DNA of 43,831 nucleotides, from the IMG/VR virus record IMGVR_UViG_3300021964_000003, positions 1 through 43,831 of that record; one strand, written 5' to 3'. The notes under the pieces are model-generated. The model ran no database searches, had not been told where the DNA came from, and worked only from the letters and a program-made list of their open reading frames with translations. Shown here one piece after another: positions 1 to 43,831 of the stretch (the first letter of the stretch is position 1; the number at the start of each line of letters is the position of its first letter). Origin of the DNA: a virus. A program made the translations under genes and the position numbers.

Positions 1-127
1 CGATAAAGAATTTTCTATCTTTTACGAAAAATGTGATAGTGGCATCCGCTTCATCCCAATCCACTCTCTCGCTTTCGCTATATTCATATCCTTCATTTGT
101 TCTGCCATAAACATCTTGTCCAACTAT
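1..127. repeat. Left copy of 127-bp terminal direct repeat
   Basis: These 127 bases are identical to the last 127 bases of the window. The repeat lies inside one gene whose stop codon appears only at the right end, which shows that the molecule is circular, or circularly permuted, and was opened at an arbitrary point. A length of exactly 127 equals a common assembler k-mer size, so an assembly overlap is more likely than a biological terminal repeat. Confidence 0.95.
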
Positions 128-712
128 AATTTCATATGGTTCTCCCTGTTCACTAGCACTATCTAATGCATAAGTAATATCTTTTTTGCGGAACGCGCCA
201 TAAGACCAATCTCTGTACAGATCATCATTACTATCTTCACCAAACACACTTATTAAATATCCACTTCCATGAAAAAACCCTTTCCAATAATTTCTAAACT
301 CACGATCACGATATCTTTGATTCCTACACCATTGAAGTGCTTTTTTAAATCGCTCAGACAGAATTTTTTTTATTTGAGTAAAATTAACCTCCTCAACTAA
401 GCCCAATATAAACAAGTCTGCAATAGATGAAACTTTATATGCAGTCCACTCATCTCCGTTGGCAATATCGTGTTTACCGGAAACCTCTTGAGCTTCATCC
501 TCATATTTATCGACATAAATTGGATACCATTCATCAAACTTTATATCTAGTTTTTCTAATCCTGTTAATTGTAGAAACTGATCTTGATTAATATCAGTAT
601 TTAAAGTTTTGATCTCATCACCTTTGATGTCAAACAAAGCACCATGATCATAATGCTTTCCTTTCCAATCGTAACTTTGAATCCATAATGTGATATTTCT
701 AAATTTGTTCAT
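1..712 (-). CDS. Early protein of unknown function, 3' end cut by the window edge
   Basis: The reading frame opens with ATG AAC AAA at 712 and stays open to base 1. Joined to the right end of the window it continues to a TAA at 43694, giving about 240 residues. The product is acidic and rich in aromatic residues, with no membrane segment, signal peptide or motif I recognise. It is the first gene behind one of the early promoter-like cassettes and has no Shine-Dalgarno site, like the other genes in that position. A coding gene is well supported by the long open frame and the fixed start context, but the function is unknown. Confidence 0.85.
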   Translation of the reverse strand, partial: MNKFRNITLWIQSYDWKGKHYDHGALFDIKGDEIKTLNTDINQDQFLQLTGLEKLDIKFDEWYPIYVDKYEDEAQEVSGKHDIANGDEWTAYKVSSIADLFILGLVEEVNFTQIKKILSERFKKALQWCRNQRYRDREFRNYWKGFFHGSGYLISVFGEDSNDDLYRDWSYGAFRKKDITYALDSASEQGEPYEIIVGQDVYGRTNEGYEYSESERVDWDEADATITFFVKDRKFFI

Positions 713-741
713 AAGTATCAGTATGTTTATTATTATATAAA

Positions 742-772
742 AAGCAAGAAATAAAAAAAAGGTTGTGTCATA
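742..772 (-). promoter_or_regulatory. Early promoter-like cassette E1
   Basis: On the minus strand a TATGACAC block (765-772) is followed after 17 bases by TTGCTT (742-747) and then an A+T-rich TATAATAATA-type stretch running toward the ATG at 712. The same elements in the same order occur near 1.9, 41.8, 42.85 and 43.68 kb. Here the gap between the two blocks is 17 bases, against 9 in the three right-hand copies. Promoter activity is an inference from position and the -10-like sequence. Confidence 0.6.
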
Positions 773-776
773 AAGA

Positions 777-1001
777 TTAACCAATCAGGAGAACTCCATG
801 ATCTAGAGTGGCTACAATCTTGCCATCCTCATTGACCCATGCATCTTCAGCTTCCTGAAATTTGTTATCCAATATTTCAGCTTCCTTACAAATCTCTAAT
901 GCCTGTGCTTTAGTAATCTTTAATGGATACCCTCCACCTTGATTTATAATTGTGACTAATTCAATAGTCTTAGCCTTACGAATTGCTGTTCTTAATTTCA
1001 T
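777..1001 (-). CDS. Small early protein, unknown
   Basis: This encodes 74 residues, starting at an ATG preceded by GGAGAG at a suitable distance. The product is mixed-charge, with a basic N-terminus and an acidic middle, and has no motif I recognise. The gene begins 4 bases after the stop of the 60-residue gene upstream and ends 4 bases before cassette E1, so it closes the operon that begins at cassette E2. Function is unknown. Confidence 0.7.
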   Translation of the reverse strand: MKLRTAIRKAKTIELVTIINQGGGYPLKITKAQALEICKEAEILDNKFQEAEDAWVNEDGKIVATLDHGVLLIG

Positions 1002-1005
1002 TTTC

Positions 1006-1188
1006 TTACTCTCCGCTATTTAATATTTTAGTATATAATTCAGGATTTTTATCTGCATGGATGTGAAGCCTTTTTGCTACAATCGCTTGCTTTTTAGTTT
1101 TGCAGTTTTGAATAAAATATTCTGCCCCTGCTTCGACTCGATACAAGTCCCATGAGCCACAATTGTTTTTATGTATTTTAATGTTCAT
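1006..1188 (-). CDS. Small early protein, unknown
   Basis: This encodes 60 residues beginning ATG AAC ATT. The leader reads TTTATAATATT just ahead of the start, which resembles the 3' end of the early cassettes but lacks the TTGCTT and TATGACAC blocks. No Shine-Dalgarno site is visible. The product is basic and rich in Lys, His and Asn, with two cysteines and no recognisable domain. It sits between the 118- and 74-residue genes in a compact early operon. Confidence 0.65.
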   Translation of the reverse strand: MNIKIHKNNCGSWDLYRVEAGAEYFIQNCKTKKQAIVAKRLHIHADKNPELYTKILNSGE

Positions 1189-1229
1189 AATATTATAAAG
1201 GATGTGATTTTTATATTTTCCGGATTTTT

Positions 1230-1586
1230 TTATTCTCTAAAATCTTTATCTCCAAATAAAGGAGCATAAATAAATTTAGTTTCTAGCTTTATCCAATTAT
1301 TTACGAAATCAGATATTTCTTCATTGTCATCAACAGCATATAGTAAAGTTCTTACTGCAACATCTAATTGCTTTTCTTTCTCTACAATATCTGTTCCTAT
1401 TTTTTTTAATTCTGAAGAAACATGAGCTAAGTCTATGGGGTTCTTATCAGCATTAAGAAGTCTTTTGCTTGCCCACTCCAATGAACCTTTTAATTGCTTG
1501 ATTTCATCAATGATTGGCTTAATCGAATATTTTATTGCTTTAGTGTAACCTTTGTCTTTTAGACGATCTTTTAAAGTTGTACTCAT
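1230..1586 (-). CDS. Small helical early protein, unknown
   Basis: This encodes 118 residues from an ATG with AAAGG about 10 bases upstream. The sequence is strongly alpha-helical in composition, with Lys/Glu/Leu heptad-like spacing over residues 20-90 suggesting a coiled-coil or helical bundle. There is no catalytic motif. It is the second gene after cassette E2. The role is unknown, though host takeover is a common job of such early small proteins. Confidence 0.75.
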   Translation of the reverse strand: MSTTLKDRLKDKGYTKAIKYSIKPIIDEIKQLKGSLEWASKRLLNADKNPIDLAHVSSELKKIGTDIVEKEKQLDVAVRTLLYAVDDNEEISDFVNNWIKLETKFIYAPLFGDKDFRE

Positions 1587-1603
1587 TTTCTTAGTTTCCT
1601 TTC

Positions 1604-1879
1604 TTAGTTAATTTTGAATTCAAGTCTGCCATCCGGAGTATGAGTTTCATCGAACTCAATATTTCTCCAATCGATAACGATGGTATCAAAGATATCAGTT
1701 ACTGATCGTCTAGCACATTCAATTGCTTCTACAAATGTTTTTGTCCATGCCGAATTACTTGGCTTGCCTAACAGCTTACCTCGTGCAGTGAATGGTTGAT
1801 AAGTAATAACATACTTGTATTCCGACTCGATAAAGTCTGCGTTTTTAATAGTGAATTGTAATCCTTTTGCGTTGTTCAT
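1604..1879 (-). CDS. Small early protein behind cassette E2, unknown
   Basis: I place the start at the ATG at 1879 (ATG AAC AAC, residues MNNAKG) rather than the in-frame ATG at 1888. The other cassette-driven genes also start ATG AAC AA, and the upstream ATG falls inside the A+T-rich -10-like stretch. That gives 91 residues with no Shine-Dalgarno site. The protein is of mixed charge and soluble, with no motif I can name. Confidence 0.7.
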   Translation of the reverse strand: MNNAKGLQFTIKNADFIESEYKYVITYQPFTARGKLLGKPSNSAWTKTFVEAIECARRSVTDIFDTIVIDWRNIEFDETHTPDGRLEFKIN

Positions 1880-1887
1880 AATATGCA

Positions 1888-1940
1888 TAATATATTATAT
1901 TAAGCAAGTTACAACAAAAAAATTAGGAGTCCGTGTCATA
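1888..1940 (-). promoter_or_regulatory. Early promoter-like cassette E2
   Basis: This holds TATGACAC at 1933-1940 and TTGCTT at 1902-1907 on the minus strand, followed by AATATAATATATTATG. The gap between the blocks is 25 bases, the longest of the family. The cassette follows directly on the end of the late operon and would restart transcription for the 91-, 118-, 60- and 74-residue genes. Promoter function is inferred. Confidence 0.55.
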
Positions 1941-1944
1941 AAAA

Positions 1945-2055
1945 CTATCGCTTCAATCTTCTAGCTCGATGATTATTTCCGGTGTAGACCGGAGCCTCGG
2001 CTTTAGTTTTCTTTTCTTTCTTTTCCTTTTTAATTTCTTTTTTTTCTTCGCTCAT
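1945..2055 (-). CDS. 36-residue very basic protein, end of late operon
   Basis: A short frame starts at ATG AGC GAA 3 bases after the stop of the preceding gene, with GAGGAAG about 8 bases upstream, and ends TAG. The N-terminal half is almost only Lys and Glu, and the C-terminus is Arg-rich (residues RARRLKR). Charge clustering of this kind fits a nucleic-acid or virion binding tail, but no family is recognisable. The spacing and ribosome site make it credible despite its size. Confidence 0.55.
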   Translation of the reverse strand: MSEEKKEIKKEKKEKKTKAEAPVYTGNNHRARRLKR

Positions 2056-2058
2056 AAA

Positions 2059-2232
2059 TTATTCTTCCTCGTCACCCTCTCCACCTTTACCGGACATTGC
2101 TCCACCAAACATCATCATTGCTTTCGCGAATGCCGGATGAAGTGGTGGAATCTCATACTCCCTTGAAGTAGATGTTTTCTTCTCCTTCGAGATTGGTTTC
2201 TTTGATTTCTTCAATTGGTTTTCCGTAGGCAT
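2059..2232 (-). CDS. Small protein overlapping the end of the giant gene
   Basis: The open frame extends up to 2367, but most of that overlaps the 3' end of the 2673-residue gene. I place the start at the ATG at 2232 (MPTENQ), giving 57 residues; a start at 2283 (MSDYLN) is also possible, and neither has a good Shine-Dalgarno site. The C-terminal half carries EIPPLHPAF, a run of three Met and an acidic GEGDEEE tail, which looks protein-like and lies beyond the overlap. Function is unknown. Confidence 0.5.
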   Translation of the reverse strand: MPTENQLKKSKKPISKEKKTSTSREYEIPPLHPAFAKAMMMFGGAMSGKGGEGDEEE

Positions 2233-5200
2233 CTTGGACGAATCTCGTCCTTCTTGTTTTTTCTTGTTTAGGTAATCGCTCATTTTTTTCAGTATATTTT
2301 GGTCTGCCCATAAAGTCATCAACAAAAGCATCTCTGTCTGCTTCAGTAGCAGGGAACTTTCCGGCAATAGCTAACTCCCCTAAAATATCAAAACTAGAAT
2401 GACCAACAGCTTCCTTCTTGATCATATTCCAAGTGACCCAATGCATAGCAAATGCGGAATCAATCCAAGCGTAATCTTTTCTTTTCTTTCCAACCTGTTT
2501 TGCTAGATCAGAGAACATATATTCTAATGTCCGGTACATAGCATGTTCGACAGGATCATCTAATTGTGATCCGATAGTTTTATAATAACCTGATCTGTCT
2601 TCCGGTACACCCTTGGCATCCACTCGATATGGACTGACCCCAAATTTCACATATTCTTTTTTCTGCTTCTCAGCAAATTCCTTAGCAGTTTTTGAAGCTT
2701 CCGGATCAGCAATAATCTCATTTACTTTTTGCAGTCTGTCTTGAACTGCACCTTGGATTTGGTGTTCCCACACATTCACGAATTGCCATCTATCCATGAT
2801 CACAACATTTGGGTCTGCCATTAAAGCGATAACAAATGATGTTACTTTGTCCTTCACTCCGGCTCCAAGGAAACCTGTTGACCACATCTTCTCGCGGATT
2901 TGCTGACCATTTAAAGACTTGTCATTGAAGATTCCCGTCAATTCTTTCCATCGACCATTCCACTTAACAAGCATGTCATGGATTGCCTGAATATTTTGCT
3001 TGGCATTATTCCCTGCTGATACCGGACTCTTTTGATCGTTAAACATATTGGCAACGATGTCAGTAAATGTATCCGGTTGATCCTCGATGTTTCTTCGTTC
3101 AGCTTCGGAAGCTAAAGCAACCCTTTCTTTTTTTGGTAACTTTTTAATTCTTGAGTCGATGTAAGCTTTTTTCTGTTTTCCAATTACCTTAATTCTATCT
3201 TTAATTTTATCGACTCTTTTCTTTTCTTTTTTCTTCAGCTTATTAACTATGCGAGTCCGTAATTTATTTAACTTTAATTTCGGCAACTCACCTAATGAAA
3301 CTGCTTCCCGATAAAGTGGACTAGATTCAGCTAATGCTCGATAATCAATTTTAGTTGGCTCGATCTCTGATTCAAGTTCTCCAATTTTTACATCAAAATC
3401 TTTGTACCCTTTTTGCGATCTCCATCCGGCTCCATATTTTTCATCGGCAACCGCACTCATATCATAAAATGTACCCTTCTCCATTTCATAATTCCCATCA
3501 ATGGATTGGAAGATGGCATTCCACATTGGCTTATAGTTTGTTGTCCTAAGCCAACCTGCTTCCTGATTGTAAGGATCAAGCATCCGGCTAAGTAAACCCC
3601 ATATAAAACTCTGTGCTATCATTTCCGGAGGCTTAACAATGTCATGCAGTTCTTTCGCACTCTCATACCCTTCTTTAGCTAATTCTATAAATTCAGGATT
3701 AGTTGCCATTGTGCTGTCTAACCATCCGATCAATTGGTCAATGTCATTTACATAATCTAGGAATTTTGTAGGAGGTGCAGGGATGTCAAAACTACTTACA
3801 GAATTTAATCTAAGTTGATGAATCTTTTCCCAATTTTCCGGAGTCGCATATCGCTTTCCTAATTTTTTCATTAGGTTATCCGCGAGTGCATTGTCTGCAA
3901 AATATTGATCCCAATGAGACTGAGTCCAATCTTTTGAATTTTTTGTCAATTGAATTTCTGTTTTGTCATTATCATAACTTAACATTGGGAAACTCATTTT
4001 CGTATCTTTGCTCATTACCTCGCTCGGAACGCTTGGCATGAACATCAACGAATTCAGCATAGATTTTCTTACCCCATCTGATATCTGTCCACGATCAGAT
4101 TCAATGCTCTCGTGGCGAATTGCTCCCTTGTTTCTCCATCTCGCATCTGCAAAGGCAAGAGCATCTTCAGGTGCTTGTTCTTTGACTTCTTCTGTTGTGA
4201 AGGGGAAGTTTTCAGGTACTGATTGTTCCCCGTTATCTTTCCTTGTTTTAATTTCTGTTTTTGTGTCGATATCATAGATTGAATCTTGGTCACCCCATAT
4301 TGCCATTCTTACAGCATCTAGGTAGTTGTTAACAGGGAATGCGACATCGAGCATAAAGCCTCGCTCATCATTTAACCATCCCCCGATATGCGCCCCATCT
4401 TTTTTAAATCGATGAGCATGAGTTTTAATATAATTCCATAATGCAGTCCGGTTCATTTCCTGAATTGGAATAATAAATTCTGTTTCTTTTTCAGGTGCTA
4501 CAACATATCCGGTTTTCGCATGAATAAGATTACTTTGATCAATCGTGAATCCATAAGGATTTTTTTTCATATCCTCGATTAAATTATCAAAGTGTTGAGC
4601 AGTTTCATCCGTCAACATGGTGTATGGCATTGCAAGAATTACACCCTCGTTTCGGAATGTGAATTCCTGTCTTTTTAAGTCACCCGTATCTCCCCAAACT
4701 TTAGTCTGTGATTTTGCGTCAACAACAGCATAAGTTCTACCTCCATATTCTTCATGCATTTTAAATAAATCAAATCCATGTTTTTTATACAGGTATGTAT
4801 TAATTGAATTATCAGTAGTCTTAGATGGGTCACTAAGATTTGTTGCCACGCTTGAGGGACTTTCAAACATATTCCAATTAAGACCCTTTTCATGATATCC
4901 CTGCATCACGATTTCTTCCATTGCTTTTGGTGGAAGATTAGCCAAATCATAATCCTCACCTCTACGACCTGATATAAATACTTTGTTTAGCTTTTCCTTA
5001 AAACTTTGATCCATTATACTTTCCATGAATCGACCTTCAGGTGTATCTAATCGACTTGTTCCATCATTTAAAATTTCATTACCCTCAAATAATTCTGTAA
5101 GGTATGAAACTAGTGTTGGTATTTTTGTTTTTCTATATCTAGAACTAGGAGAATGAGTTCTCCATTGCCACACTACTGAATCAATGACATCTGTAATATT

Positions 5201-8200
5201 TACTCCATTAAAAGAAGTTCCAATATATTGTTGCCTATCCTCAAGTGGCATTTCTGCCCACCATTCGCTAATTAAATTTTGATGCTCAGGGTTATTAGTA
5301 TCCCACATTTTCTTACCCTTGATAACAAAAGTGGACTCGTCTTCTTGGGGAGAACTCATTCCTATTCCCCCTGCCCTATCATCCCTGTCAGTAAAGAAAG
5401 CTTGAAGTGAACCATACCGATGTCTTTGCTCTCCTATATCTTCTCTAAAATTTCCACGCTCAGTCATCATACCTGAATGTCCATGAACTAACACTATCGG
5501 CTCAGGTGAATCTTCTTTTGTCAATAGTCCACCCTCATGCCACTCTTTGAAATATTTACTATTGTAACCTTTCTCTTGGAACTCTTTATCGGCATCCATA
5601 AGAAGATCAATGTCTGCTCGACTCATGTTGGTCACATCCATTTCAAGTCTGCCATCTTTCACTCCGGCACTCCATGAAGGTTCAGGCATAAAGAATAACC
5701 CCTGACCTAAATTTCTTCTCTGATAGGTCTCATTGCTTGTCTTTAGTTTATGGTCATTAGCAAACATGTCATTTCCTTCAGTCGCTCGAAGAATCGTGTT
5801 TGTAATTATTGCTCTCTTGAAACTTGTTTCCCCAACGCCAAGTTGCAATGCACCATAAGTTTTTAAATATTTTATTAATCCAAAATCGTTTTTATCTGCT
5901 GACCTCCGCATCAACGGATGAATCAAATGCATCGTCTGTGGATTCTCATACCACTCTTTTGTTTCTGATCTTGTGGCATCTCCTTTAGGAAAAACTAAAT
6001 ACTCTTTTCCAATGTCATTACCCTGCCCGATTCGATGGTCTATTGCTAAATAATTTCCGGTATCAAAATCATACCTAAATGCATCAAGTAAATTAAAATA
6101 CTCCAAGTCAGTATAGGTAGAATCTTGATCATTTAAACCCTGAAGTTCTTGGGCTAAATCAGATGTTATATCATCCATATGAACCTCGGCAATTCTAGCT
6201 CGAACCTCATCTCTTTCCTTTAAGGCGAATGCTGTAATAAGCCGGACATAGGAATCAGAATTAGTGCTGTCCACCAAAACCTCATCTGTGTAGTCCCTTT
6301 GATTAAATTTATATTCCCCTCTTTTAGTCTTATGAAAACTGATGTGGTCTTTATTTTTACTTTTTAAAAGTTGTGATAATCTTGCACTTGCTGTCCTTAG
6401 ATCATTTACGCTAGTTAAATCTAAGTGAACAATTGGAATGCCAACCTGATCTGCAAAATCATACAATGCCTGATAAATTTTCTTTCCTGAAAAAACACTT
6501 CCAAATTGACCTGTTCCCTCTTTACCTAAATCAGTTGTATCGAGCCGGATTACAAATGGGAAATCTTGGTTTTGCCTTTCATTGATAATGTTTATTTTGA
6601 ATGAGGCTCCACCCTTCCAACCATCCTTCATTTTAGCTTCAGTATTGCTGTCAGTAATTTTATAGGTGATTCCAAAGTCATCAATAATTTGATCCTCAGT
6701 CACCAACTGATTTCCATCAATATCTGAAACCTGACTTAAATTAAATCCTGAATCTAATTCTACTTTAATGCCATCATAATTTGAAAGCACTTGTTCCAAC
6801 TCGTTTCCTAAAGCTTCGTAACTATCTCTCTTCCAATCTATCCTTGCTTGACCATTAGATTCAAGATCAATAGGAGGTTCCATGCCAAGTCCAAAATCAA
6901 TTTTCTGAGTGGCAAATATATCTTGATTTCCTTTAGTTGCACCAATTAAAAATGATCCAATTCTATCGACCTGATTTTGATTATCTTCATGTGGATTTAA
7001 TGCCCACTCAATCAACGATTCATTTAAACTTTCACCATCAATATTAAAATCAGAATCAGGGTCTCTGAGGATGGTTTCTATTTCATCATTAGTATACCTA
7101 TCAAACGAAGATGGTAATGCGATAAATCCATTTGTTCTATTTGATGTGACATATTTCTTTCTGCCTTGTGATGGAATAGTTGAATTTTCACTTCCCTGTC
7201 CGGATAGCATCGGCATGTAATTAAACTTTGCATTTTTGTAATCGTATGCATACCCACTCCGGTTTTCAGTATTCAATCCGGCAAGTGCAGAAACATCATA
7301 ACTTTTGAAAGCGTTTTTCATTTTATTACGCTCCGGATCAGAGAACCATTCGTTTCTATTTGGATCAACAATTCGTTCACCTGACTCCTTCATGCCCATT
7401 GCCATAACATAAAGTTCATTTTCTCCTTTACCCAATGGATTAATCTGTCCTTCATCTGTGCTTTCGCTTAAAACAGATTGTGCATGTTCAGCAAAATTCA
7501 TTTTAAAATCATCTACACTTATTCCATCCGGTAGCAATCCGGCATGTGCCATTATTTCTATGTTATTTTCAACAATGTCGGCATCATATGCCATTACCTT
7601 CAAGTTGGGATAGATAGTTCTACCCATGCGAGTGTAAGGCTTTTTAGGGCTTATTTGCCAAGCATAAGGAGTGACGCTTCTTTCAAAGAAGGGATTGTAA
7701 TCTGATCGATTTTTCCATGACGCTGAACGATATCCAAATTTCAGCATTTGTCTTTTGTCAATTGCCGATTGGATCATATCAATAACAGAGGTCACAGCAT
7801 TATTATATTTGCCTGACATTCCAAAAACTTGACGAGTCTTCCAATGTAAATTTTTACCTTCGTTCCCTTTTCCAATTCCGGTGAACTTCCCTGCTTCCCC
7901 TTCTTTACTACGAAGTGCATCTGCTTCTAGAAGTTGATTGTATTGAGTTGAGTCTTTTACATGGAAATGGGACGCGAGTGCCATGTTAACACCAATACCC
8001 CCAAACAACTGAGTGAATCTTTCATTTGCAGTTTGTCCATCTTCAGGAGCGTGTTTTCTTCCGGTCTCGATATCTTCTGCTCGTTGAGCTAAATGCTTTT
8101 GTTTTTCTTTTGTGTAATTATTAAAAACTTTCTTAACCTTATCGTTCGACAACATTGCCTCAGAAATTATGGACTTAGCATGTTTTTCAGTCTTGGGGTC

Positions 8201-10174
8201 AAGGACTCCCATTTTAGTTAATGCAGTCTTCATCGCGTCAAACAAAGAATGACGAATGCCTTTGTTCATATTAGCGAAAGCATTTGGATTTTCCTGAGTT
8301 GCTAGGCTCCATTGCTCGGCTCCAATTTCCTCAGATAATAATCCGGCATCACCCTTGCCATTATAATTTACATCAACAAGATTTCCCTTATCGTCCAATT
8401 GTCCGGTAAAGCCAAGTTGATGAGCGTATTCAGGTATACTTGGCATAATTGCCATTGCATAATCCTTGGCAAATTGAAATGCCTCTTTGTTAACCTTAAC
8501 ACCTCCTAAATTTTTTCCATTCTCATCGGTGTAAATAAATTCAACACCATTGTCATCTTGGTATTTTTCTAAGATTGCCCTGCGAGTCATCGGTGCTGAA
8601 CCAAGTAATTCTTTCATCGCATGATGCCCATGTTCATGAAGAAATTTTTGGGACGCTATCTTAGTTCCTTCTTTTATATATTTTTCATTTATATAAATTG
8701 TTCTAGATTTGCCATCGTAGAAAGCCGGAGGTACTTTACCTTCTTTAACTTTAGGAACTTTGATGTCCGGTGATCGATTTTTATTTATTGCTTCTCTTGC
8801 AAAATCATCACTTACAAGTTCCATCCGAAAATTACCAAGTCCGGCTAATTCATCGAGTGTAGTAAGTGCGACTTTGGACATATCATCCAAACCTTTAATC
8901 GCTTCAGCAGTTTCTCTATTTCCCTGCTGTTTTTTCTTTGCGATATAATTATCAACTCCGGTCTGCGAACGCTCAGAAAGTGATCCATCTTGGTTAAAAG
9001 CTGAACGAGATTTTCCTGATCCCCTCTGCCCACCAATAGCACCAACAGGACTACCCAATCCCATGCCCATACCGGTAGCATATCCAACTTCCTCCGCAGA
9101 CTTACCCTGTAGTCCCTCCATTGCTATTTGCATTGCCCCTGCTCCCAATCCTGCAACAAAAGAATCAAATGCAATATCATACATTTGAGTTCCCTTCATG
9201 TTGTACAAAGCTGTTGCTGTTTTGCGAGTTGCTTTGCTCACTTTGTCACTTGTTGCAAGACGATGTAAAAATCTAGAATGTGAAGAAGGTTGAGAAAATA
9301 TACTTGCGATTTCCCCAAGTTCCCTGCCTGTCTTTCCGGCAATTTTTGCCAAGACCTCTCCGGCATAAGAAAAAGAAATAGCCGATGCGATTGGGGCTAC
9401 AATGGGAGTAGTAATTCCACCTAGAGTTCCGGCAATTGATGCACCCTGAAGAACAGAATATCCTCCTCCAATTTTTGCATTGTCTGAAAGTTTTTTGGGC
9501 AGACCTAAAACATCACTAGTTTTTAACAATCCATCACCAACACCTTTTAACGCGAATGCAGATGCTTTAGCAGATTGCTTCAAGCCTTTCCTGACCATTT
9601 TTGATCCACCTTTCAACGCGATTGCTGATGGTAATAAATTTGTGGCATCAGTAAAGTCTGCTAAAAATGAAACCTTGTTTTGGAATTGATTGGTAGTCGC
9701 TTTTATAAAAGCTTCCCTAGCATCATTGAAATAATTCATTTGATGTTTATGCCGACCCCATGCCCTTTCTGCCCTTTGCTCTAAACTTAGCTCAGAATTA
9801 AAATGATCTTTAATATTACCGACTATTGCCTTGTAGGCATTATAAGAGTCTCTAGCACCTAGTTCAGAACTTCCGATAAAGCTTCCCCATGCGTCTGCCA
9901 TATCTCCATCCTTGTCACCCAAACCTAGCATAGACATAGTCATGGACTTGCCATTCCAAGCTTGTGGAATTTCCTCAGTCACTAAATTGCGAAGACCTTC
10001 AGGAACAGCTTTTGCATATTCCCATATTGCTTCACCATAACCACGATTTTCTCTCCTCATCCAATCCTGAATGAAGTATTCCTTTTCCCTATCCTCCGGA
10101 GTTATGGTCTCAGTTTTGTAGTCTATCTCATCTGACTCTTTAAGACTCTCTTCTAGTTTTGAATAATCAATCAT
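2153..10174 (-). CDS. Giant polyvalent / ejection protein with zinc-metalloprotease motif
   Basis: This encodes 2673 residues, starting in an ATGA overlap with the preceding ejection protein. Residues about 170-390 hold Ala/Gly-rich hydrophobic stretches suited to membrane insertion. An HEHGHH sequence at about 513-518 fits the zincin HExxH motif. Near residue 1563 VHGHSG, followed by FFTD, resembles the start of ADP-ribosyltransferase-like folds, but I see no convincing catalytic Glu. The remainder is unassigned, with Lys-rich helices toward the C-terminus. As the last and largest of three virion-type genes after the tail, it is probably packaged and injected, as known for phage polyvalent proteins and T7/N4-type internal proteins. 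Ejection is inferred; the HExxH motif is seen. Confidence 0.85.
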   Translation of the reverse strand: MIDYSKLEESLKESDEIDYKTETITPEDREKEYFIQDWMRRENRGYGEAIWEYAKAVPEGLRNLVTEEIPQAWNGKSMTMSMLGLGDKDGDMADAWGSFIGSSELGARDSYNAYKAIVGNIKDHFNSELSLEQRAERAWGRHKHQMNYFNDAREAFIKATTNQFQNKVSFLADFTDATNLLPSAIALKGGSKMVRKGLKQSAKASAFALKGVGDGLLKTSDVLGLPKKLSDNAKIGGGYSVLQGASIAGTLGGITTPIVAPIASAISFSYAGEVLAKIAGKTGRELGEIASIFSQPSSHSRFLHRLATSDKVSKATRKTATALYNMKGTQMYDIAFDSFVAGLGAGAMQIAMEGLQGKSAEEVGYATGMGMGLGSPVGAIGGQRGSGKSRSAFNQDGSLSERSQTGVDNYIAKKKQQGNRETAEAIKGLDDMSKVALTTLDELAGLGNFRMELVSDDFAREAINKNRSPDIKVPKVKEGKVPPAFYDGKSRTIYINEKYIKEGTKIASQKFLHEHGHHAMKELLGSAPMTRRAILEKYQDDNGVEFIYTDENGKNLGGVKVNKEAFQFAKDYAMAIMPSIPEYAHQLGFTGQLDDKGNLVDVNYNGKGDAGLLSEEIGAEQWSLATQENPNAFANMNKGIRHSLFDAMKTALTKMGVLDPKTEKHAKSIISEAMLSNDKVKKVFNNYTKEKQKHLAQRAEDIETGRKHAPEDGQTANERFTQLFGGIGVNMALASHFHVKDSTQYNQLLEADALRSKEGEAGKFTGIGKGNEGKNLHWKTRQVFGMSGKYNNAVTSVIDMIQSAIDKRQMLKFGYRSASWKNRSDYNPFFERSVTPYAWQISPKKPYTRMGRTIYPNLKVMAYDADIVENNIEIMAHAGLLPDGISVDDFKMNFAEHAQSVLSESTDEGQINPLGKGENELYVMAMGMKESGERIVDPNRNEWFSDPERNKMKNAFKSYDVSALAGLNTENRSGYAYDYKNAKFNYMPMLSGQGSENSTIPSQGRKKYVTSNRTNGFIALPSSFDRYTNDEIETILRDPDSDFNIDGESLNESLIEWALNPHEDNQNQVDRIGSFLIGATKGNQDIFATQKIDFGLGMEPPIDLESNGQARIDWKRDSYEALGNELEQVLSNYDGIKVELDSGFNLSQVSDIDGNQLVTEDQIIDDFGITYKITDSNTEAKMKDGWKGGASFKINIINERQNQDFPFVIRLDTTDLGKEGTGQFGSVFSGKKIYQALYDFADQVGIPIVHLDLTSVNDLRTASARLSQLLKSKNKDHISFHKTKRGEYKFNQRDYTDEVLVDSTNSDSYVRLITAFALKERDEVRARIAEVHMDDITSDLAQELQGLNDQDSTYTDLEYFNLLDAFRYDFDTGNYLAIDHRIGQGNDIGKEYLVFPKGDATRSETKEWYENPQTMHLIHPLMRRSADKNDFGLIKYLKTYGALQLGVGETSFKRAIITNTILRATEGNDMFANDHKLKTSNETYQRRNLGQGLFFMPEPSWSAGVKDGRLEMDVTNMSRADIDLLMDADKEFQEKGYNSKYFKEWHEGGLLTKEDSPEPIVLVHGHSGMMTERGNFREDIGEQRHRYGSLQAFFTDRDDRAGGIGMSSPQEDESTFVIKGKKMWDTNNPEHQNLISEWWAEMPLEDRQQYIGTSFNGVNITDVIDSVVWQWRTHSPSSRYRKTKIPTLVSYLTELFEGNEILNDGTSRLDTPEGRFMESIMDQSFKEKLNKVFISGRRGEDYDLANLPPKAMEEIVMQGYHEKGLNWNMFESPSSVATNLSDPSKTTDNSINTYLYKKHGFDLFKMHEEYGGRTYAVVDAKSQTKVWGDTGDLKRQEFTFRNEGVILAMPYTMLTDETAQHFDNLIEDMKKNPYGFTIDQSNLIHAKTGYVVAPEKETEFIIPIQEMNRTALWNYIKTHAHRFKKDGAHIGGWLNDERGFMLDVAFPVNNYLDAVRMAIWGDQDSIYDIDTKTEIKTRKDNGEQSVPENFPFTTEEVKEQAPEDALAFADARWRNKGAIRHESIESDRGQISDGVRKSMLNSLMFMPSVPSEVMSKDTKMSFPMLSYDNDKTEIQLTKNSKDWTQSHWDQYFADNALADNLMKKLGKRYATPENWEKIHQLRLNSVSSFDIPAPPTKFLDYVNDIDQLIGWLDSTMATNPEFIELAKEGYESAKELHDIVKPPEMIAQSFIWGLLSRMLDPYNQEAGWLRTTNYKPMWNAIFQSIDGNYEMEKGTFYDMSAVADEKYGAGWRSQKGYKDFDVKIGELESEIEPTKIDYRALAESSPLYREAVSLGELPKLKLNKLRTRIVNKLKKKEKKRVDKIKDRIKVIGKQKKAYIDSRIKKLPKKERVALASEAERRNIEDQPDTFTDIVANMFNDQKSPVSAGNNAKQNIQAIHDMLVKWNGRWKELTGIFNDKSLNGQQIREKMWSTGFLGAGVKDKVTSFVIALMADPNVVIMDRWQFVNVWEHQIQGAVQDRLQKVNEIIADPEASKTAKEFAEKQKKEYVKFGVSPYRVDAKGVPEDRSGYYKTIGSQLDDPVEHAMYRTLEYMFSDLAKQVGKKRKDYAWIDSAFAMHWVTWNMIKKEAVGHSSFDILGELAIAGKFPATEADRDAFVDDFMGRPKYTEKNERLPKQEKTRRTRFVQDAYGKPIEEIKETNLEGEENIYFKGV

Positions 10175-12657
10175 CTTCCAAAATTGTATCGCTTTTCATA
10201 CGAGGTTGCTTCGTTTGCTGTCTCCAAAAAATTATTTTTTTGGTAGTTCAGTTTAGCGACTAATGCCTTATTTAGTTCTAGTTCCTTACCTGACAATGTT
10301 GATTGCATTGACTTTAATTCATCAATCTTCGCATCATACTCTTGATCCCGAATTTCACCTACATCACTTAGCATATCAATGGTTCCGATTGCCCAACCAA
10401 TACCACCTGAAACCAATCCTCCCACTAAAGATAATCCTGCTTTTTTTATAAATGATTTACCAAGTACTTTGGTTGCCTTGTCGGCAACCTGTTGATCAAG
10501 TTTTTTTGTAACAGCTTTCTTTAATTTAGCTTCTCCCTTTTTACCAAAACCAAATTTCTTTGTGTCGTTTGGATCGATACCAACAAGCTTTGCCTGTTTT
10601 GTTAATTCTTTTGGATTGTCTAATTTCTCGGATAACATCTGATTATATTTTTGCTTAGATGTCATACCTGAATCCATACTATCGAACCTAATTCTGTCTT
10701 TCCCTTTTATATCTTCACGAATAATTCGATTTTGGTTTAGTGAATTTTCTGCTTTATTTGAAAAATATCCGGTTGCAGATGTCCCTGCGGAAACCCCTGC
10801 TACTACTCCCATTGTAATCCGTCCGTTCTCGGCATTCTCTGCTCTTTTGGATACATTATTTTCAATGTCTTTTAAAATATTATCGACCTGTTTGTTGTAA
10901 TTCTGAGTTGCTGTTTCCCTTAACTCTTTTTCATTAAGAGGTTTTTCATTTCCGGTAAAGCCTTGCATCATCTCTCCGGCACTTGCCTCAACAGCTTCAA
11001 ATTCATTAAGTGTTAATTCTCCATTTTCCCACAACTGATTCCCTGCAATACCAAATGCACTATTTGCTCTCCGAGATTTCTCAGGAGTATCTATTACAAT
11101 TTTTGATAAAAATTCTTCCTTAGACATTCCTTTCTTAATCGCATTTCGAGCATGGGCAATATCCCTCTCCATTGGAACAGCTTGGTTTTTATATAAGCTT
11201 TCAATTCCACCCTGCATAAACTCAGAAATCCCACCTAGTTGTGTATCAATTTCACCAAGGGTTAATCCACCATATTGATCTTGAACTCCTTTAAAAATTC
11301 TTGGCACATATTTATTCGTGTCAGACATAAACTTACCTTGTAATGCTCCCATTACATCCTTCATAAAAAGTAAATCATTTGCGGTAATCTCACCTCCTCC
11401 ATATTGAACAATCTCCCCTGCTTCGTAGGGTTTTGAAGTAGCAGGGTTTATTAATTTATGAAATTGTCCACCTTCTCCTATGTCTTTTGATGTTACTTTA
11501 TATTCACTACCAATTTTTTTGTCATACCATCTATTTACATTTTCGTAAAAAGTTTGTGACCCCTGAATTCGATTAACATCCTGATTTGATAAAACCCCTG
11601 CACCTTGCGCTAATTTAGCTAACTTAATTAATGCTACTGATGCACTCACAGGGTTTCCTACAAAATACTCTTTTAGACCTTCAGGGTCATTAGGATTTTT
11701 CATCACATAGGCTAAAGCATTATTTATCAATAAGTCAGTTTGCCGGAGGTCACCCATGCTATCCATGACTTGCTTAAATTCACCAAATCCAACTAACTCA
11801 GCTATTTCATTTGCTGTCTTCCGAACTCCCCCATCAGGCACAACCAATGATTCTAATTGCTTAGTTAATGCATCAATTTGCTCCTGTGGTAAATTTAAAT
11901 TTGTAATTACAGAATCAACGGCATTTTGCATTTCACTCTGCGATAAAAAGTTTAATTCTTCAAGCTGAGTGCCATCACCCTCAGTCTTCATCATGCCCTG
12001 TTTAATGGTAGGTAAGAGAGCAGAGTTATATCTTCCAAGCCCCATTGCCTTATTTACCTCTTGAACAGACCGAGTGGCTAAACTAACATCACCTCCCTGC
12101 TCCTTAACATATTTTAAATATTCCTGTGACCTTGTTACCGGAGTAACATCTTTATTTTTAGGATCACTACTCCATGTTAAGTAAGCATTCTTTGCGTTGG
12201 ATAAATTTGTTTGAAGTTCTAATTGCTTATTCTGATTTTGAATTAAATTTGTCTGCTGTTGTATTTGGTTTTTTCGAGCTTCATTGACTTCAAACTCTTG
12301 TTTAAATTTTATACCTTCTCGGTATTTTTTCATTGCTTCTTGAACCCCTCCGGCATCCTTTAAGAATTTTTGCCCTTCTTTAGCTCGATACTCCGGTGAC
12401 ATCTGTATAGCATTTATTTCTTCGTCAGACATATTCTTAGACTTAGCCATATTCCTGAATTCTTCTGTCTGCATAAAGTCATCTGCTAGTGCTTCTGCTT
12501 CTTTCTTTTCAAAATAAGCACTACCAATGTTTTTTAACATTCCTCCAATTATTGCACCATTTTGTGCCATTGCTTTAGCCTGAGCTTCAGCACCTCTCTG
12601 AAGACCGGAATAGTCTCCGCGATTGACTTGTATGTTTGAAAAATATGGTGATGCCAT
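10171..12657 (-). CDS. Internal virion / ejection protein (828 aa)
   Basis: I place the start at the ATG at 12657 (MASPYFSN), 3 bases after the preceding stop. The frame is open to 12726, but that extension overlaps the upstream gene. The first 130 residues are helical with a long Gln/Asn-rich coiled-coil stretch. The middle is soluble and helical, and the last 200 residues carry two Gly-rich hydrophobic segments (VVAGVSAGTSA and GLVSGGIGWAIG). Large helical proteins with glycine-zipper tails next to tail genes are typical of podovirus proteins that form the DNA translocation channel. Function is assigned by position and composition, not by a named domain. Confidence 0.8.
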   Translation of the reverse strand: MASPYFSNIQVNRGDYSGLQRGAEAQAKAMAQNGAIIGGMLKNIGSAYFEKKEAEALADDFMQTEEFRNMAKSKNMSDEEINAIQMSPEYRAKEGQKFLKDAGGVQEAMKKYREGIKFKQEFEVNEARKNQIQQQTNLIQNQNKQLELQTNLSNAKNAYLTWSSDPKNKDVTPVTRSQEYLKYVKEQGGDVSLATRSVQEVNKAMGLGRYNSALLPTIKQGMMKTEGDGTQLEELNFLSQSEMQNAVDSVITNLNLPQEQIDALTKQLESLVVPDGGVRKTANEIAELVGFGEFKQVMDSMGDLRQTDLLINNALAYVMKNPNDPEGLKEYFVGNPVSASVALIKLAKLAQGAGVLSNQDVNRIQGSQTFYENVNRWYDKKIGSEYKVTSKDIGEGGQFHKLINPATSKPYEAGEIVQYGGGEITANDLLFMKDVMGALQGKFMSDTNKYVPRIFKGVQDQYGGLTLGEIDTQLGGISEFMQGGIESLYKNQAVPMERDIAHARNAIKKGMSKEEFLSKIVIDTPEKSRRANSAFGIAGNQLWENGELTLNEFEAVEASAGEMMQGFTGNEKPLNEKELRETATQNYNKQVDNILKDIENNVSKRAENAENGRITMGVVAGVSAGTSATGYFSNKAENSLNQNRIIREDIKGKDRIRFDSMDSGMTSKQKYNQMLSEKLDNPKELTKQAKLVGIDPNDTKKFGFGKKGEAKLKKAVTKKLDQQVADKATKVLGKSFIKKAGLSLVGGLVSGGIGWAIGTIDMLSDVGEIRDQEYDAKIDELKSMQSTLSGKELELNKALVAKLNYQKNNFLETANEATSYEKRYNFGR

Positions 12658-12659
12658 GA

Positions 12660-14627
12660 CTATAAATATTTTTTGGTTAAACCTCCGGTGACCCCTCCAA
12701 CGGCACCTCCAATAATATTCCCCCACATTTGAGACTCCCCTGCTTTCCGCGTTGCCTCGGCTCCGGCATATGCAGAGTTATAACTATTTAACTCTGATGC
12801 CTGATTAGCCTCAAATTGCGCTCCTTGAGCCGGATTGTAAAGTTGTGGACTTGCTCCGACTCCGGCATATGCATTTCCGTAAACAGCTTGCCCTGCTTGA
12901 TTTTGAACTCCGGAGGGTCTGCCTAAAATCGCTTGAAATGGGTCTGCGGAAGTTGCTGTCTCAAGCCCAACTCGCTGAGTTGCATATCCACGATCCATTT
13001 GTAATCCCTGCTGATATAATTGATCATTAATTTGCTTTTGGGATATTGACCTGTCCATTAATCCCATTTGGGTGTTCATGACTTGTCCGGCAAAATTCTG
13101 TCTTTGCGTTTCTCTTGCTCTTGATGCTTGTTCACCAAAATTTAATTCTGCTAAAACACCTGAGAAATCTCTGCCTCTTCCTCTTGCGGATGATGCCATT
13201 CTAGCACCTTGTTGTGCTGTTCTTAACTCTCTCGCGGTAAGTCTTCCTCCGGCTTGCATACCTTGTTGGGCTTGTGCAAGCATTTGTTGATTTAGACCTC
13301 TTGAGCTTGGTTGATTTGATTTAGAGAAGTTTGCACCCTGCTCAGGCATTCGCTCGCTGAAACCTTGACCATAACCCCCTCCCGGTTGCTCCCTTTTATT
13401 TGATTTAGGATTAATTCTATTTTGTAATTCATTTCTTTTATTAGTAGATGATTCTTCAAATTTTTGCTTATCATTAACATAGGCATAAAGTTTTCCTTCC
13501 CACTCATTATCTGCCCAATCGTTTTTCATACTTTGCCAACTTTCAGACTTATCCCAATCCAAAGTGTTGGCTTGATATCCATCTCCAAACATTTGTTTTT
13601 GCTGATTATAATCTGCCTCAAAATTACTTAAATCCTGAACAGCATTCTCGTAATCTAATTGCTGTTGACCTTGTCGCATTGTGGGTTGCGGATTATCCAC
13701 TAAGCCAAAAATATCATTTGATTGATACCTTGGAATTGCAGACATCTGACCAAGTCTTTCAGTTTCATCAAGGGCATCTTGAATGCCTCCCTGTTGACGA
13801 TAAAGATCAGTCGCTTGCTGTCCATATTCGCCAACCAATCCCAATTCATTGGCAATTGTGCTCCTTTGTTCCCGTTGCCTTAAATCTTGTTCAAATTTTT
13901 GAGCGCCAAGGAATTCTCCGTTTTCATCAAACCCTGCTTGTCTAGTAGTTTTAGTTCCATCCTCATTAAAATATTCAGTCTGTTGCCGACCACCTACTAA
14001 CTCTGTGATTCCACCACTATAAACTTCTTTCCCTGCTGACTCTTTGCCAACATACTCACGAACTATTCCTGATTCAGGGTCAGCAATATTACTTGTGTTT
14101 CCTCGCTCGTAATATGGGGCATTTTTTCCTGATTCCGGAGTGACGATATCCTGTCCTGTGTTTGCCTTATGTTCTGCCCTCCACATGTTCCATCGACCCA
14201 CAATATTTTTTTCGTCCTCACTTCCATAAGTAAAACCCTGATTGTGTGCATTTTCCCACCATGTTCCGTCTGCATCTTGACCCTTTAGGATTTTTTCATA
14301 TACCCCAAGGGATGGATCAATTTCCCGTGCCTTGGCTAATATTGCATCCTTTTGGCTTTCAAATTGAACAAATTTATTTTTATCAAAATTCTTTGTGTCT
14401 GCAACAACATAACCATCTTGATCGACTTGCTTACGCTCACCAATCATTGCATTTTTTGCGATCTTCTGTTCTAATCGACTATAAGCAGGTCTACCATATG
14501 ATGAATCTGCCTCTGCTCGATATAGTTGCTCTGCCATATCAACTTGTGCTTGCAACGCATCTCGCATTGATTCGCCATAATCAATTGTTTCCGGTGGCAT
14601 ATAAATTGTTTCTGAACTTGATCCCAT
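12660..14627 (-). CDS. Internal virion / ejection protein (655 aa)
   Basis: The start at 14627 has a strong AGGAGG site. The product is very rich in Gln, Asn, Gly and Ala, with a low-complexity middle (residues 420-520) and a Gly-rich hydrophobic C-terminus (IIGGAVGGVTGG) before KKYL. It is the first of three consecutive large genes (655, 828 and 2673 residues) that resemble the core-protein series of podoviruses. No enzyme motif is visible. A structural or ejection role is likely from context. Confidence 0.75.
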   Translation of the reverse strand: MGSSSETIYMPPETIDYGESMRDALQAQVDMAEQLYRAEADSSYGRPAYSRLEQKIAKNAMIGERKQVDQDGYVVADTKNFDKNKFVQFESQKDAILAKAREIDPSLGVYEKILKGQDADGTWWENAHNQGFTYGSEDEKNIVGRWNMWRAEHKANTGQDIVTPESGKNAPYYERGNTSNIADPESGIVREYVGKESAGKEVYSGGITELVGGRQQTEYFNEDGTKTTRQAGFDENGEFLGAQKFEQDLRQREQRSTIANELGLVGEYGQQATDLYRQQGGIQDALDETERLGQMSAIPRYQSNDIFGLVDNPQPTMRQGQQQLDYENAVQDLSNFEADYNQQKQMFGDGYQANTLDWDKSESWQSMKNDWADNEWEGKLYAYVNDKQKFEESSTNKRNELQNRINPKSNKREQPGGGYGQGFSERMPEQGANFSKSNQPSSRGLNQQMLAQAQQGMQAGGRLTARELRTAQQGARMASSARGRGRDFSGVLAELNFGEQASRARETQRQNFAGQVMNTQMGLMDRSISQKQINDQLYQQGLQMDRGYATQRVGLETATSADPFQAILGRPSGVQNQAGQAVYGNAYAGVGASPQLYNPAQGAQFEANQASELNSYNSAYAGAEATRKAGESQMWGNIIGGAVGGVTGGLTKKYL

Positions 14628-14974
14628 TATTTTATCCTCCTGAAAAAGTTTTTACTTTTGTAATATTTAATTTTTTTATTTTTTAAAACTCGACCGAACC
14701 CAATGTATGGAAGAGTGAATGGTATTCTATCGCACATTTTTTTAATGCATCCCTCTCCAAGTGCAAAATGTATATACCATGCGTCTGCTTTGTCATTGCG
14801 AACATTTATCCATTTATTTGTAGGATCACCATCCATCATTTTGACAGGTTTTGCTAAAGCTATACAATCAGGGTCTGAATAAATAAAACCATGCTGTATA
14901 TAAATACTCAAATCTTTGTAAAAATCCCTATCGATTTTTGCGTAAAAAGTTAATGCTTCTTGTATTTTACTCAT
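14627..14974 (-). CDS. Small conserved-looking phage protein between fibres and ejection proteins
   Basis: This encodes 115 residues, starting inside the end of the fibre gene and ending one base into the next gene's start, so it is translationally coupled. The core WYIHFALGEG, followed by RIPFTLPYIGF, is rich in aromatics and suggests a small folded domain. The C-terminus is strongly basic (KNKKIKYYKSK). I have seen similar small proteins beside tail genes of other phages but cannot name a family. The role is unknown. Confidence 0.7.
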   Translation of the reverse strand: MSKIQEALTFYAKIDRDFYKDLSIYIQHGFIYSDPDCIALAKPVKMMDGDPTNKWINVRNDKADAWYIHFALGEGCIKKMCDRIPFTLPYIGFGRVLKNKKIKYYKSKNFFRRIK

Positions 14975-16175
14975 AAGCTATTTGCACATCGTTTAAACGA
15001 GAACCTATTGTATGAAAAGAAGTGTCTAAATACAGATCCTTGCCGTTAGAAAAAGTTGGGTGCGTGTAAAAAGTAAAATAATTTTGCCCGATATTTTCAG
15101 AAAACTCCCATGCGTCTCCTCGATTACGTTCACTACTCGTGTTGTTAAGTGCTAGCCAAGCATTATTCCCGTTATCGTCCAAAACTTTTAAGCTGTTGCT
15201 CGCGGAAGAATAACCAATAATTTCATAACCTCGGTTCAAAGTAACCGCCACGTCGGTTCCACTTATTTGTTGGCCGACACTAGCTTTTAGAAAAACTACA
15301 TAATCTCCAACATCACTATCATCCAAAACTGAGTAATTTTCTGCTCTGAGAGAAGCGTTTGCTTGGTAAAAGTCTTCTCGCTTTTGAAAATGAATTTCGT
15401 TATTAGCAGAATAATGCCTTATTCTGAACCAATCTCCACTTTCATAGGTTTCGTAATTAGCCAACCAAGGGCTATATAGGCCGATAGTACCACCATCGAA
15501 AAGCATTTGGAATGGTGGGTTAACTTCAAAGTCTGAGTCTAATTCAACAAGCCCGATTCTAACGGATTTACTTGGTGTCCCAATTTGAAACTGAACATAA
15601 CCATTACTCTGCCCATCAATTTTTTGAACGGATGATGCTCCTGCATTATAACCATCAACTCCACTAATTTTTTCGATTGAGCCTCCTGTGAATGTCTGAA
15701 CTGATCCACCACTTACAACTTTATTCTCTTTAGCATATTCCCATGTAATCCCCCGATTTGCCCAGTCATGCCAAGCCCAAGTCCCCGTGTCCTGATTTGC
15801 CGTTGTGTAAGGTCTGTCTCGTGGATCATTAGGGTCTTCCATTCTAATTAAAGACTCTCCACTGCCCACACCATGAAGCATCTTGCCTTCAGGCATCAGA
15901 GATGAACCAAGGTAAAACTCCGTCAAAACGATCAGGGTAACGGGCTCACTAGTGGAACCTCGATCAGAACCATCATTGCTAGGGTCAGCAACATATCCAC
16001 CAAAGTCTATTTCCGTAAGATTAGTCCAAGTGACAGGCTCAATTGTAAAATTGCCTGTTGGTGGAGGTTGTTGCCCACCTAGATTCACAATAGCATTTTC
16101 CGCACTAGACAAGCGAATGTCTAGGTTCTTTATTTCAGAACCTACCTTCGTACCAATCTGTGCGAGAATTGACAT
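14967..16175 (-). CDS. Tail fibre / receptor-binding protein, second of a pair
   Basis: This encodes 402 residues. Residues 1-30 (ILAQIGTKVGSEIKNLDIRLS) form a short helical anchor closely matching the start of the neighbouring fibre. A PPP hinge follows near residue 37, then a beta-rich, Gly/Ser/Asn/Asp-rich body with many aromatics typical of trimeric adhesins. No Shine-Dalgarno site is visible. The gene and its neighbour almost lack CCGG, which is common elsewhere in the genome, and hold the only two GGCC sites I noticed. This points to recent acquisition. Function is inferred from composition, repeats and position. Confidence 0.75.
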   Translation of the reverse strand: MSILAQIGTKVGSEIKNLDIRLSSAENAIVNLGGQQPPPTGNFTIEPVTWTNLTEIDFGGYVADPSNDGSDRGSTSEPVTLIVLTEFYLGSSLMPEGKMLHGVGSGESLIRMEDPNDPRDRPYTTANQDTGTWAWHDWANRGITWEYAKENKVVSGGSVQTFTGGSIEKISGVDGYNAGASSVQKIDGQSNGYVQFQIGTPSKSVRIGLVELDSDFEVNPPFQMLFDGGTIGLYSPWLANYETYESGDWFRIRHYSANNEIHFQKREDFYQANASLRAENYSVLDDSDVGDYVVFLKASVGQQISGTDVAVTLNRGYEIIGYSSASNSLKVLDDNGNNAWLALNNTSSERNRGDAWEFSENIGQNYFTFYTHPTFSNGKDLYLDTSFHTIGSRLNDVQIAYE

Positions 16176-17183
16176 TTATAGTTCTGACAAGAACGCTGAT
16201 TCAAAAGTTGCGTAATCACCCAAGGCTACATTATTTATTTTTATGCCGGACGAGTTTGGTACTTTTAAAACACCCACCTCAAGTGTTGTTGCTGTCGAGC
16301 CAAGTAACGCTTTAAAACTTCCCTGACCACTATCATCCCAAATAAATTTAGCTTTATCCTCTACACCACCCACATGGGTAAAGCCAACGATACGCTGAAC
16401 AGAAGAACCTCCACCACCTGTGTCCTCTATTGTATCAATAGCTATTAGATTCCCATCGCTATCAAAATCAAAGTTTAAATATGCCCCTGATCCTATAGTC
16501 ATCCAATCCGTTCCGACTTGCAGTTTACCAATATGAGAATCTACTTCATTCCCTTGTGGTTGAGTATTACCAACATTAAATTGTACGGAAGACCCATTAA
16601 GTTCCCAATTCATTACCAACAGGTATCCATCACTATTAGGTGTGGCACTAAAGTTGGTAATACCATTACCAAGAGTTTCATTAATGGATGCTACCGATTC
16701 GCCACGATTAACTTCGATCCCACCTGTCTGTGCAGTTTCTGATCCGTCACTTTTAAGATTAACCTCAATAATATTATCTTCAACACTTAGTGTTTGAGTG
16801 TTAATTGTGGTGGTGGTTCCCGTAACATTCAGGTCTCCAATTTCCGCTCGCGTAGCTTTAAGAACTGAAAATATATCTGTTCCATTTTTAAGACTATCAA
16901 TGCTTACCTTTGAAGCTTTCAAATCAACTTCACTTGTAGTTGCATACCCTGCATTTTCTAATGTGGTAAGTCTACCTCCAAGCGAAACCCTCGCATTTCC
17001 AAGCGAGGTCACAACTCCATTTAATGAAACTTTTGTTGCATAAGGGGTAAAGTCGATAGTGTTAACCACATTACCCAAGCTTACTTGTGTTGCATAATAT
17101 GTGCTTAGTGAAACCCTCAAATTTGAAAATTCACTACCTACTTTTTCGCCAATTTTTCCTAATATATCGTTTGCTGTACTCAT
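16176..17183 (-). CDS. Tail fibre protein, first of a pair
   Basis: This encodes 335 residues. The N-terminal anchor ILGKIGEKVGSEFSNLRVSLS matches that of the next fibre gene. It is followed by a repetitive coiled or triple-beta stretch with recurring VSLG/VSLN units (residues 23-75), a predicted trimeric shaft, and a Gly/Asn-rich beta C-terminal half. No Shine-Dalgarno site is seen at the start. It belongs to the same compositionally odd island as its neighbour. A fibre role is likely. Confidence 0.75.
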   Translation of the reverse strand: MSTANDILGKIGEKVGSEFSNLRVSLSTYYATQVSLGNVVNTIDFTPYATKVSLNGVVTSLGNARVSLGGRLTTLENAGYATTSEVDLKASKVSIDSLKNGTDIFSVLKATRAEIGDLNVTGTTTTINTQTLSVEDNIIEVNLKSDGSETAQTGGIEVNRGESVASINETLGNGITNFSATPNSDGYLLVMNWELNGSSVQFNVGNTQPQGNEVDSHIGKLQVGTDWMTIGSGAYLNFDFDSDGNLIAIDTIEDTGGGGSSVQRIVGFTHVGGVEDKAKFIWDDSGQGSFKALLGSTATTLEVGVLKVPNSSGIKINNVALGDYATFESAFLSEL

Positions 17184-17184
17184 G

Positions 17185-17424
17185 TTAATGTTTGTTTAAA
17201 TCAAAGTGTAAATTAAAAGTTAATTCTGTCCCATATTCTGTCCGTAAAGATTCAAGTCCGGCATCATCGATGTATTCTAGTTGAGACCAATTTTTGAAAC
17301 CATCTCCACATTTCATTCTTTTGGCAGACAAATCTAAACCAATTTCTCCCTGCCTTAAAACAGGGTCTACGGAATTCCATTCGGTTGCAGTCGATCTGCG
17401 AACCAATATTCGTCTGACACTCAT
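17185..17424 (-). CDS. Small fibre-attachment protein, MTD N-terminal-like
   Basis: This encodes 79 residues with a GGAGG site ahead of the start. The pattern of RRSTATEWNSVDPVLRQGE, GLD, KCGDGFKNW and L matches the N-terminal domain of phage major-tropism-determinant and fibre proteins, in which a small beta domain attaches the adhesin to the tail. Here the domain stands alone, immediately before the fibre pair, so it may act as an adaptor. It overlaps the upstream fibre-like gene by 4 bases. Confidence 0.75.
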   Translation of the reverse strand: MSVRRILVRRSTATEWNSVDPVLRQGEIGLDLSAKRMKCGDGFKNWSQLEYIDDAGLESLRTEYGTELTFNLHFDLNKH

Positions 17425-17951
17425 GCATGTCCTCCATCTATATCAAATGCTGTAACATAATGTGGTTCACTACTTGCCTCCCCTCCATCGATAATTGAGT
17501 CAATGAAGTCAGTATTGTTGACAAAATTCCAATTTTGCGAAGTGGATTCATATTGAAGGATATCACCATCCTGTGGAGTAGTGGAAGCTACATCAGCAAG
17601 TTGTGGCAAGTTAAGCTGAGTCAGTCCGGCATCAGTATCATTAATCCAAGATGAACCATTCCATTTTAAGACATCCCCTAAATTGACACTAGCGATAGAA
17701 ACATCATTTAATCCATTAAGTGCGGTTGCCCCACCTGTCCCACCTGTCCCTCCGCTTGGAACTCCGGAACCGGACATGGTTCCATTAACCAATAATGTAC
17801 CATCGATTTGTATTGTTTCCCCTGACCCAATAACAATATTATTAGTAGGAACAATTACATTAGGTGCACCAATTCTTGCAAAAGTTTCTACACTTAACTC
17901 TGTACCTACTTCAGGTAAACCTTGTGGTGTAACTATTGCCCTAATTGCCAT
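17421..17951 (-). CDS. Short tail-fibre-like protein (176 aa)
   Basis: The start is the ATG at 17951, with GGAGA about 9 bases upstream. After a beta-rich N-terminus and a GSGVPSGGTGGTGG linker (about residues 81-94), two copies of a short repeat appear: LNDVSI..GDVLKWNGSSW and LADVAS..GDILQYESTSQNW. These are known from phage fibre shafts. The protein is probably a fibre or baseplate-proximal shaft. It overlaps the nozzle gene stop by one base and the adaptor-like gene by four. Confidence 0.75.
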   Translation of the reverse strand: MAIRAIVTPQGLPEVGTELSVETFARIGAPNVIVPTNNIVIGSGETIQIDGTLLVNGTMSGSGVPSGGTGGTGGATALNGLNDVSIASVNLGDVLKWNGSSWINDTDAGLTQLNLPQLADVASTTPQDGDILQYESTSQNWNFVNNTDFIDSIIDGGEASSEPHYVTAFDIDGGHA

Positions 17952-19996
17952 TACGAATAATCTCCTACATTTCGAGCATTTTGAACAACAGCTTCAATTT
18001 GAATAGATCGAATTTTACATTCACCATTTGATTTTATTTCTAAATTTACAGACTGACCTCTTTTCCGTATATTATAAGATTGCAGTTTTCCTTCATCGGA
18101 AATGGTAGACTCAATTTCTTTTACTTTTGTTGTTGATTTAGGTGCAATTGCGTTTACCGAAACTTCAAGTTTTGTTGCTACAACAACTTCATAATCTACA
18201 TCACGAACCCAATTAGAAATTACAACATAATCTGTTGTTGAGTTAGGTTTCCTAATTTCAAAATGACTAATGGCTCCATCGCTCATTCTTGTAACACTAG
18301 ACAATAAGTATTCTACTCCGGTTTCTAACCATTCATCCGCGAGTGGATATGGAATTATTGTAGGTTGATCAACCCTTGGATGAAAAGTGAGACCATCTGT
18401 GGAACTAATTTTATTGGAAATTATTTTTACTTTAGTTCCAACTTCGATATCTGAGTTAAGCCCATAATTTAATGATATACCTTTTTTCCTAATTCTTTCA
18501 CCTCCTATATCATATGTAATTTTACCCTGCACAAATTTTTTAATGCTGTAATCCTGAGCCAAATAACTTCGAGTCACTAATTTAAAATCTATGTCAAAAT
18601 TTTCATCCGATTTTAAATCTGTATATTTAAAAACTTGTCGATCTGTTGATATGTAAACTTCGTCTTGAAAAGTATGAATATCAAAAATCCTAAATCCGGA
18701 CTGAGTTGTAGTTGGATTTGTAAGACTTTCTTGTCCTGTCCCTGCCCATAAATTTTGATTAAACGAGTCAAGACCAACAAATTGAGATCGTAACGAGTCG
18801 TAGATCAAAATATGGGAAGGTGAATTAGCACCATCGAGTGGCAACGCGCAGTATACTAAATTTTTATGGTAATGTAAAATTGCAGTATCAATTGCATTTA
18901 CATTTACTCTCTTCATGATATTAGGAACCTTTTTTGATAGAGGTTCACTATCTAAATTCACTTTTGAAATTGCGATGCCCAATCCTTTTGAAGGATCAAG
19001 TTGAGGGACTAAAACTTGAATATCACCCTCATTAGAAACGAAATAAATATAGCTTCCGTTTTGAGTCCATGCATTAACTCCGGCAATTCCTAATTGACGA
19101 GTAATTTCTGTTGCCCTTCCTCCTGAATCAAGTGTCGAAACATTTGAAATAATATGAATGCTCTTTTTACATAGACATAAAACTTGATCTTCTAAATAAG
19201 GTGCAAGAGCAAGCAAAACATCACCTTGTCCGCGATTTAAAAAAAATGTATTTGTCTTCTTAAATAAATTATTATTTAGAGTGTCAGAAAAAGCGACTGA
19301 GGTTGGAGAGTCATCAAACCAAGGAATGATTAATCTGTTTTGAAAATAAATTCCAAATGGTGCTTGTGGGCATACAAAAAAGCTTGGGTCTTGAACCGGA
19401 ACTTGACTTGGATTTCCATTGACATCAACATATCCTCCGGTTGTTTCATCAGTTAAATACATAGTATGAGTACCACTTAAAACTTGCCAAGAATTCATTG
19501 TATCATTCCACCTCCAAGGACGCTCGCCACTTGCATAGGATGGAAATAAAATTAATTCATCAAAAGCCTGAATAACTCTGAATGCATAATTAAAAACAGC
19601 AGTGTTGATTGCCATTACGCTATTATCAAATTTCCATGAAAATTCTTGTGGAAAGGCAATGTTAGCAGATGGATTAGATTGAGTTGAATCAGTAATGTAG
19701 TACTGATTGTCGTTCATGCCCATTACTATTAGTTTTTCTTCACCTAAAGGAGGTGAATATGTTACAAGTTGGGTAAATTGATGATTATATCGAAGTGGCA
19801 CTTGGGACTGAAACATAAGTTTTAATCCACCTCTCGATTTCACCACTCCCTCTTCAATTCTTACATTTTCTGCCTCTGTATAAATTGATGGTTCTAATCT
19901 CGTTGGCTCAGTAATTTGATCAAGACCAATAAATGAAATGTCGCCATCCTCAACAAATGGATCATCCAATTGAAAGACTGACCTGAATTTACCCAT
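17951..19996 (-). CDS. Tail nozzle / tubular protein B-like
   Basis: This encodes 681 residues. The N-terminal pattern FIGLD, PTRLEPSIYTEAENVR and SRGGLK is typical of podovirus tail nozzle (stabilisation) proteins, which build a beta-propeller-like hexamer at the tail tip. Repeated beta blades with aromatic turns occupy residues 60-450 and a beta-rich C-terminal domain follows. It starts inside the end of the 83-residue gene. The family assignment rests on the N-terminal pattern, length and neighbours. Confidence 0.8.
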   Translation of the reverse strand: MGKFRSVFQLDDPFVEDGDISFIGLDQITEPTRLEPSIYTEAENVRIEEGVVKSRGGLKLMFQSQVPLRYNHQFTQLVTYSPPLGEEKLIVMGMNDNQYYITDSTQSNPSANIAFPQEFSWKFDNSVMAINTAVFNYAFRVIQAFDELILFPSYASGERPWRWNDTMNSWQVLSGTHTMYLTDETTGGYVDVNGNPSQVPVQDPSFFVCPQAPFGIYFQNRLIIPWFDDSPTSVAFSDTLNNNLFKKTNTFFLNRGQGDVLLALAPYLEDQVLCLCKKSIHIISNVSTLDSGGRATEITRQLGIAGVNAWTQNGSYIYFVSNEGDIQVLVPQLDPSKGLGIAISKVNLDSEPLSKKVPNIMKRVNVNAIDTAILHYHKNLVYCALPLDGANSPSHILIYDSLRSQFVGLDSFNQNLWAGTGQESLTNPTTTQSGFRIFDIHTFQDEVYISTDRQVFKYTDLKSDENFDIDFKLVTRSYLAQDYSIKKFVQGKITYDIGGERIRKKGISLNYGLNSDIEVGTKVKIISNKISSTDGLTFHPRVDQPTIIPYPLADEWLETGVEYLLSSVTRMSDGAISHFEIRKPNSTTDYVVISNWVRDVDYEVVVATKLEVSVNAIAPKSTTKVKEIESTISDEGKLQSYNIRKRGQSVNLEIKSNGECKIRSIQIEAVVQNARNVGDYS

Positions 19997-20240
19997 TCCT
20001 TCTAAGCTCTATTAATCTATCAAGCTTTGATTCTATTCCATCTAGTCTTTTAAAAAGAGTTTCATTCTCTGAAGTGTTTCGTGCCATATCCACTTCAAGT
20101 TTATTAATTCTTTTAGCGCTACATTCAATTTTATGAAATGCCATTTTTATGACAAAACCACCAATTGCAAAAAGTAATCCACTCACCATTTGCAATGCGT
20201 AAAATATTAAGTTATTTTCCATCTCGATTTTTTTTTGCAT
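19989..20240 (-). CDS. One-pass membrane protein with coiled coil, holin/spanin-like candidate
   Basis: This encodes 83 residues, or 77 if it starts at the ATG at 20222. Residues about 11-33 (IFYALQMVSGLLFAIGGFVI) form one membrane helix, and the rest is a charged coiled coil (KLEVDMARN, LDGIESKLDRL). The architecture fits small phage holin-like or spanin proteins, though similar proteins have other roles. It overlaps the lipoprotein gene upstream and the nozzle gene downstream. No lysis enzyme is adjacent, so the role is tentative. Confidence 0.65.
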   Translation of the reverse strand: MQKKIEMENNLIFYALQMVSGLLFAIGGFVIKMAFHKIECSAKRINKLEVDMARNTSENETLFKRLDGIESKLDRLIELRRNG

Positions 20241-20625
20241 GATAATGGGTATACAGCATCGGAATTAAAAACCATAACGCTAAACCAATTACACAAAGTT
20301 TTAAAACTCCGTAAACTTCTGCTAAGACTCCATCAAAAAATCCATTGTTTTTTGCAGACTCTAGTTTCGCATTTATAAGAGCATTCGCGCCATCCTTCGT
20401 GAGTGCCTCAATGACAAGTTCTTCAGACTGATCTTTTGATTTATCTAGTAGTAAAAGTGATCCGGCTCCGGCTCCAAGTCCGGCTCCAAGTCCGGCTCCC
20501 ATTGGAGTACCTCCGGTAGCAACCGCCCCTACTCCCCCACCAACTACAGCGAGCGTTGGGGGAAGTAGGGATTTATAGCTACAACTACTAAAAGATAAAA
20601 AAATAAATATTTGAAAAAGCTTCAA
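20212..20625 (-). CDS. Probable lipoprotein with Gly-rich and C-terminal membrane segments
   Basis: This encodes 137 residues. The N-terminus MKLFQIFIFLSFSSC looks like a lipoprotein signal peptide with an approximate lipobox and Cys15. A Gly/Ala-rich hydrophobic stretch (residues 24-60) contains GAGLGAGLGAGAG, encoded by near-perfect 12-base DNA repeats. A C-terminal membrane helix near residues 105-125 (LCVIGLALWFLIPMLY) precedes a basic tail. With the adjacent membrane protein it is a candidate lysis or envelope-fusion pair; alternatively it could be superinfection exclusion. None of these roles is proven by sequence. Confidence 0.65.
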   Translation of the reverse strand: MKLFQIFIFLSFSSCSYKSLLPPTLAVVGGGVGAVATGGTPMGAGLGAGLGAGAGSLLLLDKSKDQSEELVIEALTKDGANALINAKLESAKNNGFFDGVLAEVYGVLKLCVIGLALWFLIPMLYTHYHAKKNRDGK

Positions 20626-21029
20626 CTCATTTGAATCGTAAATCCACTAGCAGGGATTTTAAAAATATCTCCGGCATTAATTTCGACTGAACTCTGCAAA
20701 GCACCATAAACCAACATGTTCCCACCTGTTGATGCGTCCATAAGTGCAATATGCGTAATTGTTCCCCAATTCGCGGTAGCGTCTGCCCAACGAAATTCAG
20801 ATGAATTTGTTACTGAACCTCCGGATGCTGATCCAAAATCTCCTTGATTTGTTGCTCCGGCTTGAATTCTTGCATATGCTCCACCGGAACATTCAGTCCC
20901 TCCTCCGGCATCGTTTGGTGCTGTTGTAAATAGTGCGACATATGGTTTGCCCGTACTAAGCGTTATATCTGTTCCTCCAACTAACCCGTTGAGAACAGCT
21001 TCTTCTGTATAATCTGTTGCTTGACTCAT
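20622..21029 (-). CDS. Small virion protein, decoration or fibre-associated
   Basis: This encodes 135 residues. The pattern YVALFTTAPNDAGGGTECSG and GAYARI, followed by FRWADATANWGTITHIAL, belongs to a widespread small phage structural family found near head and tail genes. I know it by pattern only. The leader is A-rich without a Shine-Dalgarno site; a TATACT sequence lies in the 52-base gap before the gene, so a weak promoter is possible. It overlaps the lipoprotein gene by 4 bases. Confidence 0.75.
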   Translation of the reverse strand: MSQATDYTEEAVLNGLVGGTDITLSTGKPYVALFTTAPNDAGGGTECSGGAYARIQAGATNQGDFGSASGGSVTNSSEFRWADATANWGTITHIALMDASTGGNMLVYGALQSSVEINAGDIFKIPASGFTIQMS

Positions 21030-21081
21030 AATTTATTTTATTTGTTTTTTTGTTTTAGTATAACTTTATGAAATTTTACAT

Positions 21082-24000
21082 TTAAGCCTTATTAAGAGTT
21101 TCTAAGATATTATTGGATTGTGTTCCATCCATCTTCCAATAACCGATTGGTTTTTTATATGAATCATTGGGGTTATAATTTTCCCATCCGGCTCCCACTC
21201 CATTATTACGAATTATTTTCATTTGATTAAGAAATTCATTTCCATCTGCCCAACTTATATCGTTCCAAATTAATAGTTGCGCATACTGATTTGGGTAATA
21301 TCCTCCTTCAGCAAATGTAAAAGTGCTTGACGATCCTAGTGGAGTCCAATTTCCATCAGTTATTTCTGTTGAACCATGTATACTATTACTCGTTCCATCT
21401 AAGATGCTATCATCTGCAAGATAATATTCTATTTTTTTACTTCCACCTATTGTAGATTTTACTTTTATCGCAAAAAATTGTTGAGATTTATTTTTCCAAA
21501 TATTTTCAATTTGTGATTTTGGTATCAAAACCTCATCTAACCCATGTTTGATTACCGCGTTATGGGTTGTTGATGCCGTATGGTTATTGCCATCTTCAAA
21601 TACCCCAAATATTATACTCGAATCTCTTGCGGTTATAAGCTGAGAGGATGCGGTAGAAAATATTTCAATTCCTCTGTTATTAGCATACTCAAAATTTGAA
21701 GGTAATAAATTCCAATCAAAGAAATATTTAGGAGGATCGCGATATGGACTGACATAAAACTGACTAACATCAGGATTGTCCACTTGGAGGTCAATCCACC
21801 CTGCAATAATTATATTATCTTGATCAAATGATGATGATTGAAGAGTCATATGATTCCCTCCCCCAAAATAACCGGTACCTGAATTTTCAAACATCATTCC
21901 CGACATTATGGCATTAAAAGTAGTCGAACGAGTTACTCCACTTGGTTGAGTTATTGAAGTTCTATCTGTATCATCTGAACCATTTGATCTTGAAAAACCA
22001 CCTTGCAGAATCAAAGTACCAAGCTTTGAATTCTTACCATCTACTACTTGAGTTATGGACATACTCAAAGAAACAGAGCCATTCTTAACAGAATTATTTC
22101 CGGAAGCATTCAGTGAGATACCCATGCCAATCTGAGCGTAACCTTTTTGAACTGAACTTTTTCCGGAAGCATTTACTGATATTGAAATATCTTCATCTTG
22201 ATCTGCGTTGGATGGAAAATAACTCGCATTAATTCCGAAGTGTAGCTCAGTCGGTAAGCTTGCTGAATAGATTGGAGGAGGGGATATTTTAAAGTTTTTA
22301 GCAATTTGATTTTGGAGAGATATTACATAACTATTGGCGCCTGCTATACCTCCTGAAAAACTATTAACACCCCACATGAAAAAAGGAACTGCACCGAAGT
22401 TATGTTGGACAGGATAAACACTTGCCACTCCGGTAGTTTTCATTGCGTTACTCCCTAAGTGGGAAATAGAGGGAACAGACATATTAATTGTAGTAGACCT
22501 AAATCTAACTCTTTGTCTTTGTACAGGAGAAGTATTAATTGATACCGGAATTGCAACTCTAGTTGCACGATTTACTTTTGCTTCAGCTTCAATTTGAATA
22601 TTAAATTCACTTGTAGCTATTCTCCTTTTTACTGCATTACCTCCTCCAATTTCACCTCGATCTTGCGAGCGAAACGGAGAACCTGTCTCTAACCAAAATG
22701 AAATGTTTACAGCATCGATGGTAATAATTTTATTTCTGCCATTGGCAACTAAGTTAATACCTAAGTCAATTTTAGCATCTGATCGATTGTATGCCTCCCA
22801 AAATGTGCCTCTAGGATATGATGGATCACCTAAAGTAAAACCTTGAGTGTAAGTAACCAAATTACCTGTTGCTGAATTTATAAAAGTTGATTCCCATTCA
22901 ACATCATCTCCGGCATTTAATCCATCGAGTCGAGTTATTTTAAAATATGTATTATTTGGGAATCTACCACTACCAATTGGATGATTATAACCATTAGGAA
23001 ATATTATATATTGCCCTAATTTAAGGTCTCCACCAACTTGATAAATCCCTGCTGTTTTAATTATATTTCGACCACTTACTGAAGTAGAAAAACCTGTGCC
23101 TAAACTTGTATTACTAAACTTAGCTGAGTTGAATCCACGAGCAGAGGCTCCAAAAGAAAATGATAACTCCGGCAACCCTTCTTTAATTGAGCCAATTTGA
23201 TCTGTGGTGGGGGATTGAGTGTAAGGTTGTGTCGCGTTTGTTCTACGATATGCATTTCCGCGAATGACATAAGGTTGACCCCTATCTTGCTGTTGGTCTA
23301 ATTTATCTATTTCTTTTAGTAGTGCGTCTAGCACTTTGATCTCCCATAACTCAGATTTTTCGTGTTGACCATCTCCTACCAACCACGATTTATAAGCATG
23401 TAATTTTATTGCCGGATATAAAAATTTAGCAACAGGGGATGTAAGTGAGGATGTTGTGTAGGTAGGTGCATCAATGCGATACTTAATCCAAACTTCATTT
23501 ACTACCGCATCGATGGACTCCACATAAATACCCTCGGTTCCTTCCCTAAAATTTAATGGAGTTGCTTTTGTGTATCGAGGGTCAGTTTTATGAACCGAAA
23601 TTATAGTTTCAATTGAATTTTTTCCGGCTTGCTCGTAAGCAATATATCTTTCAAATCGCTCATCAAGTTCTTGAAAATATGTTGTATTGTTGGGATCAAT
23701 GTTATCATATTCAAAATTTGCCAAATTAATTCCGGATGATGTGTAAGGGACTTGAATACAAAGGTAATTCTTATCATTATATCTTACCTTAGCCCCTATA
23801 TCATACAGACCACTTTCTTCCCACTCAGGATCATTATTGTAGTCTCCTATTTCATGCCAAAAATCAACACTTTCATCAGGCTTATGCCCTGTTGATATTT
23901 TCCAACAACGATAGTATTTATCTTTGTAAAATACTTCATCGTTTACAGCATATGCTTTGCTGTTGTCGTACTCTTCTCGAAAGTACCTTTTTTCAGTTAA

Positions 24001-24159
24001 TGTAAATTCTGCCCAAGGGTAATAATCATAGCAAAATCTTACCGCATCGTTTATGTACTCGGTAAGAAGAATCTTTTCATGTGCAAGCAAATTAGCAGGG
24101 TCTATCCCTGCTGTTGATGCTACTCCGTTAAGGCAACTCTCAAATGTTACTGAACGCAC
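21082..24159 (-). CDS. Head-tail adaptor fused to a long fibre-like extension
   Basis: This encodes 1025 residues from a GTG start at 24159. The first 300 residues resemble podovirus adaptor/tubular-A proteins (LTEYINDAVRFCYDYYPWAEF), interrupted by two small aromatic modules like carbohydrate-binding folds (AYAVNDEVFYKDKYYRCW and YDIGAKVRYNDKNYLC). From about residue 330 it becomes beta-rich, with repeated ISVNASGKSSVQKG / ISLNASGNNSVKNG units near residues 670-720 and a lectin-like C-terminal region. Typical adaptors are about 200 residues, so the size indicates a fusion. The start lacks a Shine-Dalgarno site, and an internal start cannot be ruled out. Confidence 0.75.
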   Translation of the reverse strand: MRSVTFESCLNGVASTAGIDPANLLAHEKILLTEYINDAVRFCYDYYPWAEFTLTEKRYFREEYDNSKAYAVNDEVFYKDKYYRCWKISTGHKPDESVDFWHEIGDYNNDPEWEESGLYDIGAKVRYNDKNYLCIQVPYTSSGINLANFEYDNIDPNNTTYFQELDERFERYIAYEQAGKNSIETIISVHKTDPRYTKATPLNFREGTEGIYVESIDAVVNEVWIKYRIDAPTYTTSSLTSPVAKFLYPAIKLHAYKSWLVGDGQHEKSELWEIKVLDALLKEIDKLDQQQDRGQPYVIRGNAYRRTNATQPYTQSPTTDQIGSIKEGLPELSFSFGASARGFNSAKFSNTSLGTGFSTSVSGRNIIKTAGIYQVGGDLKLGQYIIFPNGYNHPIGSGRFPNNTYFKITRLDGLNAGDDVEWESTFINSATGNLVTYTQGFTLGDPSYPRGTFWEAYNRSDAKIDLGINLVANGRNKIITIDAVNISFWLETGSPFRSQDRGEIGGGNAVKRRIATSEFNIQIEAEAKVNRATRVAIPVSINTSPVQRQRVRFRSTTINMSVPSISHLGSNAMKTTGVASVYPVQHNFGAVPFFMWGVNSFSGGIAGANSYVISLQNQIAKNFKISPPPIYSASLPTELHFGINASYFPSNADQDEDISISVNASGKSSVQKGYAQIGMGISLNASGNNSVKNGSVSLSMSITQVVDGKNSKLGTLILQGGFSRSNGSDDTDRTSITQPSGVTRSTTFNAIMSGMMFENSGTGYFGGGNHMTLQSSSFDQDNIIIAGWIDLQVDNPDVSQFYVSPYRDPPKYFFDWNLLPSNFEYANNRGIEIFSTASSQLITARDSSIIFGVFEDGNNHTASTTHNAVIKHGLDEVLIPKSQIENIWKNKSQQFFAIKVKSTIGGSKKIEYYLADDSILDGTSNSIHGSTEITDGNWTPLGSSSTFTFAEGGYYPNQYAQLLIWNDISWADGNEFLNQMKIIRNNGVGAGWENYNPNDSYKKPIGYWKMDGTQSNNILETLNKA

Positions 24160-24162
24160 AAC

Positions 24163-24492
24163 TCATACTTGTATTTGTGCGGATTTCGATTTAATGGCAA
24201 CTAAGTCCCCGAATCTTTTCTCTAACCAATTTAAAAATGTTTTATCCTTCCAAATTTCATACCCTAATTTACTACCCCAAAAGTGGTAAACGGGTTGACA
24301 TATCTTCATTCTTAATCGTCCAAAACTATAATTCTTTCGCTCACCATTAGTAACTCGCTTTTCCGCTTGCATTAACAAAATTTGTTCTTTTTCGGCAGAA
24401 GCGAGGGATGCAGATTCAATTTCAGCAAAGTGTGAATAGACATCTTTTGTAATGTCAACACCATCTACTTTTATTTCTTCCACATCCCTCAT
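24163..24492 (-). CDS. Small protein following the capsid gene, unknown
   Basis: This encodes 109 residues with a strong AGGAGG site 7 bases before the ATG. It is helical in the first half and aromatic-rich in the second (YHFWGSKLGYEIWKD). Its position directly after the major capsid gene and before the adaptor suggests a head-completion or virion role. I do not recognise a family. Confidence 0.7.
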   Translation of the reverse strand: MRDVEEIKVDGVDITKDVYSHFAEIESASLASAEKEQILLMQAEKRVTNGERKNYSFGRLRMKICQPVYHFWGSKLGYEIWKDKTFLNWLEKRFGDLVAIKSKSAQIQV

Positions 24493-24513
24493 TCTTGCCT
24501 CCTGAACTTAAAT

Positions 24514-25590
24514 TTAGTTTAGAGTAACTTTTCCGTGATCGAGACCACCGGAATAAGATTTCAAACTGAAAACCGACTCAATAATGCTTCTAGCACCTCC
24601 ACCCAAATCAGGAAGTTCGCGAACACTAGTTTCCTCTGCGTAACAAGCTTCAAACTGAGACAAGTTAAGAACAAATAATGTCTTTTGTCCTACCGATGCA
24701 TCATATACTCCTCCGGTAGTCCGTGCATCTTGCTCCAAGAAGCTACTTAAGTTGAGCGAAATTGTCCCAAAATCTGACTCGATTATGTCAACTGCATAAG
24801 CTAATCGTGCATTATCTGCATCGCGATTTGAAGCAGTTAAATTATCAGTTCTTGGTGAGAAGATACTGAAGTCAGAAATGTGCTTCTTCATTGCGGTTCC
24901 GCAAAGACCAAAAAAGGTTTTGTCAGACTCTCCGGTCTGCTCATAAATGGACTGCATTACTCCACGAACATCTTGCTCGGTCAGTATTCCTGTTCCCGTT
25001 GTGTCACCACTAACTATTGATGTTGAAGGAGTGAGGAAATCACTAGGGACAGGTGCTATAGTCGATGCTGTAGAAGAAATCCATTTTCCTAATCCACGAG
25101 TTTGGTATGGAGTTGCACTTGTTGTACCTGTTCCGGTCTCTTGTGCAGTCTCTTGAGAAGAACAAAAAGTACTTTCCTGATCCCTTTTATGAGCGACTAA
25201 TGCGCGAGAAATTGAAAGTGCCATTTCCTTTTTCCATCCAACGCCCGCCACATCAGATACCATGTTTGCTAAACGCGAAACTTTAGGAACCCTACGAGCA
25301 TATTGAAGATAAACTGAACACTTCTGTCTTTGATCGTAATTTTCAAAATCAGAATTCCCAATGTCATCACCATCAATTGGTAAATTATTAGATATTCCGG
25401 AAGTGTAAGTTGCTGTTTGAACTAAATTTGGTTTATGCTTATCGAGACCCCATTCAACGAATGTATTCCTTGGTGCTGAACCGCGTTTTACCTGACTTAA
25501 AAAAGGACATGCCTTTTGATCTACTACTACCAATAAGTCGGCTAATGACTCTCTGATAAGGCTTTGTTTTGTTTCTACTATACCTGCCAT
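24514..25590 (-). CDS. Major capsid protein, SU10/DUF5309-like
   Basis: This encodes 358 residues starting after AGGGGG. The order of motifs fits the DUF5309 / phage SU10 major capsid family with the HK97 fold: TFVEWGLDKH near residue 45, then DFENYDQRQKCSVYLQYARRVPK, the long helix KKEMALSISRALVAHKRDQE, and the C-terminal GGLDHGKVTLN. It sits directly after the scaffold gene and will be the most abundant virion protein. No separate maturation protease is seen nearby. Confidence 0.85.
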   Translation of the reverse strand: MAGIVETKQSLIRESLADLLVVVDQKACPFLSQVKRGSAPRNTFVEWGLDKHKPNLVQTATYTSGISNNLPIDGDDIGNSDFENYDQRQKCSVYLQYARRVPKVSRLANMVSDVAGVGWKKEMALSISRALVAHKRDQESTFCSSQETAQETGTGTTSATPYQTRGLGKWISSTASTIAPVPSDFLTPSTSIVSGDTTGTGILTEQDVRGVMQSIYEQTGESDKTFFGLCGTAMKKHISDFSIFSPRTDNLTASNRDADNARLAYAVDIIESDFGTISLNLSSFLEQDARTTGGVYDASVGQKTLFVLNLSQFEACYAEETSVRELPDLGGGARSIIESVFSLKSYSGGLDHGKVTLN

Positions 25591-25610
25591 AATTTTTTCC
25601 CCCTAAATTT

Positions 25611-26567
25611 TTATAATATTGATTCTATATATGATGATGCGTCTTCAATGTTTCCGGAGGAGGCTTTCGCTAATAATCCTTCTTTATCAGTTCTAGGTTT
25701 CCCTCGAACAACTGATGGACTTTTTCGATTTGGTGCAGATGGAACTTTAGGTGCTTGTGCAACTTTTTGTGATTGCTGTTTGCGAGCGTTAATTGCTTTT
25801 ACCCCTTCCACCATATATCCAATTGCAAGGTCTCCATATGGATCACTATTAAAATATTTGGATAAATGCGGATTGTTTTTTAAAATTGTTTGAAGCTCAA
25901 CATTTTCAGGGGAATGATTATCCTTCATCCATCCAAAAGTGTTTTTTGCAATTTCCCTCTGTTGAGCTTTTACCTGAATTTGATTCCGGACTTTTGGAAT
26001 ATTTTTCCTTAAATCCCTATCGGTTTCGACCATAAGCTTTCGTGCCATTTGACTCTCCACTTCATGCTCGTTCCCCTGCAAATCTTGGTAGTCTCCACCA
26101 TTTGGATTTTCTAGCAACCAATCTCGCAAATGTTCTGCATCTTGTTCTCTTTTATCTGCTTCCTCCAAGGTAATAATTTCAGATAATCGATCCATTCCGA
26201 CATCTTTGTACTCTGCTCTTTTGCCTTCTAGTTCAGCGACCCTTTTTTCGAGTAGTTCTTTTTCTGCCTCCGCGAGCTTCCTCGCTTCAACTAATTTTCC
26301 TATTCGTTTTTTTACACCATCAGAATCTTGATTTATTTCATCTTCAGGTTCTTGTACGACTTCTTGTACAAGCTCAGGTTGCTCAGGCTCAGGTTCATAC
26401 TCAGGCTCCGAAACCGATTGTTGATCATCCGTTATTTCCTCTTCAACATTTTGACTTTCAAAGAAATTATTGACCCCACTCGCTTCAGCAATATCTGCTA
26501 AAGAAATAAGACCTTCCGGTTTTGCTTCTGCTGTTAAAGGCGCGACCTCTTCGATTGTATCTGACAT
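25611..26567 (-). CDS. Capsid scaffold-like protein
   Basis: I start it at the ATG at 26567 (MSDTIEEVAP), giving 318 residues; an open extension to 26663 is basic, unlike the rest, and overlaps the leader hairpin. The N-terminus is acidic and Pro/Glu-rich (EPEYEPEPEQPEL), followed by a coiled coil over about 80-130 (KLAEAEKELLEKRVAELEGK) and a helical C-terminus ending in the residues before SYIESIL. The charge pattern and position between portal and capsid match phage scaffolding proteins. Confidence 0.75.
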   Translation of the reverse strand: MSDTIEEVAPLTAEAKPEGLISLADIAEASGVNNFFESQNVEEEITDDQQSVSEPEYEPEPEQPELVQEVVQEPEDEINQDSDGVKKRIGKLVEARKLAEAEKELLEKRVAELEGKRAEYKDVGMDRLSEIITLEEADKREQDAEHLRDWLLENPNGGDYQDLQGNEHEVESQMARKLMVETDRDLRKNIPKVRNQIQVKAQQREIAKNTFGWMKDNHSPENVELQTILKNNPHLSKYFNSDPYGDLAIGYMVEGVKAINARKQQSQKVAQAPKVPSAPNRKSPSVVRGKPRTDKEGLLAKASSGNIEDASSYIESIL

Positions 26568-26599
26568 AGTTTTATATTCGTTAGCCGATTGAATTGACT

Positions 26600-26614
26600 C
26601 TCGTTGTGAACGAG
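26600..26614. promoter_or_regulatory. Perfect hairpin in the leader of the scaffold-capsid genes
   Basis: CTCGTT, a 3-base loop, and AACGAG form a perfect 6-bp stem about 35 bases before the scaffold start. No T-run follows, so it is not a typical terminator. It may stabilise or process the mRNA of the most highly expressed genes, or bind a protein. The 107-base gap holding it has no other gene. Confidence 0.45.
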
Positions 26615-26674
26615 GAACTATGACGAAATTCAAGCCGAATTTAAAATGACGCAAGCGCCACAATGAACTTGGAT

Positions 26675-26920
26675 TTACTTAGGGCTAATAAAACGATACC
26701 AAGTTGATCGAGTTCTTTGCTTGTGAACAGGATTCCACTCTGAACCTTTATGGACTTCAATTTTACCTTCCTTAATTCCATTCTGAATTATTCGGTAAGC
26801 GCGATTAGTCCCTAACCCTGCTTTTTGTGCGAAATCTTTAAATTTCATCCATCCTTTACCTTTTGGTAAATTAGCAGGGGTGTCCAAAAGTTCTTGGAGA
26901 GTTTTCCAACTTAGCGCCAC
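26675..26920 (-). CDS. Small helix-turn-helix-like protein
   Basis: This encodes 81 basic residues. Residues about 22-55 (WMKFKDFAQKAGLGTNRAYRIIQNGIKEGKIEVH) have the spacing of a winged helix or helix-turn-helix. The gene overlaps the end of the metallophosphoesterase gene by 10 bases and lies just before the leader of the scaffold-capsid genes, so regulation of late transcription is possible. DNA binding is inferred from the pattern. Confidence 0.65.
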   Translation of the reverse strand: MALSWKTLQELLDTPANLPKGKGWMKFKDFAQKAGLGTNRAYRIIQNGIKEGKIEVHKGSEWNPVHKQRTRSTWYRFISPK

Positions 26921-27624
26921 AAAAATTTACCTTCAAATTTGCGAGCAGTATAGCAAGCCCAAGATTTATTAGAAAAATAACCATACACCCATCCGGTTTC
27001 ATGTGCTAGTCGATTTACTTTCGCGCGATTCCATTCCATTGCTGTTGTCGCTAAACATCCGGCACTTACTCCGGCTCCACCTCCAATTTTGGGAATTGAT
27101 GCGTGTTGAATCGAGTGAATATGACCATGAACTACTAGTCCACCTGATTGACTAAAAGTTTCTGCATGTCGTTTTGTTGCTGTAACACCATGATAAAAGC
27201 CATGCAAAAAATTTATTTTTCCAAGACTAAGAACACCTTTATCAACATCGTATGGATACATTTTACATTTTATGGAACGACATTTTTTTTCTATGTCTTT
27301 TATGCAAATTTTTGCAGTATCCCTGATCAAGCCTAATGAGTGCTTATTTGCAGTTTGCCACAATCGATCATCATGATTCCCAAGCAAAAAATGGTGAGGT
27401 TGAAACTTATTTAAAAATTCCATCCCTGCCCAAACATCTGCTTCCATCGAGGCATTTTTTTCTGCCGGATCAGCATTTTTCATTAGTGGAGAAAAATCAA
27501 AAAGGTCTCCACCAAAAATCCTCACATCGGGATTGAATTCCTTTACAAATTTTAAAAGTTGCTCAACAGAGTCATAGCATTGCTTATCTCCATGCAAGTC
27601 AGATGCATACACAAATGATTTCAT
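26911..27624 (-). CDS. Calcineurin-like metallophosphoesterase
   Basis: This encodes 237 residues with all family motifs in order: DLHGD at 9-13, GGDLFD near 39, GNHDD near 82, HGFYHG near 140 and HGHIHS near 168. These supply the metal ligands of a dinuclear phosphoesterase. The substrate cannot be told; the family includes nucleases, phosphatases and cyclic-nucleotide phosphodiesterases. It is unusual in lying inside the head operon between portal and scaffold, overlapping its upstream neighbour by ATGA. Confidence 0.88.
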   Translation of the reverse strand: MKSFVYASDLHGDKQCYDSVEQLLKFVKEFNPDVRIFGGDLFDFSPLMKNADPAEKNASMEADVWAGMEFLNKFQPHHFLLGNHDDRLWQTANKHSLGLIRDTAKICIKDIEKKCRSIKCKMYPYDVDKGVLSLGKINFLHGFYHGVTATKRHAETFSQSGGLVVHGHIHSIQHASIPKIGGGAGVSAGCLATTAMEWNRAKVNRLAHETGWVYGYFSNKSWACYTARKFEGKFLWR

Positions 27625-27779
27625 TCTTCGTCAAGTTCAATCACGCTCATGTTTGCGGTATACTCAAATGATAGGGTTCCAAGACAAGCGATTATTTGTC
27701 TTGTCGTTAAACCTTTTTGAATGAAGTCTTCACAAACTAAAGTTAACTCGTCTTGTAATTCATCTTCCCAATCCTCCAT
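27621..27779 (-). CDS. 52-residue acidic protein, overlapped at both ends
   Basis: The frame starts at an ATG at 27779 with GAGGAAG 8 bases upstream, overlaps the end of the 98-residue gene by 37 bases and ends in an ATGA overlap with the metallophosphoesterase. The product is acidic at both ends, with a central segment CEDFIQKGLTTRQIIACLG that resembles a small helix-turn-helix. The coupling on both sides supports a real gene. Confidence 0.65.
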   Translation of the reverse strand: MEDWEDELQDELTLVCEDFIQKGLTTRQIIACLGTLSFEYTANMSVIELDEE

Positions 27780-28039
27780 TTTTTCGCTTCCTCTATTTTT
27801 GCCTTTAAACTTGAAATTGCTTCAATCCGACCGGAAGCATGGGAAAGTTTAGATTGCGAAAGTTTTGGGTCAGATACTTCATTTATAGCATCTAAAAGCT
27901 CAGTATCAATAATTTGGTCTAAAGCTTGCCATATTCTCGAATCTTCCCCTTGTTCTGCAAAAATTTTTTGGCATTCTTCATAAGTTAATAAATTTTGATA
28001 TTTAACTAAAGTTGCTCTTCTTTTTAAGAAATTAAACAT
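27743..28039 (-). CDS. Small helical protein after portal, unknown
   Basis: This encodes 98 residues, starting 2 bases after the portal stop. It is strongly helical, with a basic N-terminus (FLKRRATLVKY) and a central acidic part, and no recognised motif. Its position right behind the portal gene suggests a head-assembly accessory role, but nothing in the sequence proves it. Confidence 0.7.
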   Translation of the reverse strand: MFNFLKRRATLVKYQNLLTYEECQKIFAEQGEDSRIWQALDQIIDTELLDAINEVSDPKLSQSKLSHASGRIEAISSLKAKIEEAKKWRIGKMNYKTS

Positions 28040-28041
28040 AC

Positions 28042-30168
28042 TTAATAACCTCCCCCACTTTGCGTAACAGGCTTGACCCCCACTCGACCAATTTGTGCAT
28101 TTTCTTGTTGAGCAATTCCAAATTGCAAATATTTGATCCTGTTTTCCGCGAGTTGTTTAACCAATGGTTTTTCTGCCATTTTTTGTTGAAGTTCTTCGCT
28201 TGACTGAATGATTTGTTCAGCAGTTTGTTTGCGTAAATTAAAGTTTACACCTTCTTTAGAAGGAGGTTCAATTCCGCTCATAATTCTGATCCACGAAAGT
28301 TGTTCGTCTTCGACTTCTTTCATGGTTGCGGTATCCTTATCAAGAATAACTTCTTTCGCTAAAAGTGGATCAATATTTAAAGCGATATAATTTAAAAGCT
28401 TGTTCCGATCCATTGCTCCGGTTGTATCAAACTGAGTAAGTTTTTGGAGTGAATCTAATTTCTTTTCCATAAACTCAGGGTTCAAAGTATCAACGGAAAA
28501 TCTTAAGCTAAGATCATATCTTCCTTGAATATCATCCGGTTCAATCATTACTTCTTCAGGAGGTGCGCCTGTGATCCTACTAACAAATTCAGGTGCTAAG
28601 TATTGTTGGCATAAACAAAGTGCCTGACTAAATGCTTCCCTCCAAGAATCCAACCATCGGTTTACCATGCATTGTTGATAAAGTAATTTTGCTTCCGGTT
28701 TTTCAGGATCACCAAAATATCTTAAAGCATCAGTGTAGGAAGCATTTTCTGCCTCAATGGAACCCTGAGATGGAGCCGGAGGATTCATCCAATCAACATC
28801 GTCAGGTCTTGATATTGTAATCTGACTTGCCGGAGCAATCATCAAATTTAATCCACCCCTGCGAGCATTAACTTTTAATGGAGGTATGACAGAAATCTGA
28901 CTTGCGTCATTTCGTAGATTTCTCTGAGTCTGAATTTCAAATTGATTAGGTGCTACAATTTCAGCTATTCCGCGAGCGTCAAAAATTGATTGCGAAAGTC
29001 GTTCGCGAGAGAACAGGACAAAGGGCATTTGGTTGTGACCATACTCCAATAAATCATGCTTGCCGTAATGATCATTTACATGAGCAGAAAATGCTGTGCA
29101 GTAAATTGCCGGAACATTTGTGTCTTCGTCATAAACTCTTTGGTAGGCATAAAAAATTTCGTATAAATTATCGAAGTCTCCCTTTACACCTTTGCCAAGA
29201 ATATTTACTCCCATCTGAATTGGATTCCGGTAATCATATTCTTCAACACCCGTAATTCCTTCAGTTTTAGCTATTACTTCTTCAACAAAATCTTCGTCAA
29301 AATCTTCAGTATTTATTTTATCGCGAAGCTCAGTTTCTGACATCCATTCTCTTCTCATGATCACTCTCGCACGATCTAAATTCGTGCAATTCGCGTCCAC
29401 GAATATATCATCATAAAGTTTATGTGCTACAAATCGAGGACGATTCTCATGCTCGATTGGAGCCGGAAGTTTTGTCTCTCCGGTTTCCCTAAATTCTTTA
29501 AGACCTTTTTTTAGTACTTTTTCTTTAACCCCAACGAAAACTTGGCTCATTAGTGCGAGTGCCTGTTCCTCGGAATCAGGGTCTTGAATTATCGACATTA
29601 TTTCTTCCAACGCACTTTCATCCCCTCCGGCATTTTGTACCATCATAAACAAATCCTGAAGAGAAAATCTCTTCATTCTCATAATTGTTTCCTGTTGCCA
29701 ATAAACACCAAGAATCCCAATTGCCGGAGATGAGGAAAACATTTCCTGAGCCAAAATTTCTACTTCCCTTCTTAGTTCAGGAAGCATTTTCTGCTCCATG
29801 AAATAAGCTAAAACATCCCTCCAATAAGATGCCTTTTTATTATCGGACATCTCAATTCCTGTGACATTCATATTAGCCCTAAAAAAGGACTCAAGTGCCA
29901 TATGGACATGTTCGTTAATCAATCGATCAGCAAGTAAAATTTTTGTGTCTGAGGCTCCCTCCCAAGGGATTGGTTGGTGACCAATTTCTTCTTCATGTTT
30001 CCGGAAATCTGTACTTTGCCCTGCCCAACGAGCATATCGGACATCATCCATATCATCTCTTCGCGTGAGATTTCTTGCGGAATCTTCTAAAATTGAACTA
30101 AGCTCAGAATGCAACAAAGGAATGTCCGGTTCCTTGTACATTTTATTTTTGTCTTTTTCTTCCCTCAT
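28042..30168 (-). CDS. Portal protein
   Basis: This encodes 708 residues, beginning in an ATGA overlap with the small helix-turn-helix gene. The pattern HQPIPWEGASDTKILLADRL near residues 63-85, with long helical stem regions and a conserved central PPAPSQG stretch, matches large podovirus-type portal proteins that form the dodecameric DNA gate. The length fits that group. It ends in SGGGY, the same four final residues as the large terminase. The assignment also rests on position between terminase and capsid. Confidence 0.85.
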   Translation of the reverse strand: MREEKDKNKMYKEPDIPLLHSELSSILEDSARNLTRRDDMDDVRYARWAGQSTDFRKHEEEIGHQPIPWEGASDTKILLADRLINEHVHMALESFFRANMNVTGIEMSDNKKASYWRDVLAYFMEQKMLPELRREVEILAQEMFSSSPAIGILGVYWQQETIMRMKRFSLQDLFMMVQNAGGDESALEEIMSIIQDPDSEEQALALMSQVFVGVKEKVLKKGLKEFRETGETKLPAPIEHENRPRFVAHKLYDDIFVDANCTNLDRARVIMRREWMSETELRDKINTEDFDEDFVEEVIAKTEGITGVEEYDYRNPIQMGVNILGKGVKGDFDNLYEIFYAYQRVYDEDTNVPAIYCTAFSAHVNDHYGKHDLLEYGHNQMPFVLFSRERLSQSIFDARGIAEIVAPNQFEIQTQRNLRNDASQISVIPPLKVNARRGGLNLMIAPASQITISRPDDVDWMNPPAPSQGSIEAENASYTDALRYFGDPEKPEAKLLYQQCMVNRWLDSWREAFSQALCLCQQYLAPEFVSRITGAPPEEVMIEPDDIQGRYDLSLRFSVDTLNPEFMEKKLDSLQKLTQFDTTGAMDRNKLLNYIALNIDPLLAKEVILDKDTATMKEVEDEQLSWIRIMSGIEPPSKEGVNFNLRKQTAEQIIQSSEELQQKMAEKPLVKQLAENRIKYLQFGIAQQENAQIGRVGVKPVTQSGGGY

Positions 30169-30386
30169 GCCACATTAACTTTATCGTTAACCATAAAAAC
30201 GCTTTCACTATCCAAAAGCTTTTCTATTTCTGCACGAACAAAGAATGCTCGCGATTTTGGACGAAAATATTTTGGCTTTAATGCACCTGATTGAATCCAT
30301 TGGGTAATCTCGTTATCATCGAGTCCCAACCACTCTTTTACCTGACCTCGCCTTAACAAGGCTTTTTTTGGTGCAAAATGTGCCAT
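30165..30386 (-). CDS. Small excisionase/MerR-like DNA-binding protein
   Basis: This encodes 73 residues. LLRRGQVKEWLGLDDNEI, followed by QWIQSGALKP and RAFFVRAEIEKLL, has the pattern of the winged-helix 'helix_turn_helix_17' group to which excisionases and small regulators belong. It could be a directionality factor for the integrase or a late-gene regulator. It is translationally coupled to the portal gene, which favours a role in the late phase. Confidence 0.7.
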   Translation of the reverse strand: MAHFAPKKALLRRGQVKEWLGLDDNEITQWIQSGALKPKYFRPKSRAFFVRAEIEKLLDSESVFMVNDKVNVA

Positions 30387-30416
30387 GTTTAAAAAAACAC
30401 AGCAGAGAAGATATTG

Positions 30417-30602
30417 TCAACTTTTATCTCGAACCACTATTTCATCTAGTGATCTTCCAAGGTTTTCATTTTTTGAAAGTAAGTGCTTTTTTGTTTCCGG
30501 CTTTACCATTGCTGTAATTAATACCCTCCGGACTTCCGGTGGAAGTTTAGGTCTTCCATGTTGATTAGGTCTTTTTCCACCCCATGTACTAATTTGTTTC
30601 AT
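30417..30602 (-). CDS. Ribbon-helix-helix-like regulator
   Basis: This encodes 61 residues from the ATG at 30602, which overlaps the preceding stop as TGATG (an in-frame GTG lies just upstream). After a Gly/Arg/Pro-rich tail, RRVLITAMVKPETKKHL and GRSLDEIV have the beta-helix-helix spacing of Arc/CopG repressors. No Shine-Dalgarno site is visible, and an RNA hairpin ends right at the start codon, so its translation may be controlled. The operator target is unknown. Confidence 0.7.
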   Translation of the reverse strand: MKQISTWGGKRPNQHGRPKLPPEVRRVLITAMVKPETKKHLLSKNENLGRSLDEIVVRDKS

Positions 30603-30778
30603 CACTTGATTATTGTTTTATTTTTATCAAGTGGCAAGCTAGAAACTTGCCTTCGGGCGGTATCAATAATAATGATGTGACCTTCATTGGCATTTTTGAC
30701 CAATTGATTAACAAAATTAGATTGAAAATTAGGACTCAAGTCCAAGATATTCCGGATTCTTTTTTCTAGTGCGTTCAT
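30602..30778 (-). CDS. 58-residue small protein, unknown
   Basis: This short frame starts at the ATG at 30778, 3 bases after the preceding stop, and ends in a TGATG overlap with the ribbon-helix-helix gene. Its leader (GGAAAATAACTAATG) is almost the same as that of the 67-residue gene upstream. The product is mixed-charge, with an EGHIIIIDTARRQ core that looks like a beta-strand and turn of a small folded domain. No family is recognised. Confidence 0.65.
   Translation of the reverse strand: MNALEKRIRNILDLSPNFQSNFVNQLVKNANEGHIIIIDTARRQVSSLPLDKNKTIIK
30604..30651 (-). promoter_or_regulatory. Two adjacent RNA hairpins ahead of the ribbon-helix-helix gene
   Basis: GGCAAG and CTTGCC (30633-30638 and 30646-30651, 7-base loop) form one stem. 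ACTTGAT and ATCAAGT (30626-30632 and 30604-30610) form a second whose 3' arm reaches the start codon at 30602. Neither is followed by a T-run, so termination is unlikely. Translational control of the downstream regulator is an inference. Confidence 0.4.
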
Positions 30779-30781
30779 TAG

Positions 30782-30985
30782 TTATTTTCCGCTATGATGG
30801 TTAATAAAATCGACAATGTCTCTTTTCTTTGTTGATTTGAGAATGCAAAGTTCAGGCTCATCATGAACATAATCGTATTCTTTTTTATTTTCTTTGATCC
30901 ACTTTTTTGCTTCTGCTTTATTGCAAAAAAATATTTCTGTATTGTGACCTTCAATTGAGATAAATTGTACTTGGTAAAATTTCAT
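30782..30985 (-). CDS. Small protein, unknown (67 aa)
   Basis: This encodes 67 residues with AAGGAAAATAACTA before the ATG. The pattern YQVQFISIEGHNTEIFFCNKAEAKKW has the alternating strands and helix of a small alpha/beta domain. It is coupled to the preceding gene by a one-base overlap. I do not recognise a family; it is part of the small-gene block inserted between terminase and portal. Confidence 0.7.
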   Translation of the reverse strand: MKFYQVQFISIEGHNTEIFFCNKAEAKKWIKENKKEYDYVHDEPELCILKSTKKRDIVDFINHHSGK

Positions 30986-31215
30986 TAGTTATTTTCCTTT
31001 ATAGTTTGAAACTCTGCTTCTGATAAGAATAAATCATCGTTGAAGCAATAGTAGATGTGAAGATGAGTACGCGAGTCCCATAAGTAGATGTACCATTTCT
31101 TTCCAATAAATGTAGGAACTTCGTCCCCACAGCATCCGATGCGAATGCCTACCGGATATCCGGTCTTCCATGAATAAGGACAAGCGTCCGTGCGAGATTT
31201 AAGTTCAATTGTCAT
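30985..31215 (-). CDS. Small Cys-rich protein, unknown (76 aa)
   Basis: I place the start at the ATG at 31215 (MTIELKSR) because GGAAGG lies 7 bases upstream; the open frame reaches 31230. The product has several Cys and aromatic residues (CPYSWKTGYPVGIRIGCCGDE) but not a regular zinc-site spacing. It lies between two other small genes of the same block. Function is unknown. Confidence 0.65.
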   Translation of the reverse strand: MTIELKSRTDACPYSWKTGYPVGIRIGCCGDEVPTFIGKKWYIYLWDSRTHLHIYYCFNDDLFLSEAEFQTIKENN

Positions 31216-31219
31216 AATA

Positions 31220-31492
31220 TTACCTTCCATGAAGAATTTGTTTTACCTCTAAAATTGAAGCATGGTTAAGAAGTCGAAGTTGCTTACCCAAAAGAAGACA
31301 CAAAGACCAACGATCTGCGAACTGAGGTAATCCTTCATCTCTCAACCATTCCTGTGCGCGAAATGCGACTTGACGAGTAGTCTGAGTAGAGTCGATTGAA
31401 AAGACTGATAATTCTGAGAAAATTAACTCAGCTAATTCAATCACTTCTGCGTTAGATAAGAATTTTTTTGATTTAAATTTTGTTGCTGTCAT
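31220..31492 (-). CDS. Small helical protein, first gene after cassette E6, unknown
   Basis: This encodes 90 residues, helical throughout, with no recognised motif. The start ATG is preceded closely by TAGGA, which is tighter than usual spacing. It opens the small-gene block and lies directly downstream of a promoter-like cassette and a tandem-repeat region, so it is probably the first gene of a separate transcript. Role unknown. Confidence 0.65.
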   Translation of the reverse strand: MTATKFKSKKFLSNAEVIELAELIFSELSVFSIDSTQTTRQVAFRAQEWLRDEGLPQFADRWSLCLLLGKQLRLLNHASILEVKQILHGR

Positions 31493-31502
31493 TCCTACAA
31501 CT

Positions 31503-31554
31503 TACTTATTATTATATAATAATCAAGATAATTCTAAAATTTCTCTATGTCATA
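31503..31554 (-). promoter_or_regulatory. Diverged early promoter-like cassette E6
   Basis: On the minus strand TATGACAT (31547-31554) and TTGATT (31521-31526) are followed by ATTATATAATAATAA. This is the same arrangement as the early cassettes, with one substitution in each block and a 20-base gap. It stands ahead of the 90-residue gene. Because the match is imperfect, common regulation with the other cassettes is uncertain. Confidence 0.45.
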
Positions 31555-31579
31555 AAATGAAAATGTCAAGGTGTGATTA

Positions 31580-31637
31580 ATCGATATCGATAATTACCGC
31601 ATCAATCCGCATCTATACCGCAACGATCCGCATCAAT
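31580..31637. repeat. Four tandem 10-11 bp repeats plus a 12-bp palindrome at the terminase end
   Basis: CCGCATCAAT, CCGCATCTATA, CCGCAACGAT and CCGCATCAAT lie end to end at 31597-31637, the last overlapping the terminase stop codon. A perfect palindrome ATCGATATCGAT lies at 31580-31591. Such arrays bind proteins: a repressor, a packaging protein or an initiator. The four units are clear to the eye; the ligand is unknown. Confidence 0.7.
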
Positions 31638-33276
31638 AGCCTCCACCTTGCCTTAAAACACCCTGATTGGGGTCAATATATGTCGGAGCAGATAAGCAGT
31701 AGTAGCGCAAGCAGTCTATGTAATCTTTTGAAGCAGATGTTTTTCCGTCCTGACCCGTGTAAATGCTCATGCAAAATCGCAAGTTTTTACATTTCTCATG
31801 CACGAATAACCGAGGAGTATTTAATGCATCAACAGGTTGCTCAGGATTATAGTCCAAGAGATCATTTATTAATGCAATTCCTTCTTCAATGCGAACCCCA
31901 ACGCTTGGTTCAAAGAACATTCCAATGTCTGCCATCTGATCAATCAAAGTGGTCACTCCTGACTTGGTTGCAGTTGGTGCTGATCCAAAACGAGAATCCA
32001 TCACCCTGAGAAAAATTTCCTCCCCACCCTCAAGTTCGTCAATTAATTCTTTATATCTTTGCAAACTGAACCCCCAAGGTTGTTGGGCATCTCCGGCATC
32101 ACCATCAATCTTTCTTCCGGACACCGCCCATTCTCCGGCAATTCCAATTCCATCAATCATGGTGTATTGATCAGGAAACTCGCGGTAGACATAACTTTTT
32201 CCATCTGAAGCAACCCTCACCCAAAGGATTACCCAATTCTTGCCATGTGAAGGATCAACAATCATGTAGTTAGTTCCTTCCGCAGGGATAGCATCATCAC
32301 CCACTATATGGTTCTGATCAAAACGAGGTAGTAATCCCCCTGCCACTTTGGAGGGCAATCCATACGCTCGAACTAGAATTTTTTGGCGAGGGTCACGCTT
32401 TAGCGTACGCTTTAATGCATCGTAGTTATTAAATTTATTCCACTCCGAATGAAAGAATATAATCTTCGCATTTTCCTTTAATGGTTGCATTTTGACCGGA
32501 ACTTTCATGTCCGGCAATAATTCAGGATCAGCATCAATTGCTTCAGTCGTAATAGCACCATCCATGTACTCGCGAATTGTAGGTGTATATCCGGTAACCG
32601 GAGTAAAGGTGATTAACATACCTCTCCAAGGATATCCATTCATCCATTCAGGGTGATCCGCATTCACCACAGGTTTATTTGCCCTCGATGTCATCCGGAA
32701 ACGCAAGCTGTTTATATGCTCGATTGAAATTAGCTCGTCCCCCCAAACCATATCCCATTCTGAACCCTCAAGTATCCCTGTATCAAGGTTTTGCGAATAA
32801 TTTCGGAAGAAAATTCTACTCCCATTAGGTGCAACCAAACAGGATTCTGTAAATCCACCTTTTTTTGAGAAAGTCAGGTTAGTAACCTTCCCTTTTTTTG
32901 CCATTTTCCACTCATTTGGTATAAAATTCCAAATATATTGCTGTTGTTGTTCAATCGAAGTCGATGCAGTCGTATGCATACATAACACATTCGCTTCAGG
33001 GATGTCATTTATTAGTTTCATGACCCTCTTACTCGCGTAAAAACTCTTTCCACTCCTATTACCGCCCAAAATTAATAATTCATCACACTTAGCAAATTCT
33101 TCATCTGCCATTTTCCAATGTTCAGGCTCATATCCATTGTGAAATGGGTCTTTTAACTCTAGCTGAATTAATTTTTCCCTCTCCTCGATGATTCGCATGG
33201 TCTCATCTGCACCCATTGCCTGTGCTTGTTCCTGAGTGGGAATATCGTAATAAGGATGAGGAGTAGGTTGAATCAT
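31633..33276 (-). CDS. Terminase large subunit
   Basis: This encodes 547 residues. The ATPase shows Walker A GGNRSGKS at 71-78 and a Walker B-like WDMVWGDE ending at 181. The RNase H-like nuclease shows VDPSHGK (Asp 340), an acidic DGDAGD near 390 and KDYIDCLRY near the C-terminus. It cuts and translocates DNA into the prohead through the portal. It ends QGGGY, like the portal protein. Its start overlaps a 52-residue gene by ATGA, and no obvious insertion is seen. Confidence 0.92.
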   Translation of the reverse strand: MIQPTPHPYYDIPTQEQAQAMGADETMRIIEEREKLIQLELKDPFHNGYEPEHWKMADEEFAKCDELLILGGNRSGKSFYASKRVMKLINDIPEANVLCMHTTASTSIEQQQQYIWNFIPNEWKMAKKGKVTNLTFSKKGGFTESCLVAPNGSRIFFRNYSQNLDTGILEGSEWDMVWGDELISIEHINSLRFRMTSRANKPVVNADHPEWMNGYPWRGMLITFTPVTGYTPTIREYMDGAITTEAIDADPELLPDMKVPVKMQPLKENAKIIFFHSEWNKFNNYDALKRTLKRDPRQKILVRAYGLPSKVAGGLLPRFDQNHIVGDDAIPAEGTNYMIVDPSHGKNWVILWVRVASDGKSYVYREFPDQYTMIDGIGIAGEWAVSGRKIDGDAGDAQQPWGFSLQRYKELIDELEGGEEIFLRVMDSRFGSAPTATKSGVTTLIDQMADIGMFFEPSVGVRIEEGIALINDLLDYNPEQPVDALNTPRLFVHEKCKNLRFCMSIYTGQDGKTSASKDYIDCLRYYCLSAPTYIDPNQGVLRQGGGY

Positions 33277-33431
33277 TTCTTTGGTTTTGGTTTTGATTTA
33301 GTAACCGGAGATTTTTTCTTAATCGCTCGATTCATCAATGTCTCGAACTTTGCCATTGCTTTTTGTTGCTCCTTTACCTCTTCCCACTGACGAAGAACTT
33401 CCTCCCCTTTTCTATGTGCGTTTCCGGTCAT
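33273..33431 (-). CDS. 52-residue basic coiled-coil protein ahead of terminase
   Basis: This starts at ATG ACC GGA at 33431 right after the preceding stop (TAG ATG) and ends in an ATGA overlap with terminase. AGGTAGGT lies about 8 bases upstream. Residues 8-37 are helical with charged heptads (EEVLRQWEEVKEQQKAMAKF), and the tail is Lys/Pro-rich (KSKPKPKK), suited to DNA contact. Position and charge suggest a packaging accessory, but no family is recognised. Confidence 0.65.
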   Translation of the reverse strand: MTGNAHRKGEEVLRQWEEVKEQQKAMAKFETLMNRAIKKKSPVTKSKPKPKK

Positions 33432-33824
33432 CTAGTACCTACCTTTCCATCTCGGACATCTACCAACCAATACCCATGAACTCTCATCCCCAATAGGAGG
33501 TCTTGCTGTCAATTTCATACCCTTTAAAAAATTACGATTATTCCTCAACCGGACGCGAATATCTCCACAGAAAACCAAGTTTCGATTCAATGGAATTTTT
33601 GTCACCACTAATTCCTGAGTATCCGGAATAGGTTCCGGCTCAGAAAGGACATCAACCAATAACCCTTTTTGCACTAAATTCCTAATCTCATGTTCTCCGG
33701 ACTCAGTATAAACAATCCGGTTCGAGACTTTTGCCCATCCCGACACATCGTTCTCCATTCGATATTCCCTGATCTGTTCTCGCGGAATACCCAACTCTTT
33801 CGCTAAATCTACTTCACTCTTCAT
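33432..33824 (-). CDS. Possible DNA-binding protein (130 aa)
   Basis: I start it at the ATG at 33824 because AAGGAG sits 6 bases upstream; the open frame reaches 33863. The N-terminus VDLAKELGIPREQIREYR has helix-turn-helix spacing. The rest is beta-rich with many basic residues. The gene abuts the small pre-terminase gene (TAGATG), so it is in the packaging operon. DNA binding is inferred only from the N-terminal pattern. Confidence 0.65.
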   Translation of the reverse strand: MKSEVDLAKELGIPREQIREYRMENDVSGWAKVSNRIVYTESGEHEIRNLVQKGLLVDVLSEPEPIPDTQELVVTKIPLNRNLVFCGDIRVRLRNNRNFLKGMKLTARPPIGDESSWVLVGRCPRWKGRY

Positions 33825-33918
33825 TCTCAACTCCTTCATGTTCGTGGGGTGGAGAAACAACATCCTCGTTGTCCCACATCCAACCCAAGGTTAAATAATA
33901 ATCTAATTCTGATTCCAA
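33814..33918 (-). CDS. 34-residue acidic protein from a TTG start
   Basis: The frame opens at TTG 33918, with GGAAAGG seven bases upstream, inside the end of the nuclease-like gene and closes 10 bases into the next gene. The peptide has a protein-like core DYYLTLGWMWDNED and an acidic tail. It fills what would otherwise be a gap of about 80 bases. The unusual start and the size make it only moderately certain. Confidence 0.45.
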   Translation of the reverse strand: MESELDYYLTLGWMWDNEDVVSPPHEHEGVENEE

Positions 33919-34373
33919 GGTTTTACCTTTCCTTTAAATTTTTTCAGATATTCTAATGGTACGAAAACACATATCTCCCAATCTGTCTCAACCTGATTTC
34001 TAGGGTTACCATTATACGCAATTTTGCCATATTCATTGGCAATGCTCACATCGCAATATGCTTCAGTTCCACAAGCGAAAGAAACGCAAAGATAGCACTT
34101 CTGCTTGCATATCAAAGTTTCATTAACCAATTTATCCCACTTCTTTTTTGAAATAAAATAAAATGCAAAACTACCATAAAAATGTTTTGTATGTTTTATC
34201 TCAATAAATCCAAGATGCCATTTCCCCTGACGAATATGTAAATCTAAAATAGCACCCTCCTCAGTATCCAAAAGTTTTATATCTTTGCTCGCCCAACGCT
34301 TTTCTATTCTATTGGCAAACCTTCGCTGATTAATCTTATCTTGCTCGGTCTCCATTGGTTCATATTTATTCAT
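33903..34373 (-). CDS. Probable PD-(D/E)XK-type nuclease
   Basis: This encodes 156 residues with GGGGCAGGT at the ribosome site. GAILDLHI followed by GKWHLGFIEIKHTKHF gives the D...ExK spacing of PD-(D/E)XK nucleases, with RFANRIEKRW as a possible first-helix Glu. Such small nucleases in phages act in resolution or packaging, or as VRR-NUC-like enzymes. The residues are visible; the exact family is not established. Confidence 0.6.
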   Translation of the reverse strand: MNKYEPMETEQDKINQRRFANRIEKRWASKDIKLLDTEEGAILDLHIRQGKWHLGFIEIKHTKHFYGSFAFYFISKKKWDKLVNETLICKQKCYLCVSFACGTEAYCDVSIANEYGKIAYNGNPRNQVETDWEICVFVPLEYLKKFKGKVKPWNQN

Positions 34374-34383
34374 ACCTGCCCCA

Positions 34384-34626
34384 CTATCTATCCACTTTCA
34401 TAAATAAAAATTTTCGATCAAATGGTAGGTTTTCAATCATCCGGTGTACCTTCCATAATGCTGAAATATATATTTGATCATTTTTCCTCGATATACCTTT
34501 TTTATTCTTACTTCTCTCAATCAAGTTGTGCAGTTGAAGATTTAATAAATTGTACAAATATTTATATTCCTTGTTAGTAAGTTTTTTAGGATCACTTTCA
34601 GTTAACATATCTAAATTTGGTTTCAT
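34384..34626 (-). CDS. Small basic helical protein, unknown (80 aa)
   Basis: This encodes 80 residues, rich in Lys, Asn and Leu (KEYKYLYNLLNLQLHNLIERSKNKK), probably helical. It starts after GGACAGGC, nearly the same ribosome site as the next gene. It lies in the packaging block, 10 bases after a 94-residue gene. No motif is recognised. Confidence 0.65.
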   Translation of the reverse strand: MKPNLDMLTESDPKKLTNKEYKYLYNLLNLQLHNLIERSKNKKGISRKNDQIYISALWKVHRMIENLPFDRKFLFMKVDR

Positions 34627-34636
34627 GCCTGTCCAA

Positions 34637-34921
34637 TTATCTACCTTTTATTAGTTCTCCCCATTTTTCCCATGCCATGTTTTTTGATCCTTTCATAAAA
34701 AACCATACCTCAAATCCACCTCTCGATTTACTAGGAATGCCCTCTCGCTCAGGATATCCTTTCCACTTTGGTAGAACTTTTATTTTGCAGACCAAAAATC
34801 CACTTATCCGGTTACCTTCACAGCATTGAAAGATTGCATTCATATCCGCACGAGCGAGTAATTTTAATTCATATCCAAATTTGAATAAAGGGTAAGAAAG
34901 TGGTAAAGTGTTGGTTGTCAT
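34637..34921 (-). CDS. Small protein, first gene after the G+C-rich intergenic region (94 aa)
   Basis: This encodes 94 residues with several aromatics and three Cys (FQCCEGNRISGFLVC). No Shine-Dalgarno site is evident. It is the first gene downstream of a probable terminator, so it may lead the packaging transcript. It has no recognisable domain, and the start could be at an internal Met. Confidence 0.55.
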   Translation of the reverse strand: MTTNTLPLSYPLFKFGYELKLLARADMNAIFQCCEGNRISGFLVCKIKVLPKWKGYPEREGIPSKSRGGFEVWFFMKGSKNMAWEKWGELIKGR

Positions 34922-35157
34922 CAGATTAAAAAACTTTTCTTAGTCACTATCGGTTCATTACAAGAACGAAAAATCGACCTAGACCCCCCCACCCCATCAA
35001 AAGAGGACTAAAAGTCCCCTGATCACCCTGATAAACACTAGAGTTTGAGCGTTTCCACCCCATTTTCCTATAGTTAGACGCACATACACGCAGGAATCCG
35101 GACAAAAGAAAGAGACCCTGCGACCGGTATTGTATGAATAAAGCTCCAATGTAGTGC
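34922..35157. other. 236-base intergenic region, G+C-rich, candidate packaging or late-promoter site
   Basis: No convincing gene fills this stretch. It is richer in G and C than its surroundings and contains a run of seven C followed by ACCCC (34984-34995), a hairpin terminator and an ACCGGT palindrome near 35123. A frame of 72 codons on the minus strand (34947-35165) runs through the terminator and is not credible. Placement between small and large terminase genes would suit a cos/pac site, but no cos-like features can be proven. Confidence 0.5.
34999..35020 (-). terminator. Intrinsic terminator ending the replication operon
   Basis: On the minus strand AGGGGACT, a 3-base loop TTT and AGTCCTCT form an 8-bp stem with one G-U pair, followed by a run of T. 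It lies about 140 bases after the stop of the 65-residue gene. The short T-run makes it moderate in strength. Confidence 0.55.
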
Positions 35158-35355
35158 CTATTCATCGTCTTTACCCTCATCAATAGATATTCTACCATCC
35201 TCATCATCCTGAGCCTGTTTTGCGTCACCCCCTGTTGAGATGATATAATCATAGATAGGTTTCTTCCACATTTTCCTCAATCGAGCGTTACCAATCTGTG
35301 CGGACAATACATCCAATGCATGAAGTGCCTTATCCTTATCAGAATCCGATGTCAT
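35158..35355 (-). CDS. Small acidic-tailed protein, unknown (65 aa)
   Basis: I start it at the ATG at 35355 (MTSDSDKDKA), with AAAGGG about 8 bases upstream; the frame is open to 35457 but that part overlaps the previous gene. It has a helical middle (ALHALDVLSAQIGNARLRKMW) and an acidic tail (DDEDGRISIDEGKDDE). It overlaps the 75-residue gene by 17 bases and is the last gene before the terminator. Confidence 0.6.
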   Translation of the reverse strand: MTSDSDKDKALHALDVLSAQIGNARLRKMWKKPIYDYIISTGGDAKQAQDDEDGRISIDEGKDDE

Positions 35356-35566
35356 AAACATTGCCCTTTGTTTTCCTCTGCCTTGGTTTATTTGACCTGA
35401 TTGGCTTTCCCTCGGTATCAAATCCAACCAATTGAGTGTTGCTCCAAAATCGTTCACTTCCTCTCAATACCTCTTCGTAAGTTGCCCTCGAATAAATGGT
35501 ATCATCCATTGCATGAATCATGACCTGTTTCTTCAGTTTGAGTGGTGACTTGTACAAATGTTTCAT
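35339..35566 (-). CDS. Small basic protein after small terminase, unknown (75 aa)
   Basis: This encodes 75 residues, starting in an ATGA overlap with the small terminase-like gene. It is Lys/Arg-rich at the N-terminus (KSPLKLKKQV) and again near the C-terminus (KPRQRKTKG). The charge suggests nucleic-acid contact. It is translationally coupled on both sides, which supports it as a real gene. Function unknown. Confidence 0.65.
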   Translation of the reverse strand: MKHLYKSPLKLKKQVMIHAMDDTIYSRATYEEVLRGSERFWSNTQLVGFDTEGKPIRSNKPRQRKTKGNVYDIGF

Positions 35567-35973
35567 CTCTTTTGTTTTGGAAGTGCCTCCAACATTTGGT
35601 TAAACTCTTCCGGTGAAATATTCTTCTTCACTACCTCAATTCGTTGACTTGGTTCGCCTTGAATATCTCGAATGATCTTCGCCATCTTCTCAACCACTTC
35701 AGGAACCTTCGCGAGTGGAATATCATTGATTTGCCTATTGATCGTGTGAAGACCTTGCATGAGTGCCAACTTAGACTGATCTAAAACATTCTGAGTGAAA
35801 TCTTCAGGTGATAGGCTCGCGATGGCATCTAATTGCTCTTTTTGATCTTTGGTTAATGCCAATGGATGGGTTGCATCCATGTAATCACTTACAATATCCT
35901 TACAAGCGTGTTGCAAGGGTGCTAGACCCATCTTCTTTCTTCTATTTTCTGATATTCTTGGTCTACCCGTCAT
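35563..35973 (-). CDS. Probable terminase small subunit
   Basis: I start it at the ATG at 35973 (MTGRPRISENRRK), which overlaps the stop of a 27-residue gene. The open frame to 36048 reads through the membrane-protein gene and gives implausible residues. The resulting 136 residues are helical, with the basic GRPR N-terminus usual for small terminases and a C-terminal Lys/Arg tail (EALPKQKR). It is separated from the large subunit by several small genes. The match is by pattern and position only; a replication accessory role is the alternative. Confidence 0.55.
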   Translation of the reverse strand: MTGRPRISENRRKKMGLAPLQHACKDIVSDYMDATHPLALTKDQKEQLDAIASLSPEDFTQNVLDQSKLALMQGLHTINRQINDIPLAKVPEVVEKMAKIIRDIQGEPSQRIEVVKKNISPEEFNQMLEALPKQKR

Positions 35974-36053
35974 GTAACTAAATACCCAAATAGCATTACC
36001 GCTATAATTAGTAATAAAACAAATCCCCAATCGATATGATCTTGCCAATTCAT
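35970..36053 (-). CDS. 27-residue single-span membrane protein
   Basis: ATG at 36053 overlaps the loader gene stop as ATGA, and its own stop overlaps the small terminase start as ATGA. After MNWQDHIDWG comes one hydrophobic segment FVLLLIIAVMLFGYLVT. Tight coupling on both sides and a clean membrane helix argue for a real gene. It may act in lysis timing or membrane tethering, but no function is visible. Confidence 0.6.
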   Translation of the reverse strand: MNWQDHIDWGFVLLLIIAVMLFGYLVT

Positions 36054-36775
36054 GAAAACACTACCTCCTCTTGCATTACTTGTTTTTTATTCATCACCAC
36101 TAAGTCACAGGTCTCCCTTAATCGTGCTAGCAGTGCCTGACCCCGATGTGGGTCATCAAATGATTTTACAGCATCACTACGCTTGACCTGAGTGGTACAA
36201 AGTAGTGGTAGTTGCCTTGCCATCCTTGCCTCGATGATTTCAAACAATCCGGCTTGCGTTGTTGGACTCATCTTTTCTGCAAATAGATCATCAATCGCTA
36301 GGATTGGAACACTTACAATCTCATCTCTCCAAGACCGGAAGAATGCACTTCGCTTTGCCTCGATCAATTGAGTGTGAAAGTCTCCGGCAAAAAATACCTT
36401 AAATCTTCTACCTTGTGAGTGAAGCTCCTTCAACAACATGCAAAGTGACCTTGTCTTTCCCTGCCTCGAAGCACCCATGATGTACAATCCCTTTTTGCGT
36501 AAAGGTGACCACTTCATGATTTCCGGTAACATCAATTGTGCTGAAATTGGAAGCTTGCTAATTGATGACTCTCTGTAGCCCATTGGAATCAAATTCTCAA
36601 TTGGCTCAATTGCATGATCTACCCTTGGAAGATTCTGTTCAGCTTTTTGCTCGCGATGATAATTCTCACAACATTCATCACAAACAGCTACATCCACATT
36701 TCCTCCAAACAAGGGTGAATCGATTAGTTCCTGAGTCCACCCTGAATCCTGATTACATTCTCTACATGGTATCAT
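36050..36775 (-). CDS. DnaC-like helicase loader ATPase
   Basis: This encodes 241 residues. The N-terminus carries a likely zinc site (CRECxxxSGW at 4-13 and CDECC at 32-36), followed by an AAA+ core with Walker A GASRQGKT at 101-108 and Walker B ILAIDDLF around 158-165. This is the architecture of phage DnaC/IstB-type loaders that bring the host DnaB helicase to the origin. It follows the initiator-like gene by TAAATG, fitting a lambda O/P-type pair. Confidence 0.85.
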   Translation of the reverse strand: MIPCRECNQDSGWTQELIDSPLFGGNVDVAVCDECCENYHREQKAEQNLPRVDHAIEPIENLIPMGYRESSISKLPISAQLMLPEIMKWSPLRKKGLYIMGASRQGKTRSLCMLLKELHSQGRRFKVFFAGDFHTQLIEAKRSAFFRSWRDEIVSVPILAIDDLFAEKMSPTTQAGLFEIIEARMARQLPLLCTTQVKRSDAVKSFDDPHRGQALLARLRETCDLVVMNKKQVMQEEVVFS

Positions 36776-37417
36776 TTAGAAATCCTCCTCTCCAAAAGTT
36801 CCGGTAGATTCGATCTTCTTATCCTCGTCCAAGAATATTCCCTGCCATCCATTTTGGACTGATCGGTTAAGTGCCTTGATGATTGGCTCAACACCCTGTT
36901 CTTCGAGAATGGGATCAAACGATTTCCAAATCCTTTTCATGGTAGTGGGCTTGATCGTTTTCTTCAGTTCCTTCCGCATCTGAACATATTCATCCCATGC
37001 CTCTCTCAGACTCTCTATATATATATCTATATCTTTATTAATAATATTATATATTTTTAAGGTGCGCACGAGAGGTGCTGTCACTTTTACCCCTTTTTGG
37101 GGGTTTTTGCTGTCACCCTCATTTTGCTCAGGCTCCCAATCAATAATTTCCGGTGCTGTCACTTTTGCCTGTTTTTGGGGGTTTTTGCTGTCACTTTGGA
37201 AATCAGGCTTAATTACCTCTGCTGTCACATTTGCCTTAAACTGAGGCTTTTTGCTGTCACTTTGAACATCGTTAATTTTGTAAATATCGATGCCTTGGAT
37301 GATCAGGTGCTTGATAATTTCATTCGTAGACATCTCATATTGATCTGAGATTGCCTTCAATTGATGCCGGAGGAAATCCGGCAATGTGATCGTGAGTCTT
37401 TGTTTAAAATGGGACAT
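36776..37417 (-). CDS. Replication initiator-like protein containing the origin
   Basis: I start it at the ATG at 37417 (MSHFKQRLTITLP), overlapping the SSB gene by 14 bases; the open frame to 37504 lies wholly inside SSB. This gives 213 residues. An N-terminal ribbon-helix-helix-like segment is followed by three SDSKxPQ...VTA repeats and a helical C-terminal domain (ESLREAWDEYVQMRKELK). The repeats reflect DNA iterons read in two frames. An initiator sitting on its own origin just before a DnaC-like loader matches lambda O. The protein family is not firmly known. Confidence 0.7.
   Translation of the reverse strand: MSHFKQRLTITLPDFLRHQLKAISDQYEMSTNEIIKHLIIQGIDIYKINDVQSDSKKPQFKANVTAEVIKPDFQSDSKNPQKQAKVTAPEIIDWEPEQNEGDSKNPQKGVKVTAPLVRTLKIYNIINKDIDIYIESLREAWDEYVQMRKELKKTIKPTTMKRIWKSFDPILEEQGVEPIIKALNRSVQNGWQGIFLDEDKKIESTGTFGEEDF
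37015..37260. other. Predicted replication origin: six iterons and an A+T-rich unwinding region
   Basis: The minus-strand 9-mer GTGACAGCA occurs six times in one orientation at 37076, 37108, 37154, 37186, 37220 and 37252 (left ends), as three pairs with members 32 bases apart. Within a pair a CCCC/GGGG or GCCT/AGGC inverted repeat is often present. Beyond the array lies an almost pure A/T stretch at 37015-37060. Iterons plus an adjacent A+T-rich region inside an initiator gene is the lambda ori layout. Confidence 0.75.
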
Positions 37418-37841
37418 CGTCTTCGTCTTCCTCCTCCACAAAATCATCTTCAAAGGATGGTTCCGCTTGGAGGTCACTTGCCGTATCCCTGCCATTGCCA
37501 TCATCCACCACAGATTCAGTTAATGTTGTTGCCGGAAGATACTTGAATATTTTCTTGTATCCGGCTTTATCTATCCCTGCTTCAACTTGAATTTCCTTCC
37601 CAAAGAAAAACTCAAATTGATGTTTACCAACCTTATCCCAAGAACTTGATTCAACACCAAGTGCCTTGAAGAATAAATCCAACTTCCATTGGCAAGATGC
37701 CATCAGAAAAAAGGAGTCGTAATAAGTATTCTCATCGACATTGAACATTACAGAAAGGAATTTATTTCCGTTCTTCGTGAGGTTAGGAGTTCCATCTTGT
37801 TTGGTGTCATAACACCCAACTATTTTTGCTATTTGTTTCAT
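37404..37841 (-). CDS. Single-stranded DNA-binding protein
   Basis: This encodes 145 residues. The first 105 are beta-rich with aromatics, consistent with an OB fold. An acidic tail follows, ending EDEDDVPF, which matches the DDDIPF-type C-terminal tip by which SSB recruits partner proteins. It lies one base after the exonuclease stop and overlaps the initiator gene. The body is diverged from bacterial SSB, so the tip and context carry the call. Confidence 0.8.
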   Translation of the reverse strand: MKQIAKIVGCYDTKQDGTPNLTKNGNKFLSVMFNVDENTYYDSFFLMASCQWKLDLFFKALGVESSSWDKVGKHQFEFFFGKEIQVEAGIDKAGYKKIFKYLPATTLTESVVDDGNGRDTASDLQAEPSFEDDFVEEEDEDDVPF

Positions 37842-37842
37842 A

Positions 37843-38574
37843 TTAAAATTCAGCGTTTGCTGTGTAATTATTCAATTCGTTCATATCCCCATGTAAGTTC
37901 GATGCCCGTTTCCAAAACCTTTCGACCAAGTCTTTTGATCCATTTGGATCATCCTTCTTGGCAAAGTCTAAACAGGTTCCGAAATCACCTTCATTAATGT
38001 AGCCAATTGCTACCGGATCGGAGAACTGAGCGTGTAGCCCTGCCTTGTCCTTAATCGCATCAAAATGACCCTCTCTTGCCTCCTCTATCTTTGCCTGTCT
38101 TTTCTCAGGGTCTTTGATGTTACCAAGCTTTACCTTTTCTTCCTTAAAAGCCGGAGCCAATTTTTGAAGTTCAAGGTCACCCTTTGGTGCTGTTTCGATA
38201 TCAAAGAAAACACATCGTTCTTCAACATAAGCGTTGAGGTAATTATTCATCGACCTGAAAACATTTCGAGTCTGCATCATATCATTCTCAAGGTATGATT
38301 CCTGTTCCTCCCTAGGGAGTTGATAAAAGAACTTTCCGTTACCATTTTTTCCCTCATGCCCTGTCCACTTTGATAGATTATTTAGCGATACTCTAAACCC
38401 CCATTCTGAGGCTCCAAAGAACTCATTAGTGTCAACCCATATTGTGGGAAGTTTTCCAAATTTCTTATTCGCCAAGTGGCTCAAGTAAACAGGTACTTTT
38501 ACCTGATTCAACATTGACCAACGAATTAAATATGGAACATCAAAGTTCCGGATATTATGTCCTACTAAATGCAT
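37843..38574 (-). CDS. DnaQ-type 3'-5' exonuclease with circularly permuted motif order
   Basis: This encodes 243 residues, starting in a TAATG overlap with the ERF gene; an in-frame stop lies two codons upstream, so this start is firm. The first residues are LVGHNIRNFDVPYL (Exo II, Asp12), then SYLENDMMQT (Exo III, Asp98), and only then FFDIETAP (Exo I, Asp125 and Glu127) with the LGNIKDPEK stretch that normally follows Exo I. The usual order is I-II-III. The C-terminal end (VERFWKRASNLHG) is what normally precedes Exo II. All acidic residues are kept, so activity is plausible. Family membership is well supported; permutation is inferred. Confidence 0.82.
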   Translation of the reverse strand: MHLVGHNIRNFDVPYLIRWSMLNQVKVPVYLSHLANKKFGKLPTIWVDTNEFFGASEWGFRVSLNNLSKWTGHEGKNGNGKFFYQLPREEQESYLENDMMQTRNVFRSMNNYLNAYVEERCVFFDIETAPKGDLELQKLAPAFKEEKVKLGNIKDPEKRQAKIEEAREGHFDAIKDKAGLHAQFSDPVAIGYINEGDFGTCLDFAKKDDPNGSKDLVERFWKRASNLHGDMNELNNYTANAEF

Positions 38575-39266
38575 TATTTATTCCCCCACTTTTTAACTTT
38601 GTCCTTAATTTCCTGATCAGTAAAATTCAGGAAAGTTTTACATGCTTTGATTGAAGATGTGTCCGGATAGAATCCAATTGCATCAGCATACTTTAATGCC
38701 TTTAGCTCGGACAACTTCTCTAATGCTAATTTTCTTATCTCGGTATCAGATAATTCAATCTCAGCTTCCGGTTCCGGTTTGGGTTCGGCTTTCTTTGCCG
38801 GAGGTTTTGGCTTAGGCTTAGGCTCCGGTATCGATTCAACCTCTCCGGCTCCATCAATATCTTCCTCACTCGCGATGCCAAAATAAGTGGTAAGTTGATA
38901 CCGCCTAAAATAGGTCAGGCAACTACCAAGAGATTGCTCCGGACTCATCCCCTTTTTTTGAGTCACATCAAATGGAAAGAAAGAACTTGGCAATCGCTCG
39001 CCACTTTCGTGCATTAAGAAAAGCTCAAGCACTAGTTTTCCATGATCATCAGATTGGATCATTTGAATATAAGCTAATCCATGCTTGTTAAGGACTTTTA
39101 GGATCGTAACGACCGAAGGAAGTCCTGCGAATTTATATCCGAACCCCTGTTCCGTTTTCCTCGGATTAGTAAGTTCTGCCTGAGCTTTAACAAAAGCAGA
39201 ATAGATTTCCTTAGAAGAAATTTGAGTAGCAGAAATGCTAGGTGTTTTATTTTTTTCATCATTCAT
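38574..39266 (-). CDS. ERF-family single-strand annealing protein
   Basis: This encodes 230 residues. YSAFVKAQAELTN, FGYKFAGLPSVVTILK, FPFDVTQKKGMSPEQSLGS and LTYFRRYQLTTYFGIASEEDID follow the ERF pattern. The Pro/Lys/Glu linker near residues 150-170 is typical between the core and a small C-terminal domain. ERF proteins anneal single strands during phage recombination and circularisation. Coupled to the exonuclease by TAATG and to the nuclease gene by one base, it forms a recombination module. Confidence 0.87.
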   Translation of the reverse strand: MNDEKNKTPSISATQISSKEIYSAFVKAQAELTNPRKTEQGFGYKFAGLPSVVTILKVLNKHGLAYIQMIQSDDHGKLVLELFLMHESGERLPSSFFPFDVTQKKGMSPEQSLGSCLTYFRRYQLTTYFGIASEEDIDGAGEVESIPEPKPKPKPPAKKAEPKPEPEAEIELSDTEIRKLALEKLSELKALKYADAIGFYPDTSSIKACKTFLNFTDQEIKDKVKKWGNK

Positions 39267-39583
39267 TATTGTTCGTTGTTTAGTAGTTGTAGAAAATCAT
39301 CTAACCTCATGGTGATCAGATTTTCATGATTGTTTTTTGTGTGAATTACGCATGGTGGTTTTCCTTTGGAATCCTTTATTGCTTGCGTAAAAGCTTTATA
39401 TAAATTCAGTTTTTCGACATGTTTACATTCCACTGAAAAAGGGAAATCAGGACAGGTGACATCTGCGTCTCCATTAGCACCACAGAATTGCTGTGATCGA
39501 TGTGCCGGATACCCATTGTCAGTCAACAGGTGAGCAATCGCCCTTTCAAACCTAGCGCCCTTCTGCTTGGAATTTATAGGCAT
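39266..39583 (-). CDS. PD-(D/E)XK resolvase-like endonuclease
   Basis: This encodes 105 residues. KGARFERAIAHLL provides the first-helix Glu, GDADVTCPDF a catalytic Asp and FSVECKH the ExK motif, the order found in Holliday junction resolvase-like phage nucleases. Length fits a minimal single-domain enzyme. With ERF and the exonuclease it would process recombination intermediates. The start at 39583 overlaps the preceding small gene by 32 bases, which is unusually long, so an internal start is possible. Confidence 0.8.
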   Translation of the reverse strand: MPINSKQKGARFERAIAHLLTDNGYPAHRSQQFCGANGDADVTCPDFPFSVECKHVEKLNLYKAFTQAIKDSKGKPPCVIHTKNNHENLITMRLDDFLQLLNNEQ

Positions 39584-39770
39584 CCTTAAAATCTCCCTGC
39601 ATGACCTGAATCAGATCGTTTAGTTCAGTTAGGGTTCCCGTCCACTCGGAACCTGTCTCTATCGTTATATTATTTTGATCATCAAGAGTTAACTTCATAT
39701 TGTTAACACTAATTGAACTTTTGTTTAACTTTAATTTTGGGACATATTCATCCCTATTTATATTTACCAT
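39552..39770 (-). CDS. Small protein after integrase, unknown (72 aa)
   Basis: This encodes 72 residues, beta-rich in the first half (LKLNKSSISVNNMKLTLDD) and helical at the end. No Shine-Dalgarno site is clear; an internal start at the second Met is possible. It begins the recombination operon after the integrase stop and overlaps the nuclease gene by 32 bases. Function unknown. Confidence 0.55.
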   Translation of the reverse strand: MVNINRDEYVPKLKLNKSSISVNNMKLTLDDQNNITIETGSEWTGTLTELNDLIQVMQGDFKDAYKFQAEGR

Positions 39771-39800
39771 TTTGTTTAGCTTTCTATTATTTAGTGCTAA

Positions 39801-41006
39801 CTACACTTCCAACTCGTTTTTGTGTGATGTGAGATCAGAATAATATTTCTCACATACCGCGACTGAGTTGCGAAGAGTTTTACTCGCATGGAATATCCCT
39901 GCGGTAGTTGCCAATCTTGCTCCCAATATTTTTCTAAGTCGATGCGTTGGTTTAGGATCATCTAAACCTAATTCATCTCTCAGAAATTTAGTGAATCTTT
40001 TATGCAACCTGTCACCACCACAGATGACTTTTCCTTCCCTACCTCGGAAGTGGTTGAATAGTTGTGCTGAGATACCAACCTTTTCAATATGATTAGTACC
40101 TTTTAATTTAGACCTTTTTGTAGCAAAAGGTAACAGCAAAAAATGCTGACCATTAAAAGTTGTAAAATTACCTGCATCCACCTGATAAATTTCTGACTTC
40201 CGGAGTCCGGCTCCAAAAGCCAATAAGTAGATGTCATAGAAAACAGGGTGCTTTTCCTTGTTGTCCTGAAAGAATTTAATTATCTTCTCTACCTCAGCAT
40301 CATCAGTAGAGAAGGGTTGGGACACACTACTTTCAGCAACAAAGGAAACGAAGTTACCAAAATGAGATGTATCCCAACCCTGCCGTTTGAACAACGAAAG
40401 GTTTCGCTTAGAAAATAATGCCCTTACTTGCCTTAACTTATGGGGCAAATTATAGAGTGCTTGCCAAGCTTCCGGTAATGTTCTGCCCTGATCGTCAGTT
40501 TGTAAAAATACTTTACTAGTATCACTAAGCGAAATGCCATGACGCTTGCAGTAATCCTTTAAATGTCCGATTGACTTTTTTCTTGTGGCTAAATTTGCAC
40601 CACATCCATTTTTGCAGTCCAATATAAATTCACATAAACGCTCAAGAGTTAAAATATTATCTACCTCTTGTATGCGTTTCTCTACAATTTTAAAAACATC
40701 TACTTCAGTAAGCTCAGATAATGTGCCGACTAAAAGAGTATTGAATACTTGTTTTTTGTACTCAAATTTTAGGGCAACTTTATTTGTGTAATTGTTGAGT
40801 AAGATTTCGACATCAATATTCAAAAAGTTTGAAATAACTAATTCAAACTTTCGATGAGTCAACCATTTCTTAGGGCTTGACCTTGCAAATTTTTTTGCCT
40901 CTCCAAACCCTCTTCTAGTAAAGGAAGAATGGAGGCGCGAGTGAGAATCGAACTCACGAATAGAGGATTTGCAGTCCCCGTGGCGCTGTGATTCTAATTG
41001 TTTCAT
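39801..41006 (-). CDS. int: Tyrosine integrase with attP in its 5' end
   Basis: This encodes 401 residues from the ATG at 41006. The core-binding region lies around 110-220 and the catalytic domain around 240-395, with GLRKSE (Arg269), HRLR (His355, Arg358) and EKYYSDL (Tyr388 or 389). The usual second His before the Tyr appears as Asn380. Residues 10-26 are encoded by the tRNA-Cys 3' half. No strong ribosome site is seen before this ATG, and a TTG at codon 49 is a possible alternative, so the true start is uncertain. It catalyses site-specific integration and, with a directionality factor, excision. Confidence 0.87.
   Translation of the reverse strand: MKQLESQRHGDCKSSIREFDSHSRLHSSFTRRGFGEAKKFARSSPKKWLTHRKFELVISNFLNIDVEILLNNYTNKVALKFEYKKQVFNTLLVGTLSELTEVDVFKIVEKRIQEVDNILTLERLCEFILDCKNGCGANLATRKKSIGHLKDYCKRHGISLSDTSKVFLQTDDQGRTLPEAWQALYNLPHKLRQVRALFSKRNLSLFKRQGWDTSHFGNFVSFVAESSVSQPFSTDDAEVEKIIKFFQDNKEKHPVFYDIYLLAFGAGLRKSEIYQVDAGNFTTFNGQHFLLLPFATKRSKLKGTNHIEKVGISAQLFNHFRGREGKVICGGDRLHKRFTKFLRDELGLDDPKPTHRLRKILGARLATTAGIFHASKTLRNSVAVCEKYYSDLTSHKNELEV
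40930..40979 (-). other. attP core: 3' half of tRNA-Cys(GCA)
   Basis: On the minus strand the bases form an anticodon arm GGGGA-CTGCAAA-TCCTC with anticodon GCA, a variable loop TATTC, a T-arm GTGAG-TTCGATT-CTCAC, then TCGCGCC, the T discriminator of tRNA-Cys, and CCA. The 5' half is absent, so this is not a functional tRNA but the classic attachment-site fragment that restores a host tRNA on integration. Confidence 0.88.
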
Positions 41007-41026
41007 AATCTAATTAAGGTTAAATG

Positions 41027-41290
41027 CTACTTGTTTCTATTGGTCAAGTTTAAACTTAAAATATCTTTACGAGTGTAATACCAATCGTAAAAAAGTGCTA
41101 CATTAAGTGCTTCTTTCCAAGTGTTAAATGTTTTTGCTAATCCTTCGCGAGGGTCTGTTTCACCCCACCTACCGGAAAGGATAACATAATCTTTTGCTTC
41201 TATAAAATGTAAGTCTTTTTTCTCAGCAATACTTTCTACCACTTTGCTTTTTTGACTTACTCTCTCACCATGTGAATTAAATTCTTTCAT
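41027..41290 (-). CDS. Small early protein upstream of integrase, unknown (87 aa)
   Basis: This encodes 87 residues. FIEAKDYVILSGRWGETDP and a following helix NTWKEALNVALFYDW suggest a small alpha/beta fold. It is coupled to the preceding gene through a TAATG overlap and ends 21 bases before the integrase start. A directionality factor is conceivable from position but no excisionase motif is seen. Confidence 0.7.
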   Translation of the reverse strand: MKEFNSHGERVSQKSKVVESIAEKKDLHFIEAKDYVILSGRWGETDPREGLAKTFNTWKEALNVALFYDWYYTRKDILSLNLTNRNK

Positions 41291-41526
41291 TATTTATTAG
41301 CTTCCCATAATTCATCTGCTAATGCTCCGGCTTTAGTAATTACTATTTGTGGAACCTTAATTGTTTTCTCCCAATTCTCGCATTCAATTTGCCCTTCATT
41401 TTCTGCGCAAGCAAGTGAACCTGAGTAAAAAGTTCCGTTTTTAGTTATAGAAATATCGACATGAACTGAGTCAAGATCAGTATAAGCTTCGATTTCCCAT
41501 TCTTTATGTTTTATAGTTTTGCTCAT
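41290..41526 (-). CDS. Small early protein, unknown (78 aa)
   Basis: This encodes 78 residues with AAAGGAGACAAATAAC before the ATG, a strong ribosome site. The sequence alternates strands (WEIEAYTDLDSVHVDISIT) with two Cys and an acidic middle. It lies in the operon of cassette E3. No family is recognised. Confidence 0.7.
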   Translation of the reverse strand: MSKTIKHKEWEIEAYTDLDSVHVDISITKNGTFYSGSLACAENEGQIECENWEKTIKVPQIVITKAGALADELWEANK

Positions 41527-41550
41527 GTTATTTGTCTCCTTTTTTTAATT

Positions 41551-41781
41551 TCAGAATGGTGCTTCTGCACAATCCTTTTCAATTTGATCGTAATCTAGTT
41601 CTTTTGTGGTATGAAGTACCACTCCTAATTTCTTAGCAACAATTAATGCTTTTGCTTCTGCCCATCTTAAAGTTTCACCATCATTGTGGTGAATGGCATC
41701 GTCTATAATATTTTTGAGATCGAGGGCTTCCTCTTCAAGTTGCTTCCACTCATCATTTGAAATCTTTGTAGTATTGTTCAT
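41551..41781 (-). CDS. Small early protein directly behind cassette E3, unknown (76 aa)
   Basis: This starts ATG AAC AAT with no Shine-Dalgarno site, as do other first genes behind the early cassettes. The product is helical and acidic (DEWKQLEEEALDLKNIIDD). It leads the E3 operon that runs into the integrase. Function unknown. Confidence 0.7.
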   Translation of the reverse strand: MNNTTKISNDEWKQLEEEALDLKNIIDDAIHHNDGETLRWAEAKALIVAKKLGVVLHTTKELDYDQIEKDCAEAPF

Positions 41782-41784
41782 GAT

Positions 41785-41834
41785 TAAGACATTAGTATAT
41801 TATATTATAAAAAGCAAGATGTACTTGTGTCATA
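41785..41834 (-). promoter_or_regulatory. Early promoter-like cassette E3
   Basis: TATGACAC (41827-41834), a 9-base gap, TTGCTT (41812-41817), two bases, then TATAATATAATA on the minus strand. If ATGACA is a -35 and TATAAT a -10, the spacing is 18, which is close to the bacterial consensus. The stretch 41774-41836 is identical to the E4 copy except at two bases. Confidence 0.65.
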
Positions 41835-42117
41835 AAGATTTCCTATGCTCAGTAAGTAAATGATCTTGGATAATATTTCCAATATCCCTGAGACCAACAA
41901 GCTTTTTAGAAATTTCAACCCTGAGTTGATCTTTTAATTTTTGTTCTTCCGGAGTCCGGAAGTGATGATTCCTACCATGAAAAGATGCACATGGGAATTG
42001 CTCAAAAACCTTTTCAATTGCTTCGTTAAAATTATGCCATTCCTCAACCAAACTTTTGGCACAATTACCATTGAGATTTGGAACCGGACAAGCTGAAATT
42101 ATTTCTTCTTTATTCAT
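41830..42117 (-). CDS. Small early protein, unknown (95 aa)
   Basis: This encodes 95 residues with AAAAGGAAAATAAA before the ATG. Its TGA stop lies within the TATGACAC block of cassette E3. The sequence contains CPVPNLNGNCAKSLVEEW and SFHGRNHHFRTPEEQK, rich in His and Cys without a regular zinc spacing. It is likely soluble and helical toward the end. Function unknown. Confidence 0.7.
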   Translation of the reverse strand: MNKEEIISACPVPNLNGNCAKSLVEEWHNFNEAIEKVFEQFPCASFHGRNHHFRTPEEQKLKDQLRVEISKKLVGLRDIGNIIQDHLLTEHRKSL

Positions 42118-42230
42118 TTTATTTTCCTTTTAACTTTCTTCTGCTTTACCACTTTCTCAAATGTACCATCGAGAAGTGCGGTAAATAGGTTAACATTAAG
42201 TTGATAATCTTTAGATGTCGATTTGTTCAT
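42114..42230 (-). CDS. 38-residue early protein, unknown
   Basis: This short frame starts ATG AAC AAA after AAGGAGACCAACCAC, an excellent ribosome site shared word for word with the 94-residue gene upstream, and ends in an ATGA overlap with the next gene. The tail is very basic (KVVKQKKVKRKIK). The duplicated leader and coupling support it despite its size. Function unknown. Confidence 0.65.
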   Translation of the reverse strand: MNKSTSKDYQLNVNLFTALLDGTFEKVVKQKKVKRKIK

Positions 42231-42245
42231 GTGGTTGGTCTCCTT
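42222..42245 (-). repeat. Duplicated translation leader, copy 1
   Basis: This 24-base stretch, covering an AAGGAGA ribosome site and the first three codons, is identical to 42520-42543. It shows that the two adjacent small genes share a copied initiation region. The coding sequences diverge immediately after, so the leader was duplicated or conserved independently of the genes. Confidence 0.8.
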
Positions 42246-42528
42246 ATGCGTTAATCTCGTTTATGATCGAAAATGCTTCTCCGATCTTGGAAAGATTTTC
42301 TGTCTTTTGCCGTAACTCACTAATGACATATTGCAATATCGAATAATCTTCTTCAGCTATTGCTTGCAAAGCTTCCCATCTAGTTATTTTGCAAAAATTT
42401 TCACTTTTAGCCCATCTGTTAAATACATCTTTGGGTAATATTCTTTCGTCCGATGCGAATATTTTAACTTTCAAAAGATGATATCTTTTTATCGATGCGT
42501 CTGAAACTTGATAACTTGTTTTGTTCAT
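42244..42528 (-). CDS. Small early helical protein, unknown (94 aa)
   Basis: This encodes 94 residues with AAGGAGACCAACCAC ahead of ATG AAC AAA. It is helical, with basic and acidic clusters (RYHLLKVKIFASDERILPKDVF, ITRWEALQAIAEEDY). It is the second gene after cassette E4. No motif is recognised. Confidence 0.7.
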   Translation of the reverse strand: MNKTSYQVSDASIKRYHLLKVKIFASDERILPKDVFNRWAKSENFCKITRWEALQAIAEEDYSILQYVISELRQKTENLSKIGEAFSIINEINA

Positions 42529-42543
42529 GTGGTTGGTCTCCTT
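42520..42543 (-). repeat. Duplicated translation leader, copy 2
   Basis: This is identical to 42222-42245 and is the leader of the 94-residue early gene. The ribosome site AAGGAGA sits 8 bases from the ATG, making these the strongest-looking initiation sites of the early region. Confidence 0.8.
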
Positions 42544-42546
42544 AGT

Positions 42547-42807
42547 TTATCTTTCGTAATTTTTAATGTGAAATTGAACGAGATGATTTTTTGCGTCTTG
42601 CAAAGTAGAATTGGAATCAAGCGAGAGCCTAAATCCTTCTAAGTCGTGGTGAATTGTGTATGTGTTAGAACCATCTCTCAAAATATGTCTTCTGACTGAT
42701 CCGACAAAGTTATCTTCCTGATAGAGGCAAATAATATTTGGAGTATAACTCTCGCATTTAAATCTAAGTGAGTAATCTTTTAGTTCTGATATTGTGTAGT
42801 TGTTCAT
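42547..42807 (-). CDS. Small early protein directly behind cassette E4, unknown (86 aa)
   Basis: This starts ATG AAC AAC without a Shine-Dalgarno site. The pattern alternates strands and short helices (SELKDYSLRFKCESYTPNIICLYQ, TIHHDLEGFRLSLD), suggesting a small beta-rich fold. It is the first gene of the E4 operon. Function unknown. Confidence 0.7.
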   Translation of the reverse strand: MNNYTISELKDYSLRFKCESYTPNIICLYQEDNFVGSVRRHILRDGSNTYTIHHDLEGFRLSLDSNSTLQDAKNHLVQFHIKNYER

Positions 42808-42810
42808 GAT

Positions 42811-42860
42811 TAAGACATTAGTATATTATATTATAAAAAGCAAGATGCACCTGTGTCATA
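42811..42860 (-). promoter_or_regulatory. Early promoter-like cassette E4
   Basis: TATGACAC (42853-42860), a 9-base gap, TTGCTT (42838-42843) and TATAATATAATA follow one another on the minus strand. Over 42800-42862 it matches 61 of 63 bases of the E3 region about 1 kb away. The block begins 12 bases after the stop of the 254-residue gene. Confidence 0.65.
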
Positions 42861-42871
42861 AATTATTGGTT

Positions 42872-43636
42872 TTAGTTGTCGTATTTAATTGGAGTCAAAT
42901 CGGATGGTTTCCAATTATCAATGATTGGTTGCCAATTCGCCAATACAGCACCTAGTTCTCTCGATGCCTGTGCGTTGGATACCTTATGCTCAACCGGAAC
43001 ATATCTTAATGGTCTGCTCACGAGCTTTTCCGTGAAGTAAGTGTAAGCAGTTTCTTCAGGATCAGCAGATGAAAACTCATTCCATTTTGTTTCTACTTTT
43101 TCAAACTCAGACTTCAAAAAATCGACTGAAACATTAATTGGTAATTGACCTGATCCTGCACATGATCCGGTAAAGTATCCGGTATTTTTGTAAGTGTAAC
43201 CATGCTCTGCGAGAAGTCCGGTCTTTACATCAACCTTATGAGACTTTCCACAAATTTGGCAAACTCCCCTGTGAGTAGCTGAACGCTCAGTTCTTTTACC
43301 CTCTGATTTTTCTACCTTTGGTTTTTTAACGATAGGTAATGATTTAATGTAATCTCTTGCTGTAACTAATCCCCTGACCTGACTAGCATCGATGCCACAT
43401 ACCTCAAACCAAGCATAATGTTTTTCACGAACCTGATGTGGGTATAATGGTAATCCCCAATAAATTTCTGTGAGTTGATCGTAACGATCACCTGAGCGTA
43501 ATTTATGGGACTCATCATTCAAGATGAATTTGTGTGCCTGTCCACGAAGTGTTGCGTACTGACGAGATACAACATCGAGTGCTTCCTTCTGAGAGGCTTT
43601 AGAATAAAAGTGAGTTGGTAAGTTTTCGTTGTTCAT
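42872..43636 (-). CDS. Early zinc-finger-like protein (254 aa)
   Basis: I start it at the ATG at 43636 (ATG AAC AAC), matching the other cassette-driven genes, although the frame is open to 43645. The central region GVCQICGKSHKVDVK, AEHGYTY and GSCAGSG holds CxxC, His and Cys spaced like a zinc ribbon, a pattern seen in several phage and plasmid proteins of unknown role. The N-terminal part is helical. It follows cassette E5 directly, so it is probably expressed early; DNA binding is possible but unproven. Confidence 0.8.
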   Translation of the reverse strand: MNNENLPTHFYSKASQKEALDVVSRQYATLRGQAHKFILNDESHKLRSGDRYDQLTEIYWGLPLYPHQVREKHYAWFEVCGIDASQVRGLVTARDYIKSLPIVKKPKVEKSEGKRTERSATHRGVCQICGKSHKVDVKTGLLAEHGYTYKNTGYFTGSCAGSGQLPINVSVDFLKSEFEKVETKWNEFSSADPEETAYTYFTEKLVSRPLRYVPVEHKVSNAQASRELGAVLANWQPIIDNWKPSDLTPIKYDN

Positions 43637-43639
43637 GAT

Positions 43640-43689
43640 TATCAAACTAGATTATTATTATATAAAAAGCAAGTGGTACTTGTGTCATA
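43640..43689 (-). promoter_or_regulatory. Early promoter-like cassette E5
   Basis: TATGACAC (43682-43689), 9 bases, TTGCTT (43667-43672) and TTTATATAATAATAA follow on the minus strand. It has the same 9-base gap as E3 and E4 but its downstream part is diverged. It lies 4 bases beyond the stop of the gene that crosses the circular join. Confidence 0.6.
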
Positions 43690-43693
43690 AAGA

Positions 43694-43831
43694 TTAATTC
43701 TTGGCGATAAAGAATTTTCTATCTTTTACGAAAAATGTGATAGTGGCATCCGCTTCATCCCAATCCACTCTCTCGCTTTCGCTATATTCATATCCTTCAT
43801 TTGTTCTGCCATAAACATCTTGTCCAACTAT
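43694..43831 (-). CDS. 3' end of the early gene that starts at 712
   Basis: Bases 43705-43831 repeat the first 127 bases of the window, and the frame runs on through 11 further bases to a TAA at 43694. The final residues are KDRKFFIAKN. This is the same single gene as the entry at 1-712 seen across the circular join, not a second copy. Confidence 0.85.
   Translation of the reverse strand: MVGQDVYGRTNEGYEYSESERVDWDEADATITFFVKDRKFFIAKN
43705..43831. repeat. Right copy of 127-bp terminal direct repeat
   Basis: This is an exact copy of bases 1-127. Removing one copy gives a circle of 43,704 bp with no interruption of any gene. Confidence 0.95.

Follow-up and report, generated by a model that had tools for sequence, protein, structure and literature searches.

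The window analysed here, a 43,831-base IMG/VR virus record (IMGVR_UViG_3300021964_000003), carries genes for a terminase, a portal protein, a major head protein, an integrase, a RusA-like resolvase, an Erf single-strand annealing protein, an O-like initiator and a DnaC-like loader. A metallophosphoesterase with weak SbcD-like similarity (26911-27624, minus strand) lies among the structural genes, and a 2,673-residue open reading frame (2153-10174, minus strand) probably encodes a large internal virion protein. Next to the Erf gene, at 37843..38574 on the minus strand, lies a gene whose product contains the three motifs of a DnaQ-like exonuclease in an order other than the one usual in the family. 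Is this protein a naturally occurring circular permutant, and would it still work as a nuclease?

The gene comprises 243 codons and a TAA stop, and its homologues with the same motif order are 42-90% identical. Its ATG shares the sequence TAATG with the stop codon of the Erf gene and is preceded, two codons before it, by an in-frame TAA (TAA-ATA-ATG). These two features fix the start codon, as the initial annotation had stated. All features of the gene described below lie on the minus strand. Residues 1-111 (segment B, 38242..38574) correspond to the C-terminal half of the normal enzyme and match positions 112-218 of a profile of normal-order relatives as well as positions 54-173 of the Pfam family PF10108. 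This segment carries Exo II, GHNIRNFD (residues 5-12, 38539..38562), which is here N-terminal, and Exo III, YLEND (residues 94-98, 38281..38295), which is of the DEDDy type and forms part of the longer stretch YLENDMMQT (residues 94-102). A new junction at residues 112-120 (38215..38241) joins the old C-terminus to the old N-terminus. Residues 121-243 (segment A, 37846..38214) correspond to the N-terminal half of the normal enzyme, match a profile of that half and can be aligned to normal-order relatives. They contain Exo I, VFFDIET (residues 122-128, 38191..38211), and the stretch NIKDPEK (residues 152-158), and end at the linker that normally precedes the Exo II strand, followed by a variable tail. 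The motifs of the window protein thus run from Exo II through Exo III to Exo I, and the usual Exo I-II-III order is absent.

At the sequence level, comparisons with the halves exchanged support the view that the protein is a circularly permuted DnaQ-like exonuclease. In its native order, the protein matches PF10108 over residues 2-109 only (E-value 7.5e-5, 22.9 bits), slightly under the curated cut-off of 24, while the version with swapped halves passes this cut-off over a longer span (4.5e-8, 33.5 bits). Judged from these matches, the relationship to the family is far beyond chance. A tblastn search of 50,697 phage records with the native-order protein gave no match. The same search with the swapped protein matched 12 records with a best E-value of 1e-9, and in eight of these the match spanned 80% or more of the query. 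The swapped sequence aligns with normal-order phage relatives at 23-28% identity. The permuted protein also has a weak match to PHROG 32099 (E-value 0.11).

To locate the breakpoint, rotations of the window protein were scored against a profile built from 17 normal-order phage relatives. The native start yielded 39.0 bits and covered profile positions 112-218 only, that is, one half. The maximum was reached by rotations starting at residues 112-121, which coincide with the junction of the old termini. Here the score rose to 68.5 bits over profile positions 2-218, the full-length match that the initial annotation had expected from a search with the halves exchanged. Six other permuted proteins behaved in the same way, and normal-order controls peaked at their native start or within about ten residues of it. 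The distance between the Exo III and Exo I aspartates is 25-27 residues in all seven permuted proteins compared, and a direct end-to-end fusion of normal enzymes is expected to give 18-31. When placed on the predicted structure of a normal-order relative, the new termini fall in the linker between a helix ending at residue 111 and a strand starting at residue 122.

Because the window derives from metagenomic data, the unusual order could in principle have been produced from a normal gene by a rearrangement during assembly or binning. We consider the chance of such an artefact to be negligible. The same order is found in at least seven distinct proteins on at least eight IMG/VR contigs, with protein identities of 42-95%, synonymous divergence among the close contigs amounts to 0.5-0.8, and, where the flanks can be read, the contigs have the synteny of Erf, exonuclease and SSB-like genes in common. 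Independent contigs thus refute a rearrangement during assembly, one of the two outcomes that the initial annotation had named as speaking against a permutation. Two close relatives, on contigs L002 and L003, were found directly and are 90 and 87% identical to the window protein. Scans for an ATG closely followed by an Exo II motif added at least five more contigs, which encode at least four distinct proteins sharing 42-50% identity with that of the window. All seven permuted proteins compared start 4 to 7 residues ahead of the GHN of Exo II. The search for relatives with the same order, proposed with the initial annotation, therefore returned at least seven other contigs, and the proposed Exo II-III-I order holds in the open reading frame, in the motif positions, in the rotation maximum at residues 112-121 and in its recurrence.

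Outside this clade, all 118 matches that cover both halves, from viral contigs, phages and cellular genomes, show the order Exo I-II-III, a count that gives no estimate of how frequent permutation is because the relatives were retrieved with a normal-order query. A search for permuted relatives in cellular genomes with a profile of three permuted proteins gave no match among 396 genomes of Bacteroidota and 399 of Pseudomonadota. A seven-protein profile matched a single Pseudomonadota genome, and this match, confined to positions 4-115, is a normal-order gene. The phage record GU943054 (E-value 0.07) was excluded as a relative, its match running across several annotated open reading frames. The permuted clade is probably larger than found so far.

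Structure prediction gave a less complete picture. The AlphaFold2 model of the permuted protein, computed from an alignment with only three permuted rows and with the halves of relatives as separate rows, has a mean pLDDT of 64, and residues 1-62 fall below 50. The Exo II strand is absent from this model, and a Foldseek search with it gave no PDB match with an E-value below 0.8. Over residues 63-232, where the model is better, the elements come in the order that a permutation predicts: the Exo III helix (88-111), a strand (120-129), a helix (156-177), two strands (186-196 and 201-204) and a helix (212-228). Their counterparts in the normal-order model are the helix 206-227, the strand 2-9, the helix 40-67, the strands 73-81 and 87-90 and the helix 97-111. 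The normal-order relative was predicted with a pLDDT of 95. In the PDB it best matches family-B polymerases, which carry this exonuclease domain. Since the permuted model is poor, the assignment of a DnaQ/RNase H-like fold to the permuted protein rests on homology. The initial annotation had named two halves of different folds as the other outcome that would speak against a permutation. At the level of sequence, both halves belong to the same phage subfamily of one exonuclease family; the model is too poor to answer the point structurally.

Whether built from the rotated full-length protein or from either half, phylogenetic trees group the permuted proteins in one clade (support 100) inside one phage subfamily, which is separate from the cellular proteins of Bacteroidota. 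An earlier set of trees, with three permuted members only, likewise recovered one clade within the phage subfamily. These trees also bear on the notion that the protein is a chimera whose halves stem from two different exonuclease genes. A phage can possess more than one DnaQ-like gene, as Cellulophaga phage Calle_1 illustrates. However, both half trees put the permuted clade into the same subfamily of 25 rows (support at least 95), and a chimeric origin is accordingly unlikely. The simplest reading of the trees is a single permutation event in one phage lineage. The stem of the clade is long, with 2.23 changes per site, and its function may therefore have shifted. The ratio dN/dS is 0.10-0.11 between the window gene and its two close relatives and 0.06-0.11 when all three close members are compared with one another. 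Over the junction (codons 108-124, window and L002) it drops to 0.03. The permuted form is thus inherited under purifying selection.

How could such a gene arise? A tandem duplication of a normal exonuclease gene would probably have been the first step. The two copies would then have been joined end to end, C-terminus to N-terminus, and once their outer halves were lost, the order Exo II-III-I would have remained. This route, which the initial annotation had put forward, is plausible because the junction spacing equals that of a direct fusion of C- to N-terminus. No intermediate or remnant of a tandem duplication was found, and a second copy of either half is absent from every open reading frame checked. 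We also considered the C-terminal tail as a remnant of a second Exo II-III copy (AATAATTAC..AACGCT in the window; 25 nt at 72% in L003) and do not claim it as such. The similarity scores between tail and junction in the window and in L002 were reached by most codon shuffles, and that of L003 is borderline (92/1000).

If the permuted protein folds like its relatives, the chain would start at the Exo II strand, pass through the Exo III helix directly into the Exo I strand and end at the helix-loop that normally lies ahead of Exo II. Exo I, II and III would then assemble the usual two-metal active site, and only the positions of the free ends would be altered. Such an enzyme would trim or edit 3' ends. 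The four acidic residues noted at the outset, D12, D98, D125 and E127, are all present. Together with the Exo III tyrosine Y94, which accompanies them and assigns the protein to the DEDDy class, they are invariant in all seven permuted proteins compared, down to 42% identity. Invariant in the same proteins are G5, H6, N7 and F11 of Exo II, and I126 and T128 of Exo I.

This conservation, together with a dN/dS of about 0.1, argues against a loss of nuclease activity after which the protein, its fold retained, would act as a subunit that binds Erf or SSB or provides a scaffold for them. The long stem branch of the clade would fit such a loss, as would the lineage-specific stretch GK-GNGKFFYQ, found where normal members carry DGSxVW, but we regard it as improbable. 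This stretch (residues 75-85, 38320-38352) is near-invariant in the permuted clade and may form a clade-specific surface for a substrate or partner. Slightly less probable still is an enzyme active only as a domain-swapped dimer, with the Exo II-III half contributed by one chain and the Exo I half by another. The rearranged halves and the short junction could conceivably favour swapping, yet the junction spacing suits an intramolecular joining of the old ends, and nothing that we found requires a dimer. The protein is thus very probably a stand-alone PolB-like 3'-5' exonuclease of the DnaQ superfamily and DEDDy type that has undergone circular permutation in nature, and we infer its fold, activity and route of origin.

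The surroundings of the gene point to its likely role. Directly upstream, and overlapping it through the TAATG, lies the Erf gene (38574..39266, minus strand; Pfam ERF, E-value 1.7e-22), and Erf also neighbours the permuted exonuclease at the loci L282, L286 and L280. A RusA-like resolvase or PDDEXK_15 nuclease (39266..39583, minus strand; PHROG 244, 1.3e-27; PF24608, 2.1e-12) belongs to the same module. Directly downstream, a small protein with an acidic DDVPF tail (37404..37841, minus strand) is a putative SSB, judged from its tail and its position. No Pfam or PHROG family matches it. Both L002 and L003 conserve this protein, and the corresponding protein of L280 shows a sub-threshold match to DUF669. 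In permuted loci with both flanks readable, the gene order is Erf, permuted exonuclease, SSB-like, O-like and DnaC-like.

Normal-order relatives occur in similar neighbourhoods: of 63 open reading frames that flank them at 18 loci, seven match ERF and five match SSB, more than any other family. Erf and SSB genes adjoin the normal-order exonuclease in phages MW202520 and MG592390, and in Vibrio phage 1.003.O the exonuclease, ERF and SSB genes are adjacent. As normal-order relatives are often found beside Erf and SSB genes, the permuted protein is most likely the 3'-5' exonuclease of a phage Erf/SSB recombination-replication module, and we infer a partnership with Erf. Phage C75C1 (OQ984151, 17923-18684; locus L150), the sole phage record that matches both the terminase and the portal of the window, has Erf and SSB genes as well; its annotated exonuclease is a PD-(D/E)XK nuclease and not PolB-like.

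The permuted clade, which belongs to uncultured bacterial viruses, is a variant of a known exonuclease family. It has its motifs and catalytic residues in common with the stand-alone exonucleases of PF10108 (DNA_pol_B_exo2, COG3298) from Vibrio phage 1.003.O, Rhizobium phage RHph_Y25 and phage MW202520, is of similar length and often shares their Erf/SSB neighbourhood. However, the known members are arranged as Exo I-II-III and the permuted clade as Exo II-III-I. Through the homology of its normal-order relatives, the clade also resembles, in fold and DEDD site, the exonuclease domain (PF03104) found in family B DNA polymerases, but it is permuted and lacks a fusion to a polymerase. A precedent for the natural permutation of a phage DNA enzyme is provided by the circularly permuted DNA adenine methylases of jumbo phages (PMC7824862), whose fold and reaction are unrelated to those of the exonuclease. 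A classification of the RNase H-like superfamily (PMC3985635), in which PF10108 is cluster F.12, says nothing of permutation. A non-exhaustive full-text search of open-access papers found no published permuted DnaQ-like exonuclease, in agreement with the initial annotation, which knew of no described permuted member.

With some reserve, we lean towards the view that this clade is the first case of natural circular permutation in the DnaQ-like (DEDD) exonuclease superfamily, that the permuted form became fixed a single time in one lineage of phages and still functions as a catalyst, and that its relocated termini possibly serve an interaction with Erf or SSB. Such enzymes are likely missed in phage annotation, because the native sequence falls under the Pfam cut-off and has no annotated phage match. 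Circular permutation inside an ancient and very widespread catalytic fold is apparently rare in nature. The permuted clade and its normal-order relatives, found in similar neighbourhoods, thus constitute a natural experiment on how far a two-metal nuclease tolerates moved termini.
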